From NCBI GenBank assembly GCA_947086895.1, contig CAMUAR010000014.1, positions 1 through 64,000 of the forward strand: a stretch of 64,000 bases of DNA, given 5' to 3'. The notes under the pieces were generated by a model. That model had not been told where the DNA came from. It did not search any database and worked only from the letters and a program-made list of their open reading frames with translations. This stretch comes from an uncultured Lachnospiraceae bacterium. GTDB taxonomy: Bacteria > Bacillota > Clostridia > Lachnospirales > Lachnospiraceae. Every line of letters begins with the position of its first letter. Position 1 is the stretch's first letter. The translations under genes and the position numbers were made by a program. This document shows positions 1-64,000 of this stretch, piece by piece.

Positions 1-155
1 GAACTGTGTGCATCCCTCGGAGAGTACCATGTCGGAACGATATGGTATAATATCGGCAGATATTATACCCGCGCCGATTCGCGTCCGACTGAAGGGAGAG
101 CATCTTCTTTTGCGAATCATGCGCATTTCATAAATACCATGTTTGAAAAACGAAG
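1..155 (+). repeat. Dispersed palindromic repeat, copy 1 (partial)
   Basis: A perfect 11-bp stem GGTATAATATC with a GGCA loop lies at 44-69. It is followed by a spacer (cgcgccgattcgcg ... gcgaatcatgcgca ... accatgtttgaaaaac) that matches the spacers of the copies at 34318-34456 and 62866-63003. The sequence before the hairpin (gcatccctcggagagtaccatg) matches the end of the spacer in copy 2, so another unit extends left of the window. On the right, homology stops at about 155, where a second hairpin would be expected, so that hairpin has been lost. The copy sits directly upstream of cysS. It is non-coding; function unknown. Confidence 0.8.
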
Positions 156-206
156 ATAATAGAAAACGATAAATAAATTATATAGATAGAGATGGAGGCT
201 GATATT

Positions 207-1664
207 ATGGAGGATAAATTGAATTTATATAATACTCTGACAAAGCGTGTAGAGCGTTTTGTTCCAAATGTACCAGGGAAAGTTAAAATGTATACATGCG
301 GTCCAACAGTGTATCATTTTGCACATATTGGAAACTTAAGAAGCTATATTATGGAAGATGTGTTGGAAAAATTTCTGCGTTTTTCGGATTATCAGGTAAA
401 GCGGGTAATGAATATTACGGATGTTGGGCATCTTTCCAGCGATGCAGATACCGGCGAAGATAAAATGTTAAAGGGCGCAAAGCGGGAGCATAAAACAGTA
501 ATGGAAATTGCAAAATTTTATACAGATGCTTTTTTCCGCGATTGTGAAATGTTAAATATTCGAAAGCCGGATGTTGTGGAGCCTGCGACGGGCTGTATTG
601 CGGATTTTATCCATATGATTAAAGTGCTGATAGAAAAAGGCTATGCTTATGAAGCAGGCGGGAATATCTATTTTGACACTTCAAAACTTGACGAATATTA
701 TGTGCTGTCCAACCAGGATGCAGAAGAGCTTGCGGTCGGCGTGCGCGAGGGCGTTGAGGAAGATGGGAACAAGCGAAACAAGACGGATTTTGTTCTCTGG
801 TTTACAAAGTCAAAATTTGAAGATCAGGAATTGAAATGGGAAAGCCCGTGGGGGGTCGGTTATCCGGGCTGGCATATTGAATGTTCCGCGATCAGCATAA
901 AGCATCTTGGGGAGCAGCTTGATCTCCACTGCGGAGGTATTGACAATGCCTTTCCGCACCACACCAATGAGATTGCGCAGAGCGAAGCGTACTTAGGGCA
1001 TAAATGGTGCAATTACTGGTTTCATATTCTGCATTTAAATGATTCCAACGGAAAAATGGCCAAATCAAAAGGAGAATTTTTAACGGTTTCCCTTTTGCTC
1101 GAAAAGGGCTATAATCCGCTTGTCTATCGGATGTTCTGCCTTCAGTCGCACTACCGCAAGCCGTTGATGTTCAGCTTTGAAGCGCTGGATAATGTAGCAG
1201 CGTCATACAATAAGCTTGTGGCGAAAATCTCCTCTTTTTTGGATGCTGGAGTGTGCGCTGTCGAGGAGAAAAAACTTGCAGATTTCCGGGAAGCATTTTT
1301 TGCTGCGCTCAACAATGATTTAAATACTTCTTCTGGACTGACGGTACTTTACGATGTGCTGAAAGCGGATGTGAACGAGGCGACAAAACTTGCGGCAATA
1401 AAAGAATTTGATAAAGTTCTTTCGCTTGGACTGCTTGCGGAAGCAGCGAAATATAAAGAAGAACTTGCCGCGAAAAGCGCGGATGCGGCGGCGGAGCGCA
1501 TGGATGCAGAGCTTACCGCATGGATTATGAAAAAAATCGAAGAGCGCAAAACTGCAAAAAAGAATAAGGATTTTGCGGCGGCGGATGCGATTCGCAAGGA
1601 GCTTGCCGAAAAAGGTATTGTTTTAAAGGATACAAGGGAAGGTACAATTTGGGAACTTGCGTAG
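207..1664 (+). CDS. cysS: Cysteinyl-tRNA synthetase
   Basis: Class I aminoacyl-tRNA synthetase that charges tRNA-Cys with cysteine in the cytoplasm. The sequence shows the zinc-ligand region TCGPT (C31), the HIGN signature at about residues 40-43, the WHIECS and [12 protein letters not shown] zinc and active-site segments, and the KMAKSKG form of the KMSKS loop. The C-terminal helical domain is lysine- and alanine-rich, as usual. The product is 485 aa, normal for the family. An in-frame ATG at 192 is part of the ribosome site itself (atGGAGG, 194-198). The ATG at 207, 8 nt downstream of GGAGG, is the better start. The gene appears monocistronic, with a palindromic repeat upstream and an AT-rich accessory island downstream. 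Confidence 0.97.
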
Positions 1665-2125
1665 GGAAAATTGTGTGAGAAATGAACGTGATTGCTTATT
1701 TTTCTCATATAAATAAGAGGTAATGTTTTTGAGGTTAGTTAAGGTAATAGGCTACTACAAAAGTCTTGAGGAACCAATGCTACAACAAATTTTGTACACG
1801 ATTTTTAAAAATATAGAAATTTTTTTAGAATCAAAGGGATTGATAAAGATTATAGGGAAGGTTAGTATTGATTAAACGCCTAAGTTGTAAAAAAGATTGT
1901 TTATACAAAAATAAAATTGTGTATTTGAAGTTGCACTTATTTGTGTTTCAAAGGGCGTATTACACACATAAAATATAATCAGGAAGTTAAAAAATTACTC
2001 ATCTCATCATGATTTGTAGTATATCAAGTTTCCTAATAAAAAATTATCAAAGAAAAAATACACTCAGGTAAATTATTTTTATTGTGTTTTATGCCTTGAA
2101 CGAAATGAAGGGAATAGATGTAAAA
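1665..2125. other. AT-rich intergenic stretch, no supported gene
   Basis: This stretch marks a sharp change to AT-rich DNA after cysS. It contains a 50-codon open frame (1723-1875) with a badly spaced ribosome site, which I do not accept as a gene. A weak dyad (TGAGAAA ... TTTCTCA, about 1674-1706) just after cysS could be a poor terminator. No promoter or RNA gene is clear. Confidence 0.5.
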
Positions 2126-2626
2126 ATGGACTGTAAAGATATTTTAAATCTTATAGCGATTATAGTGATTCCTATAGTTGCTGTTTTGATTGGGCAGTGG
2201 ATACAAAACCGTTCTGAAAAACGGAAAGACAAAATGCAGATTTTTAAAACATTAATGACTTCGCGTATATATGGAGGAACAGTTGATAGCATTCATGCAT
2301 TTAATCTTATTGATATTATTTTTGTAAATGACAAAGCTGTTCGTACTGCATGGAAAAATCTTTTTGACGCATATTCTTCAACTGAACAATCAGATTTAAT
2401 AGCAAATAGAAGAAAGGTTTTAATGTATAAGCTTTTAGAGGAAATGGCAAAAAGTCTGGGGTATAAAGAGCAAATTACTTGGGAAAATATTCAAAACCCA
2501 TACGTTCCGCAGTGGATAGTAGATAGTTGGAATATTCAAGCTAAAGCTCAAAGAGATTATATAAATTTATTAAATGAAATTAATAAATTCGTTCCTGCAC
2601 AAACACAAAAGGAGGATAAAAAATAA
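2126..2626 (+). CDS. DUF6680-like single-pass membrane protein
   Basis: A 166-aa product when started at ATG 2126. An alternative GTG at 2084 has no ribosome site, whereas AAGGGA lies about 12 nt before 2126. The N-terminus has one hydrophobic segment (about residues 6-23, LNLIAIIVIPIVAVLIGQW). Then comes a charged stretch and a soluble helical domain with the pattern KMQIFKTLMTSR ... AFNLIDIIF ... AWKNLFDAY ... LLEEMAKSLGY. I recognise this as resembling DUF6680 proteins (KMEIF-LMATR-HV-ALN-IDIEF-AWK); that is memory of the family, not a search. Function unknown. It is the first gene of an AT-rich island between cysS and the MATE gene, which suggests acquisition by transfer. Confidence 0.7.
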   Translation: MDCKDILNLIAIIVIPIVAVLIGQWIQNRSEKRKDKMQIFKTLMTSRIYGGTVDSIHAFNLIDIIFVNDKAVRTAWKNLFDAYSSTEQSDLIANRRKVLMYKLLEEMAKSLGYKEQITWENIQNPYVPQWIVDSWNIQAKAQRDYINLLNEINKFVPAQTQKEDKK

Positions 2627-2961
2627 ATATAATATAGTTTGTGTGTTGTAAAATATGTAAAAGAAAAATTTTTGGTAGATATTGGGTTAGGAAATAAAAA
2701 TAACACCGGAAGAAATATAGGTTATGTTATCTTTTGCAAGGAAATTTTATGAAGATTATATGTGCTTGTCTAAAGTGGCTTTGAGTGTGTAATATAATGG
2801 TGAAGAAATTTTATATCTTAGGAAGTATAAAACTAATAGTACAATCAATTTTTATAAAAATTCATAATATTTGTGTGTTAAAAGAATTAAAGTTTCAGTT
2901 TGTTTAAGTCTAAAAATCTCAAGGAAACATATAATTTGAATGAACAGATTGGAGATTAAGT
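2627..2961. other. AT-rich intergenic stretch
   Basis: No intact frame, convincing promoter or hairpin was found. The only clear signal is the ribosome site (ttGGAGatt, about 2951-2954) that serves the gene starting at 2962. Confidence 0.4.
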
Positions 2962-4053
2962 ATGTCGCAATTTAAAGAAGATGAAGTTGCTCTTGGCGAG
3001 GACAGTGAGTTGATTAGATCACAAGCTGAAAAGCTTACGGAACAGCCAAAGGGGAAATTATTATATATTAAGAACGGTCAAGAGGATGTTGATTTCACAA
3101 ACATTCTTGCACAGTTAATCCAATATGTGAATATAGGACATGTACTGGCTCATGTTGATAAAGTTAAACAGTATGTTGTTCAGATTCCATTGCAATACCA
3201 AAAAGCACTGGATGAAGGCATTTACTTTATCAATCAAAATCAAAAGACTGGTGTAATGTGGCCTTCTCTTATGGAAATTAAGGAGAGTGGACGTTGGGGT
3301 TTTGTTGATAATCTTCCTATTGTCAAACAGGAACTTGATCGTGGAAATCCTATGCGAGATATTTCTATGAATTTCTATAACCTTACACTACAAAAGCAAT
3401 TAGCATCTATTGCTGATGCTGTAGAGAGAACATACAAGACTGTTGAAAGAATCGAACATGGTCAGATGGATGATAGAGTAGCATTATTGTATTCTGGCAG
3501 AGAGCAGATACAACTTGCCATGACGCTCAAAGATTCAGATTCAAGGAAACAAGCCATAGCATTGGGACGACAGAGGTTAATAGATGCGAAGAATCAGATA
3601 GGGATGACCCTCAAACGTCGAATTGAGGAATTTGAGCCTATACCTAAGGGATGGTTTGTACAGCGATGGCATGCATGTCGGCATAAAGGAATATTCGATC
3701 AACGTGACGATGAGTTTCAAGAGATGCAGGACTATTATGAACTTTATCTTCAGGCAACAAAATTGTTGGCAACATCATATATCGCAGTGGATGAGATTGA
3801 TGCTGCTAATAAAGTATATGAAGAAAGTATCAATTTCGTAAAAACGATCCAATTTAGAAATGCTGAAACAATTAAGTTTATTCATAAGCCCTTGGAGATT
3901 CAAGATCTATTTGTGTATCATCCAGATACTTATATTAAAGCTGAACAGGAAAATGCAAAGGAGGATGCAAAAAAATTTGATTATATGATTATTGAAGCAA
4001 CTGGCGAAGAACTGTTGGAGGTGTTTAGAGATGGCTGTAAAATTTCAAAATAA
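2962..4053 (+). CDS. Unrecognised 363-aa soluble protein of the AT-rich island
   Basis: I do not recognise this protein. It has no signal peptide or membrane segment, is rich in charged residues and glutamine, and is probably largely helical. Its middle (about residues 135-215) looks heptad-like and may form a coiled coil (LQKQLASIADAVERTYKTVERIEH). It contains single WPSLMEI and GWFVQRWHACRHKG motifs. The start is supported by GGAG 8 nt upstream of ATG 2962. Its 3' end overlaps a small downstream gene (4031-4204) by 23 bp, so the two are probably translationally coupled. Low GC relative to cysS and the MATE gene suggests foreign origin. A role in defence or as a mobile-island accessory protein is possible, but nothing in the sequence proves it. 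Confidence 0.75.
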   Translation: MSQFKEDEVALGEDSELIRSQAEKLTEQPKGKLLYIKNGQEDVDFTNILAQLIQYVNIGHVLAHVDKVKQYVVQIPLQYQKALDEGIYFINQNQKTGVMWPSLMEIKESGRWGFVDNLPIVKQELDRGNPMRDISMNFYNLTLQKQLASIADAVERTYKTVERIEHGQMDDRVALLYSGREQIQLAMTLKDSDSRKQAIALGRQRLIDAKNQIGMTLKRRIEEFEPIPKGWFVQRWHACRHKGIFDQRDDEFQEMQDYYELYLQATKLLATSYIAVDEIDAANKVYEESINFVKTIQFRNAETIKFIHKPLEIQDLFVYHPDTYIKAEQENAKEDAKKFDYMIIEATGEELLEVFRDGCKISK

Positions 4054-4204
4054 AAAACTGAACAAGAAAGATCATGCAAAAGTCGATAGGGATGCTGGAA
4101 TTGTTAGAGGATTTGTCAAATATGAAGTATTGCATTCGGTTATCAAGAGAGTTCCTTGGAAAAAAGTAAGTGGAAGCATAAGAAAGATTATCTTCAAAAT
4201 TTGA
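4031..4204 (+). CDS. Small basic protein overlapping the upstream gene
   Basis: A 57-aa lysine-rich product (MAVKFQNKKLNKKDHAKVDR...). The strong ribosome site GGAGGTG (4017-4023) lies inside the upstream coding sequence and is spaced 7 nt from ATG 4031. The gene overlaps the last 23 bp of the 363-aa gene in another frame, a typical sign of translational coupling. No known family was recognised. The basic character would suit binding of nucleic acid or of the acidic upstream product, but this is inference. It is missed if one takes the longer in-frame start at 3992, which has no ribosome site. Confidence 0.6.
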   Translation: MAVKFQNKKLNKKDHAKVDRDAGIVRGFVKYEVLHSVIKRVPWKKVSGSIRKIIFKI

Positions 4205-5485
4205 AAGTTATTTAATAAGATATTTTTGATTATAATAAAATATATCTAAGCAATAATAAAAACGGTCTTTTATTTCGTAATAGTATATACAAAATTATTA
4301 AGAAAAGGCATAAAACATATTATGAAAGATATAAAATTTTATATTATATTGTTTATCAATGAATCGTATTTGTGGTTTTAGTAAAATTTAAATCTGAAAT
4401 TTTAAGTATATATAGAATCAAGTTTAAATAGAAGATCGTAAACTTAGTTGGTCTGAAAGAGAAGTCTTTGTATATTAACTAGAGATGAAGATTAAAAGTT
4501 TTTGAGAAGTAAAGAGTTTTTGAGGAAGACTATCAAAGTATATACAGATATTTAGACATAGGCAAGGTGAAATACTCTGCAAAAGTAGTTCATAATCAAT
4601 GAAAAATTGGTTCATTAAAACTCAAACACAGATTGTGGCAAGTGGCTTCAACTTATTCTAATCTACCTAATTATAGCTTAAAATTAAAAATTGATGATCA
4701 AAGTACTATGTTTAGGATATTAATAGAAAGTTCTAAAAGAAAACAAATATTTGAGAAAAGAAATAAGATTTTTCAGACCAAATTTTGCAAATTTTATTTA
4801 TTAAACTTTATTTAGGATTACTTTTACTAGGTAGAAGATTGAGGATTGTTGTTTCTGAAAGTACATTCTGTAATTTAGTCTATAAATATATTGCAAATTG
4901 CGTTCACGAACATCTAAGAATTGATGTTATTATTTCTATACCCGAAAAGGTTTCCTAACCATATATCTATAAAAATATGTATTATTTTGGGTTAAAACTT
5001 AATTCTTCACTATTATGAGATAAATTTATGGTAGTGGCGAAATAGTATAACTAGGACTTGAAAGAACCGGAATATTCTCGTGATGATATGATACTGATTC
5101 AAAGAAGATATAAAATAGTTGTAGTAGAAGAAAATTCTGAAGATAATTATTGTGAGTTTATTATATAACAAAGAAATTTATTAATTTACTATAATCTAGA
5201 AGGCGAAAAATATTTTAATAGCTTAGCATCTCAATATAAATTATTATTTGAAAAATGGTCAAAGGCGGCAAGGATTTTCCTTGCCGCAATAGCTGTAAAT
5301 CAAATCAATATTTATAATCCTTGTTATTCAGCGAAAATATTTATTGTAATTTGTAGTTATTTAAGTTAAAAATAATTATTTTATGATTTTAAGCAAAAGT
5401 AAATTTAATATTTGATTATCGTTTTTAAATTATTTTTAATAAATATGGTTTGGAAAGTTATCTAGTTACAAGTTTATCATTAAAT
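4205..5485. other. Gene-free, very AT-rich 1.3 kb, probably decayed DNA
   Basis: No frame here has both a credible ribosome site and protein-like composition. Short open pieces, for example the frame through about 5074-5168 reading DDMILIQRRYKIVVVEENSEDN, look like remnants of degraded genes. One strong hairpin occurs at 5265-5287. The composition matches the two upstream island genes, so this is probably the eroded end of the same acquired island. Confidence 0.5.
5265..5287. terminator. Perfect 10-bp hairpin, terminator-like
   Basis: The arms GCGGCAAGGA and TCCTTGCCGC are separated by TTT. It is GC-rich and isolated in AT-rich DNA, between the island and the convergent MATE gene. No long T-tract follows on either strand, so terminator function is likely but not certain. 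Confidence 0.5.
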
Positions 5486-6850
5486 TTATATTGATGCAGG
5501 TTTGTCTTCTTTGCCAAAATATTTTCGGTATGTTAAAATAAACAGCAGAACAGCAAGAGCTGCCGACAGGTAGTCTGCAATTGGCTGCGCCGCCGCGAGC
5601 ATCCTTGCGGAATCGAAAATTTTGCTGAACAGCAGCAGTGTCGGAAGGTAGATTAATCCTTGTCTGCTGATGGACAAAATAAGTGCAGGAAGTGCTGCGC
5701 CGGTGGACTGAATCGCGTTGATAAATACAAACAAAATTCCCATAATCGGTCCAGAATAAATATAAATGCGCGCAAAGGACATTCCGTAGTCGAAAGCATT
5801 GTCATTATCAAGGAACGCACGAACAAGCGGTCCTGCTCCGCAATAGCAGATTACGGTCATAACAAGGCTTAGCCCTAAAGCAAGGCAGATCGAGAATTTC
5901 AGCACAGCAGTATAGCGCGCTTTATTTCTCGCGCCAAAGCAGTATCCAAGCAGCGGCTGAATCCCGCTTCCAAGCCCGATTAAAAGCATAACGACAATCA
6001 TATTGACTTTCATTGCCACGCCAAGTCCAGCTACCGCCATATCACCGTGATGCTGCATAATCCGATTGACGATAATATTGGAAGTGCTCATTAAAATGCT
6101 GTTTAGAGAAGCAGGAATACCAATCGCCAAAATTCCGGCAGCGATTCCGCTTTTTGCAAGATAATGTTTTGGATGAATCGAGAGCAGTGTGTTTTTGGAC
6201 AGCAGATGACGAATGTAAAATAAAGCTGCTAACACATTGCCGATCACGGTTGCAATCGCGGCTCCGGCGACATTCCATCCAAAGCCCAGAATCATAATTG
6301 GGTCGAGGATAATATTTGCCAGATTGCCGATAATCATGCCAAGCATTGCAATTTTGGCGTTGCCTTCCGAGCGGATAATATTGCTGAAACTGTTTCCGAC
6401 AATTAAAAATGGTATAGCAGCAGCTACAATATTTAAGTATTGCGAAGTGTAGCCAAGCGTTTCATCACTTGCACCGATTGCGCGGCTGACAGGCGTCGCA
6501 AAAATCCATATAATTGCCATGGCGATTACGCCGATGGTAAGTCCAGTCCAAAAGCAAAAAGAAGAGGCGTTTTTTGCTTTTTTTGAGTTCCCTTCTCCAA
6601 GCATTCTTGAAATCAGGGAAGTGCCGCCAATACCAAACAGCATTCCGACTGCCATAAATAAAAGAAATGCCGGAGTAGCGACCGAGACCGCAGCAACCAT
6701 GTAGGCGTTCTTTGTCTGACCGATAAAAAAAGTGTCAGCAAGATTATATACAAGAACCATAATCATGCTGATAATCGATGGAATTGCATTGTTGATTACG
6801 GCTTTGGGAACCGGGGCATCCCGAAATATTTCAGTTGTTTTGTCTTTCAT
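5486..6850 (-). CDS. MATE family multidrug/Na+ antiporter
   Basis: A 454-aa inner-membrane exporter with about twelve hydrophobic segments in two homologous halves. MatE hallmarks include the N-terminal PSIISMIMVLVYNLADTFFIGQ stretch (broken here into its two parts PSIISMIMVL and YNLADTFFIG) and GIGGTSLISRMLGEGN. MATE proteins export cationic drugs or metabolites in exchange for Na+ or H+. The start ATG 6850 has AAGGAAG upstream. A sigma-A promoter (6928-6956) lies in the gap to the sensor kinase gene, which ends at 7009, so the gene is probably its own transcription unit. The closest subfamily is the clostridial MepA-like group, by overall appearance. Confidence 0.93.
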   Translation of the reverse strand: MKDKTTEIFRDAPVPKAVINNAIPSIISMIMVLVYNLADTFFIGQTKNAYMVAAVSVATPAFLLFMAVGMLFGIGGTSLISRMLGEGNSKKAKNASSFCFWTGLTIGVIAMAIIWIFATPVSRAIGASDETLGYTSQYLNIVAAAIPFLIVGNSFSNIIRSEGNAKIAMLGMIIGNLANIILDPIMILGFGWNVAGAAIATVIGNVLAALFYIRHLLSKNTLLSIHPKHYLAKSGIAAGILAIGIPASLNSILMSTSNIIVNRIMQHHGDMAVAGLGVAMKVNMIVVMLLIGLGSGIQPLLGYCFGARNKARYTAVLKFSICLALGLSLVMTVICYCGAGPLVRAFLDNDNAFDYGMSFARIYIYSGPIMGILFVFINAIQSTGAALPALILSISRQGLIYLPTLLLFSKIFDSARMLAAAQPIADYLSAALAVLLFILTYRKYFGKEDKPASI

Positions 6851-6927
6851 AAAAATCTTCCTTTCTGCTTGCTTTTTGTACTTTTTCTTAGGTAAAATAT
6901 AGTATCGTGTTTGTCCAGACTTGTTTT

Positions 6928-6956
6928 ATATTAAGCGGAACGGACAAAAAAGTCAA
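6928..6956 (-). promoter_or_regulatory. Sigma-A promoter for the MATE gene
   Basis: Read on the minus strand: TTGACT (6951-6956), a 17-nt spacer, then TAATAT (6928-6933). It lies about 80 nt upstream of the MATE start codon. Confidence 0.6.
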
Positions 6957-7008
6957 CAGAAATATTGGTAAGGAAAGACAAAAATAATAGGTTTATTTTA
7001 TTGGCAGA

Positions 7009-8241
7009 CTAGATCCTGTTAAAAACAACAGTTACTGCAATGACTTCACCGTCAATCTCTGCAAAAATTTCACCGTTCATTTTGTGTATAAGCTGTCTGC
7101 AAATATATAAACCAAGTCCGCTTCCGCGGCTGTTTTTTGAATTTGCACCGCGCCAGAAGCTTTCAAAAATATGCGGCAGTTCCGCTTGGTCAAGCGTGCA
7201 TCCGCCGTTTTTTACCGTGATCAGCACTCCGCTTTCTTCCTCTGGAAACAGAAGTTCCACACGTTTTCCATCGCCGTATTTCAGGGCATTTTCAACGATA
7301 TTTTGCAGTACTTCAACACTGCGGTTTAAGTCTCCAAAAAGCAGGCAGTTTTTATATTCGCCGACAACAAATTCCATTTTTATAAGAGCGAGCTTTTCCT
7401 TGTAGTATACGGTGATACTTTGAATTAAATCAGAGAGATAAAATTCGGTGTTTGTGACGTCAAGACTTAAAAAATCCTCTTTTGACGCTGTGATAATCTG
7501 TGTGATATAGCTCTCGATTTCATCGGCGTTTTTATTGATATTTTCAGCGATTTCCCGCTGTTTTTCCGTATCAGAATAAAGATTTTTTGACAGTGCTTTC
7601 GAGTATAGTTTTATTGCAGAAAGCGGTGTTTTTATATCGTGGGACAAAGATAAAAGCAATGTTTTCTTTTCCTTTTGCAACTCTAGTTCCCGCTGTTTTT
7701 GCTGTTCGATATTTTCGCGCAGCAGATCAATTCCCCAGAAAAATTTTCCAAAAAAGCGGCTTTTATTTTCTTTGAGCGGCGAGGTGAGATTACCCTTGGA
7801 AAGTTCATAAGGAACATTGATTAAACGCTCAAACGGGCGCAGAATTTTTTTCCGTATATAAAATAAAACAAGGAAAACCGCCAAAGTCATTATTGTTAAA
7901 ATAATATTTACGGTAATGATAACCGGTATATTTCCAAAATTATTGTTCGTGATATAGTCAAAGCGGTACAGCGTGCCGTCAATTATGCGAATGGAATAAT
8001 CGCTGTCAGAATCATAAAAGCTGTCGCTAAATTTCTCAATATGATAAACGTATTTATATAATGATAAATCAATGCTTTCCAATCCGTGTTCTTCAATTTG
8101 CAGCATAATTCGATTGATTTCAACACGATATGGTCTGCCGTTTTTCGATGATTTTAAATAATGTAAAGAAAAATTCGCCGCGATAAAAATAACAATAACA
8201 AGCAAGGTAACTGCTGTTAAGATTTTTTTCCAAGCCTTCAT
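7009..8241 (-). CDS. Membrane sensor histidine kinase
   Basis: A 410-aa product. TM1 is at about residues 6-25, followed by an extracytoplasmic loop of about 75 aa and TM2 (IPVIITVNIILTIMTLAVFL). HAMP linker, HisKA with the SHDIKTP phospho-acceptor box (His about 201), N box NIVENALKYGDG and G box GSGLGLYI follow. The start is placed at ATG 8241 because it overlaps the TGA of the response regulator as ATGA. The longer in-frame start at 8265 lies inside the regulator. It is the last gene of the permease-ATPase-regulator-kinase operon. The loop is longer than in intramembrane-sensing BceS kinases, so direct ligand sensing is possible. It is expected to phosphorylate the adjacent regulator. Confidence 0.93.
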   Translation of the reverse strand: MKAWKKILTAVTLLVIVIFIAANFSLHYLKSSKNGRPYRVEINRIMLQIEEHGLESIDLSLYKYVYHIEKFSDSFYDSDSDYSIRIIDGTLYRFDYITNNNFGNIPVIITVNIILTIMTLAVFLVLFYIRKKILRPFERLINVPYELSKGNLTSPLKENKSRFFGKFFWGIDLLRENIEQQKQRELELQKEKKTLLLSLSHDIKTPLSAIKLYSKALSKNLYSDTEKQREIAENINKNADEIESYITQIITASKEDFLSLDVTNTEFYLSDLIQSITVYYKEKLALIKMEFVVGEYKNCLLFGDLNRSVEVLQNIVENALKYGDGKRVELLFPEEESGVLITVKNGGCTLDQAELPHIFESFWRGANSKNSRGSGLGLYICRQLIHKMNGEIFAEIDGEVIAVTVVFNRI

Positions 8242-8900
8242 AAATATTGATACCCCACACCCCATGCTGTTAAGATTTTCTGTGGATTTTTTGGGTTTTC
8301 CTCAATTTTTTGTCTTAACCATTTAATGTGAACGGTAAGTGTCTGCGGTTCAGAAAAACTGTCGCTGCCCCAGATTGTGTTAAAGATGTATTCTTTGGAG
8401 AGAACCCTGCCTTTGTTTTCAATCAGCAGCATCAGCAAGTCAAATTCCTTTGCTGTCAATTCAAGCGGAATATTATTTTTATATGCGATTCGATTGATTT
8501 TATTGATTCGTATATCTTCGTCGTTCAATTCGTCAAGCAGGTATCTGCGTTTAAAAATACCGCTGATTTTTGCAAGCATAATATCGATATCATAAGGTTT
8601 TTCTATATAGTCGTCAGCACCCAGATTAAGTCCTGTCAGCTTGTCATCTTTTTCTGTTTTTGCACTTACAATAAGAATTGGAGTATTGCTCTGCATACGT
8701 ATTTTTTTGCATACCGAAAAGCCGTCGGCACCCGGCAGCATAATATCGAGCACAACAAGCCTTGCGCCGTATTTTTCATACAGCAGCAAGGCTTTTTCAG
8801 CAGTATCTGCAATGGATACTGTATAATTTTCTGTCTGGAGAAAATCGCACAGCAGTTTTGCTAATTCCTTATTATCTTCCACAATTAAAATATCGATCAA
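8238..8900 (-). CDS. OmpR-family response regulator
   Basis: A 220-aa DNA-binding regulator. The REC domain has the acidic pair E8/D9, phospho-acceptor D52 in VVLDIMLPG and conserved K in IEKPYD. It is followed by a winged-helix output domain (LTAKEFDLLMLL ... VHIKWLRQKIE). It overlaps the kinase start by 4 bp and begins 4 bp after the ATPase gene ends, so the four genes form one tight operon. It probably controls the upstream operon promoter, where a 15-bp palindrome (12228-12242) is a candidate site. Confidence 0.95.
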   Translation of the reverse strand: MIDILIVEDNKELAKLLCDFLQTENYTVSIADTAEKALLLYEKYGARLVVLDIMLPGADGFSVCKKIRMQSNTPILIVSAKTEKDDKLTGLNLGADDYIEKPYDIDIMLAKISGIFKRRYLLDELNDEDIRINKINRIAYKNNIPLELTAKEFDLLMLLIENKGRVLSKEYIFNTIWGSDSFSEPQTLTVHIKWLRQKIEENPKNPQKILTAWGVGYQYL

Positions 8901-8904
8901 ATTG

Positions 8905-9669
8905 TCACCAACCCATTTCCATAAGCCAGCCGTTCAGCGCGCGCTCCCGGTCGTGCAGTTTAGATTTATTGTACTTGTCTAAATTATATTCCCCTTTTAT
9001 ATTGCCGTCAACAATATATAGAATTCTTGTACATTTTGCCGCTACCTTTACATCGTGAGTGACAAGCATAATTGTGGTTCCATCAGCATTTAGATTATTT
9101 AGTTCCTCCATAACTTCATCGGAGGAGGAGCGATTCAGCGCGCCAGTAGGTTCGTCGGCAAATATCATCTTCGGCTTATTTATCATACTTCTGCAAATAC
9201 ATGCGCGCTGTAACTGCCCTCCTGAAACTTCGTTAATATCATTGTCCGCAATATCAATAATGCCAAGTTTTCTCATCAATGCGCAGCCTCTCTCTGTCGT
9301 TTCCCGGCGCGATTCCCTGATTTTATCAGACTGACATGCCGGAAGAATAATATTGTCAAGCACCGATAAATTTTTTAACATATACATCTGCTGAAAAATA
9401 AATCCCATTTCATTTAAACGGAGATTTGCAAGTTCATTTAGGTTCATACAAGTGATGTCTTTTCCGCAAAATTTTACTTCTCCAGCGGTGATGCAGTCCA
9501 TTCCTGAAACAGCATATAACAGTGTGGATTTTCCAGAACCTGACGGTCCCATAACAGCGATCATTTCGCCTTCGTCAACATGAAAATTTACATTTTTAAG
9601 AACGTTATTCTGGCGTTTATTTATCACATAAGTTTTGCAAAGATCTTTTACATCTAATATCGTTGTCAT
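8905..9669 (-). CDS. ABC transporter ATPase, MacB/BceA type
   Basis: A 254-aa cytoplasmic ATPase of the lipoprotein/antimicrobial-peptide (MacB, BceA, SalX) class. Walker A is GPSGSGKST (41-49), then a Q-loop (FIFQQMYMLKNLSV), signature VSGGQLQRA and Walker B MIFADEPTGAL. An ATG at 9681 forms part of the ribosome site (atGGAG). The start at 9669 is correctly spaced. It pairs with the FtsX-type permease upstream in the same operon. Such pairs usually release peptide antibiotics from the membrane or act as sensors for the linked two-component system. That role is by analogy. Confidence 0.94.
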   Translation of the reverse strand: MTTILDVKDLCKTYVINKRQNNVLKNVNFHVDEGEMIAVMGPSGSGKSTLLYAVSGMDCITAGEVKFCGKDITCMNLNELANLRLNEMGFIFQQMYMLKNLSVLDNIILPACQSDKIRESRRETTERGCALMRKLGIIDIADNDINEVSGGQLQRACICRSMINKPKMIFADEPTGALNRSSSDEVMEELNNLNADGTTIMLVTHDVKVAAKCTRILYIVDGNIKGEYNLDKYNKSKLHDRERALNGWLMEMGW

Positions 9670-9681
9670 AATAATCTCCAT

Positions 9682-9789
9682 TCTGAGAACGTATTTTATT
9701 CGAGGAGCTGTGCAGGGCTTTTTTGTGACGTTCTCAGCACAAATAGCCCTGTCAAAAATTGAAGTGAACGATTTGCTTTGATTCTGATG
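9682..9789 (-). promoter_or_regulatory. Intra-operon hairpin between permease and ATPase genes
   Basis: A 108-bp gap holds the inverted repeat CAGGGCT ... AGCCCTG with inner TGTG ... CACA (about 9712-9755). The sequence before the ATPase ribosome site resembles that before the permease ribosome site (attctgagaacgtatttt versus attctgggaatgtatttt), so the leader appears duplicated. It could tune the ratio of ATPase to permease. Confidence 0.4.
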
Positions 9790-12138
9790 CTATTCTATAT
9801 TTGATATTTCCGAGGAAGCAATTTTTCGTATTCCCTGGGCAGAAAGAAATGCTGCGAACGCTGTTGCTGCAAGTACAATCAGCGGATATACAATATATAC
9901 TTCTATCGCTCGAATCTCAAATTCAATACAATAAGCCCCCATCATTTTGAAAATCGGCGTGATAATCAACGAGGACAGCGGCGAAGAAACAATCGCTCCT
10001 GTAAGCACTGATGCGATCAAAACAATTCCAATGCGCAGTGTCTGCCATAAAATCAGTGAATTATTTTGGAAGCCGATTGCTTTCATCAGTGCAATTTCAC
10101 TTTTTTCTTTTGTGATAAAGCTTTTTACCATAAGTACTGCTACAAGAATATTTATTCCGAGAATAATACTTAAAATCAGCATTTTCATACGGTCAATCTG
10201 TCCCGCAACATCGCCGATCATATAGCCAATATATTCGCCGGAAGTATAGACGCTTGCATCAGGATACAATTTTTCAAGCAGAGCTTTTCGGTTGTTTTGT
10301 TCTTTTTTGTCAGGGTTGTCTTTATAGGTTACCTGAATTCCAAAGCTGCCTGCTGCATAGTTGTAATCTAGCTTTTCATCCTGATGAAAACGCACGCCTT
10401 CGCCCATATTGTTCATGCTTTGATTGATTGCAGTTACCGTGTAAGTTTTGGCAACATCTCCTATTTTGATTTCTACATCATCACCAATTTCAGCGCCAAT
10501 TTGATTTGCTGTAATGTAGGACAATGCAACTTCATGAATGTTTTGCGGAGGAGTTCCTTCAATATAAGAATACATAGAAGTTGTGACGTCACCAACTCCC
10601 TGAAACGATAAAGAATTTGTACGTTTATCGCCCTTGCGGATATTGCTTCGAAACATTATTTCCTGGAAAACTTCAACTTCAATTCCATTTTCGGAGAACA
10701 TTTTTTGAATCTCGGAAAACTGATTGTTTATTTTTGCAGCATTGTCCTCGTTGGGGTTAAAAAGAAGTTCTGTTGAAACTATATGGTCACTTTTTGTCAT
10801 ATTGAACATTATAATTAAATCATCAGAGCGCAGCGTGTTTATTGTATTGACAGGAATAATTACAAGAAGCGTTCCAAGCATAAAAATAATAATCATTGAA
10901 ATATAGCTTTTGATGCTGCTCAAAATGTCGTTTACTGCCAGAAACGGCGCAGTGGGCAGAAGCGATGTGCCAAGCCACAAAAATCCCTTTTTTCTGAAAC
11001 GTTCGCCCGTCTCGCCGCTGCGTATTGCGTCAATCGGGGAAAATTTTCGGATTTTTCTGGTACAAAGATAGCTGAATAAAATAACAGCTGCGCCTGCGGT
11101 TATTGCGGCAGCGATATTGATAAAAAAGTTATTTTCACCGGAAATAACAATTTTTTTTGAAACTCCGTCGATCATTATTTTGCTGAAAGGGAAGCTTAAG
11201 ATCAGTCCAATCGTTGTGCCTGTCGCAGAGATTGCAAGGTATTTTATTATGTATAATCCGCGTATAGGATTGTTTTTAATACCGATTGCCTTCATAACGC
11301 CAATTTCACGAAATTCTTCTGTAATTGTAAAATTGATGATAAATCGCAGTATTACCATAGAAATAAGAATCAGACATACGCTTACGACCAACAAAATTGT
11401 GGCGATCAGCATATCCATAAAATACATCATTTTAATCATCGAATAATTTATAGCTATAACCGTATTTAGACCAAGAGCATTGAATTGATCCAGATATTTG
11501 GCATCTTGTGTGTGAACTTCAACACAGCTGCAGGTAATGGCATTTTTGCTGTTAAATAAATTTGCATCGTTTTCACTGATAAGAAATCGTGTCATTCCCA
11601 CCATAGCCGAACCAAAAAGAGCATCTTTGGTATAGCCTTTTATGGTGAATTCCTTTTCAATATCACCATGTTTTATCCTGATTTTACCGCCCTCATAAAA
11701 ATCATTTTCCGACATTTGAAACATTACATTTGTAACATATATTTCGCCGTCGTTTATTTTTGTTATTTCTTTGTTGTTCTTATCAAAAATTTTGATTCCC
11801 CCAAGTGTGGACAGTGTGAGAGTGTTTGAATATTCAAGTTTTTTATCTTCGACAAAAACATTTTTCGGCTCTATTTGAATCAGCCGGGAAATATAGTAGT
11901 TATAGTTGTTTTTTTTGGCAAGCTCTTCAAATTTTTCAATGTCCGCATTATTTGTGGAAGCAAACCAATAGTCCGGGACGTTTGCCTTTTTAAAAAAGTT
12001 GTCTACCGCGCTGCTTATTGTAAATAGATTATTTGCGCTGCTTGCAATAAATGTCGCCGCCAAAATTACAAAAATCAGCAGGATAATATTCATTGTTTTT
12101 TTTCGTTTTAAGTCTTTTTTCAGTATTCGCAGATACAT
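9790..12138 (-). CDS. FtsX-domain ABC permease of a peptide-sensing exporter
   Basis: A 782-aa membrane protein. TM1 is at about residues 15-37, followed by a large extracytoplasmic domain, an FtsX block (about 235-375, with EEFREIGVMKAIGI), a second extracytoplasmic domain and a C-terminal FtsX block (about 655-780, with KSEIALMKAIGF). This duplicated FtsX arrangement is typical of MacB/BceB-like permeases. The ATG at 12150 belongs to the ribosome site (ATGGAGG), so the start is set at 12138. It is the first gene of a four-gene operon with ATPase, response regulator and kinase. Likely role: export or sensing of membrane-active peptides. Confidence 0.9.
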   Translation of the reverse strand: MYLRILKKDLKRKKTMNIILLIFVILAATFIASSANNLFTISSAVDNFFKKANVPDYWFASTNNADIEKFEELAKKNNYNYYISRLIQIEPKNVFVEDKKLEYSNTLTLSTLGGIKIFDKNNKEITKINDGEIYVTNVMFQMSENDFYEGGKIRIKHGDIEKEFTIKGYTKDALFGSAMVGMTRFLISENDANLFNSKNAITCSCVEVHTQDAKYLDQFNALGLNTVIAINYSMIKMMYFMDMLIATILLVVSVCLILISMVILRFIINFTITEEFREIGVMKAIGIKNNPIRGLYIIKYLAISATGTTIGLILSFPFSKIMIDGVSKKIVISGENNFFINIAAAITAGAAVILFSYLCTRKIRKFSPIDAIRSGETGERFRKKGFLWLGTSLLPTAPFLAVNDILSSIKSYISMIIIFMLGTLLVIIPVNTINTLRSDDLIIMFNMTKSDHIVSTELLFNPNEDNAAKINNQFSEIQKMFSENGIEVEVFQEIMFRSNIRKGDKRTNSLSFQGVGDVTTSMYSYIEGTPPQNIHEVALSYITANQIGAEIGDDVEIKIGDVAKTYTVTAINQSMNNMGEGVRFHQDEKLDYNYAAGSFGIQVTYKDNPDKKEQNNRKALLEKLYPDASVYTSGEYIGYMIGDVAGQIDRMKMLILSIILGINILVAVLMVKSFITKEKSEIALMKAIGFQNNSLILWQTLRIGIVLIASVLTGAIVSSPLSSLIITPIFKMMGAYCIEFEIRAIEVYIVYPLIVLAATAFAAFLSAQGIRKIASSEISNIE

Positions 12139-12214
12139 TGTAACCTCCATTCTGGGAATGTATTTTTGTTTGAGAAACCATATACAGTATGACTCTTTTC
12201 TTTTTGGTGATTTA

Positions 12215-12243
12215 ATTATAACATGGAGATTATTAAATAATCC
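12215..12243 (-). promoter_or_regulatory. Promoter and 15-bp palindrome upstream of the peptide-exporter operon
   Basis: The minus strand has an extended -10 TGT-TATAAT (12215-12223) with no good -35 (GGATTA, 12238-12243), as expected for an activator-dependent promoter. The perfect palindrome GATTATTAAATAATC (12228-12242) covers the spacer and -35 and is a candidate site for the operon's response regulator. Confidence 0.45.
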
Positions 12244-12405
12244 TTAAATCAATGCGGAAATATAAATTCAGAATTAGTAAAGAAAATAGATATCCTTATG
12301 TGATTGCTGAAATAGTTCAGCTTTTTCTTAATATAAAGAAAGAAATCAATCTTTTGTATAAAGCAGGTCTTTTTATAGAAGTTCACAAAAAATTCACAAA
12401 AATTG

Positions 12406-12447
12406 TTAGCACTCATACTTGACGAGTGCTAATTTAAGTGTTATATT
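12406..12447 (+). promoter_or_regulatory. CIRCE operator overlapping a sigma-A promoter
   Basis: A perfect CIRCE: TTAGCACTC (12406-12414), 9-nt spacer, GAGTGCTAA (12424-12432). This is the binding site of the heat-shock repressor HrcA. The -35 TTGACG (12419-12424) lies inside the CIRCE and is followed by a 17-nt spacer and -10 TATATT (12442-12447). Repressor binding would therefore block polymerase directly. It controls the two small heat-shock genes downstream. Confidence 0.93.
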
Positions 12448-12633
12448 ACATATAGAACAAGAGAGAAGAAAAAGTTAGAAAAAATTTTTAACTTTGGAAT
12501 GAGAAAAAAAGGAAACAGTCAAGATCGAATGGCGATTTATGTTTCAGGCAACAATATTATAAGATCAGCATAAGAAAGGCGTGCAGATTACAAAAAGTGA
12601 TAATTCTGTGCATTCTGGAAAGGAGAAGTTGTT

Positions 12634-13050
12634 ATGATGATGCCTAGTATTTTTGGTGAGAGATTTATGGATGATTTTTTTAAGCCGTTTGGCAGAAGTA
12701 CATCAAGCGAGCTGATGAGAACGGATGTAGAGGAAAGCGAGAGCGGTTATGTTGTGACAATGGATATCCCCGGAATAAAAAGGGAAGATGTGCAGGTAGA
12801 ATTAAAGGATGGTTATTTGACGGTAAATGTTTCTGCAAGCTCGGATAAGAACGAGCAGCAGGAGGATGGCAAATATATCCGTCGGGAAAGATATTACGGC
12901 AGCGCCAGCCGCAGTTTTTATGTTGGTGATGCGGTAACACAGGAAGATATCAAAGCAAAGTTTGAAAATGGCACGCTTCGTCTTGAGATTCCGAAAAAGG
13001 ATGTTCTGCCGGAAACTGAGAGCCGCCATTTTATCTCCATTGAGGGATAA
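12634..13050 (+). CDS. hsp20: Hsp20/alpha-crystallin small heat-shock protein
   Basis: A 138-aa ATP-independent chaperone that holds unfolding proteins. The alpha-crystallin domain spans about residues 28-130 and includes VTMDIPGIKREDV, the GYLTVNVSAS strand and the C-terminal GTLRLEIPK motif. The start has AAGGAG upstream; ATG at 12634 or 12637 are both possible. It lies about 190 bp downstream of a CIRCE/promoter and about 200 bp before a second hsp20, so it is expected to be induced by heat through loss of HrcA repression. The long AT-rich 5' leader may have further thermosensor structure, which was not resolved. Confidence 0.96.
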   Translation: MMMPSIFGERFMDDFFKPFGRSTSSELMRTDVEESESGYVVTMDIPGIKREDVQVELKDGYLTVNVSASSDKNEQQEDGKYIRRERYYGSASRSFYVGDAVTQEDIKAKFENGTLRLEIPKKDVLPETESRHFISIEG

Positions 13051-13253
13051 AAGAAGTCGAATGGAAATGAAAAGCACTTACAAGTAATAAAGAAAATTTA
13101 TTAAAATGCCGAAAGTTAAGTGGAAAAATTTATTTATATTAGCGTTCGGGAGATAAAAATGGAATAAATAGTGCAAAAAGAAATTTACAGTATAGTACTT
13201 TAACATTTCGGGAACTTTACAGGGATATATTTTGGAGGAAAAGGAGAATATTT

Positions 13254-13724
13254 ATGTTGATACCATCAGTATTTGGCGGAAGTTTATTTGATGATTTTGA
13301 CACGATTTTTGCAGAACCATGGTTTGGTCATAATACAAACAAAACGCCGCAAAAATCTTATGCGTACCAGAGAAAACGCTTGATGAATACGGATGTAAAA
13401 GAAACAAAAGAAAACTATATATTAGAAATGGAGCTGCCAGGTTTTTCTAAGGATGAAGTGCAGGCAGAGCTGAAAGAGGGATATTTGACAGTCCGCGCAT
13501 CGAAAGCCGTTGATACGGATGAGCAAAAAGATACGTCAGGAAAATATATCCGAAGGGAACGCTATTCTGGAGCGTGTGAGAGAACATTCTATGTAGGAAA
13601 AGAATTAACAGAACATGAGATCAAAGCGGCATTTAAAAACGGCGTTTTAGTTCTGGAAATTCCGAAAAAGGAAGCGCAATCAGAAGTGCCGAAGAAAAAC
13701 TATATTGCGATTGAAGGCGCATGA
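13254..13724 (+). CDS. hsp20: Hsp20/alpha-crystallin small heat-shock protein (paralogue)
   Basis: A 156-aa paralogue of the upstream gene, with a longer N-terminal arm. The alpha-crystallin domain (about residues 43-150) shows LEMELPGFSKDEV, GYLTVRAS, KYIRRERYSGACERTFYVG and NGVLVLEIPKK. The ribosome site AAGGAG is well placed. There is no second CIRCE in the 203-bp gap. The gene is therefore read through from the CIRCE promoter or uses a weak local promoter. A strong terminator follows at 13729-13771. The pair probably arose by duplication and may form mixed oligomers. Confidence 0.95.
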   Translation: MLIPSVFGGSLFDDFDTIFAEPWFGHNTNKTPQKSYAYQRKRLMNTDVKETKENYILEMELPGFSKDEVQAELKEGYLTVRASKAVDTDEQKDTSGKYIRRERYSGACERTFYVGKELTEHEIKAAFKNGVLVLEIPKKEAQSEVPKKNYIAIEGA

Positions 13725-13728
13725 GAAA

Positions 13729-13771
13729 AAGACCGAAAAGCTTGATGTTTTTTCGCTTTTCGGTCTTTTTT
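13729..13771 (+). terminator. Rho-independent terminator of the hsp20 pair
   Basis: A 13-bp stem (AAGACCGAAAAGC paired with GCTTTTCGGTCTT) followed by a run of T, starting 5 nt after the stop codon. Confidence 0.88.
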
Positions 13772-13905
13772 AAGATTTATTTATACATTTTGTTCTCTTC
13801 TTATCGCTGCATGGAGGATCAGAAACAAACCGAACGTTTCCCGACTTCTAGTTCTACGTCAAAAAACGGATCGGATATAATTCCACTTTGTTTTAACGCA
13901 GTACT

Positions 13906-15825
13906 TCACTTTTTTATCTCTTCAAGATTTTCTTTTGCTATACTTTGAAAAGGGATAGAAATTTCGTTTTGCCCGCCGATATAGGAATCTTCCCACTGTT
14001 TGAATTCAGTGCCGTCAAAGGTTAAAGTTGTGTCTGATTCAATAAGATACACAAAGTAAATTACGCCGTCGCCGTCAAGATCTGCTTTGGATGGAAATGG
14101 ATTGTTGTTATCGTCTGTTTCTGTCTGCGCCCTATCCCATGCGGTAACAGAAGCAATCTGGCGGTATTGGTCGGAATCCGCATTGTACTGATACAATCCA
14201 TAAGGCCAGAAATCTGGAAAGGTTGCTGCCAAACCATGATTGTGGGAAGCAAATGCCATGACGATTCCATTGTTATAAAAAGTGAGTGTGGGAAATTCCA
14301 GCAATTCTTCTTGAACTGTGCCGAGAGTACTGTTGTAGCCATAAATTGTTGTTGTCCTTCCTGCCATATAAGAATTTGTAAAGTTGATAATCAATTCATC
14401 TTTTCCGTCAAAATCAATATCAAAGATTGCAAAATTGTTTTGTGACATATCGTAATTTTTGTCATCTTCGAAAATCGGACAAGGCTGCCCATTGGGTAAG
14501 GTATGATTGAAGTAAATATCATTTAAAATGGAAGAGTAAGCGGCAAGCATCTCCTCCTTTTCTTTTTGACTGTAAGCGGACGGCGAATATTCTGGATTAT
14601 TTTCAAAAAAATCACGGTTATTTTCTTCCAGTTGATCTTTTGTTTTAGAAAGATTTTCATCTTTGTTGTTATTTTCAGGATACTTTTCTTCTGGATTCTG
14701 CGTATCGCTTTCGGAACCGATGGTTTTTGGAACTGTCATAAACGCGCCTGCGCAAAATGCTGCCAGTAGGATAACGCAGAAGAAAATTATAAAATTGTGC
14801 TTTCTTTTTTTCATAATATTTTTTACCCGCCTTTCTGTATTGGATTCGCCAAATGCCAGCCCAATGGAAAAACCATTTTGTTTTTCGGAAAAGGCAAGCA
14901 AGGTTCTTGCATAAAATTTTCTTTCTTCAAAAGTTGCATAACGCAGAGTACATTCATCGCAGAACATTTCCATATCCTGATTCATTGTATGAACCGCAAT
15001 CCAGACAAACGGATTCCACCAATGCAGGCAGATACACAAAAGTCCAATCAAGCGCACAAATGGATCGTGATGGCGTATGTGCGTTATTTCATGCCGTAAA
15101 ATACACTGTTTTTCAAAATCGTGCAAGGTGTATGGCACAAGGATTTTTGGATGAAAAATCCCCATAACAAACGGAGATTGTATCCTATCGCAAAACCATA
15201 TAATTCCACGGTCGCGTACAGCATATGATGTGCAGCGGCGTATTTTCCAATATTGAAACAAATAATAAAGAGAAACAGCACCGATACCAGTAATGTATAT
15301 AATGCAGAACAATGAAAAAATAATCGTTTTATAGTTTGCATCCGATGGGTTTATTTGCTGGAATAAAAGATAAGAACGAATATCCCAGCCATTTTTTCCT
15401 ATGTAGCTTGGTAAAAAATAATCTGTTTCAAATGGATTCCCCCCAAAATTATCTTGACTTGAGGATAAATAATTTATGGATGAATGATCTTGGAAAGGTA
15501 TATTTTCTATATTTTGATTTTGCAAAAAACTGTCTGTTGCTGATGGATCTTGAAAGGACATGTTTTCTTGACTTTGATCAGGTTCTTTTTTTTGATCTTT
15601 ATTTTGCTGCGGGCTGGGCTACAGAAAATTTTGCAGCGCGGGTTGAAGGCTGAACGGGGACGAAATCATAATAGGACATAATAAACTTATGCCAACCAGT
15701 ATCCAAAGACTGTAACTATATATTTTGGGATACTTTTTTAAAAAAGGGCGAATTGCTAATATTGCAATAATCAAAGCGCAAGTCTGCAAACTCATGCGCC
15801 ACAATGTAGTGATAAATGAAAGCAT
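13906..15825 (-). pseudogene. M56/BlaR1-like membrane metalloprotease, interrupted by one in-frame amber codon
   Basis: The N-terminal piece from ATG 15825 (AGGA ribosome site) encodes 68 aa with a first membrane segment, then meets TAG at 15619-15621. Reading through in the same frame gives 19 more codons and then the 551-aa open frame. That frame contains further membrane segments, the zinc motif HEITH, and CDECTLR. The total would be about 639 aa. A large extracytoplasmic C-terminus follows another TM and includes an EF-hand-like DIDFDGKDELIINF segment. BlaR1/MecR1 proteases sense a signal and cleave a BlaI-type repressor, but no BlaI gene adjoins it here. The single stop, probably from CAG, with everything downstream intact, suggests a very recent nonsense mutation, a strain polymorphism, suppression, or a sequencing error. 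Reinitiation at ATG 15561 would give a protein without the first membrane segment. Confidence 0.8.
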
Positions 15826-15876
15826 AATTTTCCTCACATTCTGCTGTTTGAAGGGACAATAAATAATTTATAACTT

Positions 15877-15920
15877 TAGTCTATTAAGATAGATTGCATT
15901 TAGTTTATCAAAATAGACTG
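15877..15920 (-). promoter_or_regulatory. Two tandem BlaI-type operator dyads over the M56 promoter
   Basis: Two 20-bp imperfect palindromes of the form TAGTyTA-N6-TAGAyTG lie at 15877-15896 and 15901-15920, with centres 24 bp apart. The outer arms AGTCTATT and AATAGACT also pair perfectly with each other. On the minus strand they cover a possible promoter, TTGATA-18-TTAATA. Tandem dyads over a promoter are typical of BlaI/MecI/CopY-family repressor control of M56 genes. The regulator itself is not in this window. Confidence 0.6.
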
Positions 15921-15954
15921 AAATTGTCAATTATTTTTATGGAGAAAACTTAAC

Positions 15955-16213
15955 ATGAAAAAACTTTCTTTTAAGGAAACGGTATGATATAATTGAATTA
16001 GTAGAAAAGTTACGGTTATCCGACACTTTCTGCAATGAAGATCGCTCAGGTGAGTTTGAATGGACAGCAACCGTAGTAAATTTAAATTATGAGGATAATA
16101 AAAATTTGCTTGGAAAGTGTGAAATATTGCAGGAATATACAGATCTTGTTGCAAATATCAGAGAATTGAGCAGAAGTATGAAAGAAGCAGCAGAAAATGC
16201 TGCGGTGAAATAA
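15955..16213 (+). pseudogene. Remnant of an Rpn/PD-(D/E)XK transposase-family nuclease
   Basis: A ribosome site and ATG at 15955 start MKKLSFKETV, which ends at once in TGA. Another frame then continues from about 15977 with 78 codons to TAA 16211-16213, including VVNLNYEDNKNLLGKCEIL, EYTDLVANIREL and a KEAAENA tail. This pattern resembles the C-terminus of Rpn-type PDDEXK_2 proteins (LNINYGHN, LKEYA, VRKY, EAVE-A). The catalytic N-terminal core is missing. The gene is thus frameshifted and internally deleted. The family assignment comes from pattern memory. Confidence 0.55.
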
Positions 16214-16287
16214 CGGTGCAGAACATAAAATTTTTATAGTGTACAGTAAAGTTTCATAGGATAAAGTTACTGTATTTTGTAAAAAAA

Positions 16288-16309
16288 TGTTGTTTTACAA
16301 CAGCTTTTT
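16288..16309 (+). terminator. Short hairpin with T-tract
   Basis: TGTTGT-TTT-ACAACA followed by GCTTTTT, between the Rpn remnant and the MerR gene. A weak terminator is likely. The rest of the gap up to 16509 holds only the promoter at 16390-16418. Confidence 0.4.
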
Positions 16310-16389
16310 GTTGTTTGTTAGAACTTTTAAAGTTTGCCGGAAAGAGCGGTCGGGAATGTTAAAATAGGGTTAGAATTCCAGGGGTTTTC

Positions 16390-16418
16390 TTGTGCTTTTT
16401 TTCTTGAAACGATATAAT
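16390..16418 (+). promoter_or_regulatory. Promoter of the MerR-ABC operon
   Basis: TTGTGC (16390-16395), a 17-nt spacer and TATAAT (16413-16418). It lies about 90 nt before the start codon of the MerR-type gene. Confidence 0.55.
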
Positions 16419-16509
16419 AAGACTATGTTGCAGAAAAATCACCCTGCGTTATATATTGCTTGTGACGCTGCGTAATACAGTAAAATCAGGGGCAAGGAGG
16501 AAAAAGGCT

Positions 16510-17244
16510 ATGTCGAAATTCACGACAGGAGAGATGGCGAAGCTATGCGGTGTGACAGTCCGAACAGTACAATATTATGATACAAGAAACATCCTTGTGC
16601 CAAGCGAACTTACGGAGGGCGGCAGGCGGCTTTATTCGGAGGAGGATCTACAGAAATTAAAAATTATTTGTTTTCTGCGCAATATTGACTTACCGATCGA
16701 TAGTATTGCTGAACTTTTTAAGGAGAGCAGTTCGCAGGAGATCATCAATCTGCTTTTGGAACAACAGCAGAAGGCTCTTAAAAAAGCGGTTTGTGAATGT
16801 CAGACAAAGCTTGAAATGCTGGAAAGTTTAAAAAAGGAACTCAAAGCAATCGGTCATTTTTCTGTTGAATCCATCGGTGATATAGCATATAAAATGGAAA
16901 ATCAAAGAAAACTGCGAAAAATGAAAATCAAGATGGTCAGTGTTGGAATTGTTATGGATATCATTGAGGTAGTGACGCTTGTTTTGTGGATTACAAAGGG
17001 TATTTGGTGGCCATTTGCTTTTAGTATGGGGGTGATTGCAGCACTTGCAATATGGGTTTCCGCATATTATTTTAAGCGCGTGGAGTATATCTGCCCGCAG
17101 TGTCACACGGTATTTCGACCTGATGTCAAAGAAGCTTTTTTGGCAAAACATACGCCAAATTTGCGGAAACTTACTTGCAGAAACTGTAAGCATCATGGAT
17201 TTTGTATTGAAACTTACGGCGGTGTGGCAGGTTCGGAACAATAA
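16510..17244 (+). CDS. MerR-family regulator with membrane segments and zinc ribbon
   Basis: A 244-aa product. The N-terminal MerR winged helix-turn-helix (TTGEMAKLCGVTVRTVQYYD, split here as TTGEMAKLCG and VTVRTVQYYD) is followed by a helical linker. Two hydrophobic segments (about residues 143-185) come next, then a C-terminal zinc ribbon with CPQC ... CRNC. A DNA-binding domain tethered to the membrane is unusual for classical MerR proteins, but it is seen in Firmicutes regulators that sit next to ABC exporters. The start at 16510 has GGAGG at 16497-16501; the upstream in-frame start at 16456 lacks a ribosome site. It probably controls the two ABC genes downstream. Confidence 0.88.
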   Translation: MSKFTTGEMAKLCGVTVRTVQYYDTRNILVPSELTEGGRRLYSEEDLQKLKIICFLRNIDLPIDSIAELFKESSSQEIINLLLEQQQKALKKAVCECQTKLEMLESLKKELKAIGHFSVESIGDIAYKMENQRKLRKMKIKMVSVGIVMDIIEVVTLVLWITKGIWWPFAFSMGVIAALAIWVSAYYFKRVEYICPQCHTVFRPDVKEAFLAKHTPNLRKLTCRNCKHHGFCIETYGGVAGSEQ

Positions 17245-17328
17245 GGAATTCGGTTTGTGTTGGAGAGTTACAATTCGAATTGTGGGTCAAACATCAGATT
17301 TGACTTGTATTTCAATAAGGAGATTAAT

Positions 17329-18093
17329 ATGCTTAAAATTGAACATTTAACAAAACATTACAAAGGAAGCAGCAAAGGAGTAACCGATATTAGCCTGCAT
17401 ATTATGCCAGGAGACCTTTATGCTTTTATCGGTCATAATGGTGCTGGTAAGACAACAACATTAAAATGTATTGCAGGCATCCAGGATTTTGATGCGGGGG
17501 AAATTTTTGTTGACGGAAAGGATATCAAAAAAGATCTCATCGGCTGTAAACAAAGCCTTGCCTATATTCCAGACAATCCAGATTTGTATGAATATTTGAC
17601 GGGAATACAGTACTTAAATTTTATTGCGGATATTTTTGGAGTTGCGGCGGCAGCGCGCGAGGAACGTATCCGTCAGTATGCGGATGAATTGGAGATCACC
17701 GCCTCGCTTGGAGACTTGATTTCTACTTATTCCCATGGAATGAAACAGAAGCTGGTGCTGATCTCCGCTTTGGTACATAAACCAAAGCTGCTTATTCTGG
17801 ATGAACCGTTTGTTGGACTTGACCCAAAAGCATCCATAATATTAAAAGATATTATGCGGGAAATATGTGCAGGCGGCGGAGCGATCTTTTTTTCAACTCA
17901 TGTGTTGGAAGTGGCAGAAAAATTATGTAATAAAGTGGCGATCATCAAGGACGGAAGTCTTGTTGCTTCCGGCAATATGGATGAGATTGTAGAAAAGGGG
18001 CAGTCGTTGGAATCTATTTTTATGGAAGTGGTGAATGATTCGGGAAGTATCGCAAAAACAGATATGGTTGAAAATAAAAAGCATTCATCTTGA
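17329..18093 (+). CDS. ABC transporter ATPase
   Basis: A 254-aa ATPase of the drug/bacteriocin-immunity (BcrA/NatA) type. It has Walker A GHNGAGKTT, a Q-loop at SLAYIPDNPDLYEYL, a signature-like YSHGMKQKL and Walker B LLILDEPFVGLD. The start at ATG 17329 has AAGGAG (17317-17322). The longer frame from 17257 begins in the intergenic region. It lies 84 bp after the MerR gene and is followed by its permease. It probably powers export across the cytoplasmic membrane; substrate unknown. Confidence 0.94.
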   Translation: MLKIEHLTKHYKGSSKGVTDISLHIMPGDLYAFIGHNGAGKTTTLKCIAGIQDFDAGEIFVDGKDIKKDLIGCKQSLAYIPDNPDLYEYLTGIQYLNFIADIFGVAAAAREERIRQYADELEITASLGDLISTYSHGMKQKLVLISALVHKPKLLILDEPFVGLDPKASIILKDIMREICAGGGAIFFSTHVLEVAEKLCNKVAIIKDGSLVASGNMDEIVEKGQSLESIFMEVVNDSGSIAKTDMVENKKHSS

Positions 18094-18186
18094 TTCAGAT
18101 GGCGTATGCAAGGAAAAGCAAGGAAGCAACTTTAAATTATACAGTGGAATGTGAGAGGAAATAAAACAAAAAAGAGGTAATAAATA

Positions 18187-19776
18187 ATGTATTCTAAAGC
18201 TTGGACTATGATAAAATTGGAATTGTGCAATTTATATGGTTGTAATGTTCTTCGATTTTCCAAGGATAAAAAATCAAGAAAAAAAGCTGCTGTGATGGTT
18301 GCGGCGTGGGCTTGTGTGATTGCTCTGTTCGTGCTGTATATAGGCGCGCTGTCCTACGGTTTGGTTATGGCAGGAATGGGCGAGGTGATTCCAGCCTATC
18401 TGATTACGCTTTCCAGTATGATGATTTTCTTTTTTGGAATGTTAAAGGCAGGCAATGTTATATTTCGAAAAGAAGGTTATGATATGCTGTGTTCTCTTCC
18501 AATACATCAGACGGCGATTGTGGTCAGCCGTTTTGTGCGGATGTATGTGGAAAATCTTCTGCTTGCTGTTGTTATGCTTTTGCCGGGGCTGGCTGTGTAC
18601 GCATGGATGGAACATCCTGGCGCCGCTTTTTATCTGTGCAGTTTTTTCTGTATTATTGCCGTACCGTTTCTTCCTGTAGCTGGCGCGACTTTAATCGGCG
18701 CGCTTGTAACTGCTGTTTCTGCCAGAATGCGGCATAAAAGCTTGGTGACGGCGGTATTATCGGTCTTGGCGGTTCTTGTGATTTTGGCTGGCACATCAAA
18801 AATTTCTGCAATGGAAGAAGAATTGAATTTGGTACAATTAGCGGAGATGGTGTCCGTTATTTTCTCGATGCTGGGAAAACTATATCCGCCAGCTGTCTGG
18901 ATTGGAAGCGCAGCCGCATCGGGAAACATTCTGGTTTGTCTTGCCTGTTTCGGTCTGTTTTTTGCTGTTTTTATCGCTGTGGCAGCGGCAGTTTCCATAA
19001 GATTTTCTTTTATATGCCAGAATCTTTACAGCAATCTTGCAAAACATAACTATCATCTTGGGCAGCTAAAAAAAGAATCTTTGTTGATATCACTGTGCAA
19101 ACGTGAATTAAAACGGTATTTTTCTTCCAGTATTTATGTAACAAATACGATGATTGGACCAATTTTGGGAGTGGTTTTTTCCGCAGTACTTCTTTTTGTT
19201 GATCCAGCGTCTGTAATAAAAGAAATACCATTAAATGTAGATATCAACAAGTTAATTCCATTTGCAATTGGCGGAATCTTTTGTATTATGACAACCACAG
19301 CGACAAGTATTTCTATGGAAGGAAAGAACTGGTGGCTGATAAAAAGTCTGCCGCTCACAACAAAAGCCATTTTAGATGCAAAGATTTTGATGAATCTGGT
19401 GCTGATACTGCCATTTTATCTTATCTCGGAATTGCTGTTGATTATTGCGTTAAAGCCAAATTTTCTGGAATTGTTATGGCTGTTGATCATTCCGGCTGCA
19501 ATTAGCTTATTTTCTTGTGTGTATGGTATTACCATCAACCTGCATTTTCCAGTTTTCAACTGGGAGACGGAAGTGAGTGTGGTAAAACAGAGTGCATCGT
19601 CCATACTTGGCGGGCTGGGTGGATTTATCATTGCTATTTTATGTGTCTTTGGCATTACAAAAATTCCTGAAAACTATATGGATCTTTGGAATGGTGCTGT
19701 GTGTATCGTAATTTTAGCAGTTACAGCAGTACTGTATTGGAAAAACAATCAGACAGATCTGCGCAAGATAGGGTGA
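18187..19776 (+). CDS. ABC exporter permease, multi-pass
   Basis: A 529-aa integral membrane protein with about twelve hydrophobic segments. It has the family's SLPIHQTAIVVSRF and SLPLTTKAILDAKIL cytoplasmic loops, which resemble each other and mark two homologous halves (ABC-2/YthQ-like exporters). It follows the ATPase by 93 bp and shares the MerR-led operon, which ends at the terminator 19838-19867. Substrate not predictable. Confidence 0.85.
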   Translation: MYSKAWTMIKLELCNLYGCNVLRFSKDKKSRKKAAVMVAAWACVIALFVLYIGALSYGLVMAGMGEVIPAYLITLSSMMIFFFGMLKAGNVIFRKEGYDMLCSLPIHQTAIVVSRFVRMYVENLLLAVVMLLPGLAVYAWMEHPGAAFYLCSFFCIIAVPFLPVAGATLIGALVTAVSARMRHKSLVTAVLSVLAVLVILAGTSKISAMEEELNLVQLAEMVSVIFSMLGKLYPPAVWIGSAAASGNILVCLACFGLFFAVFIAVAAAVSIRFSFICQNLYSNLAKHNYHLGQLKKESLLISLCKRELKRYFSSSIYVTNTMIGPILGVVFSAVLLFVDPASVIKEIPLNVDINKLIPFAIGGIFCIMTTTATSISMEGKNWWLIKSLPLTTKAILDAKILMNLVLILPFYLISELLLIIALKPNFLELLWLLIIPAAISLFSCVYGITINLHFPVFNWETEVSVVKQSASSILGGLGGFIIAILCVFGITKIPENYMDLWNGAVCIVILAVTAVLYWKNNQTDLRKIG

Positions 19777-19837
19777 GAAGAGCTTCTAGCTGTTCACAGC
19801 AAGGGCTGCTTTGTGAAGAAGTACTAAGTCTCACACT

Positions 19838-19867
19838 GAAAAACGCCAAAATCAGGCGTTTTTCTTT
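19838..19867 (+). terminator. Rho-independent terminator of the MerR-ABC operon
   Basis: The 10-bp stem GAAAAACGCC / GGCGTTTTTC (19838-19847 and 19855-19864) runs straight into a T-rich tail. Confidence 0.85.
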
Positions 19868-19990
19868 TTGATTTGGGTTGTGACATGTTGACAAAAGCGC
19901 TTTTTCGATATACTCTAATACTACAGCGAACGTTTATTTTTTATTTGCTGCAAAGTTACACGCAAAAAACAGTGCAGAAATGGAGAAAGA

Positions 19991-20401
19991 ATGGAGTTTC
20001 AAATCAGGGAATATAAAAATTATAATAAACAGGAAATTCTTGCATTATATCAGAGTGCAGGCTGGTCAAATTATACTTCTGACCCTGATATGTTAGAAGA
20101 AGCTTATCGGCATTCGCTGAAAATTTATGCAGCTTATGTTGAAGAAAAGCTGATTGGAGTGATCCGCGTGACAGGGGATGGATACTCTGTTATTGCAATT
20201 CAGGATATTCTCGTATTTCCAGAATATCAGCGTCAGGGCATTGGAAGGGCGTTCATAAGAAAAATACTGGAGGACTATCAGAGTGTTTATCAGAAGATAT
20301 TATTGACAGATAATACACCAAAGACAATCCAGTTTTACAGATCAACGGGATTTTCGGCAGTTGAGGATATCGAGTGCAGAGCGTTTATTAAAATGTGGTA
20401 A
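19991..20401 (+). CDS. GNAT-family N-acetyltransferase
   Basis: A 136-aa acetyl-CoA-dependent acetyltransferase. The acetyl-CoA loop is in the segment DILVFPEYQRQGIGRAFI (the Q/R-x-x-G-x-G/A motif QRQGIGRA). The C-terminal strand reads TPKTIQFYRSTGF, as in GNAT proteins that modify small molecules or proteins. The start ATG 19991 has GGAG upstream. It stands alone between a terminator and the next gene; substrate unknown. Confidence 0.92.
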   Translation: MEFQIREYKNYNKQEILALYQSAGWSNYTSDPDMLEEAYRHSLKIYAAYVEEKLIGVIRVTGDGYSVIAIQDILVFPEYQRQGIGRAFIRKILEDYQSVYQKILLTDNTPKTIQFYRSTGFSAVEDIECRAFIKMW

Positions 20402-20502
20402 CGAAAAAGAATAGAAATAGATATAAAAAACCTAAGAACTGCTGTTGTGCAGCGTTGGTATGATAGATTGAAGTCGCAGCAAAGCCGCAACAAGGAGGTT
20501 AA

Positions 20503-21369
20503 ATGGAAGAATCAGGTTCAACAGAAAATAATTCCAAAGCCCTGCGTTTTCTGCGCTGGCCGTGGAATATTGTGATTTATGTTTTGCTCGCGGTTGTATT
20601 TCGCATTTTTGCAATTCCGCTTATTTTGGCATTAACATGGTTTCAAAACAAACAAAATCCGCACGGCGCGGCGGAAGGATATTGTTTAAGCCGTACCAGA
20701 AAACAGCTGAAAGGAGTTCTTTGGTCGCTTTTATTTTTATTTATTGGAGCGGCATTAGCAGCGTTTTTTTATGTTGGATGGAAAAAGGATCATGCCGACT
20801 GGGACAGAAAGGATATTATATCTTTGATTGTGTCGGGATTGGGCGCGGTAGTAATGACCATTCTTAGTATTTATCAGTTCTATACTTCTTTGAGGGATAC
20901 ATTTTTTCCGGGGAAAAGCAGGCTGGCAAAATCCATCCGGGAACAACTTCCTTATCCTGAGGAAGCACCGCCGGTAAAAGAATTGTTTGCTATGGTAGAT
21001 CAAGACCTTGAGGAAAATGGTTTGTGGTTTGATTCGGTTGGTATTGGAAAGGAGTGGGTTCTTGGGGATATGGCAAACCGAATCGACCGGATTCGGGGTA
21101 TTTTTACTGTGGATCGAATTCACCAGCACAATACGCAGACAGGCATTCGTTCATACCGCACGCTGGAACTTGTCTTAATTGACAACCGCTGGAAAAAATC
21201 GGTGACTGCCTTTTACAAACCGAAGGAACTTCAGGCGGCAGCAGAATATCTTTCCTTAAAAGTGCCAGGTGCTGTCTGTGGAAAAAATCTTCAGTATGCT
21301 GACTTTTTGGCGATGGATGAAAACCAGAGAGAAACTTTTGAACGAAAATTTATGCAGACAAAAAGTTGA
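20503..21369 (+). CDS. Uncharacterised membrane protein with cytoplasmic C-terminal domain
   Basis: A 288-aa product I do not assign to a family. It has three or four hydrophobic segments (about residues 22-47, 70-90 and 106-126), then a soluble domain of about 160 aa (IREQLPYPEEAPPVKELF ... RSYRTLELVLIDNRWKKS ... FYKPKELQAAAEYL). The start has AAGGAGG. It lies 65 bp before the Sel1-repeat gene, so the two may form an operon. No enzymatic motif is visible. Confidence 0.8.
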   Translation: MEESGSTENNSKALRFLRWPWNIVIYVLLAVVFRIFAIPLILALTWFQNKQNPHGAAEGYCLSRTRKQLKGVLWSLLFLFIGAALAAFFYVGWKKDHADWDRKDIISLIVSGLGAVVMTILSIYQFYTSLRDTFFPGKSRLAKSIREQLPYPEEAPPVKELFAMVDQDLEENGLWFDSVGIGKEWVLGDMANRIDRIRGIFTVDRIHQHNTQTGIRSYRTLELVLIDNRWKKSVTAFYKPKELQAAAEYLSLKVPGAVCGKNLQYADFLAMDENQRETFERKFMQTKS

Positions 21370-21434
21370 CTTTATCAATGAAAATATAAGGTATTTTTAT
21401 AGAACGAAAAACAATTTGCATTAGGAGAATAACA

Positions 21435-22670
21435 ATGGGAAGAGCATTGAGCAGAGAGGTTAAGCAGGCGCTGCAGGATATTTATTATAACGAGCGGACA
21501 GGGCGCGGAAAAGAAGCGTTTGCGCTTTTGGAAAAAGCTTCGGAAGCGGGGGATGGGGATGCATCTTGTATATTGGCAAGATGTTTGTCCGGTTCTAGTT
21601 ATGTATGGGCAGGACATGGCTTTCCAGAAGATGATGAAAAAGCTGCAAAATTATTGCATAAATCTGTAGAACAGGGCAGTGCGCTCGGAGTGCTGGTGAC
21701 AATGCGATGCCAGGAACTGACGCCGGAATTAGAACAGCGTATGCCGTTTGCCAGTTTGCAGGAAGCATTTGATATTGCGCATGCGCAGGCGGAAGACGGG
21801 GACGCTTTTTGTCAGTATGTTGTTGCAAACTCTTATTTTTGGTGGGATTTTCTGCGGATTCAAAATGCAGATAAAAAGTTTTTTCGAAGCGAAGCAGACC
21901 AGAAAGCGTATATGCGGGAAAATATTTCAAAGTGTGAGGATTTATTCTGGAAAGCTCTGCGGGGCGGAATCTATTTTGCGGCAAATAATTTAAATCGTTA
22001 TTATACCAAGGGGGATGAAGATATTATTGCGCCGCAGCCTGAAAAAGCGAGAGACCTCTGGAAAATCGGCGCAGAGTACGGACATCCGCTTCATCAGATG
22101 ATCTATGCAAAAGATCTGGAGGAAGCCGGAAGAAATAAGGAAGCTTTGGAGTGGTACACGCGCGCCGCGGAAGGCGGAGAGCCGGAAGCATGGGGAAATG
22201 TAGGACGTTTTTACTATAATGGTATTGGAACAGAGAAAGATGAATCTTATGCTGTCCAGTGTTTTGAAAAGGGTGTGCAAAAGGGCGATATCAACAGTTA
22301 TAACAGACTTGGTGGGGCGTATTTTTACGGCAGGGGCATCAGACAGGACTATGCAAAAGCGTTTGAACTGCTGTCTTACACATTTGACAAAGGCAGTAAA
22401 TGGGGTGCGTATTATCTTGGAAGATGCTGCTTTGAAGGATGGGGTGTTCCAAAGGATTATGAGAAGGCAAGAAAGTATTTGGAGCAGGTAAACTGGAACA
22501 GCAGCGATACCTGTTATTTATTCGGTATGATGTACATCCGCGGTCTTGGTGTGGCACAAGATCTGCCAAAGGGCATCGCTTACCTGCAAAGCGCCGGAAA
22601 CCATAAAGAAGCCAGAGAAGAACTGCTGCATTACAGAAAAACTCTTTTTGGAAAATGGGTTCGCAGGTAA
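21435..22670 (+). CDS. Sel1-repeat (TPR-like) protein
   Basis: A 411-aa cytoplasmic protein made mostly of Sel1-like helical repeats. Examples are NKEALEWYTRAAEGGEPEA, GNVGRFYYNGIGTEKDESYA (broken at GNVGRFYYNG and IGTEKDESYA) and AYFYGRGIRQDYAKAFELL, spaced by about 36 residues. Such repeats mediate protein-protein contacts and are common in regulatory or stress scaffolds. There is no signal peptide. The start has AGGAG 6 nt upstream. The gene ends 11 bp from the convergent permease gene, with no clear terminator between them. Confidence 0.9.
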   Translation: MGRALSREVKQALQDIYYNERTGRGKEAFALLEKASEAGDGDASCILARCLSGSSYVWAGHGFPEDDEKAAKLLHKSVEQGSALGVLVTMRCQELTPELEQRMPFASLQEAFDIAHAQAEDGDAFCQYVVANSYFWWDFLRIQNADKKFFRSEADQKAYMRENISKCEDLFWKALRGGIYFAANNLNRYYTKGDEDIIAPQPEKARDLWKIGAEYGHPLHQMIYAKDLEEAGRNKEALEWYTRAAEGGEPEAWGNVGRFYYNGIGTEKDESYAVQCFEKGVQKGDINSYNRLGGAYFYGRGIRQDYAKAFELLSYTFDKGSKWGAYYLGRCCFEGWGVPKDYEKARKYLEQVNWNSSDTCYLFGMMYIRGLGVAQDLPKGIAYLQSAGNHKEAREELLHYRKTLFGKWVRR

Positions 22671-22681
22671 AGCGAGAATTC

Positions 22682-25030
22682 TTATTTTGCCCTGCACCAG
22701 CGCACCAGAGAGATCCATATTCCGGCAATACTTGCGAACAGGGGAATCAAGTAGGCAGCAAGTTGTTTTCCGCTTGAAAATTCATATCTTGCAAGAAGCC
22801 AGTAAATTGCTTTTTCTCCAAGAAAATTTGGAATTCCAATAAAAAACAGAGCTGGCGGGACAAGAAGCAACAGAACAGAACATAAAACAGCTGTTCGCTG
22901 TTCTTGAAAAAATGAAGTCAGCACCATTGTGCAGGCTGCGAAAAAAATAAGAACAAGCAGCCGCAAAAGATAGAGAAATAAAAGGTATCCAGCGATGGAA
23001 AATGAGACAGGAACATCGCGGAAATCGGCGATGGAACGAACCGGCGCGCCGGGGCATGGAAGCCCGTACTGGCGAATCATTTCCATAAATTCAAGACTGT
23101 ATGCGAGCAGCCAGACAATAATACAATTTATCAGGGCTACAAAAGCTTTTGCCCGGAAAAGCTCTAATCTTCCGCGGCTCATAGAGCGAAGCAGCGGGTA
23201 CATTCCTTTTTGCTTTTCGCAGGGGAACAATACGGATACCAATAAAACAACAGCGGCGATTGAAAGCAGCGCTCTTGCCTGATCGCGGAACGATCTTCCA
23301 GACCATTCGTCCACTTCGTTTTTACGAGGAGAAAAATAAGCTTTATAGCCGAATGGATTTACAACAGAAAGTTTTGTTCCATGCGTGATTTCGTAATCCG
23401 TCAGCCCTTCAATATAAGCGTCAAATTCCATAAGAGCAGATAGTTGTTCATACGTTAATTTTCCCTGTTCTGCTTTTTGTTTTTGCGCTTCCAAAAAGGC
23501 AAAAGTTTCCTCCGTTACCTCTCCTTCAAAATCTTGATAATAGTCAAGAAGAATGGCTTCTTCAAAAGTATAGAGAACGGTTTTTGCCGACGGCAGGCGG
23601 ATCATCATAATGGCAAATAAAAATAGAATAATAAGCCCGCGCCCGGAGATAAGCTGTTTGAACAGTTCGGAAAAAAACGTATTTGTCTGCATAGAAACAG
23701 CAGCAAACTTTTTTTGAATTTTGTCGAAAAAGTTTGCAAACAGCTTTGCACCGGAAACCGGATATTTTTTGATCTGAACAAAAACCGCGGCAAAACATGA
23801 AATAAAAAACAGCACAATAAGCCCGGCAAAAGCTCCGAGCGTAGAAGAAACCGGATTGGTAAAAAGATTTAAGTTCTGGTACACCGTAAAAAATTTATTC
23901 CCTGCAAGCAGCGGAAACAGATTGATAAATTTAAAAACATTCGTAAAGCTCTGTACAGGAATAAACTGATAGGCTAAAAATTCAAAACCTAATATTGTAC
24001 CTGCTGCCAGCACTGCGCCGCCAGTCGAAGCAAAACAGGACATAACTGCGTAAAACAACACGCCAAACGCCGCCAGTACCAGAATTTTTAACAGAAAGCG
24101 AGTTAGAATAAATTCTCCTGCTGTAATTGCAAGCGTACACTGACCGAATTCTGGAAGCGATTGAAGCGGCGCGGAGAGAATCTTTGAAAGCTGTGCAAAT
24201 TCTCTGTAAAAGCAAAAGGAAAGCAGCAGAGTAGACCCATAAAAAACAAAGGTCAGCAATATACTCGACACAGTGAGCGCTCCAATCCGCCGAAGCGCCA
24301 GAAAAAGCCGCCCGGAAGCAGAAGCATGAATAATATGCCACAATCCTTTTCTTCGCTCGCGGAAAAATTCTGCGACAAGCAGCAAAAGCACAGCCAGAGC
24401 AAAATAATCCGTTCGTTCTTCCTTAAGCCAGGCAGAAATGCCAAGTACAGGAATCAGTGCAACATCAACATCCGCAATTTTCTGAAAATCTTTTGCAGTC
24501 CGCAGAATGTTTTTTTTAGAAAACGAGCCTTCTTTTGCAAACTGTTTAATTTTGCTCATACGCTCTGCATTTTTTAACACCTGAGCAACCGAATTCGTAT
24601 ATCCAGAAAGATAATTGATTTGTTCGAGCAGTAAATTGTTTGCGCTTCTCTGGATTTGCGTGGAGCGTGAATCGGGAAGTTGTTCAGGAACAATAATTCC
24701 TTTTTTTGTAATAAATTCATTATACATTAAATCATAAGCTTCAAGGTTTTGTCCTCTTTTTTTTGCTTCCTCATAATTATGTAAAAAGCTGTAAGCGTCC
24801 AGAATATCATTTTCCGCAGTAAGCTGTAAAGCGAATGCTTTCAATTCTTCTGACGCAGGATTATCTTTCAATTCAGATTGATACTGTATCAGCCGGTCAA
24901 GGTAAGTCTGCACAACTTCCTCCTGTTTTTCTGATCTTTGCGTCTGCCAGAATAAAATCCCATTGATTAGAATAAGCGCACAAAATACGGTCAGCAACAG
25001 TGGAGAGCCAAATGATTTTTTAAATTCCAT
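22682..25030 (-). CDS. Large ABC-2 type permease
   Basis: A 782-aa membrane protein. TM1 lies at about residues 9-27, followed by an extracytoplasmic helical region of about 190 aa and two clusters of membrane helices separated by a second extracytoplasmic domain. This looks like a fused double ABC-2 permease. The ATPase gene overlaps its start by 11 bp, and the start at 25030 has an AGGGA ribosome site; the frame extending to 25081 lies inside the ATPase. It is the last gene of the minus-strand cluster with the ATPase and the tandem lipoproteins. Probable export of a lipid-like or peptide substrate; not predictable further. Confidence 0.82.
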   Translation of the reverse strand: MEFKKSFGSPLLLTVFCALILINGILFWQTQRSEKQEEVVQTYLDRLIQYQSELKDNPASEELKAFALQLTAENDILDAYSFLHNYEEAKKRGQNLEAYDLMYNEFITKKGIIVPEQLPDSRSTQIQRSANNLLLEQINYLSGYTNSVAQVLKNAERMSKIKQFAKEGSFSKKNILRTAKDFQKIADVDVALIPVLGISAWLKEERTDYFALAVLLLLVAEFFRERRKGLWHIIHASASGRLFLALRRIGALTVSSILLTFVFYGSTLLLSFCFYREFAQLSKILSAPLQSLPEFGQCTLAITAGEFILTRFLLKILVLAAFGVLFYAVMSCFASTGGAVLAAGTILGFEFLAYQFIPVQSFTNVFKFINLFPLLAGNKFFTVYQNLNLFTNPVSSTLGAFAGLIVLFFISCFAAVFVQIKKYPVSGAKLFANFFDKIQKKFAAVSMQTNTFFSELFKQLISGRGLIILFLFAIMMIRLPSAKTVLYTFEEAILLDYYQDFEGEVTEETFAFLEAQKQKAEQGKLTYEQLSALMEFDAYIEGLTDYEITHGTKLSVVNPFGYKAYFSPRKNEVDEWSGRSFRDQARALLSIAAVVLLVSVLFPCEKQKGMYPLLRSMSRGRLELFRAKAFVALINCIIVWLLAYSLEFMEMIRQYGLPCPGAPVRSIADFRDVPVSFSIAGYLLFLYLLRLLVLIFFAACTMVLTSFFQEQRTAVLCSVLLLLVPPALFFIGIPNFLGEKAIYWLLARYEFSSGKQLAAYLIPLFASIAGIWISLVRWCRAK

Positions 25031-25904
25031 CGCCGCGTCCCTGCCCTTCGAGATAATATAAGTAGACGTCCTCCAGATCAATATGATCTGTTACCGGAAC
25101 AAAACCTTCCGGCAGTTCATCCGCCACAAGCCTTAGTTTTAAACCCTGCCTGCCCTGATATACATTTCCAATCTGGTATTTTTTCTGCAGCGCCGCAACT
25201 TCCTCCCGTGTAACAAGTCCTTCGCCGACTTTGCCGGAAATCTCCTCAATCAATGCGAGGGGAGAAGCTTTTTTTAACAGTTCCCCCTGCCGGATCAGTA
25301 GTACTTCCGTTGCGATACTTTCGATATCGCTTACAACATGAGTTGCAAATAAAACAATTTTATTGGTTGATAGTTCTGAAATATAATTTCGAATACGAAT
25401 GCGTTCTTCCGGGTCAAGCCCTGTTGTCGGCTCGTCCAAAATTAAAATGGAGGGATTTCCAAGAAGTGCCTGCGCAAGCAGAACACGCTGTTTCATTCCT
25501 CCCGAAAATGAGCCAAGCCTGCGGTGAGCCACCGAAGAAAGCCCTACTAAATCGAGCAGCGCGCTGATCTCCTGCTTTGCCTGTTTTTTCGGAATTCCCT
25601 TCACACCAGCAATATAATATAGAAAACGGTTCGCACTGAATTCATCATACATTCCCTGCTGCTGCGGCATATAACCGATTTCTCTGCGAAACTTTTCTTT
25701 GAGAGTCAGAATTTCTTTGCCATTAAAATAGATATTTCCCGAAGTTCTTTTTACATTGTCCGTTAAAAGATTCATCAATGTGCTTTTTCCCGCCCCATTT
25801 GGACCAAGAATCCCATAGATGCCTTCCGTCAAAGAAACAGTAAAATGATTCAGAGCAATTTTGGTTTTGTAGTTTTTGGTAAGGTTTTCAAACTTTAATT
25901 CCAT
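25020..25904 (-). CDS. ABC transporter ATPase, BcrA type
   Basis: A 294-aa ATPase with Walker A GPNGAGKST, Q-loop IGYMPQQQGMYDEF, signature FSGGMKQRV and Walker B ILILDEPTTGLDPEERI. A C-terminal accessory domain of about 90 aa follows, as in bacitracin/lantibiotic exporters. The start is placed at 25904, with AAGG 8 nt upstream; ATG at 25919 is an alternative. It overlaps the permease by 11 bp and lies 41 bp after the lipoprotein gene, which supports one transcription unit. Confidence 0.93.
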   Translation of the reverse strand: MELKFENLTKNYKTKIALNHFTVSLTEGIYGILGPNGAGKSTLMNLLTDNVKRTSGNIYFNGKEILTLKEKFRREIGYMPQQQGMYDEFSANRFLYYIAGVKGIPKKQAKQEISALLDLVGLSSVAHRRLGSFSGGMKQRVLLAQALLGNPSILILDEPTTGLDPEERIRIRNYISELSTNKIVLFATHVVSDIESIATEVLLIRQGELLKKASPLALIEEISGKVGEGLVTREEVAALQKKYQIGNVYQGRQGLKLRLVADELPEGFVPVTDHIDLEDVYLYYLEGQGRGDGI

Positions 25905-25945
25905 TATCATACCTTTCATTTTTGGAGTTTTTCAATTTAAAATTT

Positions 25946-27103
25946 TTAAGGTTCTGACCACTCTGAGAAATCAAAAATCATCCATTCCAGCTCCGGGTCA
26001 TTTAATCGATCGGTATCAAGAACCGCATAAGCATAAGGTTTATCACTTCCCTGAGAATAAGTACAGACCAGGTAATTATCAAAATGCCCTTCTAGAAAAA
26101 AATAATTTGAAGTTGGAGTAAAGATTCCAGTTTCAGTTACAATATTGCCTTCCCAGTCATAAAAAATAAGTAAATTTGGATTATTCTCAGCTGGTAAAAG
26201 AAATCCATCTTTGTAAAAGCGCAGCCACCGCTGAGTTTCCAAAGGATCGCTTGTGAATGTATAAAGACAATGTTCTTCACCAGTTTCCGGGTTCCAGCGA
26301 ACCACCGCCTTACTTGTCATCCAGTACCAGTTTCCATCATCAGCAAGATAGCTGACCCATTGACATTCTCCTTTATATAATTGAGAAATTTTACCGTTTT
26401 TTGTATTATAACAATAAAGTTCGCTGGTATTGATATTTGTATCACGAAATTGAAAGTAAATTTTACTGCCGATACCATAAATGCTGGAAAACGTAAAAGT
26501 TCCTCTTTTTGAGGTCTCAAACGGCTGTGTTTTTTCATATAAAATTTCCGGTTCGCCGCCGGAAACTGGGAGCCGTACAAACCGGGAAATCGCCTCATCC
26601 TTACTGTATAAGGAATATCCAGCATAGAGATATCCGCGATGAGCAATTAGTGATGTAAAAATATGTCCATTAATATATTCCTTAGCATCATAATCAACAA
26701 ACGTTCCGATCTTTTCTCCACCACTGCCGTCCGTTCGAAGATAAGAAGCAGTGTGCCAGGAAGAAGCAGTATGCCAAGAAGTATCTGTTACAATTAATTG
26801 ATCCTGATAGCTGCAAACCCCGGATTGCGGTTTATAAGCGTTGCATTCGTTTGTATTGTGACTGCAGTTTGGTTTGGAGCAGAGCGGATAAGATTCCCCG
26901 GTTTCCAGATTAAGACAGTAAATATAAAAACTCGGATTTACATATAAGATGGAGTCAGCCAAAGTCGTTCCTTTGATTTCGCTGCGGTTATCATCATAGC
27001 CCGGAACATACTCTTCACCAAAGTCTGCAAATTCATCTTTCTTTCCGCAGGAAACCAAAAGCAGAGCAGATAGAAGAAAAAGAAAAAATGCTCTTTTTTT
27101 CAT
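25946..27103 (-). CDS. Lipoprotein with beta-propeller-like body, tandem copy A
   Basis: A 385-aa predicted lipoprotein. The signal peptide carries lipobox LLVSC (Cys19), and the mature part starts GKKDEFADFGEEYVPG. The body has repeated short W/Y-rich strand motifs (IYCLNLETGESYPLC, LYCYNTKNGKISQLY, WNPETGEEHCLY), which resemble the DUF5050/beta-propeller surface proteins of Clostridia. Pairs of cysteines (CSKPNC) are present. It is a near-duplicate of the next gene and carries an extra copy of the six residues SWHTAS. The start at ATG 27103 has GGAAGG. It probably works at the membrane surface with the adjacent ABC transporter. Confidence 0.85.
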   Translation of the reverse strand: MKKRAFFLFLLSALLLVSCGKKDEFADFGEEYVPGYDDNRSEIKGTTLADSILYVNPSFYIYCLNLETGESYPLCSKPNCSHNTNECNAYKPQSGVCSYQDQLIVTDTSWHTASSWHTASYLRTDGSGGEKIGTFVDYDAKEYINGHIFTSLIAHRGYLYAGYSLYSKDEAISRFVRLPVSGGEPEILYEKTQPFETSKRGTFTFSSIYGIGSKIYFQFRDTNINTSELYCYNTKNGKISQLYKGECQWVSYLADDGNWYWMTSKAVVRWNPETGEEHCLYTFTSDPLETQRWLRFYKDGFLLPAENNPNLLIFYDWEGNIVTETGIFTPTSNYFFLEGHFDNYLVCTYSQGSDKPYAYAVLDTDRLNDPELEWMIFDFSEWSEP

Positions 27104-27182
27104 AAATAAAATCCTTCCGTTTATTATAAGCTGGATTTCGATATTTTTTATCGTGGATGGTTGACAGAAATAAATTTTTAAG

Positions 27183-28322
27183 TTAAGGTTCCGACCACTC
27201 TGAGAAGTCAAAAATCATCCATTCCAGCTCCGGGTCATTTAATCGATCAGTATCAAGAACCGCATAAGCATAAGGTTTATCACTTCCCTGAGAATAAGTA
27301 CAGACCAGGTAATTATCAAAATGCCCTTCTAGAAAAAAATAATTTGAAGTTGGAGTAAAGATTCCAGTTTCAGTTACAATATTGCCTTCCCAGTCATAAA
27401 AAATAAGTAAATTTGGATTATTCTCAGCTGGTAAAAGAAATCCATCTTTGTAAAAGCGCAGCCACCGCTGAGTTTCCAAAGGATCGCTTGTGAATGTATA
27501 AAGACAATGTTCTTCACCAGTTTCCGGGTTCCAGCGAACCACCGCCTTACTTGTCATCCAGTACCAGTTTCCATCATCAGCAAGATAGCTGACCCATTGA
27601 CATTCTCCTTTATATAATTGAGAAATTTTACCGTTTTTTGTATTATAACAATAAAGTTCGCTGGTATTGATATTTGTATCACGAAATTGAAAGTAAATTT
27701 TACTGCCGATACCATAAATGCTGGAAAACGTAAAAGTTCCTCTTTTTGAGGTCTCAAACGGCTGTGTTTTTTCATATAAAATTTCCGGTTCGCCGCCGGA
27801 AACCGGAAGTCGTACAAACCGGGAAGTTGCTTCATCCTTACTATATAAAGAATATCCAGCATAAAGATACCCGCGGTGTGCAATTAGTGATGAAAAAGTA
27901 TCGCCATTGATATATTCCTTGGCATCATAATCAACAAACGTTCCGATCTCTTCTCCACCGCTGCCGTCTGTTCGGAGATAAGAAGCAGTGTGCCAAGAAG
28001 TATCTGTTACAATTAATTGATCCTGATAGCTGCAAATCCCGGATTGCGGTTTATAAGCGTTGCATTCGTTTGTATTGTGACTGCAGTTTGGCTTGGAACA
28101 GAGCGGATAAGATTCTCCGGTTTCCAGATCAAGACAGTAAACATATATTTCATTATTTACATATAAAATGGAACCGTCCAGAGCAGTCCCTTTAATTTCG
28201 CTGCGGTTATCATCATAGCCTGGAACATACTCTTCGCCAAAGTCTGCAAATTCATCTTTCTTTCCACAGGAAACCAAAAGCAGAACGGATAGAAGAAAAA
28301 GAAGAAATGCTCTTTTTTTCAT
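27183..28322 (-). CDS. Lipoprotein with beta-propeller-like body, tandem copy B
   Basis: A 379-aa paralogue of copy A, with lipobox LLVSC and almost the same sequence. The last 250 or so residues appear identical, and the DNA in that part differs at only a few bases. The N-terminal third differs at scattered positions (for example GTALDGSILYVNNEIYVYC against GTTLADSILYVNPSFYIYC) and has one SWHTAS instead of two. The start ATG 28322 follows an AGAGGT ribosome site. Recent tandem duplication or ongoing gene conversion explains the pattern. Confidence 0.85.
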   Translation of the reverse strand: MKKRAFLLFLLSVLLLVSCGKKDEFADFGEEYVPGYDDNRSEIKGTALDGSILYVNNEIYVYCLDLETGESYPLCSKPNCSHNTNECNAYKPQSGICSYQDQLIVTDTSWHTASYLRTDGSGGEEIGTFVDYDAKEYINGDTFSSLIAHRGYLYAGYSLYSKDEATSRFVRLPVSGGEPEILYEKTQPFETSKRGTFTFSSIYGIGSKIYFQFRDTNINTSELYCYNTKNGKISQLYKGECQWVSYLADDGNWYWMTSKAVVRWNPETGEEHCLYTFTSDPLETQRWLRFYKDGFLLPAENNPNLLIFYDWEGNIVTETGIFTPTSNYFFLEGHFDNYLVCTYSQGSDKPYAYAVLDTDRLNDPELEWMIFDFSEWSEP

Positions 28323-28345
28323 AAATAATACCTCTTTCTGTAAGT

Positions 28346-28415
28346 AAAAAAAGCCCTTCCAGATAATTTGCTGTATTCTGAACAAAAAACAAGAATACAT
28401 TGGAATGGCTTTTTT
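28346..28415. terminator. Long imperfect hairpin, bidirectional terminator
   Basis: AAAAAAGCCCTTCCA on the left pairs with TGGAATGGCTTTTTT on the right, with an inner TATTCT/AGAATA stem. A-runs and T-runs on both sides make it a terminator in either direction. It sits between the small secreted protein and the lipoprotein pair, so it may attenuate rather than fully stop the operon. Confidence 0.65.
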
Positions 28416-28420
28416 GATTG

Positions 28421-28840
28421 TTAGTTCTTCCTATCGCTAAGGTCGATTACCTGGTAGCCTTCTACCGAATGCGTGGAAGTCGCGCTTTTTGCGGTAGCGC
28501 CTGAGATGGAAACGGTTGCTGTTGCAACATACCTGTCAGAACCAGAACCATAGATATTGTTACTATAAGTTCCATTTGAATATTGAAATACAGCACTGAT
28601 TGTTGCAGAGTTCCTAGCTGGTTGCTGGGTAACTGTTTTTGCTGTTGCTGAACTTCCAGACAGTGTTAAAGTTGCACTCCATTCAACAGATCCGTACATG
28701 CCACTGGAACTTGCCCTTGTCAGAGGTATTTCCAAAACTCCGCTTTCACTTGCGGCGTCTGTCAGTACTCCTTTGCCTCCAACTGCCAGAACAGCAGCCA
28801 TTGCAAGCGCGAAAAGCTTTTTCCTATTTTTGTTTCTCAT
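28421..28840 (-). CDS. Small secreted protein
   Basis: A 139-aa product with a clear signal peptide (MRNKNRKKLFALAMAAVLAV..., probable cleavage after TDA or AAS). The mature domain is rich in Ser, Thr and Ala and looks beta-rich (YGSVEWSATLTLSGSS ... YVATATVSISGA). No family was recognised. ATG 28840 has GGAG at good spacing; the frame extending to 28957 has no ribosome site. A perfect sigma-A promoter lies upstream (28984-29012). It leads the minus-strand cluster of lipoproteins and ABC transporter, so it may be a secreted substrate or partner of that system; this is inference. Confidence 0.75.
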   Translation of the reverse strand: MRNKNRKKLFALAMAAVLAVGGKGVLTDAASESGVLEIPLTRASSSGMYGSVEWSATLTLSGSSATAKTVTQQPARNSATISAVFQYSNGTYSNNIYGSGSDRYVATATVSISGATAKSATSTHSVEGYQVIDLSDRKN

Positions 28841-28983
28841 ACAATTCTCCATTTCTGCGTTGCTTTTCTTCCATAAGCAAATTTGTGTCAAGCAACACAC
28901 AGACACAAATTGCGGCGTGAAAAATTTCTTTTTCCCAATATTTTTCTGACCGAACAATGTAAAATATTGTAGGAAACGACATT

Positions 28984-29012
28984 ATTATAATCTATTTTCT
29001 AAAAATTGTCAA
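28984..29012 (-). promoter_or_regulatory. Consensus sigma-A promoter
   Basis: On the minus strand TTGACA (29007-29012), exactly 17 nt, TATAAT (28984-28989). Both hexamers are perfect, so strong constitutive expression of the small secreted protein gene is expected. Confidence 0.88.
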
Positions 29013-29120
29013 TATATTTGGAAGAAAATTATAAATTTATTCTTATTTGACTGGAATTTTATTTGTTTTAAATAGTTCAAGTGTTTATTTTTTGATTATA
29101 CGTACAAAAAAAGAAAAAAC

Positions 29121-29154
29121 TTGCATTTGACAGAAAATTACAGTATGATAATTT
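29121..29154 (+). promoter_or_regulatory. Promoter for the phosphoesterase gene
   Basis: Two overlapping readings fit: TTGCAT-17-TATGAT (29121-29149) or TTGACA-16-TAATTT (29127-29154). The 477-bp gap from 28841 to 29317 holds this, the divergent promoter at 28984-29012, and nothing else clear. Confidence 0.45.
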
Positions 29155-29317
29155 TATTAAAAAGAATTCTGATCAAAATACCAGTGAGCGCAGGGCAGTG
29201 TTTCTTGATTGTTTGTAGGATAGATAACAAGTTTAAATGCATGAAAGAATAAGTTTATGCTGTCGGCAGACCGTGGGGGAAAGATTGAAATTTTTGATTT
29301 TGCGAATGGGAGAAAAA

Positions 29318-29869
29318 ATGGTATATTTTACAGCAGATCTGCATTTTTATCATAAAAATATTATTAAGAATACAAATCGCCCGTTTCAAGATGCTGATGA
29401 AATGAATCGAATTTTAATTCAAAAGTGGAATGAGCGAGTAAATTTTAATGATGATGTGTATATTCTCGGCGACGTTACCATGAGAGGACCTGAGATGGCA
29501 GCGGCGGTTTTGTACGCGCTAAAAGGAAAAAAACATTTGGTTCGCGGCAATCATGATGGTTTTGCAGACCGGGATAATTTTGATGTATCGCTTTTTGCCT
29601 CAATTCAAAATTATGCTGAAATTGTTGTTGATAATACAAAATTTATTTTGTTCCACTATCCTCTTTTGGAGTGGAATCAGGCGTATAAAGGTAGTATTAT
29701 GCTGCATGGGCATCAGCATAATCATGCAGATTATAATATTGAAAATCGCAGAAAAGGAATTTTGCGCTATGATGTTGGAGTCGATGCAAATGCTATGTCG
29801 CCAGTGAGCGCAAGAGAAATTATCTTGTTTTTTGAGGGGACAGTAAATTATTTTCAATCGCGCAGGTAA
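29318..29869 (+). CDS. Calcineurin-like metallophosphoesterase
   Basis: A 183-aa phosphoesterase. The metal-binding motifs appear in order: DLHFYHKNII near the N-terminus, GDVTMRG, RGNHD, HYPLLEW and HGHQHNH. This set matches the small bacterial phosphodiesterase group (YfcE-like); the substrate is unknown. The start is set at ATG 29318, where GGGAG lies 6 nt upstream. The ATG at 29237 and others upstream are not preceded by a ribosome site. It is followed within 20 bp by an unknown gene. Confidence 0.92.
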   Translation: MVYFTADLHFYHKNIIKNTNRPFQDADEMNRILIQKWNERVNFNDDVYILGDVTMRGPEMAAAVLYALKGKKHLVRGNHDGFADRDNFDVSLFASIQNYAEIVVDNTKFILFHYPLLEWNQAYKGSIMLHGHQHNHADYNIENRRKGILRYDVGVDANAMSPVSAREIILFFEGTVNYFQSRR

Positions 29870-29889
29870 AAAAAGTGAAGGGGGATGCT

Positions 29890-30903
29890 GTGAGACCGTC
29901 AGAGACAGAAGTTTATATTTTAAAATGTCTGGAAATTATGCCGGAGATTATTTTTTCAGAAGAATTTTTATTGCTGGATCACAAGCGTTTGGTTCCTGAA
30001 TTGCTGGGTTATTCCGATGACCCATTTCGGCGGATTATGCAGTATTATGATATTTTAAAAGGTGATTTTGGAAAAGGATTGGAAAGCCGCGTTGTGGCGA
30101 AGGAGGTATTTCGTCAGTATGGATGGAATTTTCAGTGCTGTGATGAAATCAATCCTTTTTATCCTGTTTTTGCGAGAGATCTTGTTGCGTATTCCAGCTT
30201 AAATCCTGGATTAAACCGCACGATTTATAAAAGTTTCAGCGAGGAGACAAGGAATTCAAAGTGTATGCTGTACAAGCAGGGAGAAACTGGAGAACTAAAA
30301 ATCTACACCAATGGCAGAATGCAGGAATGCAGCAGAAGAATGCTTGCAAGGGAGTATTTGGAGAAGAACAGTCTCCAGAGCTTTATTATAGATGAATATT
30401 ATTTTAAAGAGAAAGAACATGCCAACCGAAAGGAACTTGCCGGTCTGTGTCACTGCACGGCAAATTTTATGCCATGTCTGCCGCCCGTTGGGGATGAATT
30501 GTTATTTTCTGAGGTAAAGAGTACACTTCCTGATGTGAAAGATTTTTTCAATTTGATGGTTGATAAAATACAGTTGTGCATAAGGCGGAATATGGAGCTT
30601 ATCTGTACCGTGGATGGCAAGAAAAAAATTATTGATATTGTCCTGCTGCAAAAATGGCATGAGTGGCTTGTATTGCATCGGGAAGAGTATTGTCTTGAAG
30701 ATTATTATTTTGTGACAGAGAAAGATGGCAAAAAAGAAATCTGTGGTATTCCGCTGTTTGAAGGGCAGGCATTGGGACATGCGCTGCCAGACAAACAGGA
30801 TGCACGCGGGATGAACCAGTGTGTGAGAGAAATGATTCAAAGAATTCGGGCGCGGGCAGAAAGAATGCATGTTGCTAAGAAATCCAGTTCCCTTCTATTA
30901 TAA
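29890..30903 (+). CDS. Unrecognised 337-aa protein
   Basis: No family was recognised. The product is soluble, has no signal peptide and is rich in charged and aromatic residues. Notable segments are FYPVFARDLVAYSSLNPGLN, YTNGRMQECSRRMLAREYL and a cysteine pair, LCHCTANFMPC. I prefer the GTG at 29890, with AAGGGGG 8 nt upstream, over the GTG at 29875. It follows the phosphoesterase by 20 bp and probably shares its transcript. Its last 29 bp overlap the end of nagA on the other strand. Confidence 0.7.
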   Translation: MRPSETEVYILKCLEIMPEIIFSEEFLLLDHKRLVPELLGYSDDPFRRIMQYYDILKGDFGKGLESRVVAKEVFRQYGWNFQCCDEINPFYPVFARDLVAYSSLNPGLNRTIYKSFSEETRNSKCMLYKQGETGELKIYTNGRMQECSRRMLAREYLEKNSLQSFIIDEYYFKEKEHANRKELAGLCHCTANFMPCLPPVGDELLFSEVKSTLPDVKDFFNLMVDKIQLCIRRNMELICTVDGKKKIIDIVLLQKWHEWLVLHREEYCLEDYYFVTEKDGKKEICGIPLFEGQALGHALPDKQDARGMNQCVREMIQRIRARAERMHVAKKSSSLLL

Positions 30904-32236
30904 CATGTTCTAGGTTTAGTTCGCCATCTACAATCAGCAAGTCCGCTGTTCTGCCGCATGCGATGGATCCGATTTTGTCTGCCAGTCCAACTGCTTTTGC
31001 CGGAAGGATGGTGGCGGCACTGAGTGCTTGTTCCAGCGGTATACGAAAACGGACTGCGTTTTTTACCGCGTCAAACAATGTGATTGTGGAACCTGCAAGA
31101 GTACCGTCGGAAAGATATGCTTTTCCATTTTTTACTTCGATTGGAAGCCCTCCTGCCGTGTAGCTCCCATCCGAAAGACCCGTTGGATTGATTGAGTCCG
31201 ATATTAAAATGATGCGTTCCGGCATTGCAGAAAACATCATATGGATAACCGCTGGATGAATATGAATACCGTCGCTTATTATTTCAGCGTTTAGTCCAAA
31301 TTCAAAAGCGGCGCCGATCACTCCCGGTTCGCGGTGCAGAAGCGGATTCATGGCATTGAACAGATGTGTAACGTGGGAAGCGCCGGCTTTTGCAGCAGCT
31401 TTAGCAGTTTTATAATTACATCCGGTATGAGCGATGGAAATCGTAAATTGCTCTTTATTGTTTTGAATAAAATCAATCGCTCCCGGCAGCGAAGGATCAA
31501 GGTCAAGCAGACGAATTGTGCCGCCAGACAAAGATTGATATTGGTCGATAAGTTTTTGTGAGATTGGGCGCAGGTATTTTTCATCATGCGCGCCCTTTTT
31601 TTCTATGCCAAAGAATGGTCCTTCCAGATGAATACCCTGAATTTTTGCGCCGCCGATATATTTGTCGGTCTGTATTTTTATGGTCTGCCGAAGATCCTCC
31701 ATTGCCTGTGCAAGCTGATTCTCCTCGTTTGTCATTGCTGTGGCAAGAATTGAAGTTACGCCGTGTTTTGCATAAAACACACACATTTCTAACATTTGTG
31801 TTGGATTTAATTTTGAAAAATCGTAGCCAAGACAGCCATGTGTATGAATATCAAACAGACCAGGCCATACCATTTTTCCTGTGCAGTCAAAAATCTGTTC
31901 GCCGTTTTCAGAATAAATTGCTGGCGGATTGTTTGAATCAAGTTTCTGACTTGCATTGACAGTATCAAAATTTCGCTGATTGTTTAAATTGAATTTCTTG
32001 TTTGCATTGACGTGATCAAAATTTCGCTGATTGTTTAAATTGAATTTCTCGTTTGCATTGACGTGATCAAAATTTCGCGGATCGTTTAAACGGAGTTTCT
32101 GATTTGTATTATGATTAGAAATCTGCTTATTGTCCAAACAATATTTTTTTATATCAATAATTTTTCCATTTTGAATCGTAATATCCGCCGTGTAGAATTT
32201 CCCGTCAAGAAAGGTGGAAGCATTTTTTAATAACAT
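30875..32236 (-). CDS. nagA: N-acetylglucosamine-6-phosphate deacetylase with a repeat insert
   Basis: A 453-aa enzyme that converts GlcNAc-6-P to GlcN-6-P and acetate. Metal and active-site motifs are DIHTHG, LEGPFF, HTGCNY, HLFNAMN and ISDSINPTG. Usual length is about 380 aa. The excess is an insert of about 65-70 residues near the N-terminus (about residues 37-105), made of 17-residue repeats of the type FNLNNQRNFDHVNAN. The insert lies between the first beta-strand region and the DIHTHG motif. It is encoded by a 51-bp tandem repeat (31924-32127). nagB precedes nagA by 42 bp. The two genes feed amino-sugar carbon into glycolysis. Confidence 0.95.
   Translation of the reverse strand: MLLKNASTFLDGKFYTADITIQNGKIIDIKKYCLDNKQISNHNTNQKLRLNDPRNFDHVNANEKFNLNNQRNFDHVNANKKFNLNNQRNFDTVNASQKLDSNNPPAIYSENGEQIFDCTGKMVWPGLFDIHTHGCLGYDFSKLNPTQMLEMCVFYAKHGVTSILATAMTNEENQLAQAMEDLRQTIKIQTDKYIGGAKIQGIHLEGPFFGIEKKGAHDEKYLRPISQKLIDQYQSLSGGTIRLLDLDPSLPGAIDFIQNNKEQFTISIAHTGCNYKTAKAAAKAGASHVTHLFNAMNPLLHREPGVIGAAFEFGLNAEIISDGIHIHPAVIHMMFSAMPERIILISDSINPTGLSDGSYTAGGLPIEVKNGKAYLSDGTLAGSTITLFDAVKNAVRFRIPLEQALSAATILPAKAVGLADKIGSIACGRTADLLIVDGELNLEHVIIEGNWIS
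31924..32127. repeat. 51-bp tandem repeat inside nagA, four units
   Basis: Units start at 31924, 31975, 32026 and 32077. Units 2 and 3 differ at one position; unit 1 and especially unit 4 are diverged. The period is 51 bp, a multiple of 3, so copy changes keep the reading frame. It encodes an Asn-rich 17-residue repeat. Confidence 0.92.
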
Positions 32237-32278
32237 AATATTCTCTCAATATAGTATTTGCCGAAAACTTGCAGTGAA

Positions 32279-33028
32279 TCAGCAAGAACTTTCCTTGTTT
32301 TTCGAGGAGGAAGCGTTAGCTTCATAACAATAAATTACAGTAAGATCTGGATGGAGCTGTAAAATAGATGCAGGAACGAACGGGGTAACTGGACCATACA
32401 GCGCTTTTTCTAAAATATTTTGTTTGTCCGAACCGTTAGCGATAAGGAGGATTTTTTTTGCCTGCATAATGGTTTTGATGCCCATCGTGATTGCATGGGT
32501 TGGAACGTCGTCGATGCTGTGAAAAAAACGGGCGTTTGCCTGAATGGTGGAATTGTTAAGTGCGACAAGATGCGTGCATTTTTCAAAAGCGTCGCCAGGT
32601 TCGTTAAACCCAATATGTCCGTTATGACCAATGCCAAGAAGCTGCAAATCAATTCCGCCAGCATCGGAAATCAAAGTTTCGTAGCGAGTGCATTCTGCTT
32701 CCATATCTGCCGCTTTTCCATTTGGAATATGAAGACTAGTTGGAGCAGCATTAATATAGGAAAAGAAATGGTCATCCATAAAATGTCGGTAGCTCTGTAC
32801 ATCTTCTTTGCCGAGACCGACATATTCATCTAAGTTAAATGTTGTTATTTTCGAAAAGTCAATATCACCTTTTTTGTACCAATCAACAAGCTGCTGATAA
32901 GTGCCGATTGGAGTGGAACCCGTTGCGAGTCCCAGCACACTGCGCTCATTTAAGATAACCTGCGCAGAGATGATATTTGCCGCTTTGTGGCTTAGATCTG
33001 TATAATTGGAAGCTTGGATAATTTTCAT
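32279..33028 (-). CDS. nagB: Glucosamine-6-phosphate deaminase
   Basis: A 249-aa enzyme that converts GlcN-6-P to fructose-6-P and ammonia. Family motifs include LGLATGSTPIGTYQQL, TFNLDEYVGL, LLGIGHNGHIGFNEPG and the C-terminal GPVTPFVPASILQLHPD. The start MKIIQASNY at 33028 matches the family. The open frame continues upstream to 33202 without a stop, but that part is not conserved in NagB as I know it and has no ribosome site. The ribosome site for 33028 is weak. It is the first gene of the nagB-nagA unit. Confidence 0.94.
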   Translation of the reverse strand: MKIIQASNYTDLSHKAANIISAQVILNERSVLGLATGSTPIGTYQQLVDWYKKGDIDFSKITTFNLDEYVGLGKEDVQSYRHFMDDHFFSYINAAPTSLHIPNGKAADMEAECTRYETLISDAGGIDLQLLGIGHNGHIGFNEPGDAFEKCTHLVALNNSTIQANARFFHSIDDVPTHAITMGIKTIMQAKKILLIANGSDKQNILEKALYGPVTPFVPASILQLHPDLTVIYCYEANASSSKNKESSC

Positions 33029-33440
33029 AAAATTTGGCAGGAGCAAACCCAGGTTCGGCTGTTTTTTCGAAAATGTTGATGAAAGTATTTCCTTCGTCGA
33101 ACTTATATTTACTGCAAATTGCAGCTCTTTGTAGACAGGACTTACTTTTGTCGAAAAATTTAAAAGAAGTGATTCATACAATAACAAACAGTCGCCACAC
33201 AACTTTTGAACATTAAGGCGGCGGCTGTTTAAAAATAAAATACACGAGTTTTTTAGTTAAATATATTTTTTATAAGTGTTTTTCAAAAGGTTTGCTGCAG
33301 TATTAAATTATAACGATCACTTCTTCAAAAATGGGAAAGCACCGTTCTCCTTGTATGATAAAGTAGTAGTGTTTATCGTCCCTCTCCAAGGACTGTGTGC
33401 TATTTGGTTTCGGCAATTACGAAACTTATTTTTTTTATTT
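33029..33440 (-). promoter_or_regulatory. nagB leader with possible promoter and hairpin
   Basis: On the minus strand a possible promoter TTGAAA-17-TATTTA lies at 33258-33286. Downstream is a leader hairpin whose arms AAACAG and CTGTTT extend to about 10 of 11 paired bases (about 33188-33232). Past it the nagB frame stays open for 58 codons before the accepted start. The leader is long and structured and might carry regulation; no known riboswitch pattern was seen. Confidence 0.35.
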
Positions 33441-34238
33441 TTAAGCCTTGCCAGCCACTGTGCCGTACACTTCAATCTGGCTTAATGCCGGGAATGGAGA
33501 TGGGTCGTCCGCCTTGATCAAACGGCAGAACGTCAGGCTTGTAATCTCACGGGACGAAAAGGTAAGATTATGGGCGCGCGTACTTTTTTCGAGGGAAAAA
33601 GTTTCGCTGCTGCCGTCGGAAAAATCAATGCTGACTTCTCTCCACCAGTTGTCGTGTGGAAAATCGGCGCGCGTGTAAAGTATAATTTTATCTGTGATAA
33701 TTTTTCTGCCGAAATCGATGGTCATTGCAGCGTCGTCCTGGCGGTTGATGCCCCAGGATTCGTAAGGCCATTCGCCGTGCGAGAGATTTGCGCGCACACC
33801 GTCAATCGCATTTTTGGCGGCAAAAACCGATTCGCCGCGCGTTTCAACATTTGCAGTTGCGTGGGGATAGCACGGTACATCGCGGTGCTGGTCCGCCGGG
33901 TTTAAGGCGAGATTGCGGTACGCTGCCACTTCGTCCGGTCGTGCGGTTTGGACATAGAGATAATGGAGACTGCCGGAAAATACTTTTGGTGAATAGCTGA
34001 TGCGTTTTTCGCCAAAAGGAATTAAGTATGAAACATCATCCGTAATGTAAACAAAGGAAACGCCAAGCGCATCGTCTACCTGCCAGTTTAAATGAATGTT
34101 TTTTTCAGAAGAGAGCAGTACAATCTGGTCACCTTCTTCATAAGTGCGCGATACAACAAGATCCGTAAAATCTTCTCCTGTGCTTTCTGTTATAATATTA
34201 TTATTTTTGTCAATAATCCTTAAAGTTAATATGCTCAT
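33441..34238 (-). CDS. Discoidin (F5/8 type C)-like protein
   Basis: A 265-aa protein without signal peptide. The C-terminal half (about residues 105-262) has the galactose-binding-like pattern of F5/8C domains: ALNPADQHRDVPCYPHATAN, AKNAIDG, ESWGINRQDDAAMTIDFGR, ITDKIILYTRADFPHDNWW and a final ALSQIEVYG strand. The N-terminal half looks like a separate beta domain. Related clostridial proteins accompany carbohydrate metabolism, but binding partners are unknown. The ribosome site GGAGG is at good spacing. It stands alone between nagB and a palindromic repeat. Confidence 0.75.
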   Translation of the reverse strand: MSILTLRIIDKNNNIITESTGEDFTDLVVSRTYEEGDQIVLLSSEKNIHLNWQVDDALGVSFVYITDDVSYLIPFGEKRISYSPKVFSGSLHYLYVQTARPDEVAAYRNLALNPADQHRDVPCYPHATANVETRGESVFAAKNAIDGVRANLSHGEWPYESWGINRQDDAAMTIDFGRKIITDKIILYTRADFPHDNWWREVSIDFSDGSSETFSLEKSTRAHNLTFSSREITSLTFCRLIKADDPSPFPALSQIEVYGTVAGKA

Positions 34239-34317
34239 AATTATCCTCCATTTTGTGTTGCTTTGTTATTTACATTCTCTGAAACAAATTGTGTACATTT
34301 TCCAATCATATGGCGCA

Positions 34318-34456
34318 GGTATAATATCTACCGATATTATACCATGTTTTTCAAACATGGTACTCTCCGAGGGATGCGCACGATTCGCCAAAGTATTTGT
34401 CCTCCCGTTGGTCGGACGCAAATCGGCGCTGGTATAATATCTACCGATATTATACC
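34318..34456 (-). repeat. Dispersed palindromic repeat, copy 2 (complete)
   Basis: Two 11-bp-stem hairpins (34318-34343 and 34431-34456) with loop GGTA (read on the minus strand) flank an 87-bp spacer. The hairpins start 113 bp apart. The spacer has its own inverted repeats and matches copy 1 (gcgccgat, gcgtccgac, gcgaatc, gcgcatccctcggagagtaccatg), here in the opposite orientation. It lies between the discoidin-like gene and the uracil permease gene. Confidence 0.85.
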
Positions 34457-34878
34457 AGAAATTAGGAGAGTGTAAATAGTTTTCTATGGGTATATTGTGT
34501 TTATGGACTGCATGGCAAAACGCATAGAGGAATGCTGTACAGAATGGCTTTTTGCTTGTCGCAATTTGAGAGAAAAAGGTTTACAAAATCTTTCCTCTGT
34601 GTTACCATTCTACTTGGCAAAAGTAGTTCGACCAAATTGGTTTAAACTACTTTTTCTATGCGCGGGCGCGGCAAAATGATTATGACAAGGAGCAGATTTA
34701 TGCTGTTGCTGAAAGCAAAATAAAGAAATTTTTCTGATTTCAGGGACAGCAGAAAATGCAATTTGGTATCTTGTCGCTGCCGGATAAAAATGAAACCAGA
34801 AGGGCGTTGTAAATTTGTGTCTGCACTTTGACACAGATTGCTTATGCGGGAAAAATAACGCAGAAAGGGAAAAGTTTT
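34457..34878 (+). other. uraA leader region with hairpins
   Basis: This 420-bp stretch has no gene. It holds the hairpin AGTAGTT ... AACTACT with T-tract (34622-34656), a small TGTGTC/GACACA hairpin just before the permease, and the sequence atgcgcgggcgcgg after the T-tract. A premature terminator in front of a uracil permease would suit PyrR-type attenuation, but no PyrR anti-antiterminator could be recognised. Confidence 0.35.
34622..34656 (+). terminator. Hairpin with T-tract upstream of the uracil permease
   Basis: The stem AGTAGTT (34622-34628) pairs with AACTACT (34645-34651), with an inner ACCAA/TTGGT stem, then TTTTTC. It is either the terminator of an upstream transcript or an attenuator. 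Confidence 0.6.
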
Positions 34879-36243
34879 ATGAAGCTGATTTATGATGTTG
34901 AGGATAAGCCAAAATTTGGAGCTTTGGTAGTGTTTGCGATTCAGCAGCTTTTGGCGATTATGGCGGCGACGCTCGTTGTGCCAATGATTGTCGGACACAA
35001 TATGAGTTCTGCGGCAGCGCTGTTTGGCGCAGGTGTCGGCACGTTGGTCTATGTGTTGTTTACAAGGAAAAAAAGCCCTGTATTTTTGGGATCATCGTTT
35101 GCTTTTATCAATTCGATGAGCGCGGCGTTTGCAGGCGGCGTATCGATGTCGCTCGGATATCTCGGTTTGATTGCAGGCGCGGTTTTTGCCGGGCTTGTGT
35201 ATGTTGTAATTGCTTTTGTAGTAAAGCTGGTTGGGGTGAACTGGATCAACAAGCTGATGCCTGCGGTTGTGATTGGTCCAACTGTGGCGATTATCGGACT
35301 TTCTCTGGCGGGAAATGCAGTTGGAGATCTGACAAGCGGCGGTGTGAAGGATGCAGCAGGAGTGTCCGTTGCCACCCGGTCTGTCGCTGTTTTGTGCGGG
35401 CTTGTAACTTTGGCTGTAACGATGTTATGTTCGACTTACGGGAAGAAAATGGCAAGACTGATTCCGTTTATCTGCGGTATCCTTGCAGGTTATGGGGTTT
35501 CTGTTCTATTTACCATAATCGGGAATGCCGCTGGGATTGACTCGTTGAAAGTGCTTAATTTTGAGCCGTTCGAAAAACTTGTTGAGGGCGGCGTCGGGCT
35601 AAAGACATTTTTCCAGATACCGGATTTTACTTTTTTTACAGCAAAAGATGGTTTTGGTGAACTTTCAGCTTCCTATCTTGCGACAGTTGCAGTCGCGTAT
35701 ATTCCTGTTGCGTTTGTGGTGTTTGCGGAACACATTGCCGACCATAAAAATATTTCTTCTGTGATTGAGCGTGATCTTTTGGAGAAGCCAGGTCTTCACC
35801 GGACGCTGCTTGGAGATGGCGTTGGTTCGATGGTTGGCGCGCTGTTTGGAGGCTGTCCGAATACGACCTACGGCGAATCGGTAGGGTGCGTGGCAATTAC
35901 GAGAAATGCTTCCATCTATACGATTCTTTCTGCCGCGGTCGGAGCGATACTGATTTCCTTTCTCTCGCCGTTTATCGCGTTCGTCAATTCTATTCCGCCG
36001 TGCGTAATGGGCGGTGTGTGTATGGCGCTGTATGGATTTATCGCGGTGTCCGGTCTGAAAATGGTTCAGCAGATTGATCTTGGAAAGAACAAGAATTTGT
36101 TTGTTGTATCGGTTATTTTGATTACAGGAATCGGCGGGCTTACGCTGGAATTTGGAAAGATTCGAATTACCTCCGTGGCATGTGCGCTTATTTTGGGAAT
36201 TCTGGCAAATTTAATGTTAAAGAATGCGCCGGAAGAAGTATAA
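34879..36243 (+). CDS. uraA: NCS2-family uracil/nucleobase permease
   Basis: A 454-aa inner-membrane proton symporter with about fourteen hydrophobic segments. Family features are the N-terminal QQLLAIMAATLVVPMIVG, the FLGSSFAFI half-helix and the substrate motif near GCPNTTYGESVG together with FAEHIADH. The FAEH and TYGE positions agree with uracil permeases rather than xanthine permeases. The start ATG 34879 has AAAGGGA. It may be regulated by a leader hairpin upstream. It is followed by the DUF1846 gene 171 bp away. Confidence 0.92.
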   Translation: MKLIYDVEDKPKFGALVVFAIQQLLAIMAATLVVPMIVGHNMSSAAALFGAGVGTLVYVLFTRKKSPVFLGSSFAFINSMSAAFAGGVSMSLGYLGLIAGAVFAGLVYVVIAFVVKLVGVNWINKLMPAVVIGPTVAIIGLSLAGNAVGDLTSGGVKDAAGVSVATRSVAVLCGLVTLAVTMLCSTYGKKMARLIPFICGILAGYGVSVLFTIIGNAAGIDSLKVLNFEPFEKLVEGGVGLKTFFQIPDFTFFTAKDGFGELSASYLATVAVAYIPVAFVVFAEHIADHKNISSVIERDLLEKPGLHRTLLGDGVGSMVGALFGGCPNTTYGESVGCVAITRNASIYTILSAAVGAILISFLSPFIAFVNSIPPCVMGGVCMALYGFIAVSGLKMVQQIDLGKNKNLFVVSVILITGIGGLTLEFGKIRITSVACALILGILANLMLKNAPEEV

Positions 36244-36356
36244 AGAAATTTGTACAAGGGATTGGAAAAGCACTTGATTGCAGATAACTGGAAGTGTAAG
36301 AAGAGTGCAGGATTTAAAAAATTTCTTGTAATTACGCAGGGGATTCGTCAGCATAG

Positions 36357-36414
36357 AAAGGAGGACGGCACTCCCGCCACCAAAAGCAGTGGGTTTTTGT
36401 GCCTGTAAAAATTT
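36357..36414 (+). promoter_or_regulatory. Ribosome site separated from the start codon by a hairpin
   Basis: The strong site AAAGGAGG (36357-36364) lies 50 nt before ATG 36415, too far for normal use. Between them, 36367-36403 can fold as GGCAC ... GTGCC with inner CCAC ... GTGG. Folding would leave about 13 nt between site and start codon. No other start codon is suitably placed near AAAGGAGG. Confidence 0.4.
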
Positions 36415-37893
36415 ATGAAGATTGGATTTGACAATCAGAAATATTTAAAGATGCAGTCGGAGCATATTAGGGAGCGCGTCGGGCAGTTTGACAACAAGCT
36501 GTACTTGGAGTTTGGCGGCAAATTGTTTGACGATTATCATGCGTCGCGTGTGCTTCCTGGTTTTCTCCCAGATAGTAAGCTAAAACTTTTGTTGGAGCTT
36601 AAGGAACAGGCGGAACTGGTAATTGTGATCAGTGCGTCAGATATTGAGAAAAATAAAGTGCGTTCTGATATTGGTATTACTTATGATGATGATGTGCTGC
36701 GTCTAACGGATATGTTTCGGGGATTTGGGCTGTATGTGGGCAGCGTAGTTGTGACACAGTATGCAGGGCAGAGCAGCGCCGATTTATTTCAGAGCAGGCT
36801 GCAAAAACTTGGGGTAAAAGTGTACAAGCACTATTTGATTCCGGGCTATCCAAATAATATTCCGATTATTTTAAGCGGTGAAGGATATGGAAAAAATGAT
36901 TATATTGAAACGACAAGACCGCTTGTTGTTGTGACTGCGCCGGGACCAGGCAGCGGAAAAATGGCAACTTGTCTATCTCAGCTCTACCATGAACATCGGC
37001 GCGGCATTCATGCGGGATATGCGAAATTTGAAACATTTCCTATATGGAACTTGCCGCTGCGCCATCCAGTAAATCTCGCTTATGAGGCAGCGACCGCAGA
37101 TTTAAATGATGTGAATATGATTGACCCGTTCCACTTGGAAGCTTATGGGAAAATGACAGTCAACTATAATCGGGATGTGGAGATTTTTCCGGTACTTCAG
37201 ACAATTTTCAACAGTATTTTTGGCGAGAGTCCGTACAAATCACCGACCGATATGGGAGTAAATATGGCAGGGAATTGTATTTGTGACGATGAAGTATGCA
37301 AAGAAGCATCGCGTCAGGAAATAATACGCCGTTATTACCAGGGGCTTTTGGGGCTGGTTGACGGAAGTGCGAAGGACGAGGAAGTGTACAAGCTTGAGCT
37401 TTTGATGAATCAAGCAAAAGTGACGACTGCCGACCGCAAAGTGGTCGGTGCAGCAAATGAAGCAGCGCAGCGTACTGGCGCTCCTGCGGCAGCACTTGAA
37501 CTGCCGGACGGCGAGGTAGTAACCGGAAAGACAAGCAAATTGCTCGGCGCTTCCGCGGCGGTATTGCTGAATGCGCTGAAAGTGCTGGCAGGTATTCCAG
37601 ATGAGATAAAACTGATCTCTCCATCCGCAATCGAACCGATTCAACGATTAAAAACAGAGTATCTTGGAGGAAAAAATCCTCGGCTGCACACGGACGAGGT
37701 GCTGATTGCGCTGTCCATCAGCGCAAAAGATGATGAAAATGCACAGAATGCACTTTCCCAGCTGCCAAATCTGCGCGGATGTCAGGTACATACTTCCGTT
37801 ATTTTATCTTCCGTGGACACAAATTCATTTAAGCGGCTTGGTGTTGCGCATACCTGTGAAGCGTGCTATGAAAATAAACGGCTGTACCATTAA
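36415..37893 (+). CDS. DUF1846 family protein
   Basis: A 492-aa cytoplasmic protein of the DUF1846 family, common in Clostridia and streptococci. Typical segments are the start IGFDNQKYLKMQSEHIRERV, LYLEFGGKLFDDYHASRVLPGF, APGPGSGKMATCLSQLYHEH (with a P-loop-like GPGSGKMA) and CEACYENKRLYH at the end. Structures of homologues show a nucleotide-binding-like fold, but no reaction is established as far as I know. The start is fixed by family similarity; the next stop codon in frame is only three codons upstream. The translation signal is odd (see the preceding feature). Confidence 0.93.
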   Translation: MKIGFDNQKYLKMQSEHIRERVGQFDNKLYLEFGGKLFDDYHASRVLPGFLPDSKLKLLLELKEQAELVIVISASDIEKNKVRSDIGITYDDDVLRLTDMFRGFGLYVGSVVVTQYAGQSSADLFQSRLQKLGVKVYKHYLIPGYPNNIPIILSGEGYGKNDYIETTRPLVVVTAPGPGSGKMATCLSQLYHEHRRGIHAGYAKFETFPIWNLPLRHPVNLAYEAATADLNDVNMIDPFHLEAYGKMTVNYNRDVEIFPVLQTIFNSIFGESPYKSPTDMGVNMAGNCICDDEVCKEASRQEIIRRYYQGLLGLVDGSAKDEEVYKLELLMNQAKVTTADRKVVGAANEAAQRTGAPAAALELPDGEVVTGKTSKLLGASAAVLLNALKVLAGIPDEIKLISPSAIEPIQRLKTEYLGGKNPRLHTDEVLIALSISAKDDENAQNALSQLPNLRGCQVHTSVILSSVDTNSFKRLGVAHTCEACYENKRLYH

Positions 37894-37896
37894 CTG

Positions 37897-37924
37897 TTAA
37901 GCATTTCCATTCTCTGCCCGATAT
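37897..37924 (+). promoter_or_regulatory. Possible sigma-D (flagellar-type) promoter
   Basis: TTAA (37897-37900), about 16 nt, then GCCCGATAT (37916-37924) resembles the TAAA-N15-GCCGATAT pattern. It lies upstream of the EF-hand-like gene. The match is imperfect. Confidence 0.3.
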
Positions 37925-38019
37925 ATTAGACAAGAAGTGAGTATCGGCGGCATTCTTACAAAGAGGAGATTTCCCTTTGTGTCAAGGACGACGTAGCAGA
38001 AGAAATGGAGGTCTGAGCG

Positions 38020-39162
38020 ATGAAAATTCAATCAAGCAATGTCAACATGGCGTCACACCGCGATTATTATGCGGCTTATGAACAGAAATCAGCGTCTATT
38101 GTAACAACAGATGCAGAAGCGGCGACCATTGAGCTTTCAGGCAAATCAGGAAACATGATCGAGCAGCTTGACGAGAGCAAAAGACAGATTATGGAAGCCC
38201 GCAAGGAACGTGCGCAGGAGAATCTGAAAAAGGCGTTTGAGCGCATAAACAACCGGTCGAATGAGGTTTCTGAAAAAGGCGAGATGCAGCAGCCAAAAAG
38301 CGAGGATGAAGTGCAGCTTGAGATATTAAAGCGCATGATGGAAGTTTTAAAAAGGCTTCGGGGCGGTAATGCCGCAAGTGCAAGCGGTCAGTTAAAACAG
38401 CTTCAGGCACAGTATAAAAACGTAAAAAAGACTGAGGCAGGAGGTTATCGGCTGGAAGCGTCCGTTGGAAACGTAAGTTCGAGAGCAGTGACCGGCTGGA
38501 CAAAAACAACTGTAAAATCAGCGTTCTTTGCCGAGACGGAAAATACATGCTACCAGGCGAGGGGCGTGGTAAAGACGGCGGACGGCAGAGAAATTAGTTT
38601 TGGCGTTGATCTTGAGATGTCGCGCAGTTTTTGTGCAAAGTATGAAAGTATGACGCAGGAAGAGTATATCTGCACCGATCCGCTTGTGATCAATCTTGAT
38701 ACGAATATTGGCAGTGTCAGCGATCAGAAATTTTTATTTGATCTCGATTCGGACGGCGAGGAGGAGCTTATCTCATTTGCAGGTGAAGGCAGCGGATTTC
38801 TTGCTCTTGACAAAAACGGCGACGGCAAAATCAACGATGGCAGCGAGCTGTTTGGAACAAAATCAGGCAACGGTTTTGCGGATCTTGCCGCTTATGACGA
38901 GGACGGAAACGGCTGGATTGATGAAAATGATGCTATTTTTAAGGATTTAAAGATCTGGACAAAAGATGCACAGGGAAATAATAAGTTGATCGGTCTTGGA
39001 CAGGCGGGGGTTGGAGCAATCTATTTAGGATATTCTTCAACGCAATTTTCACTGAATGAGACGGAGACAAATCATACAAATGGAATTATCCGAAGCACCG
39101 GCGTATTTCTGAAGGAGAACGGCGGCGCGGGGACGATACAGCATATTGATTTGACACTGTAG
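38020..39162 (+). CDS. EF-hand/VCBS-like calcium-binding protein
   Basis: A 380-aa product without a signal peptide. The N-terminal 110 residues are helical and charged, with likely coiled coil (ESKRQIMEARKERAQENL). The C-terminal part has calcium-loop motifs: FDLDSDGEEEL, DKNGDGKINDGSELFG and YDEDGNGWIDENDAIF. This architecture recurs in motile Lachnospiraceae as an uncharacterised protein. The start has GGAGGTCTGAGCG upstream. A possible sigma-D promoter and an ACAAAG ... CTTTGT dyad precede it. A terminator follows at 39200-39237. Export by a non-Sec route would be needed for surface function; unproven. Confidence 0.8.
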   Translation: MKIQSSNVNMASHRDYYAAYEQKSASIVTTDAEAATIELSGKSGNMIEQLDESKRQIMEARKERAQENLKKAFERINNRSNEVSEKGEMQQPKSEDEVQLEILKRMMEVLKRLRGGNAASASGQLKQLQAQYKNVKKTEAGGYRLEASVGNVSSRAVTGWTKTTVKSAFFAETENTCYQARGVVKTADGREISFGVDLEMSRSFCAKYESMTQEEYICTDPLVINLDTNIGSVSDQKFLFDLDSDGEEELISFAGEGSGFLALDKNGDGKINDGSELFGTKSGNGFADLAAYDEDGNGWIDENDAIFKDLKIWTKDAQGNNKLIGLGQAGVGAIYLGYSSTQFSLNETETNHTNGIIRSTGVFLKENGGAGTIQHIDLTL

Positions 39163-39199
39163 AGTGTTTAGAGGATTTAAGAAGTTATTGATACGATAA

Positions 39200-39237
39200 A
39201 AAATATGGAGCGTTGCGGTTGCTATGCTCCATATTTT
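39200..39237 (+). terminator. Terminator after the EF-hand-like gene
   Basis: AAATATGGAGC (39201-39211) pairs with GCTCCATATTTT (39226-39237). It overlaps the start of the leader of the HIT gene, whose ribosome site follows at 39254. Confidence 0.75.
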
Positions 39238-39266
39238 ATGTGCGCGGACGCAGAAAGGAAACATCT

Positions 39267-39728
39267 ATGGAATATTGTATGGTTTGCGAGAGAATCGACT
39301 TGATTAAAAATGGCAGGAATCCATATTTTGTAAAAGAACTGAATACAGGATATGTTGTAATTGGAGACCATCAGCGCATAAAAGGTTATTCTTTGTTTTT
39401 ATGTAAAGAACATGCGACGGAATTACATTTTCTGGAACCGGATTTCAGGGATAAGTTTCTTCATGAAATGGCAATTGTGGCAGAAGCTGTTTACAATGCG
39501 TTTAAGCCGGATAAATTAAATTATGAGCTTTTAGGCGCCGACAGCGGCGTCCATATGCATTGGCATCTTTTTCCCAGAAGAAAAGGGGACACGGAAACGG
39601 GAGGACCTGTTTGGAAATTAGGCTCGGAATTGACAGCGGATGAATTTTTGCCAACGCCGCAGGAACTAGAGGATTTAAAAAATCGACTGTGTATAGAATT
39701 AGAAAAATTATTGGAAAAAGAAAAATAA
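39267..39728 (+). CDS. HIT-family nucleotide-binding protein
   Basis: A 153-aa protein. The histidine triad HMHWHLFPRR (H-x-H-x-H) sits at about residues 101-107, and an N-terminal MVCERIDL suggests a zinc-site cysteine. HIT proteins hydrolyse or transfer nucleoside monophosphates from dinucleotides or nucleoside phosphoramidates. The start is at ATG 39267, with GAAAGGAA upstream. The longer frame from 39213 lies in the terminator region. It is followed after 45 bp by a YczE-type gene. Confidence 0.92.
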   Translation: MEYCMVCERIDLIKNGRNPYFVKELNTGYVVIGDHQRIKGYSLFLCKEHATELHFLEPDFRDKFLHEMAIVAEAVYNAFKPDKLNYELLGADSGVHMHWHLFPRRKGDTETGGPVWKLGSELTADEFLPTPQELEDLKNRLCIELEKLLEKEK

Positions 39729-39773
39729 TTGTTGTTATTTTTGTGGCAGGGAAAGGAGAAGGTTTGAAATTAT

Positions 39774-40406
39774 ATGAAATTTTTGCATATTGAAATAAAG
39801 AGACTTGTGCTTGTAGTAATTGCGGTAATTGTGATGGGATTATGTCTGTCGTTTCTGGAGCCGTGCGGGTTTGGCACAGATCCATGCACTTGTATGAATT
39901 TAGGAATTTCCAGAAAAATCGGTATGACGCTTGGAAACTGGCAGGCGCTGTTAAATTGTATTTTATTTCTCGTTGTGATTGTGTTTGACAGAGGACAGCT
40001 GGGCTGGGGAACTGTGGCGAATATGTTTTTGGTCGGATACAGCTTTGATTTTTTTACATGGCTGAATGCCAAGTGGATGCCGGAGGGAGCGTTTGATTTT
40101 ATGCCAGCGCGCATTCTTATTGTAATTCCGGCTCTGTTTGTGTTTGTACTTGCAGCCTCGGCTTATATGGCTTCTGACCTTGGAACATCTCCTTATGATG
40201 CGGTTCCGTTTATCATCGCGTCAAAGTGCAAAAAAATTCCGTTTCGTATCGTGCGTATGATTTGGGATATCTCCGTTTGTATTATCGGCTTTTTGTTTGG
40301 TTCGACCGTCGGCGTGGTAACTCTGATTATGGCGTTTGTGCTGGGCCCAGTAATCGCATGGATGAAAGAAAATGTGATTGGGAGGCTTTTGTATGGCAGA
40401 AACTGA
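39774..40406 (+). CDS. YczE/YyaS/YitT-type membrane protein
   Basis: A 210-aa protein with about five membrane segments. The family pattern shows as GLCLSFLEPCGFGTDPCTCM, GNWQALLNCILFL and the second-half repeat ASDLGTSPYDAVPF, which mirrors FGTDPCT. YczE homologues are integral membrane proteins of unknown transport function. It overlaps the glycosylase gene by 14 bp, indicating co-expression. Confidence 0.85.
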   Translation: MKFLHIEIKRLVLVVIAVIVMGLCLSFLEPCGFGTDPCTCMNLGISRKIGMTLGNWQALLNCILFLVVIVFDRGQLGWGTVANMFLVGYSFDFFTWLNAKWMPEGAFDFMPARILIVIPALFVFVLAASAYMASDLGTSPYDAVPFIIASKCKKIPFRIVRMIWDISVCIIGFLFGSTVGVVTLIMAFVLGPVIAWMKENVIGRLLYGRN

Positions 40407-40893
40407 ATCGCTGGCACACAAGTTTGATCCGGTCTATAATAAAGAATCGAGAGTGCTTGTGCTGGGAACATTTCCATCTGCAAAGTCGCGGGAGATGAAT
40501 TTTTATTATGGGCATCCCCAAAACCGGTTTTGGCGCGTGGTTGCAGCGCTGACAAAGCAGCAGGTTCCTCAGGATGTTCCAGCGCGCAAAAATATGCTTT
40601 TATCGGCGCATATTGCAGTCTGGGATGTGGTAAAAAGCTGCACGATTACCGGGGCGGCGGACGCTTCCATCCGCGATGTTGTGCCAAACGATATCAACCA
40701 GATTTTAAAAGAAGCTCCGATTCGGCAGATTTTTGCCAACGGAGCCAAAGCTTATGAACTGTATCGAAAATACCAGCAGCCATTGACAAAAAAAGAGGCG
40801 GTCCGGCTTCCGTCCACAAGCCCTGCCAACGCTGCGTGCAGCTTTGAAAAACTGTGCGAAGCATGGCAGGTTATCACAGAATTTTTATTATAG
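40393..40893 (+). CDS. DNA-deoxyinosine glycosylase (uracil-DNA glycosylase superfamily)
   Basis: A 166-aa repair enzyme. Superfamily motifs are VLGTFPSAKSREMNFYYGHP, the FW of NRFWRVV, and the C-terminal LPSTSPANA. The group acts on deoxyinosine or mismatched uracil (family 6/HDG). The start at ATG 40393 has GGGAGG and overlaps the upstream membrane-protein gene. A strong hairpin terminator follows. Confidence 0.92.
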   Translation: MAETESLAHKFDPVYNKESRVLVLGTFPSAKSREMNFYYGHPQNRFWRVVAALTKQQVPQDVPARKNMLLSAHIAVWDVVKSCTITGAADASIRDVVPNDINQILKEAPIRQIFANGAKAYELYRKYQQPLTKKEAVRLPSTSPANAACSFEKLCEAWQVITEFLL

Positions 40894-40919
40894 AAATCAA
40901 TATGATTCAAATATTTATT

Positions 40920-40951
40920 TACTACTAATATTTCACACTATATTAGTAGTA
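40920..40951. terminator. Bidirectional terminator between glycosylase and trkH genes
   Basis: A perfect 12-bp AT-rich stem (TACTACTAATAT / ATATTAGTAGTA) with an 8-nt loop, and A/T-rich sequence on both sides. It sits between two convergent genes. Confidence 0.75.
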
Positions 40952-40978
40952 TTATTTATTTTAATAGTAATATTAAGA

Positions 40979-42448
40979 CTATTTCGGCAGATCTTTTGTT
41001 CGTTTTGTGAAAAAATCCTTCCATATTGTAGGGTGGAACAGCGTCAGAAGCGGGAACAATTCCAGCCTTCCTGCCAGCATATCAAAAATCAGAACATATT
41101 TTGTAAAACTGTGAAAAATGCTGAAATTCTGTGTTGGTCCGACCAGTGCTAATCCAGGACCAATGTTGTTGATTGTAGCTGCAACTGCTGTAAAATTCGT
41201 GATAAGGTCTTTCCCTTCCAGAGAGACAAGAAAAACCGAACCGCAGAATAAAAGCATAAATGTAATAAAATATACATTGATGGAGCGGACTACTTCGTGT
41301 TCTACAGGTTTTCCTTCCATCTTAATTTTGCGGATGCTCTTTGGATGGATGTAGGAGTTTAGTTCTTTGCCGATCGTCTTAAACAGCAAAGTGATGCGCG
41401 ATACTTTAATACCGCCGCCTGTGCTGCCCGCACATGCTCCGATAAACATTAAAAGAACCAGCACTGTTTTTCCAGCCTCAGACCACAGGTCGAAATCCGC
41501 CGTGGAAAAGCCGGTTGTCGTGATGATGGAAGCAACCTGAAACGCGGCGTGACGCAGGGCATCCGCGATATTCATTGTCTGCTGAACAAGTCCGATAAAG
41601 ATAATACCTGTCGAAATAAGGATAATCAGCAGGTAATGACGCACTTCTTCCATGTGCAGAGCTTTTTTAAAATTTCGGTACAACATATAATAATAAGCGT
41701 TAAAGTTGATGCCGAACAAGATCATAAAAATAGTTACAACCCATTGAAGATATGGCGAGTAACTTCCCATGCTGTCGTTTAAGATGCCGAAACCGCCTGT
41801 GCCTGCTGTGCCGAAGCTTGTACATAAAGCGTCGAACAAAGGCATTTTCCCTGCAAGCAAAAAGACTGTTTCGGTAATTGTCATACCAAAATAGATGGCA
41901 TAGAGAATTCGGGCGGTGGATTTCATTTTTGGAACAAGCTTGCCGACGGAAGGACCAGGGCTTTCCGCACGCATCAGATTGATGTTGGAACCTCCGCTCA
42001 TCGGGATAATGGCGAGCAGAAATACAAGGACGCCCATACCGCCAATCCAGTGCGTAAAACTGCGCCAAAATAAAGCACAGTGCGACAGTGCTTCTACATC
42101 GTTGAGAATACTTGCACCCGTGGTTGTAAAACCGGATACCGTCTCAAAAAGCGCGTCGGTGAACGATGGGATTTCTCTGGAAAACACAAAGGGAAGACAG
42201 CCGAAAAAGCTTAGAGCAATCCAGCTTAATGCGGTGGCAACACAGCCTTCTTTCATGTAAAATACATGATTGGCAGGTTTGCGGCGCGTCATTAAAAGTC
42301 CGAGAAGAAAGCAGAATACAGCGACAGCGAAGTAAGAAAGACCAGTAATCTCGCGGTACCATACTGCGACAAGGCATGGAAGCAGCAGCAGAATGCCTTC
42401 TATTTTTAAAACTTGTCCTAAAATATAACGGATAATTGAACTGTTCAT
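40979..42448 (-). CDS. trkH: Potassium uptake protein TrkH/KtrB
   Basis: A 489-aa K+ translocating subunit with repeated M-P-M units. Selectivity-filter motifs are SGFTTTGAS, GTAGTGGFG, ASIITTTGFST and a later TINNIGPGL. The start MNSSIIRYI at 42448 is preceded by GAGAGA. The gene follows trkA by 50 bp on the same strand. TrkH works with the cytoplasmic RCK protein TrkA to import K+ and to support turgor and pH control. Confidence 0.96.
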   Translation of the reverse strand: MNSSIIRYILGQVLKIEGILLLLPCLVAVWYREITGLSYFAVAVFCFLLGLLMTRRKPANHVFYMKEGCVATALSWIALSFFGCLPFVFSREIPSFTDALFETVSGFTTTGASILNDVEALSHCALFWRSFTHWIGGMGVLVFLLAIIPMSGGSNINLMRAESPGPSVGKLVPKMKSTARILYAIYFGMTITETVFLLAGKMPLFDALCTSFGTAGTGGFGILNDSMGSYSPYLQWVVTIFMILFGINFNAYYYMLYRNFKKALHMEEVRHYLLIILISTGIIFIGLVQQTMNIADALRHAAFQVASIITTTGFSTADFDLWSEAGKTVLVLLMFIGACAGSTGGGIKVSRITLLFKTIGKELNSYIHPKSIRKIKMEGKPVEHEVVRSINVYFITFMLLFCGSVFLVSLEGKDLITNFTAVAATINNIGPGLALVGPTQNFSIFHSFTKYVLIFDMLAGRLELFPLLTLFHPTIWKDFFTKRTKDLPK

Positions 42449-42498
42449 AATTTCTCTCAATCTGCCAGAAAACGGCATCAGTAATATTCTAAAAAAAC

Positions 42499-43905
42499 TC
42501 AGGTATGCTCCAAAATATCTTCGATATCATGAAAACCCGTATGGGTGGTTACAAGCATAACAGTATCTCCGACGTGGATGCAGTCCCGCCCGGTTGGAAT
42601 CAAGATAGAGCCGTTCCGGTTGATAAAACAGATCAGCAGATTCTTTTTTAGTTTCATTTGCTGAATTGGTATGTTTGTAACGCTGGATTCCGTATCTACA
42701 CGGAACTCAATCGCTTCCACACGAGAATCAAACAGGTGGTAGAGCGTTTCAATATTACTGTCCATGGAGTTCTTTTTTGCGCGCACATAGGCGATAATTG
42801 TTTCCGATGTGATGTAGCGAGGGTAGACAACACTGCCAAGTTCAAGCTGGCTGATCACATCCTTAAAAGAAATCCGGTTGATTTTTGTGATAACTTTGGC
42901 GTTGGAAACACGTTTGGCATGAAGTGTGAGCAGAATATTCTCCTCATCGATGCCAGTCAGCGGCACAAATGCCTCAGTGTATTGGATTCCAGCCTCCTTT
43001 AAAGATTCCTCGTTTGTGCCGTCATTGTTTAAAATAATTGCCTTTGGCAAAAGCGTCGCCAGCTCTTCACAGCGCGCGTGGTCATTCTCGATAATTGTAA
43101 CTTCGATTCCCATGGCAAGAAGCTGTTTTGCAAGGTAGTATGCCGCTTTGCCGCCGCCGATAATCATTGTGCTGCGCACTTGATTTGTCTTAAAACCAAT
43201 TGCTTCAAAAAAAGCTTTTGCATTTTTACGGGATGCGACAAAAGAGACAATATCATCTTCTGCAAGCCGAAAATCGCCAGAAGGGATATAGACTTCTCCA
43301 TTGCGCTCGATCACGCACATCAAAATATTTGCGGCAAGACTTTTTGCAATAATTGTTTTGCCAAGAGCAGCGATTGTCATGCCATTTAGCATATTTCCTT
43401 TGGGAATCTTGAACTTTGTCATCTCGGCTTGACCGTGCGCAAAGGAATTTACTTCGAGCGCTGTCGGCATTGCGAGAATGCGCGCCGCGACGTTCGCTGT
43501 TTCTAACTCCGGGTTGATAATCATTGCAAGTCCAAGTTTTTCCCGTAAGTATGAAACTTCGTTGCTGTAGTCGGGCGTGCGCACGCGCGCGATCGCCGCG
43601 CAGTTTCCGACTTGCTTTGCGATGGTGCAGCATAAAAGATTCAGCTCATCGGAGTTTGTCACAGCGATAATCAGATCAGAATCCGTGATACCCGCTTCCA
43701 TCTGAACACTGTAACTTGCACCGTTTCCGACGATTCCCAAAATATCGTTCATATTTGACAGGTTCTCGATTTTTTTTGGATTTTTGTCAATAACTGTGAT
43801 AGCATGTCCTTCTTTGCACAGTCTTTCGGTCAGAGTTGAACCAACTTTTCCACAGCCAACAATAATAATGTTCAGGCCATTTTTTGTTGAACTTTCGCTT
43901 TTCAC
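42499..43905 (-). CDS. trkA: Potassium transport regulator TrkA (two RCK domains)
   Basis: A 468-aa peripheral membrane protein. The first nucleotide-binding motif is IIVGCGKVGSTL and the second, at about residue 235, is IIGGGKAAYYLAKQL; each is followed by a TrkA-C domain. The start is most likely GTG 43905, because the preceding ATG (43920) is part of its ribosome site (ATGGAGG, spacing 8). It precedes trkH in the operon. The upstream leader holds a CGGATGC/GCATCCG hairpin (43950-43974). Confidence 0.95.
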   Translation of the reverse strand: MKSESSTKNGLNIIIVGCGKVGSTLTERLCKEGHAITVIDKNPKKIENLSNMNDILGIVGNGASYSVQMEAGITDSDLIIAVTNSDELNLLCCTIAKQVGNCAAIARVRTPDYSNEVSYLREKLGLAMIINPELETANVAARILAMPTALEVNSFAHGQAEMTKFKIPKGNMLNGMTIAALGKTIIAKSLAANILMCVIERNGEVYIPSGDFRLAEDDIVSFVASRKNAKAFFEAIGFKTNQVRSTMIIGGGKAAYYLAKQLLAMGIEVTIIENDHARCEELATLLPKAIILNNDGTNEESLKEAGIQYTEAFVPLTGIDEENILLTLHAKRVSNAKVITKINRISFKDVISQLELGSVVYPRYITSETIIAYVRAKKNSMDSNIETLYHLFDSRVEAIEFRVDTESSVTNIPIQQMKLKKNLLICFINRNGSILIPTGRDCIHVGDTVMLVTTHTGFHDIEDILEHT

Positions 43906-44317
43906 AACAATTTCCTCCATAAATTTCCGAGGCAGGTGCGCTTTCCCGGCGGATGCGGACAAAAAAGGCATCCGGCGCGCAGAGTGATTGAAAGATTCCT
44001 TTTTTACAAGACTTAGAGGTATCTTGCAGAGGAATTAAGTTTTGCGACAGCCTCGATTGATATCATATCACAAACGGAAAAAAAATGCATTAAAAAATTC
44101 TGAAAATATAAGGTATATGACGATTTTTAAGGTGTATGTTTTGAGAAAAAAATTAAAAAAAGAAGTTCCTTCAAAGCAGCAAATTTTGATTAGAGTATAT
44201 CTGCTTAGAAGGAGGCTTGATTTTCTGTAACGGGTTGAAAAACTTGACAAAAAGGCAGCAGGTAAAATAAATTTGTCCAGCCACTTTAAAAGTGACTGGA
44301 CTTTTTTCAGACCAGGA
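43906..44317. other. Intergenic region between trkA and the GH2 gene
   Basis: It contains the trkA leader hairpin (43950-43974) and the terminator at 44275-44309. A 62-codon frame on the plus strand (44042-44230) starts with TTG and has no ribosome site, so it is not accepted. No c-di-AMP riboswitch pattern was recognised, though such switches often precede potassium genes. Confidence 0.4.
44275..44309. terminator. Terminator hairpin downstream of the GH2 gene
   Basis: GTCCAG-CACTT / AAGTG-CTGGAC, with one mismatch and a TTAA loop region. TTTTTT follows on the plus strand and an AT-rich tail on the minus strand. Confidence 0.7.
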
Positions 44318-46693
44318 TTAAACAGTCATAGAACAACCTCTTAAATAAGGGTTATATATGGATACTTTTGCTGTGGAACCTTCTTTTTTGCGCAGGTAAA
44401 GCATCAATCTTCCCTCAAGTGCATTGCGGAACATAGCGCGGTAGTCCGTGACATCGCGGATATCGCCGTTGTCCAGTCCAAGATACTCGCAGTCCCCTTC
44501 AATATGGACGTCAATGCGGGACTGGTCGGTGGTAACACGCCTGCCAGAAGCATCAAGTACACATATTTCGATTTGAATAATATCCTCAAAGCTGACCGCC
44601 GCCATAGCGAGCTGTACAGGCGCGCCAAATGTTTGCAGAGTGTAACGGATGGTAGTGTCGCTTAAACTTTCCTGATTGTTGTCGCTGGCAGAGCAGCAGG
44701 CAGCAGTCGTGGCAGTGGCAGTAAGCGTTCCGGCTTCGAACGGCACAGTCCAGCAGTAACATCCTAAATCATCATCATACTTTGCTGCTTCTTTCACTGG
44801 AATGTCGTTGATGGATAACACCGGGTCTGTACCGTTGGTATAGCAGCGCACTTCCACTTCTTCGCGGGGACTGTAATTCCAGCTGTCGGACATCGGTTTC
44901 CACCTGCGGTCACCGGCATTTTGTCTTGAAGTGCATAGATGAATCACCGGTTTTTCGCTCCACCAGCTCTGGCGGGCATAGTAGCTGGACTTTTCAAAGC
45001 CCGCGGTGGATAAGCAGCCAGAACCGTGCGTGTGAAACGGCCAGCCGCCGCACTCGCCTAAGTAGTCAATGCCAATCCAGAGGAACTGCCCTGAAATATA
45101 AGGGTATTTCTGAACCCACTTCCAAGCTTCGTAGCTTGGGCTGTTCTCGCTGCCGAGAAACGGTTTCTCTGGAAAACGAAGATGATCTTTTTCGTATAAA
45201 TGTTCTTTGTAGTTATAGCCGACAACATCCAGGTGGTCAATAAAGCCAAGATTTGCGGAAAGCTCTGGAAATGCGACGGCTGCCGTGACCGGGCGCGTTG
45301 TATCGCTCTGCTTTACAATAGCGGTAAGTCTGCGTGAAATAACCGTCAGACGTTCCATATTTGGACGGTCGGCGTTAAAACGGCGTTCCTGCTCCGGTTT
45401 GTTTGCATCGTTGTTGCCGGTCATTGTCTGAAAGCTTGGATGATTGTACGGGTCGTTTGGATAATCAATCTCATTGCCGATGCTCCAGAGTACAATGCTT
45501 GGATGATTGCGGTCGCGCCGCACCTGCGCAGTTAAATCGCGTTCGTGCCATTCTGGAAAATCGTTGGCGTAGCCCTGATGTCTTGGCGGGTAGACGTTGT
45601 GACCGCGAAACCATTTGTTTTTGCAGCCTTCCCATTCATCAAAAGCTTCGTCCATCACAAGAAAACCCATCTCATCGCACAGTTCATACAATTCCGGGGC
45701 ATGTGGATTATGGCTCATGCGGATTGCGTTGCAGCCCATCTTTTTTAATTTTGTAAGCCTTCTGCGCCAGATTCCTTTTGTCATAGCAGCGCCGAGCGCG
45801 CCGCCGTCATGGTGTACGCAGACGCCTTTAAAAATTTCTGGTTTTTCGTTCAGGAAAAAGCCGTGGTCTGCGTCAAAGCGGATGGAGCGGACACCAACCT
45901 TCTGTTCGTCGATGGTCTCTGTTGTTCCGTCGGAGAAAGTAACCGTCGTTCGAAGCGTGTAAAGCGATGGATGTCCCGGCGACCAGAGCTGTGGGGAGGC
46001 AAGCATACCAGAAGTAGTTACGGTTTGTGATTTTCCTTTGGCAAGAATTGCGGACTGTTCCAGTACCGCTGCCGTATTCCCATCCGCATCAAACAGGATG
46101 GACTGAACTGTAACTTCAGCAGTGTTTTCCGCCGCTTGTTCCGAGAGCACAAGTTCATTGTCAATCATCAGTTCCGCTTCTTTTTCAGATACCTTTGGTG
46201 TCTGGAAGAAGATGCCGTACTCTGCCGGATAAATTTTTCCAAATTGCTGCAAGGTTACTTTTCGCGTGATGCCTGAGCCGGTAAACCAGCGGGAATCCGC
46301 AATATCCTCATGGCTGACTTTCACTGCGATCACATTTTCGGTATTTCCGAACGCTGCAAAATCTGTGATATCATAGCGGAATGAAATATATCCGTTTGGA
46401 CGTCTGCCAAGATAATATCCATTGACCCAGACCTGACTGTTTTTGTACACTCCGTCAAAACAGAGAAAAAGTTTGCTTCCTCTTGCTTCTTCTGGAAGAG
46501 AAAAATGTCTGCGATACCAGGCGGTTCCGCCGATCACATAGCCGGTTCCGCTGGAACAGCTGCGATCCTTTGGGTGTTCGATCGACCAATCATGCGGGAT
46601 GGTAACTTGACGCCAGTCCGCGTCGGAATAATTTTTTTCATAAGCATTTTCTAAATCACCAAGATAAAAACGCCAGTTTGTGTCGAGCAGCAT
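44318..46693 (-). CDS. Glycoside hydrolase family 2 (beta-galactosidase-like)
   Basis: A 791-aa enzyme without signal peptide, so cytoplasmic. Domain order is sugar-binding (WRQVTIPHDWSIEHP, AWYRRHFSLP), immunoglobulin-like, then TIM barrel (GVCVHHDGGALGAA, RMSHNPHAPELYELCDEMG). The acid/base Glu is in WSIGNEIDYP (about 405) and the nucleophile Glu in FLGSENSPSYE (about 516). A C-terminal DUF4982-like part follows. It cleaves terminal beta-linked sugars; beta-galactoside is the default guess. The start is at ATG 46693 with AAGGAGG. A perfect LacI/CcpA-type palindrome (46765-46780) lies about 70 bp upstream. Confidence 0.93.
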   Translation of the reverse strand: MLLDTNWRFYLGDLENAYEKNYSDADWRQVTIPHDWSIEHPKDRSCSSGTGYVIGGTAWYRRHFSLPEEARGSKLFLCFDGVYKNSQVWVNGYYLGRRPNGYISFRYDITDFAAFGNTENVIAVKVSHEDIADSRWFTGSGITRKVTLQQFGKIYPAEYGIFFQTPKVSEKEAELMIDNELVLSEQAAENTAEVTVQSILFDADGNTAAVLEQSAILAKGKSQTVTTSGMLASPQLWSPGHPSLYTLRTTVTFSDGTTETIDEQKVGVRSIRFDADHGFFLNEKPEIFKGVCVHHDGGALGAAMTKGIWRRRLTKLKKMGCNAIRMSHNPHAPELYELCDEMGFLVMDEAFDEWEGCKNKWFRGHNVYPPRHQGYANDFPEWHERDLTAQVRRDRNHPSIVLWSIGNEIDYPNDPYNHPSFQTMTGNNDANKPEQERRFNADRPNMERLTVISRRLTAIVKQSDTTRPVTAAVAFPELSANLGFIDHLDVVGYNYKEHLYEKDHLRFPEKPFLGSENSPSYEAWKWVQKYPYISGQFLWIGIDYLGECGGWPFHTHGSGCLSTAGFEKSSYYARQSWWSEKPVIHLCTSRQNAGDRRWKPMSDSWNYSPREEVEVRCYTNGTDPVLSINDIPVKEAAKYDDDLGCYCWTVPFEAGTLTATATTAACCSASDNNQESLSDTTIRYTLQTFGAPVQLAMAAVSFEDIIQIEICVLDASGRRVTTDQSRIDVHIEGDCEYLGLDNGDIRDVTDYRAMFRNALEGRLMLYLRKKEGSTAKVSIYNPYLRGCSMTV

Positions 46694-46764
46694 AAAAACC
46701 TCCTTTTTGATAAGGGATGTCACAATGTATTTATCATTGATATATTATAATAAAGTTTCTTTTA

Positions 46765-46780
46765 TTGAAATCGATTTCAA
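46765..46780. promoter_or_regulatory. LacI/CcpA-type operator upstream of the GH2 gene
   Basis: TTGAAATCGATTTCAA is a perfect 16-bp palindrome with central CG. It fits the cre/LacI-GalR operator pattern TGnAAnCGnTTnCA and lies over the probable GH2 promoter region on the minus strand. Confidence 0.6.
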
Positions 46781-47178
46781 AAAAAGGATGGTCTTATTGT
46801 AACAGGATATAATCATTTCGTCCATGGTATGTTCTTTGCATTCTTTGTATTTTATTATAGTTGGTATGTAATTACCAAAAGAAAAAAAATAAAGGTTCTC
46901 ATTTCAGATTTACAGGAGAAAAATTTTAAGTTTGGAACAGATTTTCCAAATGTATCTGCAAAAATAAGAAAAATTTAAGTTATTTGGCTGGAGAGATATT
47001 CAAAGAGCTTTTCAAACAATTTAAGAATTATTGTATCATCAGGAAAAAGAGAAAATTGAAAGAATGTTCATAACCTTTTCCGTTTATAATAAATCAAAAA
47101 GAAGCTGCAAAAGAATTTGAAGAATGATTGAAAAAGAAAAGACAAAACATCACTAATAAGGCTTAGAAAGGAGATTTT
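46781..47178. other. Intergenic region upstream of the bile salt hydrolase gene
   Basis: No gene was found. An inverted repeat TTGGTA-N6-TACCAA (46861-46878) could be a regulator site. The ribosome site AAAGGAG is just before 47179. The rest is A-rich and featureless. Confidence 0.35.
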
Positions 47179-48153
47179 ATGTGTACAGCGGTGACCTATA
47201 AAACAAAAGATTTTTATTTTGGCAGAACATTAGATAACCCGTTTTCTTATCAGGAAGAAATTACGATTACGCCGCGCTGTTATCCGTTTCATTTTCGCAG
47301 GGCAGGGAAATTGGATCAGCATTATGCGATGATTGGAATGGCGTATGTAGTGGAGGATTATCCATTGTACTATGACGCGGTAAACGAAAAGGGGCTTGGG
47401 ATTGCTGGGCTGAATTTTGTCGGAAATGCAGTTTACAGGGAAGCAGAACCAAATAAAGATAATGTGGCACAGTTCGAATTGATTCCATGGCTGCTTGCGC
47501 AGTGCGCCTCGGTGGAAGGTGCAAGATTATTTTTGGAAAAGATCAACATTACAAACGATTCGTTCAATCCTTCTCTTCCGGCGGCGCAGCTGCACTGGAT
47601 TATTGCGGATTGCAACAGTTCTATTGTCGTGGAATCCGTTCAGGACGGCATTAAAATTTACGATAATCCAGCTGGAATTTTAACAAACAATCCGCTGTTT
47701 TATGAACAGATGTTTCATTTAAACAATTATATGATGCTGTCGCCAAAGAAAACGCAGAATCTGTTTTCCGACAAATTAAATCTTTATTCGTACTGCCATG
47801 GAATGGGAGCGATTGGGCTTCCGGGAGATCTCTCGTCACAGTCCCGTTTTGTGCGCGCAGCTTTTGTAAAATTGAATTCTGTTTCCGGCGATTCCGAGGA
47901 AGAAAGTGTGAGTCAGTTTTTTCATATATTAAATTCGGTGGATCAGCCAAGAGGGTGCTGCGATCTGGGAGACGGCGAGTATGAAACTACCATTTACACT
48001 TCGTGCTGCAATGCGCAGAAAGGAATTTATTATTATACTACCTATGGAAACCATCAAATTACGGCGGTAAGTATGTTTAAGGAGAAACTAGAAGGAAGGA
48101 AACTGATAAAATATCCGCTTGTCACAGGGGAGAAAATTTTTTGTCAGAATTAA
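47179..48153 (+). CDS. bsh: Choloylglycine (bile salt) hydrolase
   Basis: A 324-aa Ntn-hydrolase that removes glycine or taurine from conjugated bile acids; penicillin V acylases are the close relatives. Met1 must be removed to free the nucleophile Cys2 (MCTAV). Other catalytic positions are visible: R16 and D19 (GRTLD), Asn of GIAGLNF (about 79), Asn of GILTNNP (about 169) and Arg of SQSRFVRA (about 222). There is no signal peptide, as usual for the family. Ribosome site AAAGGAG. It indicates a gut habitat. It lies 119 bp upstream of the split spoIIID gene. Confidence 0.95.
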   Translation: MCTAVTYKTKDFYFGRTLDNPFSYQEEITITPRCYPFHFRRAGKLDQHYAMIGMAYVVEDYPLYYDAVNEKGLGIAGLNFVGNAVYREAEPNKDNVAQFELIPWLLAQCASVEGARLFLEKINITNDSFNPSLPAAQLHWIIADCNSSIVVESVQDGIKIYDNPAGILTNNPLFYEQMFHLNNYMMLSPKKTQNLFSDKLNLYSYCHGMGAIGLPGDLSSQSRFVRAAFVKLNSVSGDSEEESVSQFFHILNSVDQPRGCCDLGDGEYETTIYTSCCNAQKGIYYYTTYGNHQITAVSMFKEKLEGRKLIKYPLVTGEKIFCQN

Positions 48154-48211
48154 AAAGGGATTCGCTGCTGCCCGCTTTTTTTGATTTTTTGCGGTATACT
48201 GTGTTATTTTA

Positions 48212-48241
48212 GGTATGTACCACGAACTTCCTGCATAAAGT
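48212..48241 (+). promoter_or_regulatory. Possible sigma-E promoter of spoIIID
   Basis: GGTATGT (48212-48218), 15 nt, CATAAAGT (48234-48241) resembles the mother-cell sigma-E pattern (ATATT and CATACAAT). spoIIID is under sigma-E control in Bacillus and Clostridium. The match is partial. Confidence 0.35.
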
Positions 48242-48272
48242 GTATAAACAAGTATGTTAGGGTGGCATTCCC

Positions 48273-48470
48273 ATGAAAACCAGTTTAAGGCAGCAGCATA
48301 CAGCAGCCAATTATTTAACATCGGCAAAGCACCGCCAGATTGAGGAGCGGGCAGCTATGGTAGCACAATTTATTGTGGAAAATAACGCGACAGTACGGCA
48401 GGCGGCAAAACAATTTGGAATCAGTAAAAGTACGGTACATAAAGATGTAACAAAATCGAATGAATTTTAA
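48273..48470 (+). CDS. spoIIID: SpoIIID, N-terminal half (split gene)
   Basis: Mother-cell transcription regulator of sporulation, 5' part. The frame gives 65 aa, of which the first 54 codons up to 48434 are genuine spoIIID. These include IEERAAMVAQFIVENNATVR and the helix-turn-helix AAKQFGISKSTVHKD. Intact proteins continue with a C-terminal basic region needed for DNA binding. Here, at the core GTACATAA (48435-48442), the sequence diverges into KSNEF and a stop. The missing half is at 54748-54915, and fusion at the core restores one 109-codon frame. The N-terminus is longer than in Bacillus; AGGGTGG lies 7 nt before ATG 48273. Unless the element is excised, only a truncated, probably inactive protein is made. 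Confidence 0.93.
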   Translation: MKTSLRQQHTAANYLTSAKHRQIEERAAMVAQFIVENNATVRQAAKQFGISKSTVHKDVTKSNEF

Positions 48471-48501
48471 CAATAATTAAATAAAATAATAATATAACAT
48501 T

Positions 48502-48540
48502 AGAAAGTATTATAGTAAAACTTTCTGATGCTTTTTTATT
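48502..48540 (+). terminator. Terminator after the spoIIID N-terminal half
   Basis: AGAAAGT (48502-48508) pairs with ACTTTCT (48520-48526), followed by GATGCTTTTTTATTTT. It would end the transcript of the truncated spoIIID inside the element. Confidence 0.6.
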
Positions 48541-48827
48541 TTAGGAATGTTTTTATGAAAAACTCTTTAAATAAGATACATATTTGTAAAACAGAGGATT
48601 TCTGGACAATGGTTGGGTTTGATGCGAAAGATTTTGCCAAGCCAGTCTGCTTCACGCTGTAATTTTAGATAACAGTGCATGAAATAAATATTGTAATACA
48701 AACGACGATTTGATATACTTAAAAAAACTTAAGTGTTTCGACAATGAAATTGACGATAGCAGTAAAAATTCATTGCAGCATGAGTATAATAAAAAAAGTT
48801 GCCAATTTATGGGAAATAAGGAGAAAT
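48541..48827 (+). other. Element left region before the kinase gene
   Basis: It contains a 35-codon frame, 48555-48662 (MKNSLNKIHICKTEDFW...), with a weak AGGA site 8 nt upstream, possible as a micropeptide but unsupported. The ribosome site of the kinase is AAGGAG (about 48817-48822). A TATAAT at 48784-48789 has no good -35. Confidence 0.35.
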
Positions 48828-51401
48828 ATGAAAAAAGAGTCAACAAAAAAGAAGATGGATAGAAGTATTTTTTTGCCTATTTCTATTGTTGTTATATTTT
48901 GTATATTGGGAACTGTTGTATTTTTGGTATCGAGTAAAATTTCAGCGAAGATGTCCGCGTCAGCGATTCAAAATTTAAGTGAGAGCTTGGATTTGATAGA
49001 GTGTACAATTGAGGCGATTATGAATAGAGAAGCGGAGTTTCAACAGTCGATGGCGCATGAGATTGCGATGGCGCAGGATCCGGAAGCATACGTCCGCACT
49101 TACCGCAACAATCAGACAATCGTGAAAGTATCTTTGATCTGCGCTGGGAAAACGGAAGGGGTTTCCAATGCAGGAAACTTATTTTCGGAGGACGAACTTG
49201 ATTTTTCCAACGGGGGAAGCGTGGGAGGAATGCCAGTTTCCAAGTCCTATATAAACTATATGGGAACTTGGGCATATACTATAAAGTGTCCTGTTGTAAG
49301 GGAGGGAGAGGAAATAGCATTCCTCTATGTTGAATATACTTACGACTCTCTTGACCGGTCGCTTCCCGATGGGTTTTACAACAAAAAAGCGATGCTTTAT
49401 ATTATGGATGCAGAGAGCGAGCGGTTTGTGTTAAAACCGAAGGGAATGGGCGAGCGCAATGCAGGGCATCTGAATATGGAAGATTTTTTCCGCGCAAATG
49501 ATATTCATGAGCCAGAGATTTGGACACAAGTTTCTGAGAACGTGAAGAACAAGAGAAATATTATGTTTTATCATGATATTCGGGGAAAAAGTTCGCTGAT
49601 TTATATATGGTCTGTAAATGACGGAACTCTTTTTTTAATTGGATATGTGCCAGTGGATGCGATTCAACAAGAAGGAAATACGGTAAATCAAAATATCTTT
49701 ATTGTTGTCACAGCGATGTTGATTGCGTTTTTCCTGTGCTGCCTATTATATTATTTTACGCAGAGACAGCAGATAAAAATTAGAAAAGAGCAGGAAGAGG
49801 AGCGCGAAATACACAATAAACAGTTGAGGGAAGCACTGCAGGCGGCGCAGATTGCAAGCAATTCTAAGACAATGTTTCTCTCCAACATGTCGCACGATAT
49901 CCGCACGCCAATGAACGCGGTAATTGGATTTACCACTCTGCTTGCGAAAGATGCGGAAAATCCCCAAAAGGTCAGGGAATACACAAAAAAGATTATGGCG
50001 TCGGGACAGCATCTGCTCAGTCTGATCAATGATATTTTGGATGTTTCCAAGATTGAGAGCGGAAAGGTTGTGCTTACGATAGAAGAGTTTACATTAAACG
50101 ATCTCGTATCTTCTGTAGATGCAATTATCCGACCGATGGCAAATGCCAGAAGTCAGAAATTTTATGTTGAAGTAACAGGAATAAGGCATGAATATTTGAT
50201 GGGAGATGAGACAAGAATCAACCAGATTTTGATTAATCTTCTCTCAAATGCTGTGAAATATACGCCGGAGGGCGGCAATATCTGGTTCCGTATTATCGGC
50301 ATGAAACAGCATTCGCCGCAGTATGAGCATATTCGAATTGAAGTACAGGATGATGGCTATGGCATGACGCAGGAATATTTAAAGGTTATATTTGATGCGT
50401 TTACCAGAGCGGAGAATAGTACTACAAATAAAGTACAGGGTACAGGGCTTGGCATGGCGATCACCAAAAATATTGTAAAACTTATGGGTGGTACAATTGA
50501 TGTATCGAGCGAGGTAAATAAGGGTACGCTTTTTCGGGTAGAATTGGAACTTCGCATACCGGAGGAGCAGGCGATCAAGCGATTGTGGGAAGAGAACGGA
50601 ATTTCACGGATTTTGGCGATCGACAGCAATGAAGTTATCTGTGAAAATATTTGTATGCTTATGAACGATACAGGGGTAGTTACCGATGTTGTTTCAAGCG
50701 CAGACAACGCGATTCAGATATTAAACAATAAGACAGAAACCAACGATTATCAGATACTTTTGATTGACTGGGATATTGTGGAGAAAGAAGGAATTCAAAA
50801 GATAAAAGAAATTCGGGAGATCTTACCAGAAACGGCATTGATATTATTTTTGGCAGATTGCAATACGGCAGGCATGGAGGAGACGCTTTTGATAAAAAAT
50901 ACAAAAGTCCTTACAAAGCCGTTTTTTGTAAGCGCCCTTCAGGAAAAAATACTGGAGAGCAAAACCGAACAAAGTATAGCAAGTTCTGCGATTGCGGATG
51001 CCGACAATTTAAAAGGGCTTCATTTTCTTGTGGCGGAGGACAATGATATCAATGCGGAAATACTGGAAGAAATCTTGTCCATGGAAGAAGCGGACTGCGA
51101 GATTGTGGAAAATGGCAAGCTGGCGGTAGAACGGTTTGAAGCCGCCGAAGAAAAAGAATTTGACGCTATTTTAATGGATGTTCAGATGCCGGTGATGAAC
51201 GGATATGACGCGACAAGAAAGATCAGAGCGCTAAGCCGCAAAGACGCTATGGAGATACCGATTATTGCTATGACAGCAAACGCTTTTGCGGAAGATGAGA
51301 AGGACGCGCTTGACGCCGGAATGAATGTCCATCTGGCAAAGCCAATCAATATTGAAATGCTGAAAAAAGTAATCCATCAGTATGTTTATAAAGATAAGTG
51401 A
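48828..51401 (+). CDS. Hybrid sensor histidine kinase with two receiver domains (element cargo)
   Basis: An 857-aa membrane protein. TM1 is at about residues 13-34, then an extracytoplasmic sensor domain of about 250 aa (Cache-like) and TM2 at about 287-309. HisKA has phospho-acceptor MSHDIRTPMNAVIGF (His about 355), and HATPase has NQILINLLSNAVKY and GTGLGMAIT. A first, degenerate-looking receiver region (about 594-710) and a complete C-terminal receiver (EDNDIN, Asp about 784 in ILMDVQMPVMNG, KPIN) follow. The start ATG 48828 has AAGGAG. No HPt or output domain is present, so it must signal to other proteins. It is 60 bp upstream of the solute-binding lipoprotein gene. Confidence 0.93.
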   Translation: MKKESTKKKMDRSIFLPISIVVIFCILGTVVFLVSSKISAKMSASAIQNLSESLDLIECTIEAIMNREAEFQQSMAHEIAMAQDPEAYVRTYRNNQTIVKVSLICAGKTEGVSNAGNLFSEDELDFSNGGSVGGMPVSKSYINYMGTWAYTIKCPVVREGEEIAFLYVEYTYDSLDRSLPDGFYNKKAMLYIMDAESERFVLKPKGMGERNAGHLNMEDFFRANDIHEPEIWTQVSENVKNKRNIMFYHDIRGKSSLIYIWSVNDGTLFLIGYVPVDAIQQEGNTVNQNIFIVVTAMLIAFFLCCLLYYFTQRQQIKIRKEQEEEREIHNKQLREALQAAQIASNSKTMFLSNMSHDIRTPMNAVIGFTTLLAKDAENPQKVREYTKKIMASGQHLLSLINDILDVSKIESGKVVLTIEEFTLNDLVSSVDAIIRPMANARSQKFYVEVTGIRHEYLMGDETRINQILINLLSNAVKYTPEGGNIWFRIIGMKQHSPQYEHIRIEVQDDGYGMTQEYLKVIFDAFTRAENSTTNKVQGTGLGMAITKNIVKLMGGTIDVSSEVNKGTLFRVELELRIPEEQAIKRLWEENGISRILAIDSNEVICENICMLMNDTGVVTDVVSSADNAIQILNNKTETNDYQILLIDWDIVEKEGIQKIKEIREILPETALILFLADCNTAGMEETLLIKNTKVLTKPFFVSALQEKILESKTEQSIASSAIADADNLKGLHFLVAEDNDINAEILEEILSMEEADCEIVENGKLAVERFEAAEEKEFDAILMDVQMPVMNGYDATRKIRALSRKDAMEIPIIAMTANAFAEDEKDALDAGMNVHLAKPINIEMLKKVIHQYVYKDK

Positions 51402-51461
51402 AAGGAGCTATTATTTCAAAAAATAGAGGAAAGTTTTATTGAAAGCAAAGAGGAAAGATTT

Positions 51462-52769
51462 ATGAAAAAAAGAATAAAAAAAATAACAGCACTTTGTCTT
51501 GCATGTTTCACTGCGCTGTCGCTGACCGCCTGTACAAACAATAGACCAAAAGACAGTGATGTGATGATTTTTGAGAAGGAAAACAAGCAGATTGTGACTC
51601 TTTTCAGTCCGATGGAAAAAACAAAGCCAGACGCTGATAATGTGGCGAGAAGCGCGTCGGAAAAAACGGTTGCCATGGCAGAAGAAAAGTTGGGAGTAAC
51701 TGTAAATTACATTACGTACACAGCGGAGAATTATCAGGATAAAACTTATGATGAGGTAGCGCTTGAGAGAGCGCGCAATAGTCTGGATGATTTATACCTG
51801 CTGAACCCTGATATCCTTCAGGCATTGGGCTCAGAAAATAAACTGATGGATTTGTCCAGCCTTGACAGTGCAAAAAATCTGCGCGATGTGGTAAAAATGG
51901 CAAATACCGTGGATGGGAAGCTGTTGGGGATTCCCCAGGAAGTTGTCGCTTACGGGCTGTTTGTCAATAAGGATATGTTTGATCAGTATAATTTAAAACT
52001 GCCGGAAACACCGGAGGATTTTTTGGAATGCTGTAAGGTATTTCAGGAAAATGGAATTGAGACGCCGGTTGGGGCAAACCGCTGGTGGCTGGAGACATTT
52101 GTTTTTGCGCAGGCTTATGCAGATCTGTATAACGGCGGAAATCTTGAGGCGGAAATTGCAGCGCTCAACAGCGGAGAAAAAAAGTACAGCGATTATATGC
52201 GCCCCGGCTTTGAGTTTCTTCAAAAGATGATGGACAACGGATATATTGACGCGAAAAAAGCATACATAAGCGAAGCGATCGAAGGAGAAGGTTCCGATTT
52301 TCTGGCACAGAAAACACCGATGGTTATGGCATACTGGAGTGCGGCAAATGCGGAAACTGCTTATGGAAGGCCAGATTTTAATATGCAGGTTATCGGTTTT
52401 CCAAGCAGCCATGGACAGATGCCGGTTATATCGATCACTGGGATTTCTATTGCAAAAAATGCAGAACATGCAGAAGATGCGGTAAATACGCTTAATATTA
52501 TGGTTTCTGATGAAGCACTTCAAATTTATGCGGAGACCAACAAAGTTATCTCACCTTCCAAAAATGTTCAAGTAGAGTGCATTCCAGCATTAAAACCTCT
52601 GAATGACAAGATCAACGATAATATCTTTGTCCTTGCCACAAATGCAAGTATGAAGGTGGAACAGTGGGGAAACACTTGTATTATTGTGCGGGAGCTATTG
52701 AACGGGGCTTCTGTTGATGATTGTATGGAAGCGTTTGATAAGCTTCAGGAAGAATCGTTAAAGAAATAA
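51462..52769 (+). CDS. Extracellular solute-binding lipoprotein (element cargo)
   Basis: A 435-aa ABC-type binding protein. The signal peptide ends in lipobox LTAC (Cys24). The mature part shows family 1 features: ALERARNSLDDLYLLNPDIL, GIPQEVVAYGLFVNKDMFDQY, and PETPEDFLECCKVF. No permease or ATPase gene is nearby. A binding protein next to a kinase with an extracytoplasmic sensor suggests a ligand co-receptor for that kinase rather than a transporter part; this is inference. The ribosome site is AGAGGAAAG. A perfect palindromic terminator follows. Confidence 0.92.
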   Translation: MKKRIKKITALCLACFTALSLTACTNNRPKDSDVMIFEKENKQIVTLFSPMEKTKPDADNVARSASEKTVAMAEEKLGVTVNYITYTAENYQDKTYDEVALERARNSLDDLYLLNPDILQALGSENKLMDLSSLDSAKNLRDVVKMANTVDGKLLGIPQEVVAYGLFVNKDMFDQYNLKLPETPEDFLECCKVFQENGIETPVGANRWWLETFVFAQAYADLYNGGNLEAEIAALNSGEKKYSDYMRPGFEFLQKMMDNGYIDAKKAYISEAIEGEGSDFLAQKTPMVMAYWSAANAETAYGRPDFNMQVIGFPSSHGQMPVISITGISIAKNAEHAEDAVNTLNIMVSDEALQIYAETNKVISPSKNVQVECIPALKPLNDKINDNIFVLATNASMKVEQWGNTCIIVRELLNGASVDDCMEAFDKLQEESLKK

Positions 52770-52790
52770 ATCAAAATAAAGATTAAAAAA

Positions 52791-52825
52791 AATACTGCAA
52801 AACAGCTGTTTTGCAGTATTTTTTA
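52791..52825 (+). terminator. Perfect 30-bp palindrome terminator
   Basis: Bases 52791-52820 form a complete palindrome centred on AGCT, with arms starting AATACTGCAA, followed by TTTTT. It separates the kinase/lipoprotein unit from the recombinase unit. Confidence 0.85.
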
Positions 52826-53009
52826 TGCGCAGACCCGTGCAACAGAAAAAGAAGGACTATTTTTTTGTGTTTGTTCATAATTATGGACAAAGAGTTTGTG
52901 TAAAGAAGATCATAAAATTAAGTGATTTTAAACTTTACAGAACAAAGATTTTCGCATTGATTGTTTATAGTTTCAAAGTAATGTAATAAAAGACGGAGGT
53001 GGTTTTGCT

Positions 53010-53165
53010 ATCGCTCGTAAAGTTAAGTTAAATTTTCATTTTCATAATCCAAACACAACAAAACAAACTGCCAATTACATACTGAAAGTATTTTTTGAAG
53101 CAAATCAAGAAAAATTGGAAAAGGTATTGCAGAAGGAAATAAAAATGGAAAAACAGATTGTTTGA
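53010..53165 (+). CDS. 51-codon small protein before the recombinase, apparent ATC start
   Basis: The frame reads (I/M)ARKVKLNFHFHNPNTTKQT ... ANYILKVFFEANQEKLEKVL ... and ends 1 nt before the next frame opens, 54 nt before the recombinase ATG. It has protein-like composition and a good ribosome site, GGAGG (52995-52999), but no ATG, GTG or TTG. The codon where the start is expected is ATC (53010), 10 nt after GGAGG. It is therefore either a rare non-canonical start or a lost start codon. Small proteins beside serine recombinases in excising elements can be recombination directionality factors, so this is a candidate for that role. Confidence 0.5.
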   Translation: MARKVKLNFHFHNPNTTKQTANYILKVFFEANQEKLEKVLQKEIKMEKQIV

Positions 53166-53219
53166 TTGTATCGTTCCGAAGCGACAAAAAAGAACGAATT
53201 GCAGAGAAAGGTTATTTTT

Positions 53220-54755
53220 ATGAATATAGCTGCGTACTGCCGTGTTTCTACAGATAAATCAGACCAGCTGAACAGCCTGGAAGCTCAAAAAAAATTTTTT
53301 GCCGAGTACACGCAAAAAAACGGTCATAACCTTGTAAGATTATATGCAGACGAGGGTATTTCAGGCACAAAAATTAAAAACCGCAAAGAATTTTTAGGTC
53401 TTATGCGCGATGCACAGCAAGGCTTGTTTGATATGGTAGTTGTGAAGGATATTTCCCGTTTTGCCCGCAATACAGTGGACCTTCTGCAAAGTATCCGCGC
53501 TCTGAAAACATTGGGTATTGAAACTACGTTTTTAACAGCGAATATGACTGTTTTAGGGCAGTCAGAATTTGTTTTGACAATTTTCGGGGCATTGGCTCAG
53601 GAGGAGAGTGCAAACACGTCCAAGCGGGTAAAGTTTGGAAAGAAAATAAACGCTGAAAAGGGAAGGGTTCCCAATATCGTTTACGGCTATAATAAAACAA
53701 TAGGAGATTATTTTCATCTTACAATCAACAAAGAAGAGGCAGAGATTGTCCGTCAGATTTACGACTGGTATCTAAACGGGGGATGCGGAGCTGCCAAGAT
53801 CGCAGGTATGCTGAATGACCGGGGGCTGAGAACAAAGCGAAATTGCAGCTGGAGCCAAAATGCGGTGTGCCGAATTCTCACAAATGAACTTTATACCGGA
53901 AAAATTATTAACGGCAAACAGGAAGTCTCAGATTTTCTCACAGGGACAAGAGTGCAGAAGAACAAATCAGAATGGTTTGTCACAGAACGCCCGGAGCTGA
54001 AAATTATTGAGTCCGAACAGTTTGATAAAGCTCAGGAAATTCTTCACAAGCGCCATAGTTCATTTTGTATAAAACATGAAAGGCAAAGCAACAAGCATTT
54101 GTTTAGCACTCTTATAAAATGTAAAGAATGCGGCTGGTCCTTTCGGCGCACGGTTCGCACTTACAAAAATACATACATTCGCTGGGTGTGTTCCGGGCAT
54201 AACGGCAAAGGCGCAGACAGCTGCAAAAATACGGTGACTGTGGGGGAGGATGAGCTGATTCAAGCACTGGAAGAATACTTTGCAAAACTCTTAAAAGAAA
54301 AGAAAAATATTATTCGTTATATAGTGGAAAAATTTATAAAAATCTACAATTCAAAGAATGACAATAAGAATTATGAAAAAGAACTGAACGCCCAGCTTGC
54401 CAAGATAAAAAACATCCGTCAAAAATATATCAGTATGTATATGGACGATTTTATCAGCCGGGAAGAATTAAATCAAAAAATAAGCAGTATAAAGCTGGAA
54501 ATGGAGCGTTTGGAAAATGAACAGAAAATAGTGCAGTACAATTTAGATAAAGGCGGGCGGTTGGAGGAAATTATCAAAGAAACATTTCAAAGTGTGGAGG
54601 ATATTACGCTTGTACGAGACATGACAAACGCACAGCTGAAAAAAATAATCCAGAAAATTGAAGTAGATCAAGAGGGAAATATCGATATTTATTTGCGTTT
54701 GTTTGAAGATCTGGGCTTAGAGGAAAACGTTCTAGTTTGTGACAACAGTACATAA
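53220..54755 (+). CDS. Large serine recombinase of the spoIIID element
   Basis: A 511-aa site-specific recombinase. The resolvase domain has catalytic Ser10 in YCRVSTDKSDQ, then DEGISGTKIKNR, VVVKDISRFARN and an ALAQEESANTSKRVKFG helix. A recombinase domain follows (GYNKT ... IVRQIYDWYLNGGCGAAKIA), then a zinc ribbon (CKECGWSF ... CSGH ... C) and a coiled-coil C-terminus (KLEMERLENEQKI). This is the SpoIVCA/large serine integrase architecture. The start is at ATG 53220, with GAAAGG. Its stop codon lies inside the right core (54753-54755), so excision moves the gene onto the circle whole. Role: excision of the element during sporulation, inferred from context. Confidence 0.95.
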   Translation: MNIAAYCRVSTDKSDQLNSLEAQKKFFAEYTQKNGHNLVRLYADEGISGTKIKNRKEFLGLMRDAQQGLFDMVVVKDISRFARNTVDLLQSIRALKTLGIETTFLTANMTVLGQSEFVLTIFGALAQEESANTSKRVKFGKKINAEKGRVPNIVYGYNKTIGDYFHLTINKEEAEIVRQIYDWYLNGGCGAAKIAGMLNDRGLRTKRNCSWSQNAVCRILTNELYTGKIINGKQEVSDFLTGTRVQKNKSEWFVTERPELKIIESEQFDKAQEILHKRHSSFCIKHERQSNKHLFSTLIKCKECGWSFRRTVRTYKNTYIRWVCSGHNGKGADSCKNTVTVGEDELIQALEEYFAKLLKEKKNIIRYIVEKFIKIYNSKNDNKNYEKELNAQLAKIKNIRQKYISMYMDDFISREELNQKISSIKLEMERLENEQKIVQYNLDKGGRLEEIIKETFQSVEDITLVRDMTNAQLKKIIQKIEVDQEGNIDIYLRLFEDLGLEENVLVCDNST

Positions 54756-54915
54756 GGACATTACAGATCGTTTGGTTCCAGTCAACCCGTCGCTGGCAGA
54801 ACAGACGCGCCAAGTGCTGAATCAGAACAAGTCCGAGCGGCATATCCGAGGCGGTATGGCGACAAAGAAAATGTACGATACGAAAAAAAAGCGCGTCAAT
54901 GCAAAAGGGATATAA
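54748..54915 (+). CDS. spoIIID: SpoIIID, C-terminal half (split gene)
   Basis: From the right core the frame reads VHKDITDRLVPVNPSLAEQT, then RQVLNQNKSERHIRGGMATKK and a lysine-rich tail, ending at TAA 54913-54915 (55 codons). NKSERHIRGG-ATK is the conserved C-terminal signature of SpoIIID. There is no proper start: a GTG at 54739 is in frame but lacks a ribosome site. The reading frame is uninterrupted, which argues that it is kept under selection and used after excision. Joined to codons 1-54 at the left, it gives a complete protein. Confidence 0.93.
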   Translation, partial: VHKDITDRLVPVNPSLAEQTRQVLNQNKSERHIRGGMATKKMYDTKKKRVNAKGI

Positions 54916-55020
54916 GTTTGAAATGAGTTTATAAAAATATTATTTGCCTTTGCTATATTAGATGGTATACAATCTGCTTAATGGCATTCGTGCCAAATTT
55001 ACACGTGGATGAGGTGTACT

Positions 55021-55596
55021 ATGGTTTGTAAGGCCTGCGGGCGGATCATTGCAAATGAAAAAGCAAATTTTTGTGAGTATTGCGGCACTTCCGTAGATGG
55101 GAGAGAAGAGGGGTATTCTGGCGGCAGCCAAAGTTATAGTTACGATAAGGGTCAAAAGTATGGCAGCGGTGACGGTTATAACAACCAAGGTTATAGTCGC
55201 GGTGATGGTTTTCATTATGAGAATCAGAGCTATAACGGCAGCAACAGCAGCGCTCAAAGTATCCAAGGCGGCACGGGGCTGATTGATATTCTTGGCGGCA
55301 CAGCTGGCACGGCGGAGGCGGAACCGTCCATGTCCTTTGTTCACTGGATTGTGATTTTGCTGCTGCCATACATTCCAATGATCGGCAGTTTTGCTTATAT
55401 TGTTTTGCTGCTTGTGTGGGCATTTGGCAAGACAGCTACTACAACAAGAAAGAATTGGGCGAGAGCGAGCCTGCTGCTCCTTTTGATTGGAATGATTCTT
55501 ATGGTTACAATGATGCCGTCGCTTTTTGCTATGCTCTCAGAAGGAGATGTGTCGGGAGTACTGGATTCGCTGCTTGGCGCAAATCCGGCAAGATAA
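55021..55596 (+). CDS. Zinc-ribbon membrane protein with Gly/Ser/Tyr-rich linker
   Basis: A 191-aa protein. The N-terminal zinc ribbon CKACGRII ... FCEYCG is followed by a low-complexity linker (SGGSQSYSYDKGQKYGSG, YNNQGYSRGDGF, YNGSNSS). Two membrane segments come next (about residues 105-132 and 144-166) with a short C-terminus. The start at ATG 55021 has GAGGTG; the in-frame start at 55009 is not needed. This layout is frequent among uncharacterised Lachnospiraceae proteins. It lies 105 bp after spoIIID. Confidence 0.82.
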   Translation: MVCKACGRIIANEKANFCEYCGTSVDGREEGYSGGSQSYSYDKGQKYGSGDGYNNQGYSRGDGFHYENQSYNGSNSSAQSIQGGTGLIDILGGTAGTAEAEPSMSFVHWIVILLLPYIPMIGSFAYIVLLLVWAFGKTATTTRKNWARASLLLLLIGMILMVTMMPSLFAMLSEGDVSGVLDSLLGANPAR

Positions 55597-55916
55597 GATA
55601 TGACATGGCGAATACAAGATTTTCTATGGCTTTTTTAACGGCTTGATGCGAAAATGTTTCGTAGAAGGGAATATATTAAAAAATCCTTTATCTATAATTG
55701 TTACACAGCATCTTTCGATGAATTATGGAGGAAAGGACAAACATTAAGCGAAACATTTCGCTATTGTTTGCAGGTTGAAGTATGGGAAGAACTGTACCGC
55801 AGGATAACGTGTGTTAGACGGATATGAAACTTATAACAAACAGTACAAAGTTTGTAAATTTGTTAAGGTTCGCAGAAGTCTAAGCTGTGGTATACAAGAA
55901 AGGAGACTATATAATA
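55597..55916. other. Region upstream of the alpha-xylosidase gene with a palindrome
   Basis: The palindrome AGCGAAACATTTCGCT (55747-55762) and the related CGAAA-ATG-TTTCG (55649-55661) are candidate regulator sites for the glycosidase gene. No gene was found. The ribosome site AAGGAG precedes 55917. Confidence 0.4.
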
Positions 55917-58253
55917 ATGAAATTTAGCAATGGTTGCTGGCTTCAAAAAGAAGGTACCGAGTGTTTTTCACCAGCGCAGATTTACTTTACAAAAGTTGAG
56001 GACAACCTGGTGACAATGTGTGCGCCGACACACCATATCAACCATCGGGGGGATACGCTCGGCGGGGTTAATTTGACGATCAAGGTCAGCGCGCCAGCTC
56101 CAGAAGTGCTTCGCGTTCAGGCATATCATTATGCCGGGGTGCAGAAAAAAGCACCGTCTTTTGAGCTTGAGCTTGATGAGACAGCCAAAGTTGAAGTCGA
56201 GGAGAATGAGTGGGTAATCAATATAAAAAGCGGTTCCCTTCGCATGGAAATCAACAAGGGAAACGGCAGCTTTGCTTTCTTCCGCGGCAGCGAAAAGCTT
56301 ACTGGCAGCGGATGGAGAGATCTCGCTTATATGAAGACGGACTGGAAGGGACTCGCTTACGATGACGGACTTCCGCATAATACATATATGAGAGAGCAGC
56401 TTTCTCTCGGCGTCGGCGAGTATATTTACGGTATGGGCGAGCGTTTTACGCCGTTTATTAAGAATGGACAGTCCGTTGATATCTGGAATGCGGACGGTGG
56501 TACTTCAACAGAGCAGTCGTACAAAAATATTCCATTCTATATTTCAAATCGCGGTTACGGCGTGTTTGTCAATAATCCTGGAAAAGTAAGCTTTGAAGTT
56601 GGAACAGAGATGGTGACAAAGGTTGAGTTTTCCGTGCCTGGTGAATCCATTGACTATTTCTTCTTCCATGGTCCGACCATGAAGGAAGTGCTGTCGCGCT
56701 ATACTGATTTAACTGGAAAACCGTCGCTTCCGGCACCATGGACATTCGGATTGTGGCTGTCTACTTCGTTTACTACAAACTATGATGAAGATACTGTAAA
56801 CGGTTTTGTAGATGGAATGTTTGAGCGCGATATTCCTCTTGCAGTATTTCACTTTGACTGCTTCTGGATGAAGGAGTTTTCCTGGTCTGATTTTATCTGG
56901 GATTCCAGAGTGTTCCCAGACCCGGAAGGCATGCTTGCGAGACTGAAAGCAAAGGGCTTAAAGATCTGCGTCTGGATTAACAGCTATATTGGTCAGGAAT
57001 CCGCATTGTTTGAAGAAGGTGTGGAAAAAGGCTACTTTATAAAACGTCCAAACGGCGATGTATGGCAGTGGGATATGTGGCAGCCAGGTATGGCGATCGT
57101 CGATTTTACAAATCCAGAAGCGTGCGAGTGGTATGCAGGCAAGCTGGAAAAACTGCTGGATATGGGTGTTGACTGTTTTAAAACCGATTTTGGTGAGAGA
57201 ATTCCGACCGAGGCGGTTTACTACAACGGTGCTGACCCGGAAAAGATGCATAACTACTATACTTATTTGTATAACAAAACCGTTTATGATCTGCTTGTCC
57301 GCAAAAAGGGCAAGGAGGAAGCAGTTCTGTTTGCGCGTTCCGCGACGGCAGGCGGTCAAAAATTCCCAGTACATTGGGGCGGGGATTGCTGGTCTGACTA
57401 CGAGTCGATGGAGGAGAGCCTGCGAGGCGGTCTGTCGCTTACCATGTCCGGTTTTGGATACTGGAGCCATGATATCGGCGGGTTTGAAAATACTTCAACA
57501 GCGGATGTGTACAAGCGCTGGTGTGCGTTTGGGCTTTTGTCCTCCCACTCCAGACTGCACGGAAGTACTTCCTACCGCGTGCCGTGGGCTTATGATGAAG
57601 AGGCTGTTGATGTTGTACGGTTCTTTACAAAGCTGAAAGCAAAGTTGATGCCGTACTTGTATCGCAATGCAGTTGAAACATCAAAGACAGGTGTTCCGAT
57701 GATGCGCAGCATGGTTCTTGAATTTACGGAAGATCAGAACTGTGCATATTTGGATAAGCAGTATATGTATGGAGATTCCCTGCTTGTCGCACCAATCTTT
57801 AATGATAAGAGTATGGCAAATTATTATCTGCCGGAGGGACGCTGGACGAATTTCTTTACCGGTGAGGTGAAGGAAGGCGGCAGATGGTATAAAGAGGAAC
57901 ACAGTTATTTGAGTATTCCGCTGATGGTAAGACCAAATAGTATCATAGCTGTCGGCAAGGATTGCGGTCCAGTTTACGACTATGTTGATGATGTGACGTT
58001 TATGGCTTATGAACTGGAAGATGGCAGCACTGTTTCCACGGAGGTTTATAACGGCTCAGCAGAGAAGAAAGCTTCGATCTCCATCACAAAAGAATCAGCG
58101 CGTGTCACAATGAAAGTTGAGTCCGAGAAGGCTTATAAGGTAGTTCTTGTAAATGTCAAAGCTTCTGGCGTGGAAGGGGCAGAATTTACAATCGAAGGAA
58201 ATAACACAGTGATCACGGCAAATGGGAATAAGGAAATTTGCTGTACACTGTAA
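55917..58253 (+). CDS. yicI: GH31 alpha-xylosidase, YicI type
   Basis: A 778-aa cytoplasmic glycosidase that releases alpha-xylose from xyloglucan-type oligosaccharides. It follows E. coli YicI closely from memory: WNADGGTSTEQSYKNIPFYI, WTFGLWLSTSFTTNYDE, FHFDCFWMKEF. The nucleophile Asp is in CFKTDFGERIPTE (about 424) and the acid/base Asp in HWGGDCWSDYESM (about 490), 66 residues apart as in YicI. The start at ATG 55917 has AAGGAG. Possible operators lie upstream. Xyloglucan use fits a plant-polysaccharide diet in the gut. Confidence 0.95.
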   Translation: MKFSNGCWLQKEGTECFSPAQIYFTKVEDNLVTMCAPTHHINHRGDTLGGVNLTIKVSAPAPEVLRVQAYHYAGVQKKAPSFELELDETAKVEVEENEWVINIKSGSLRMEINKGNGSFAFFRGSEKLTGSGWRDLAYMKTDWKGLAYDDGLPHNTYMREQLSLGVGEYIYGMGERFTPFIKNGQSVDIWNADGGTSTEQSYKNIPFYISNRGYGVFVNNPGKVSFEVGTEMVTKVEFSVPGESIDYFFFHGPTMKEVLSRYTDLTGKPSLPAPWTFGLWLSTSFTTNYDEDTVNGFVDGMFERDIPLAVFHFDCFWMKEFSWSDFIWDSRVFPDPEGMLARLKAKGLKICVWINSYIGQESALFEEGVEKGYFIKRPNGDVWQWDMWQPGMAIVDFTNPEACEWYAGKLEKLLDMGVDCFKTDFGERIPTEAVYYNGADPEKMHNYYTYLYNKTVYDLLVRKKGKEEAVLFARSATAGGQKFPVHWGGDCWSDYESMEESLRGGLSLTMSGFGYWSHDIGGFENTSTADVYKRWCAFGLLSSHSRLHGSTSYRVPWAYDEEAVDVVRFFTKLKAKLMPYLYRNAVETSKTGVPMMRSMVLEFTEDQNCAYLDKQYMYGDSLLVAPIFNDKSMANYYLPEGRWTNFFTGEVKEGGRWYKEEHSYLSIPLMVRPNSIIAVGKDCGPVYDYVDDVTFMAYELEDGSTVSTEVYNGSAEKKASISITKESARVTMKVESEKAYKVVLVNVKASGVEGAEFTIEGNNTVITANGNKEICCTL

Positions 58254-58292
58254 TGGAAAACAGAAAAACTGCCGAAAACAAGATTTGGAGAA

Positions 58293-58402
58293 AACGCTGT
58301 CTTTCATAACAGCGAAGAACTTATTGAGGAAGGCAAGTTTGTGTCTGCGCGGCATCCGCAAACTTGATATATCACATCAGCCGCGCAGAAATGAGGTAAA
58401 AA
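58293..58402 (+). promoter_or_regulatory. Structured leader with pseudoknot topology
   Basis: After a small CGCTGT/ACAGCG hairpin (about 58294-58315), two perfect pairings interleave. CAAGTTTG (58334-58341) pairs with CAAACTTG (58359-58366), and CTGCGCGGC (58345-58353) pairs with GCCGCGCAG (58380-58388). The order A-B-A'-B' means they are either alternatives or an H-type pseudoknot. The second helix ends 4 nt before the GAGG ribosome site of the gene at 58403. Confidence 0.5.
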
Positions 58403-58837
58403 ATGGATATCAAAGATCAGATTACAAAACTTGTTGACGCGGTGACAAAAGATGACGGAGTAAAAAAATTATTTGCCGAAAATCCAGTGAAAGCAGTGGA
58501 AAAGGTGATTGGCATTGATCTTCCAGATGATATTATCAACCAGGTAGTTCAGGGTGTAAAAGGGAAGATATCAGGGGACAAAAATTCGGATCATGCGGAC
58601 GAGAAGGCAGAGTCCAAATTTGATATCAAGGATCAGATTACAAAACTTGTCGATGCGGTGACAAAAGATGACGAGGTAAAGAACCTGTTTTCTGAAAATC
58701 CTGTAAAAGCGGTGGAAAAAGTAATCGGTATTGACCTTCCAGATGATATTATCAATCAGGTAATCCAGGGGGTTAAAGCGAAAGTATCGCTGGATAAGCT
58801 TTCCGATGCGGCTGGTTTCTTAAAAAATTTGTTCTAA
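58403..58837 (+). CDS. Duplicated-domain small acidic protein
   Basis: A 144-aa protein of two nearly identical 60-residue domains (about 1-60 and 74-133). Each reads (M/F)DIKDQITKLVDAVTKDD ... NPVKAVEKVIGIDLPDDIIN ... GVK. The two share most residues and nearly the same DNA, about 219 bp apart, so the duplication is recent. The single domain, ending in LPDD-IN-V-GVKAK, is widespread in Clostridia and somewhat resembles Nif11-type leader peptides; function unknown. Ribosome site GAGG is 7 nt from ATG. A strong terminator follows. A structured leader suggests post-transcriptional control. Confidence 0.8.
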   Translation: MDIKDQITKLVDAVTKDDGVKKLFAENPVKAVEKVIGIDLPDDIINQVVQGVKGKISGDKNSDHADEKAESKFDIKDQITKLVDAVTKDDEVKNLFSENPVKAVEKVIGIDLPDDIINQVIQGVKAKVSLDKLSDAAGFLKNLF

Positions 58838-58845
58838 GGTATATT

Positions 58846-58891
58846 GGCGGAATGTTTTGCGGGAGGAATCCCGCGGGCGTTCCGCCTTTTT
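58846..58891 (+). terminator. Terminator of the duplicated-domain gene
   Basis: GGCGGAA (58846-58852) pairs with TTCCGCC (58880-58886), enclosing a second GCGGG/CCCGC stem, followed by TTTTT. Confidence 0.85.
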
Positions 58892-58930
58892 ATGCGCAGG
58901 CTTATGCAGAGGAAGTCTTACAGTTTTGTT

Positions 58931-59497
58931 TTAACGGGATATGCACCGCAATAGATGCTGCATTTCCTGAATGCCCCGGCGCTGGGAAACAATAATGGAG
59001 TGCAGGATTGGAACAAGTTCCGGGCAGATATCATAGTGCAGCGCATTTTCGGACATACGAATGCCGCCAAGGTGATGAGGGATCATCTGCCGTATAAAAT
59101 TGGCGTTGATATTGTTTGTCGAGCGCGCTGTGTCCATCTCACACGACATAGTGTGCATAATATTATGGAAATGGCGGTTGTATAGATCCTGGTCACACTG
59201 GCTGTTTATTGGTTCGTCGCAGCAGTCCAGACTATCGCACATAGAGTCGATACTTTTTGTCTGGGAAGAGATGATATTGGTTGCAATCCGGCGCAGAGGG
59301 AGCCAGCAGGAATGATTTAGGAGGTTGTTTGCCATCTCGATCGCAGCCTGGTGATGCGGAATCATCTGTGCGATAAAATTGTGGGAAATGCTGTCGCACA
59401 GCTCTATACTTTCCATATTTTGTACCATACTGTCGAGAATGCTGTAAAAGCAGGATAGATAATCTTTTGTTTCGGTGCTGAATTTGCAGATTTTCAT
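58931..59497 (-). CDS. DUF305 (ferritin-like) protein
   Basis: A 188-aa product with two DUF305 units, each with the MIPHH metal-type motif: QMIPHHQAAIEMA and QMIPHHLGGIRMSE, about 85 residues apart. DUF305 proteins form four-helix bundles and some bind metal ions such as copper. There is no signal peptide here, so it is cytoplasmic, unlike many secreted relatives. The start at ATG 59497 has GGAGG; the frame extending to 59602 has none. It is divergent from the DUF362 gene. Confidence 0.9.
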   Translation of the reverse strand: MKICKFSTETKDYLSCFYSILDSMVQNMESIELCDSISHNFIAQMIPHHQAAIEMANNLLNHSCWLPLRRIATNIISSQTKSIDSMCDSLDCCDEPINSQCDQDLYNRHFHNIMHTMSCEMDTARSTNNINANFIRQMIPHHLGGIRMSENALHYDICPELVPILHSIIVSQRRGIQEMQHLLRCISR

Positions 59498-59716
59498 GGA
59501 AGCCTCCGTTTTCATGTAGCAACTAGTCATGTTTTTGCTTGTTATTATAATATGACAACAGATGGTCTTTATGACAGAGGGACAAATAGAATTTCCTGTC
59601 AATACGTTATGTTTGTTGCGGCAGACAGCAGAAAGCTCTTGATTTTAACGGCAGTTTCATTTATAATGCAATATTGTACCCGGTCAACAACAAACTACGA
59701 AAAAGTGAGGTGCGTT

Positions 59717-60592
59717 ATGTCAAAAGCAAAAGTTTATTTTACACGAGAAATCACGCCGGAGGCGATGATAGAGATGTATAAGGTGCTGGAACTTGAACTG
59801 CCTGGTCGCGTCGCTGTCAAAGTACATTCGGGAGAGGTGGGAAACCAGAATTTCCTGCGTCCAGATTTTATGAAGCCGATTGTAGATTTTGTAAGCGGTA
59901 CGATTGTGGAGTGCAATACTGCTTATGGCGGCGCACGCAGCACAACGCAGAAGCATGAAAAGACTATGGAACAGCACGGATGGACGAAAATTGCAAAAGT
60001 TGATATTTTGGATTCTGAAGATGAGATCGAACTTCCAATTCCAGAAGGAAAACGTATCCAGAAAAATTTTGTTGGGGCCAATTTAAAAAATTATGATTCT
60101 TTGCTTGTGCTTTCTCATTTTAAGGGACATCCGATGGGCGGATTTGGCGGCGCTCTGAAAAATATTTCCATTGGACTGGCATCTTCCCATGGCAAAGGAT
60201 ATATTCACGGTGCAGGCAATATAAAAAAAATGTGGAAGTCGGATCACGATTCTTTTTTGGAATCTATGGCGGATGCAAGCAAATCGATTATGGAATATAT
60301 GCCTAAGATTGCGTTTGTCAATGTGATGAAAAATATGTCTGTGGACTGTGACTGCTGCGCAGTGGCGGAAGATCCAGCGATGGGAGATATCGGTATTTTA
60401 TCGTCGCTTGACCCTGTTGCACTGGATCAGGCATGTATTGACCTTGTGTATGCATCAAACGACCCAGGAAAGGCAAAATTGATTGAGCGGATGGAATCGC
60501 TCAATGGCATTCATACCGTGGAAGCGGCTGCGGCGCTGGGCGTAGGCAGCAGAGAATATGAGCTGATAAATATTGAGCAGTCAGCAATTTGA
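59717..60592 (+). CDS. DUF362 domain protein
   Basis: A 291-aa protein of the DUF362 family: VAVKVHSGEVGNQNFLRPDF, VECNTAYGGARSTTQKH, SHFKGHPMGGFGGALKNISIG, and cysteines in DCDCCAVAEDP and the segment SSLDPVALDQACIDLVY. Relatives often carry iron-sulfur ferredoxin domains. Here the conserved CDCC cluster is kept but there is no separate ferredoxin part. Reaction unknown. The start at ATG 59717 has GTGAGGTG; the extended frame from 59552 runs through the divergent promoter region. Confidence 0.9.
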   Translation: MSKAKVYFTREITPEAMIEMYKVLELELPGRVAVKVHSGEVGNQNFLRPDFMKPIVDFVSGTIVECNTAYGGARSTTQKHEKTMEQHGWTKIAKVDILDSEDEIELPIPEGKRIQKNFVGANLKNYDSLLVLSHFKGHPMGGFGGALKNISIGLASSHGKGYIHGAGNIKKMWKSDHDSFLESMADASKSIMEYMPKIAFVNVMKNMSVDCDCCAVAEDPAMGDIGILSSLDPVALDQACIDLVYASNDPGKAKLIERMESLNGIHTVEAAAALGVGSREYELINIEQSAI

Positions 60593-60812
60593 CAGGAAAA
60601 TTTGTTGCGAAATAAATAGGGCGATCGTAATTTTATTGGCTCTTTGCCCTGAAGAAAGGTCGCCTAAAAATTGAGTAATCTTACCAAAATTTATGCTGCA
60701 GATTTTATGGATTTTATAATTAGATGGTATTTTTTACAAAAGTATGACTGGAAAATAGATTATGAAAAGTAATAGAGAAAATGGTACAGCGGGATAGTGA
60801 AGGGGTATCAAT

Positions 60813-62714
60813 ATGGCAGATGAAATTACAAAATGCCCTTTGTGCGGCACGAAGTTAAAGAGGATCCATGGCAGGATGACCTGCCAGGAGTGCGGCTATC
60901 GTGTAAGCGGTCAGAATGGAGACAGCGCACAGTACAGCAGTTCTGAACAAAGTTCAACAAAAACAAGACCTCAGGTTTCTCCTTCCTCCCATAAAGGGCA
61001 AAGTAAGGCTGCGGCAGCGATAGGTATTGCAGTATCTATTTTGGCATCCGTAATGGTCGCTTTGTATCAAAGAGGAGTTTTTGATTCTATGTTTCATCCA
61101 AAGGATGATAACGAAAATGAAGTTTCTGCGGATGTTTCGCCGGGAATTCCTACCAAAGAAGCGCCCAAAGCAACAGAAACTCCAAAAGTTACAAAAGAAC
61201 CTTCAATCACCGATTCACCGACAGCAAATGTACGCTTTCCAGTGTCAGGTTTCTTTCGCCAGATGGCGGAAGTGATCTGGGGAAAAAGTTACTGGACAAT
61301 TACCGCTGAGGAATATGCCAATCTTACTGCTTTGCAAATCAACCGAAAGACGAAAGAAATCTATTATCAGTTAAATTATGGAGAGGCAAAAACGCTGACT
61401 TATATAAGTGATGCGAACAAGGATTTTGCAGATCTTTCGTTGTTCACGGGGCTGGAGTGGATTTCTGTTGAAGAATCACTCTCAAAAGGCGATCTGGATG
61501 GGCTTAACAATTTGTGGGGCATTTATGCGGATAATACAATTGAGGAATACTTGGATATGGTGCCAGAGCCGGATAATATTCTGGAACTTGGCATCAAGGA
61601 TTCCATTTTTGAAAAATCGCTAAAGGATATTGACGCATTTCCAAATTTGCGCTATTTGTCTGTAGATTATGGATCGCTGGAGGATATTTCCGCACTTACA
61701 AAAGTTCCAGGGCTTATTGGGCTTGTTATTGCCAACTGCGATAGAGTGACCGATTATAGTCCTCTTATGTCTTTGAATGGACTGGAATTGCTGAAGATGG
61801 AAGCTTCACAGTTAAAAACCATTGACTTTGTGCGTGTGATGCCAAATCTGACTACTCTTAGTATTGAGGACAGTGCAATTACAGGGCTGGATGCGCTTGC
61901 ATCCTGTGAGAAACTTACATATCTCTCCCTTGTTGACAATCAGTATGTGGAAGATTATTCTGTTGTTGGAGATCTTGAATCTTTAGAAAATTTGACATTA
62001 AAAATGAATTATGGCGGCGCGCTGCCGTCATTTGAAAAGTTGTCGGCACTGCGGAGTCTTGATATTAAATATGCAGGAGATCTTTCTCCGTTAAAAGACG
62101 CAGTCAATGTGACATACTTAAGTATGGAACGCTGTTCCGGGCATGGTTTTGAGACAATCGCTTCCATGAAACAGCTTACAACACTGATTATTCATGACTT
62201 TTCCTCTTATGTAGATACTGTTGAGCCATTGTTGAACCTTCCGAATCTTACAACACTTGACTTGAGCGACTCTTCTATTTTTGGAAACATTGAGGATATT
62301 TTTAATATTCCGACACTGCGCTATCTGTGTTTGAATGACTGTCAGATCGGGCTTGATTTTGATAAGATTTCAGTCAATGAAACACTGCAGTTTTTAGCTC
62401 TCAACAATATCAGAATTTTAAATGACCCAACATACAACAATGGAGATATTGTAAAACTGTCGGAACATTACGATATGTTTCAGCAATTTCCGAATTTGGT
62501 GGATGTATCATTAGTTTCCAACCAGATTGACAGTATTGAGTTTGTGGAATCACTGCCGTACTTACAGTATCTTGATATTACAAACAATAATGTAACAAGT
62601 TTAAAACCATTGGCTTCATTAGAGAATTTTATTGCGGTATGGTGTGGGAAAAACTCCATTTTGGAGAAATTGCCCGAAAATAGTCCTGTTATCGTATTTA
62701 CAACAGAAAGATGA
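60813..62714 (+). CDS. Zinc-ribbon, single-TM, leucine-rich-repeat protein
   Basis: A 633-aa protein. A zinc ribbon (CPLCGTKLKR ... CQECG) is followed by a Ser/Gln linker and one membrane segment (about residues 69-86, AAAIGIAVSILASVMVAL). Next comes a Thr/Pro-rich stalk (KEAPKATETPKVTKEPS). The rest (about 160-625) is a long array of LRR units of the SDS22/internalin type (LTTLSIEDSAITGLDALASC, LTYLSLVDNQYVEDYSVV). Topology would put the zinc ribbon inside and the LRR domain outside. LRRs of this type bind proteins. No anchor motif such as LPXTG is present. Ribosome site AAGGGG; monocistronic. Confidence 0.88.
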   Translation: MADEITKCPLCGTKLKRIHGRMTCQECGYRVSGQNGDSAQYSSSEQSSTKTRPQVSPSSHKGQSKAAAAIGIAVSILASVMVALYQRGVFDSMFHPKDDNENEVSADVSPGIPTKEAPKATETPKVTKEPSITDSPTANVRFPVSGFFRQMAEVIWGKSYWTITAEEYANLTALQINRKTKEIYYQLNYGEAKTLTYISDANKDFADLSLFTGLEWISVEESLSKGDLDGLNNLWGIYADNTIEEYLDMVPEPDNILELGIKDSIFEKSLKDIDAFPNLRYLSVDYGSLEDISALTKVPGLIGLVIANCDRVTDYSPLMSLNGLELLKMEASQLKTIDFVRVMPNLTTLSIEDSAITGLDALASCEKLTYLSLVDNQYVEDYSVVGDLESLENLTLKMNYGGALPSFEKLSALRSLDIKYAGDLSPLKDAVNVTYLSMERCSGHGFETIASMKQLTTLIIHDFSSYVDTVEPLLNLPNLTTLDLSDSSIFGNIEDIFNIPTLRYLCLNDCQIGLDFDKISVNETLQFLALNNIRILNDPTYNNGDIVKLSEHYDMFQQFPNLVDVSLVSNQIDSIEFVESLPYLQYLDITNNNVTSLKPLASLENFIAVWCGKNSILEKLPENSPVIVFTTER

Positions 62715-62844
62715 AATTAAGTTGGAAGCAGTGGAAAATAAAGGCAAATATATTATGCCAGCGAACATTTTCCAAAACATTTTTAATACAATGAAAGCCG
62801 TTGGTACAGCACATTTACACAAAATGAGGCGATTATAAAAATGC

Positions 62845-62873
62845 TTCACATTCAAAATAGGATATGGTATAAT
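62845..62873 (+). promoter_or_regulatory. Promoter-like sequence running into the palindromic repeat
   Basis: TTCACA (62845-62850), 17 nt, then TATAAT (62868-62873) with an extended TGG before it. The -10 lies within the first hairpin of repeat copy 3, so the repeat could provide the promoter for the downstream REC-HPt gene. Confidence 0.45.
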
Positions 62874-63003
62874 ATCGGCAGATATTATACCGCGCTAATT
62901 CGCATTCGACCGAAGGGAGAATAAATTCATAAGCGAATTATGCGCATGCTTTGCAGGGAACCATATCGGAACGATATGGTATAATATCGGCAGATATTAT
63001 ACC
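62866..63003 (+). repeat. Dispersed palindromic repeat, copy 3 (complete)
   Basis: Two identical hairpins (62866-62891 and 62978-63003; stem GGTATAATATC, loop GGCA) start 112 bp apart. The spacer between them contains its own dyad (AATTCGC ... GCGAATT) and the accatatcggaacgatat segment, also seen before the hairpin in copy 1. It lies between the LRR gene and the REC-HPt gene. Confidence 0.88.
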
Positions 63004-63228
63004 AAAGGAAAAATAGTTTTGTTTTGTGGAACATAACAGAGATAAAGTGTACTGTGAATGTATTGGCGAAGAGGCATAAAACAAAATATATAGGGCAGGA
63101 ACTGCCCGAATTAACGCCTGTGGAGATTTGTGAGTAAACCAAATAAATTTGGCTGCGGGGTCTGTGAAGCAGGAAGCCCATTGCATTTGGAGAGAGGGCA
63201 GTTCACGCCAAAGGATGGTGCAAGAAAT

Positions 63229-64000
63229 ATGGAAATTCAGATATTTACAGCTAGAGGATATAAAGTTCTTGTGGTGGATGATAACTTGATCAACCGCAAG
63301 GTTGTGCTCGGAATGCTCAAGCCTTATGAATGTGATTTATCCAGTGCGGAGAGCGGGCAGGAAGCAGTTGAACTTGTGAGAGAACATTGCTTTGACTTGA
63401 TTTTTATGGATCATATGATGCCGGAAATGGATGGGGTTGAAGCGACAAAAATTATCCGCGAGCAATGTGGAGAAAATGGAAAAAAGCCAGTAATTATTGC
63501 TTTGACTGCAAATGTGATGGATAAAGACAAAGAGATGTTTTTGGAAAATGGTTTTCAGGATTTTTTACCAAAGCCTGTAGACCGTGAACCAATGCATAAT
63601 ATGCTGGCAAAGTGGATACCGGATTCCTACAAAAAAGAAAAAGAACAAACCGTGCAGGAAGAAGTGCCGAGGGAGGATATTTCAAACCTGATTGCTGAAG
63701 GCGTGGATATTGAGAAGGTGCTGGAATATCATACAGGAACGCCGGGAGACTATCTTGAATTATTGAATTTATTTTATATCGATGGTCTAAAAAAGACAGA
63801 TTATCTGGAAACACTTGCCCGCGCCGAAGATCTTGCAGAGTACAGGATTGAAGTACACGGCTTAAAAAGTGCGGCGGCAAATCTTGGGGCGATGGAGTTG
63901 TCTGAAAAAGCAAAAGCACATGAGCAGGCAGCCATTGATGGTGATGTGGAATATATTCGAAATCATTATCAAGATCTTTTGGAAAATTACCGCGGACAGC
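63229..64000 (+). CDS. REC-HPt signalling protein (cut by window end)
   Basis: An open frame to the window edge, at least 257 codons. The receiver domain (YKVLVVDDNLINRKV, Asp in LIFMDHMMPEMDG, ALTANVM, FLPKPVD) is followed by an HPt domain with phospho-acceptor His in VHGLKSAAANLG. There is no kinase core, so it is a phosphorelay intermediate or the output half of a split hybrid kinase. The start is uncertain. ATG 63229 has AAAGGA 13 nt away. An in-frame GTG at 63130 has GGAG only 4 nt away and would add 33 residues (SKPNKFGCGVCEAGSP...). No partner kinase is visible here; the hybrid kinase in the spoIIID element lacks an HPt and could be one. Confidence 0.85.
   Translation, partial: MEIQIFTARGYKVLVVDDNLINRKVVLGMLKPYECDLSSAESGQEAVELVREHCFDLIFMDHMMPEMDGVEATKIIREQCGENGKKPVIIALTANVMDKDKEMFLENGFQDFLPKPVDREPMHNMLAKWIPDSYKKEKEQTVQEEVPREDISNLIAEGVDIEKVLEYHTGTPGDYLELLNLFYIDGLKKTDYLETLARAEDLAEYRIEVHGLKSAAANLGAMELSEKAKAHEQAAIDGDVEYIRNHYQDLLENYRGQ

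What the first reader, a model, noticed from the sequence alone, without database searches (positions are those of the whole stretch)
48273..54915. spoIIID is split by an excisable-looking 6.3 kb element (a 'skin' element in a new gene)
Seen: the SpoIIID N-terminal half ends at core GTACATAA (48435), and its missing C-terminal half starts at the same core at 54748. Joining the two at the core gives one open frame of 109 codons with the full conserved sequence. A large serine recombinase lies at the right end, and its stop codon is inside the core. Known: sigK in B. subtilis and C. difficile is interrupted by skin elements excised in the mother cell by a serine recombinase, and other sporulation genes (spsM, spoVFB) are similarly split. 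I do not know of a described case in spoIIID. Inference: excision is a developmental switch that turns on SpoIIID only in the mother cell, leaving the germline intact in the spore.
Basis: partly seen in the sequence, partly recalled or inferred. Interest (0 to 1): 0.97.

Follow-up and report, generated by a model that had tools for sequence, protein, structure and literature searches.

The report
Mobile DNA splits a sporulation gene
A relative of common gut bacteria carries its sporulation regulator gene spoIIID in two pieces separated by a 6.3-kb DNA element that is predicted to cut itself out during spore formation, which would rejoin the gene; the same gene is split in dozens of other, mostly gut, bacteria, so this is likely a widespread DNA-based developmental switch.

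Summary
Confirmed and extended. spoIIID is split at codons 55/56 by a 6,313-bp element (core GTACATAA at 48435 and 54748). The joined halves form an open frame that passes the curated SpoIIID cut-off; the genome search found no other spoIIID; a same-genus relative has the collinear uninterrupted gene. The element ends in a large serine recombinase (LSR), preceded by a small conserved protein (candidate excision factor).

This is not one case. Of 247 family genomes with a spoIIID match, 20 have both halves and no intact copy. Of the 80 closest recombinase relatives in named genomes, 74 lie directly against a SpoIIID C-half. Ten of ten chosen isolates have two halves and no intact gene. Near-identical recombinases lie in very different spoIIID genes, so the elements move horizontally, with spoIIID as attachment site. 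attP is a strong inverted repeat centred on CA. Five genomes carry a scar: no related recombinase, gene restored by a duplicated 5' half.

Mother-cell excision is inferred, not seen; it rests on a conserved CATA-type promoter before the candidate factor and on the constraint on both halves. Eight paper searches (open-licence library, no preprints) showed no report of a split spoIIID.

The parts
48233..48245 (+). predicted sigma-E-type -10 (GCATAAAGTGTA) upstream of the spoIIID N-half
   Evidence: Sequence; the same GCATAAAGTGTATAAACAAG stretch lies upstream of the intact same-genus gene L006; [CT]ATA-N14..17-CATA found in 40 of 66 spoIIID upstream regions against a shuffled mean of 1.4
48273..48470 (+). 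spoIIID N-terminal half including the HTH (65-codon truncated ORF; gene-derived part 48273-48442)
   Evidence: PF12116 63.9 bits
48398..48480 (+). attL; core GTACATAA at 48435-48442; right arm is half of the attP inverted repeat
48744..51401 (+). cargo: hybrid histidine kinase (HisKA, HATPase_c, two Response_reg stretches)
51462..52769 (+). cargo: extracellular solute-binding protein (SBP_bac_8)
52854..52892 (+). predicted mother-cell-type promoter block GGACTATTTT...TTCATAATTATGGACAAAG upstream of the candidate excision-factor gene
   Evidence: only forward-strand match of GGACTATTT-N8..16-TCATA in the 64 kb; same block upstream of the homologous ORF in other elements
53010..53165 (+). candidate recombination directionality factor, about 51 aa; no in-frame ATG/GTG/TTG near the conserved start, ATC at 53010 after GGAGGTGG
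   Evidence: homologues in 80 of 119 sources examined; start codons
53166..54755 (+). large serine recombinase (mechanical ORF start 53166; ATG at 53220); stop codon lies in the right core
   Evidence: Pfam domains; PHROG integrase E 1.1e-115; 42-73% identical to 13 recombinases of other spoIIID elements
54708..54790 (+). attR; core GTACATAA at 54748-54755; left arm is the other half of attP
54748..54915 (+). spoIIID C-terminal half
   Evidence: PF12116 71.1 bits

Best explanation
The mother-cell sporulation regulator gene spoIIID is cut in two between codons 55 and 56 by a 6,313-bp element that carries a large serine recombinase and is predicted to be excised in the mother cell, which would rejoin the gene and switch SpoIIID on. 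Shown: the split, the in-frame join, no other copy found, the LSR with an inverted-repeat attP centred on the CA of CAT, recurrence of the same insertion in many genomes recorded as Lachnospiraceae and Oscillospiraceae, and horizontal movement of the recombinase. Inferred: sigma-E transcribes the 5' half of spoIIID and, from a CATA-type promoter, a small directionality factor; the factor turns the recombinase from integration to excision; attL and attR recombine at CA to give intact spoIIID plus a circle. The forespore would keep the element, so it is inherited. The conserved GGACAA just downstream of the -10 of the factor's promoter resembles a SpoIIID box (consensus recalled), so restored SpoIIID may act back on that promoter; this last step is speculation.
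For: No other spoIIID in the genome. Collinear empty site in L006: 1 aa difference in 36 N-half codons and 2 in 43 C-half codons while synonymous sites are near saturation (pS 0.76 and 0.65). Joined proteins of nine further loci score 125.8-140.7 bits on PF12116; the four intact genes of the genus score 126.0-129.6 and the best family ones, a cut list, 137-147.5. In 397 family genomes 247 match (241 over the cut-off); 28 have only half-length best hits: 20 with both halves (12 on one contig, 8 on two), 7 with one half, 1 a contig break. One of the 12, G236, is a single-contig genome. Of the 80 closest recombinase loci, 74 have the C-half within about 310 bp. Ten of ten chosen isolate genomes: two halves, no intact copy. 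attP inverted repeat 17.4 of 28 at one centre, shuffled best 9.2; attB 8.2, within its shuffles; window 18 of 28. 47 of 85 C-halves have no ATG/GTG/TTG. Upstream of the candidate factor: TCATA in 62 of 76 (shuffled mean 7.7), CTAT-N14..16-CATA in 33 of 76 (shuffled 0.1; pattern chosen after viewing the sequences). Five genomes with an attL scar and no related recombinase have a restored gene. A sigK-like gene (295.4 bits, just under the 298.65 cut-off) and other sigma genes are present.
Against: No excision product or sporulation phenotype was seen; everything on timing and cell type is inferred. The -35 of the factor's promoter (CTATTT) departs from the one at spoIIID: the spoIIID-type pattern is met in only 11 of 76 factor upstreams, and the strict block in 24 of 76. 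The small protein is only a candidate: it is absent from two of the 11 same-contig elements (G060, G273) and in the window lacks a standard start codon. G175 shows no related recombinase in about 10.7 kb before its C-half; G351, G357 and G098 show none in the little DNA held, and the G357 C-half lacks the usual HKD start. 38 of 85 C-halves do have a possible start codon. Horizontal movement shows mobility, not developmental control. In the genus the split is in 2 of 6 genomes (window and, from its C-half, G002).
Confidence: 0.74

Rival explanations
1. The element is an ordinary integrative element that uses spoIIID as attachment site and excises at random or for its own transfer; the gene is restored in a fraction of cells, without developmental timing.
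For: Horizontal movement: recombinases 99.8% identical (L068, L128) lie in C-halves that differ by 31%; Mantel r between recombinase and C-half distance only 0.18. Cargo is variable, with plasmid replication, mobilisation and defence families among those listed.
Against: The conserved CATA-type promoter block upstream of the candidate excision factor is not a vegetative -10; the target is a mother-cell gene needed in the cell whose DNA is discarded, as in the known skin-like cases.
Confidence: 0.15
2. The insertion simply inactivates spoIIID; these lineages have lost or weakened sporulation and the halves are relics.
For: No excision seen; gut Firmicutes are known to lose sporulation (recalled). 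C. difficile spoIIID mutants are less impaired in sporulation than sigE or sigK mutants (PMC5025042, passages). G357's C-half may be decayed.
Against: Joined halves are in frame in the twelve loci parsed of 14 tried, and the ten scored (window and nine others) score like intact genes; window halves show strong constraint. Of 15 split genomes searched, 13 have a one-frame sigK-like gene (5 over the curated cut-off) and two have sigK in two pieces (only G226 read further). Five genomes with an attL scar but no related recombinase restored the gene.
Confidence: 0.09
3. The two halves are made as separate proteins that work together without excision.
For: The N-half keeps the HTH; 38 of 85 C-half frames have a possible start codon, some overlapping the recombinase end.
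Against: 47 of 85 C-half frames have no ATG/GTG/TTG before the His codon; the N-half tail differs between elements.
Confidence: 0.01
4. Assembly or binning artefact.
For: The window genome is in 138 contigs; some split genomes have halves on two contigs.
Against: Twelve same-contig cases, one in a single-contig genome (G236); isolate assemblies with contigs over 5 Mb (L104, L129) show it too.
Confidence: 0.01

Closest known systems
skin element of Clostridioides difficile (sigK; LSR CD1231 + RDF CD1234) (PMC5025042, abstract and passages seen)
   Same: LSR-bearing element splits a mother-cell regulator gene; excision rejoins it; small RDF with a sigma-E-type promoter
   Different: Target is spoIIID, one step earlier in the cascade; in C. 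difficile excision itself is under sigma-E and SpoIIID, which cannot hold before spoIIID is rejoined. Described as prophage-like; relation of the two RDFs not tested.
gin element in gerE of Bacillus cereus ATCC10987 (PMC5595907, passages seen)
   Same: Non-phage element in a small mother-cell transcription-factor gene; 9-bp core; small RDF-like protein (GirX, 42 aa)
   Different: gin is 28.6 kb with three serine recombinases; the window has one. Three other genomes here (G081, G137, G176) do have three tandem recombinases next to the SpoIIID C-half.
yin element in yabG of Clostridium botulinum V73 (PMC10747680, passages seen)
   Same: LSR with the same three Pfam domains; excision restores a sporulation gene; 14-bp repeats
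   Different: Described there as a prophage and unique; ours is a recurrent, horizontally moving family with another target.
SP-beta in spsM, vfbin in spoVFB, vrin in spoVR (PMC4191935, passages seen)
   Same: Split mother-cell genes; sprB has a perfect sigma-E/K -10 and an imperfect -35, as the block here does
   Different: Prophage or elements with phage-related genes; other targets.
cassette chromosome recombinases CcrB/CcrC and XisF (NCBIfam models)
   Same: Window recombinase matches them over most of its length
   Different: All scores far below the curated cut-offs (142.4 of 900; 127.2 of 900; 122.3 of 375), so not a member.

Membership tests
sporulation gene-intervening (skin-like) elements | interrupts a sporulation gene whose halves join in frame to a conserved protein | tested here: met
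sporulation gene-intervening (skin-like) elements | no intact second copy of the gene | tested here: met
   (96.4% complete genome); 10 of 10 chosen isolates
sporulation gene-intervening (skin-like) elements | element encodes a site-specific recombinase | tested here: met
sporulation gene-intervening (skin-like) elements | short direct repeat cores in att sites | tested here: met
   8 bp in the window; 2-9 bp in 25 loci with both sites
sporulation gene-intervening (skin-like) elements | recombination directionality factor encoded in the element | tested here: inconclusive
   conserved small ORF in 80 of 119 sources and 9 of 11 same-contig elements; function untested
sporulation gene-intervening (skin-like) elements | recombinase or RDF under a mother-cell sigma factor | tested here: inconclusive
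   CATA-type promoter block by sequence only
sporulation gene-intervening (skin-like) elements | excision during sporulation in the mother cell | not testable with these tools
   needs cultures
sigK skin element | located in sigK | tested here: not met
   the best sigK match of the window genome is one open frame on another contig
prophage-like intervening element | phage structural genes in the element | tested here: not met
   window element only: kinase, binding protein, small ORF, recombinase. For the other elements inconclusive: the PHROG tally shows 25 of 118 families, mostly replication and regulation, one named tail protein
large serine recombinase | Resolvase + Recombinase + zinc ribbon domains; attP with inverted-repeat arms | tested here: met
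   inverted repeat centred on the CA common to 25 cores; the crossover itself was not tested
gin-type element | three serine recombinase genes | tested here: not met
   one in the window; three in tandem in G081, G137 and G176

The most novel reading that the evidence does not exclude
spoIIID is the attachment site of a large, horizontally spreading family of elements in gut Lachnospiraceae and Oscillospiraceae. With a dedicated recombinase and an excision factor driven by a mother-cell sigma factor, they turn the regulator just below sigma-E into a one-way DNA switch. Elements with three, only distantly related, recombinases converge on nearly the same codons; in some species spoIIID and sigK are both split, giving a two-step cascade of DNA excisions; and restored SpoIIID shuts off the excision factor.
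Probability: 0.5. Interest if true: 0.95.

Novelty: new variant of a known kind. Interest (0 to 1): 0.9.

Why it matters
The gene-intervening elements I found in print are cases in sigK, gerE, spoVFB, spsM, spoVR and yabG. Here the split gene is spoIIID, the regulator that licenses skin excision in B. subtilis and C. difficile, and the split recurs across many genera through horizontal transfer. If excision is developmental, DNA rearrangement is a routine layer of sporulation control in gut bacteria, whose spores carry them between hosts. It might also explain why spoIIID looks missing or broken in some of them. Cultured isolates with the split make it testable at once.

Tried and rejected
tRNA search of the window and Rfam search of 47000-56000 found nothing. 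Mantel test for vertical co-inheritance: weak (r 0.18, 7 of 999 permutations as high), so old vertical splitting does not explain most cases. The first dN/dS script had a frame slip and is discarded; one search replaces it. The first start-codon count (43 of 71 without) mis-parsed some loci; one search replaces it, and itself missed the C-halves of L156, L157 and L166 that one search shows. G120 looked split but is a contig break inside the gene. G187, G091 and G053 looked like excised-plus-integrated pairs; in G187 and G091 the two copies are too different, and G053 looks like strain mixture, so none is evidence of excision. A scan of viral contigs gave 7 recombinase relatives, whose sites were not studied. 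Sporulation phenotypes of split isolates were sought and not found (listings only). I ran no structure prediction and no protein-database search.

The ten isolates were picked from the strain-named records among the 80; Christensenella L115, whose recombinase is not next to spoIIID, was not among them. Shuffles were dinucleotide-preserving and mononucleotide.
Full report
OBSERVATION. The core GTACATAA is at 48435 and 54748; the element between them is 6,313 bp. The 5' part of spoIIID ends at V55 and the 3' part starts at H56; joined they read as a 109-codon SpoIIID that passes the TIGR02844 equivalog cut-off (112.6 against 111.5 bits) and scores 125.3 bits on PF12116, close to the intact genes of the genus (126.0-129.6 bits). 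The search of the whole genome (138 contigs, 96.4% complete) finds only these two pieces.

EMPTY SITE. Of five other genomes in the genus, four have an intact single gene. L006 (G005) aligns with the window on both sides of the insertion: window 48204-48445 and 54745-54973 map to adjoining positions 1367-1610 and 1597-1807, and downstream sequence follows. The fifth, G002 (67% complete), shows only a C-half preceded by an attP-like arm, so it appears split too. Against L006 the window's N-half differs at 1 of 36 and the C-half at 2 of 43 residues although synonymous differences are near saturation. Part of that time the gene may have been intact.

THE ELEMENT. Cargo in the window is a hybrid histidine kinase and a solute-binding protein. 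At the right end lie a small ORF (about 51 aa) and the LSR, whose stop codon TAA is formed by the core; in 67 of 85 loci the recombinase ends at this same offset. In 25 loci with both att sites, attP (left arm from attR, right arm from attL) is an inverted repeat: mean 17.4 complementary positions of 28 at a single centre, best value in 200 shuffles 9.2; attB reaches 8.2, within its shuffles. The centre is the CA of the His codon; CA is all that the shortest core shares, as expected for the 2-bp crossover of an LSR (mechanism recalled). The window scores 18 of 28.

RECURRENCE. Among 397 genomes of the family, 247 match PF12116, 241 over its cut-off. I call the family Lachnospiraceae because G033 is Blautia sp. 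An81: L067 and L148 share identical DNA. Twenty-eight have only half-length best hits. Looked at one by one: 12, the window's among them, have both halves in order on one contig, with elements of 3.5 to 75 kb; 8 have both halves on two contigs; 7 show one half (of these G357 may be decayed); 1 (G120) is a contig break. A recombinase clearly homologous to the window's lies at the right end in 16 genomes (counting the window; partial in G128 and G362). Three others (G081, G137, G176) instead have three tandem serine recombinases, only distantly similar; in G137, where both halves are seen, the split is about two codons further on. In the rest none was seen in the DNA held.

NAMED RELATIVES. Scanning named genomes with the 14-recombinase alignment A1 gave 80 loci. 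In 74 of 80 a SpoIIID C-half lies within about 310 bp of the recombinase end; exceptions are L115 and L116 (none near), L142 (contig end), L117 and L131 (2.3 kb away), L120 (7.2 kb). In 17 of the 80 an N-half is also seen upstream within the flank. Record titles include Blautia, Schaedlerella, Sporofaciens, Agathobaculum, Flavonifractor, Pseudoflavonifractor, Anaerotignum and unnamed Lachnospiraceae and Oscillospiraceae; most sources look like guts, some are other or unstated. All ten isolate genomes that I chose have exactly two half matches and no intact gene, nine of them with both halves on one contig.

MOBILITY. Recombinases L068 and L128 differ by 0.2% but their C-halves by 31%; L145 and L143 by 2.5% and 43%. 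Recombinase and C-half distances correlate weakly (Mantel r 0.18, 7 of 999 permutations at least as high, n = 85). In 11 same-contig elements only the recombinase is common to all; the small ORF is in 9 of 11. Among 67 other cargo proteins, the listed families include RepA_N, Mob_Pre, DnaC-like loaders, AbiH, RloB, McrBC, a methylase and metabolic enzymes; only 25 of 71 Pfam and 25 of 118 PHROG families are listed. The elements therefore travel between species, and spoIIID is their target.

WHY THE SPLIT GENE IS LIKELY STILL USED. (i) The twelve joined proteins that could be parsed (of 14 tried) are in frame, and the nine of them scored, plus the window, score like intact genes. (ii) 47 of 85 C-half frames have no ATG, GTG or TTG between the previous stop and the His codon; 38 do. 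(iii) Of 29 genomes with an intact gene and a second match, five (L227-L231) keep the N-half with an attL-type tail, have no recombinase related to the window's, and carry 4.0 to 7.2 kb downstream a complete spoIIID whose 120-200 bp upstream of the join duplicate the N-half and its upstream region. Recombination between an integrated and an excised chromosome would give this; so would an element that brought its own 5' half. Either way the gene was restored where this recombinase is gone. (iv) A sigK-like gene (295.4 bits against a cut-off of 298.65) and further sigma genes are present in the window genome.

HOW EXCISION IS LIKELY TIMED. spoIIID upstream regions carry a [CT]ATA-N14..17-CATA promoter in 40 of 66 cases (shuffled mean 1.4). 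Upstream of the small ORF that pattern is met in only 11 of 76, but TCATA occurs in 62 of 76 (shuffled 7.7), CTAT-N14..16-CATA in 33 of 76 (shuffled 0.1) and the strict block in 24 of 76 (shuffled 0.0); these patterns were chosen after viewing the sequences. The consensus of the 62 is GgaCTAttTT.aga....tTtTCATAG.attGgaaAAag. The window has this block at 52854. A perfect sigma-E/K -10 with an imperfect -35 is also what was reported for sprB of SP-beta (PMC4191935, passages). So mother-cell sigma control of the excision factor is predicted; sigma-E and sigma-K cannot be told apart by this. GGACAA occurs in 36 of 76 (shuffled 2.3); I recall GGACAAG as a SpoIIID site, hence the feedback idea, untested. 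In C. difficile skin excision is under sigma-E and SpoIIID (PMC5025042); an element in spoIIID cannot wait for SpoIIID, so it would have to act on sigma-E alone.

SERIAL SWITCHES. In G226 sigK is also split, by about 20 kb with no detected relative of the window's recombinase; G350 shows two sigK pieces on two contigs. If sigK excision there needs SpoIIID, as in the known systems, the two excisions would run in series.

LITERATURE. Eight searches aimed at this (one search listed 20 of 283 papers) showed no report of a split spoIIID; two more sought phenotypes. I saw passages, not whole texts, of PMC5595907, PMC10747680, PMC5025042, PMC6957869, PMC12888040, PMC517825, PMC4191935 and PMC3789829; the passages shown do not mention it (of the 129 occurrences of spoIIID in PMC5025042 I saw only some). 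PMC12888040 notes unspecified differences in spoIIID between two Anaerostipes hadrus strains, which may be worth a look. The library holds open-licence papers only and no preprints, so an unseen report is possible.

VERDICT. A skin-like element in a new gene, and a member of a widespread mobile family aimed at that gene. Structure, recurrence and mobility are shown; mother-cell excision is inferred.

Noticed in passing
L227-L231 (G377, G304, G225, G312, G116): Scar state: N-half with attL-type tail, cargo without a recombinase related to the window's, then a complete spoIIID with a duplicated 5' half 4.0-7.2 kb downstream. G027 and G041 look similar but less clear.
   Followed up: partly
L088, L090, L100 (G081, G137, G176): Three tandem serine recombinases, only distantly similar to the window's, end at a SpoIIID C-half split about two codons further on: a second element type converging on the same spot.
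   Followed up: partly
L244-L245 (G226); G350 contigs C19 and C68: sigK is in two pieces too in genomes whose spoIIID is split.
   Followed up: partly
L112, L113, L118, L119, L123, L125, L134, L136, L137, L152, L071, L074-L077: The recombinase stop codon is lent by host spoIIID (CATAA); in the modelled circle the frame runs on for 14 or more residues in these 15 of 21 loci, so the free form may make a longer recombinase. The window shows no extension.
   Followed up: partly
window 53010; also L123, L124, L129, L134, L126: The candidate excision-factor ORF has no standard start codon just before its conserved start; the window, L123, L124, L129 and L134 share GGAGGTGGTTT followed by TATC, perhaps an ATC start. 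The DNA of L126 was not viewed.
   Followed up: no
L160 (Roseburia hominis MAG S12_Bin1): Recombinase and SpoIIID C-half appear to share one open frame without a stop.
   Followed up: no
L115, L116: Close recombinase relatives not next to spoIIID, so other attachment sites seem to exist.
   Followed up: partly
L086 (G128, near the N-half): A 712-aa ORF distantly similar to the recombinase lies at the left end of this element, besides the usual one at the right end.
   Followed up: no
L237, L238 (G187): A C-half with the usual recombinase on one contig and a quite different intact spoIIID on another: paralogue or contamination.
   Followed up: no
window 47179-48153: Choloylglycine hydrolase family protein directly upstream of spoIIID.
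   Followed up: no
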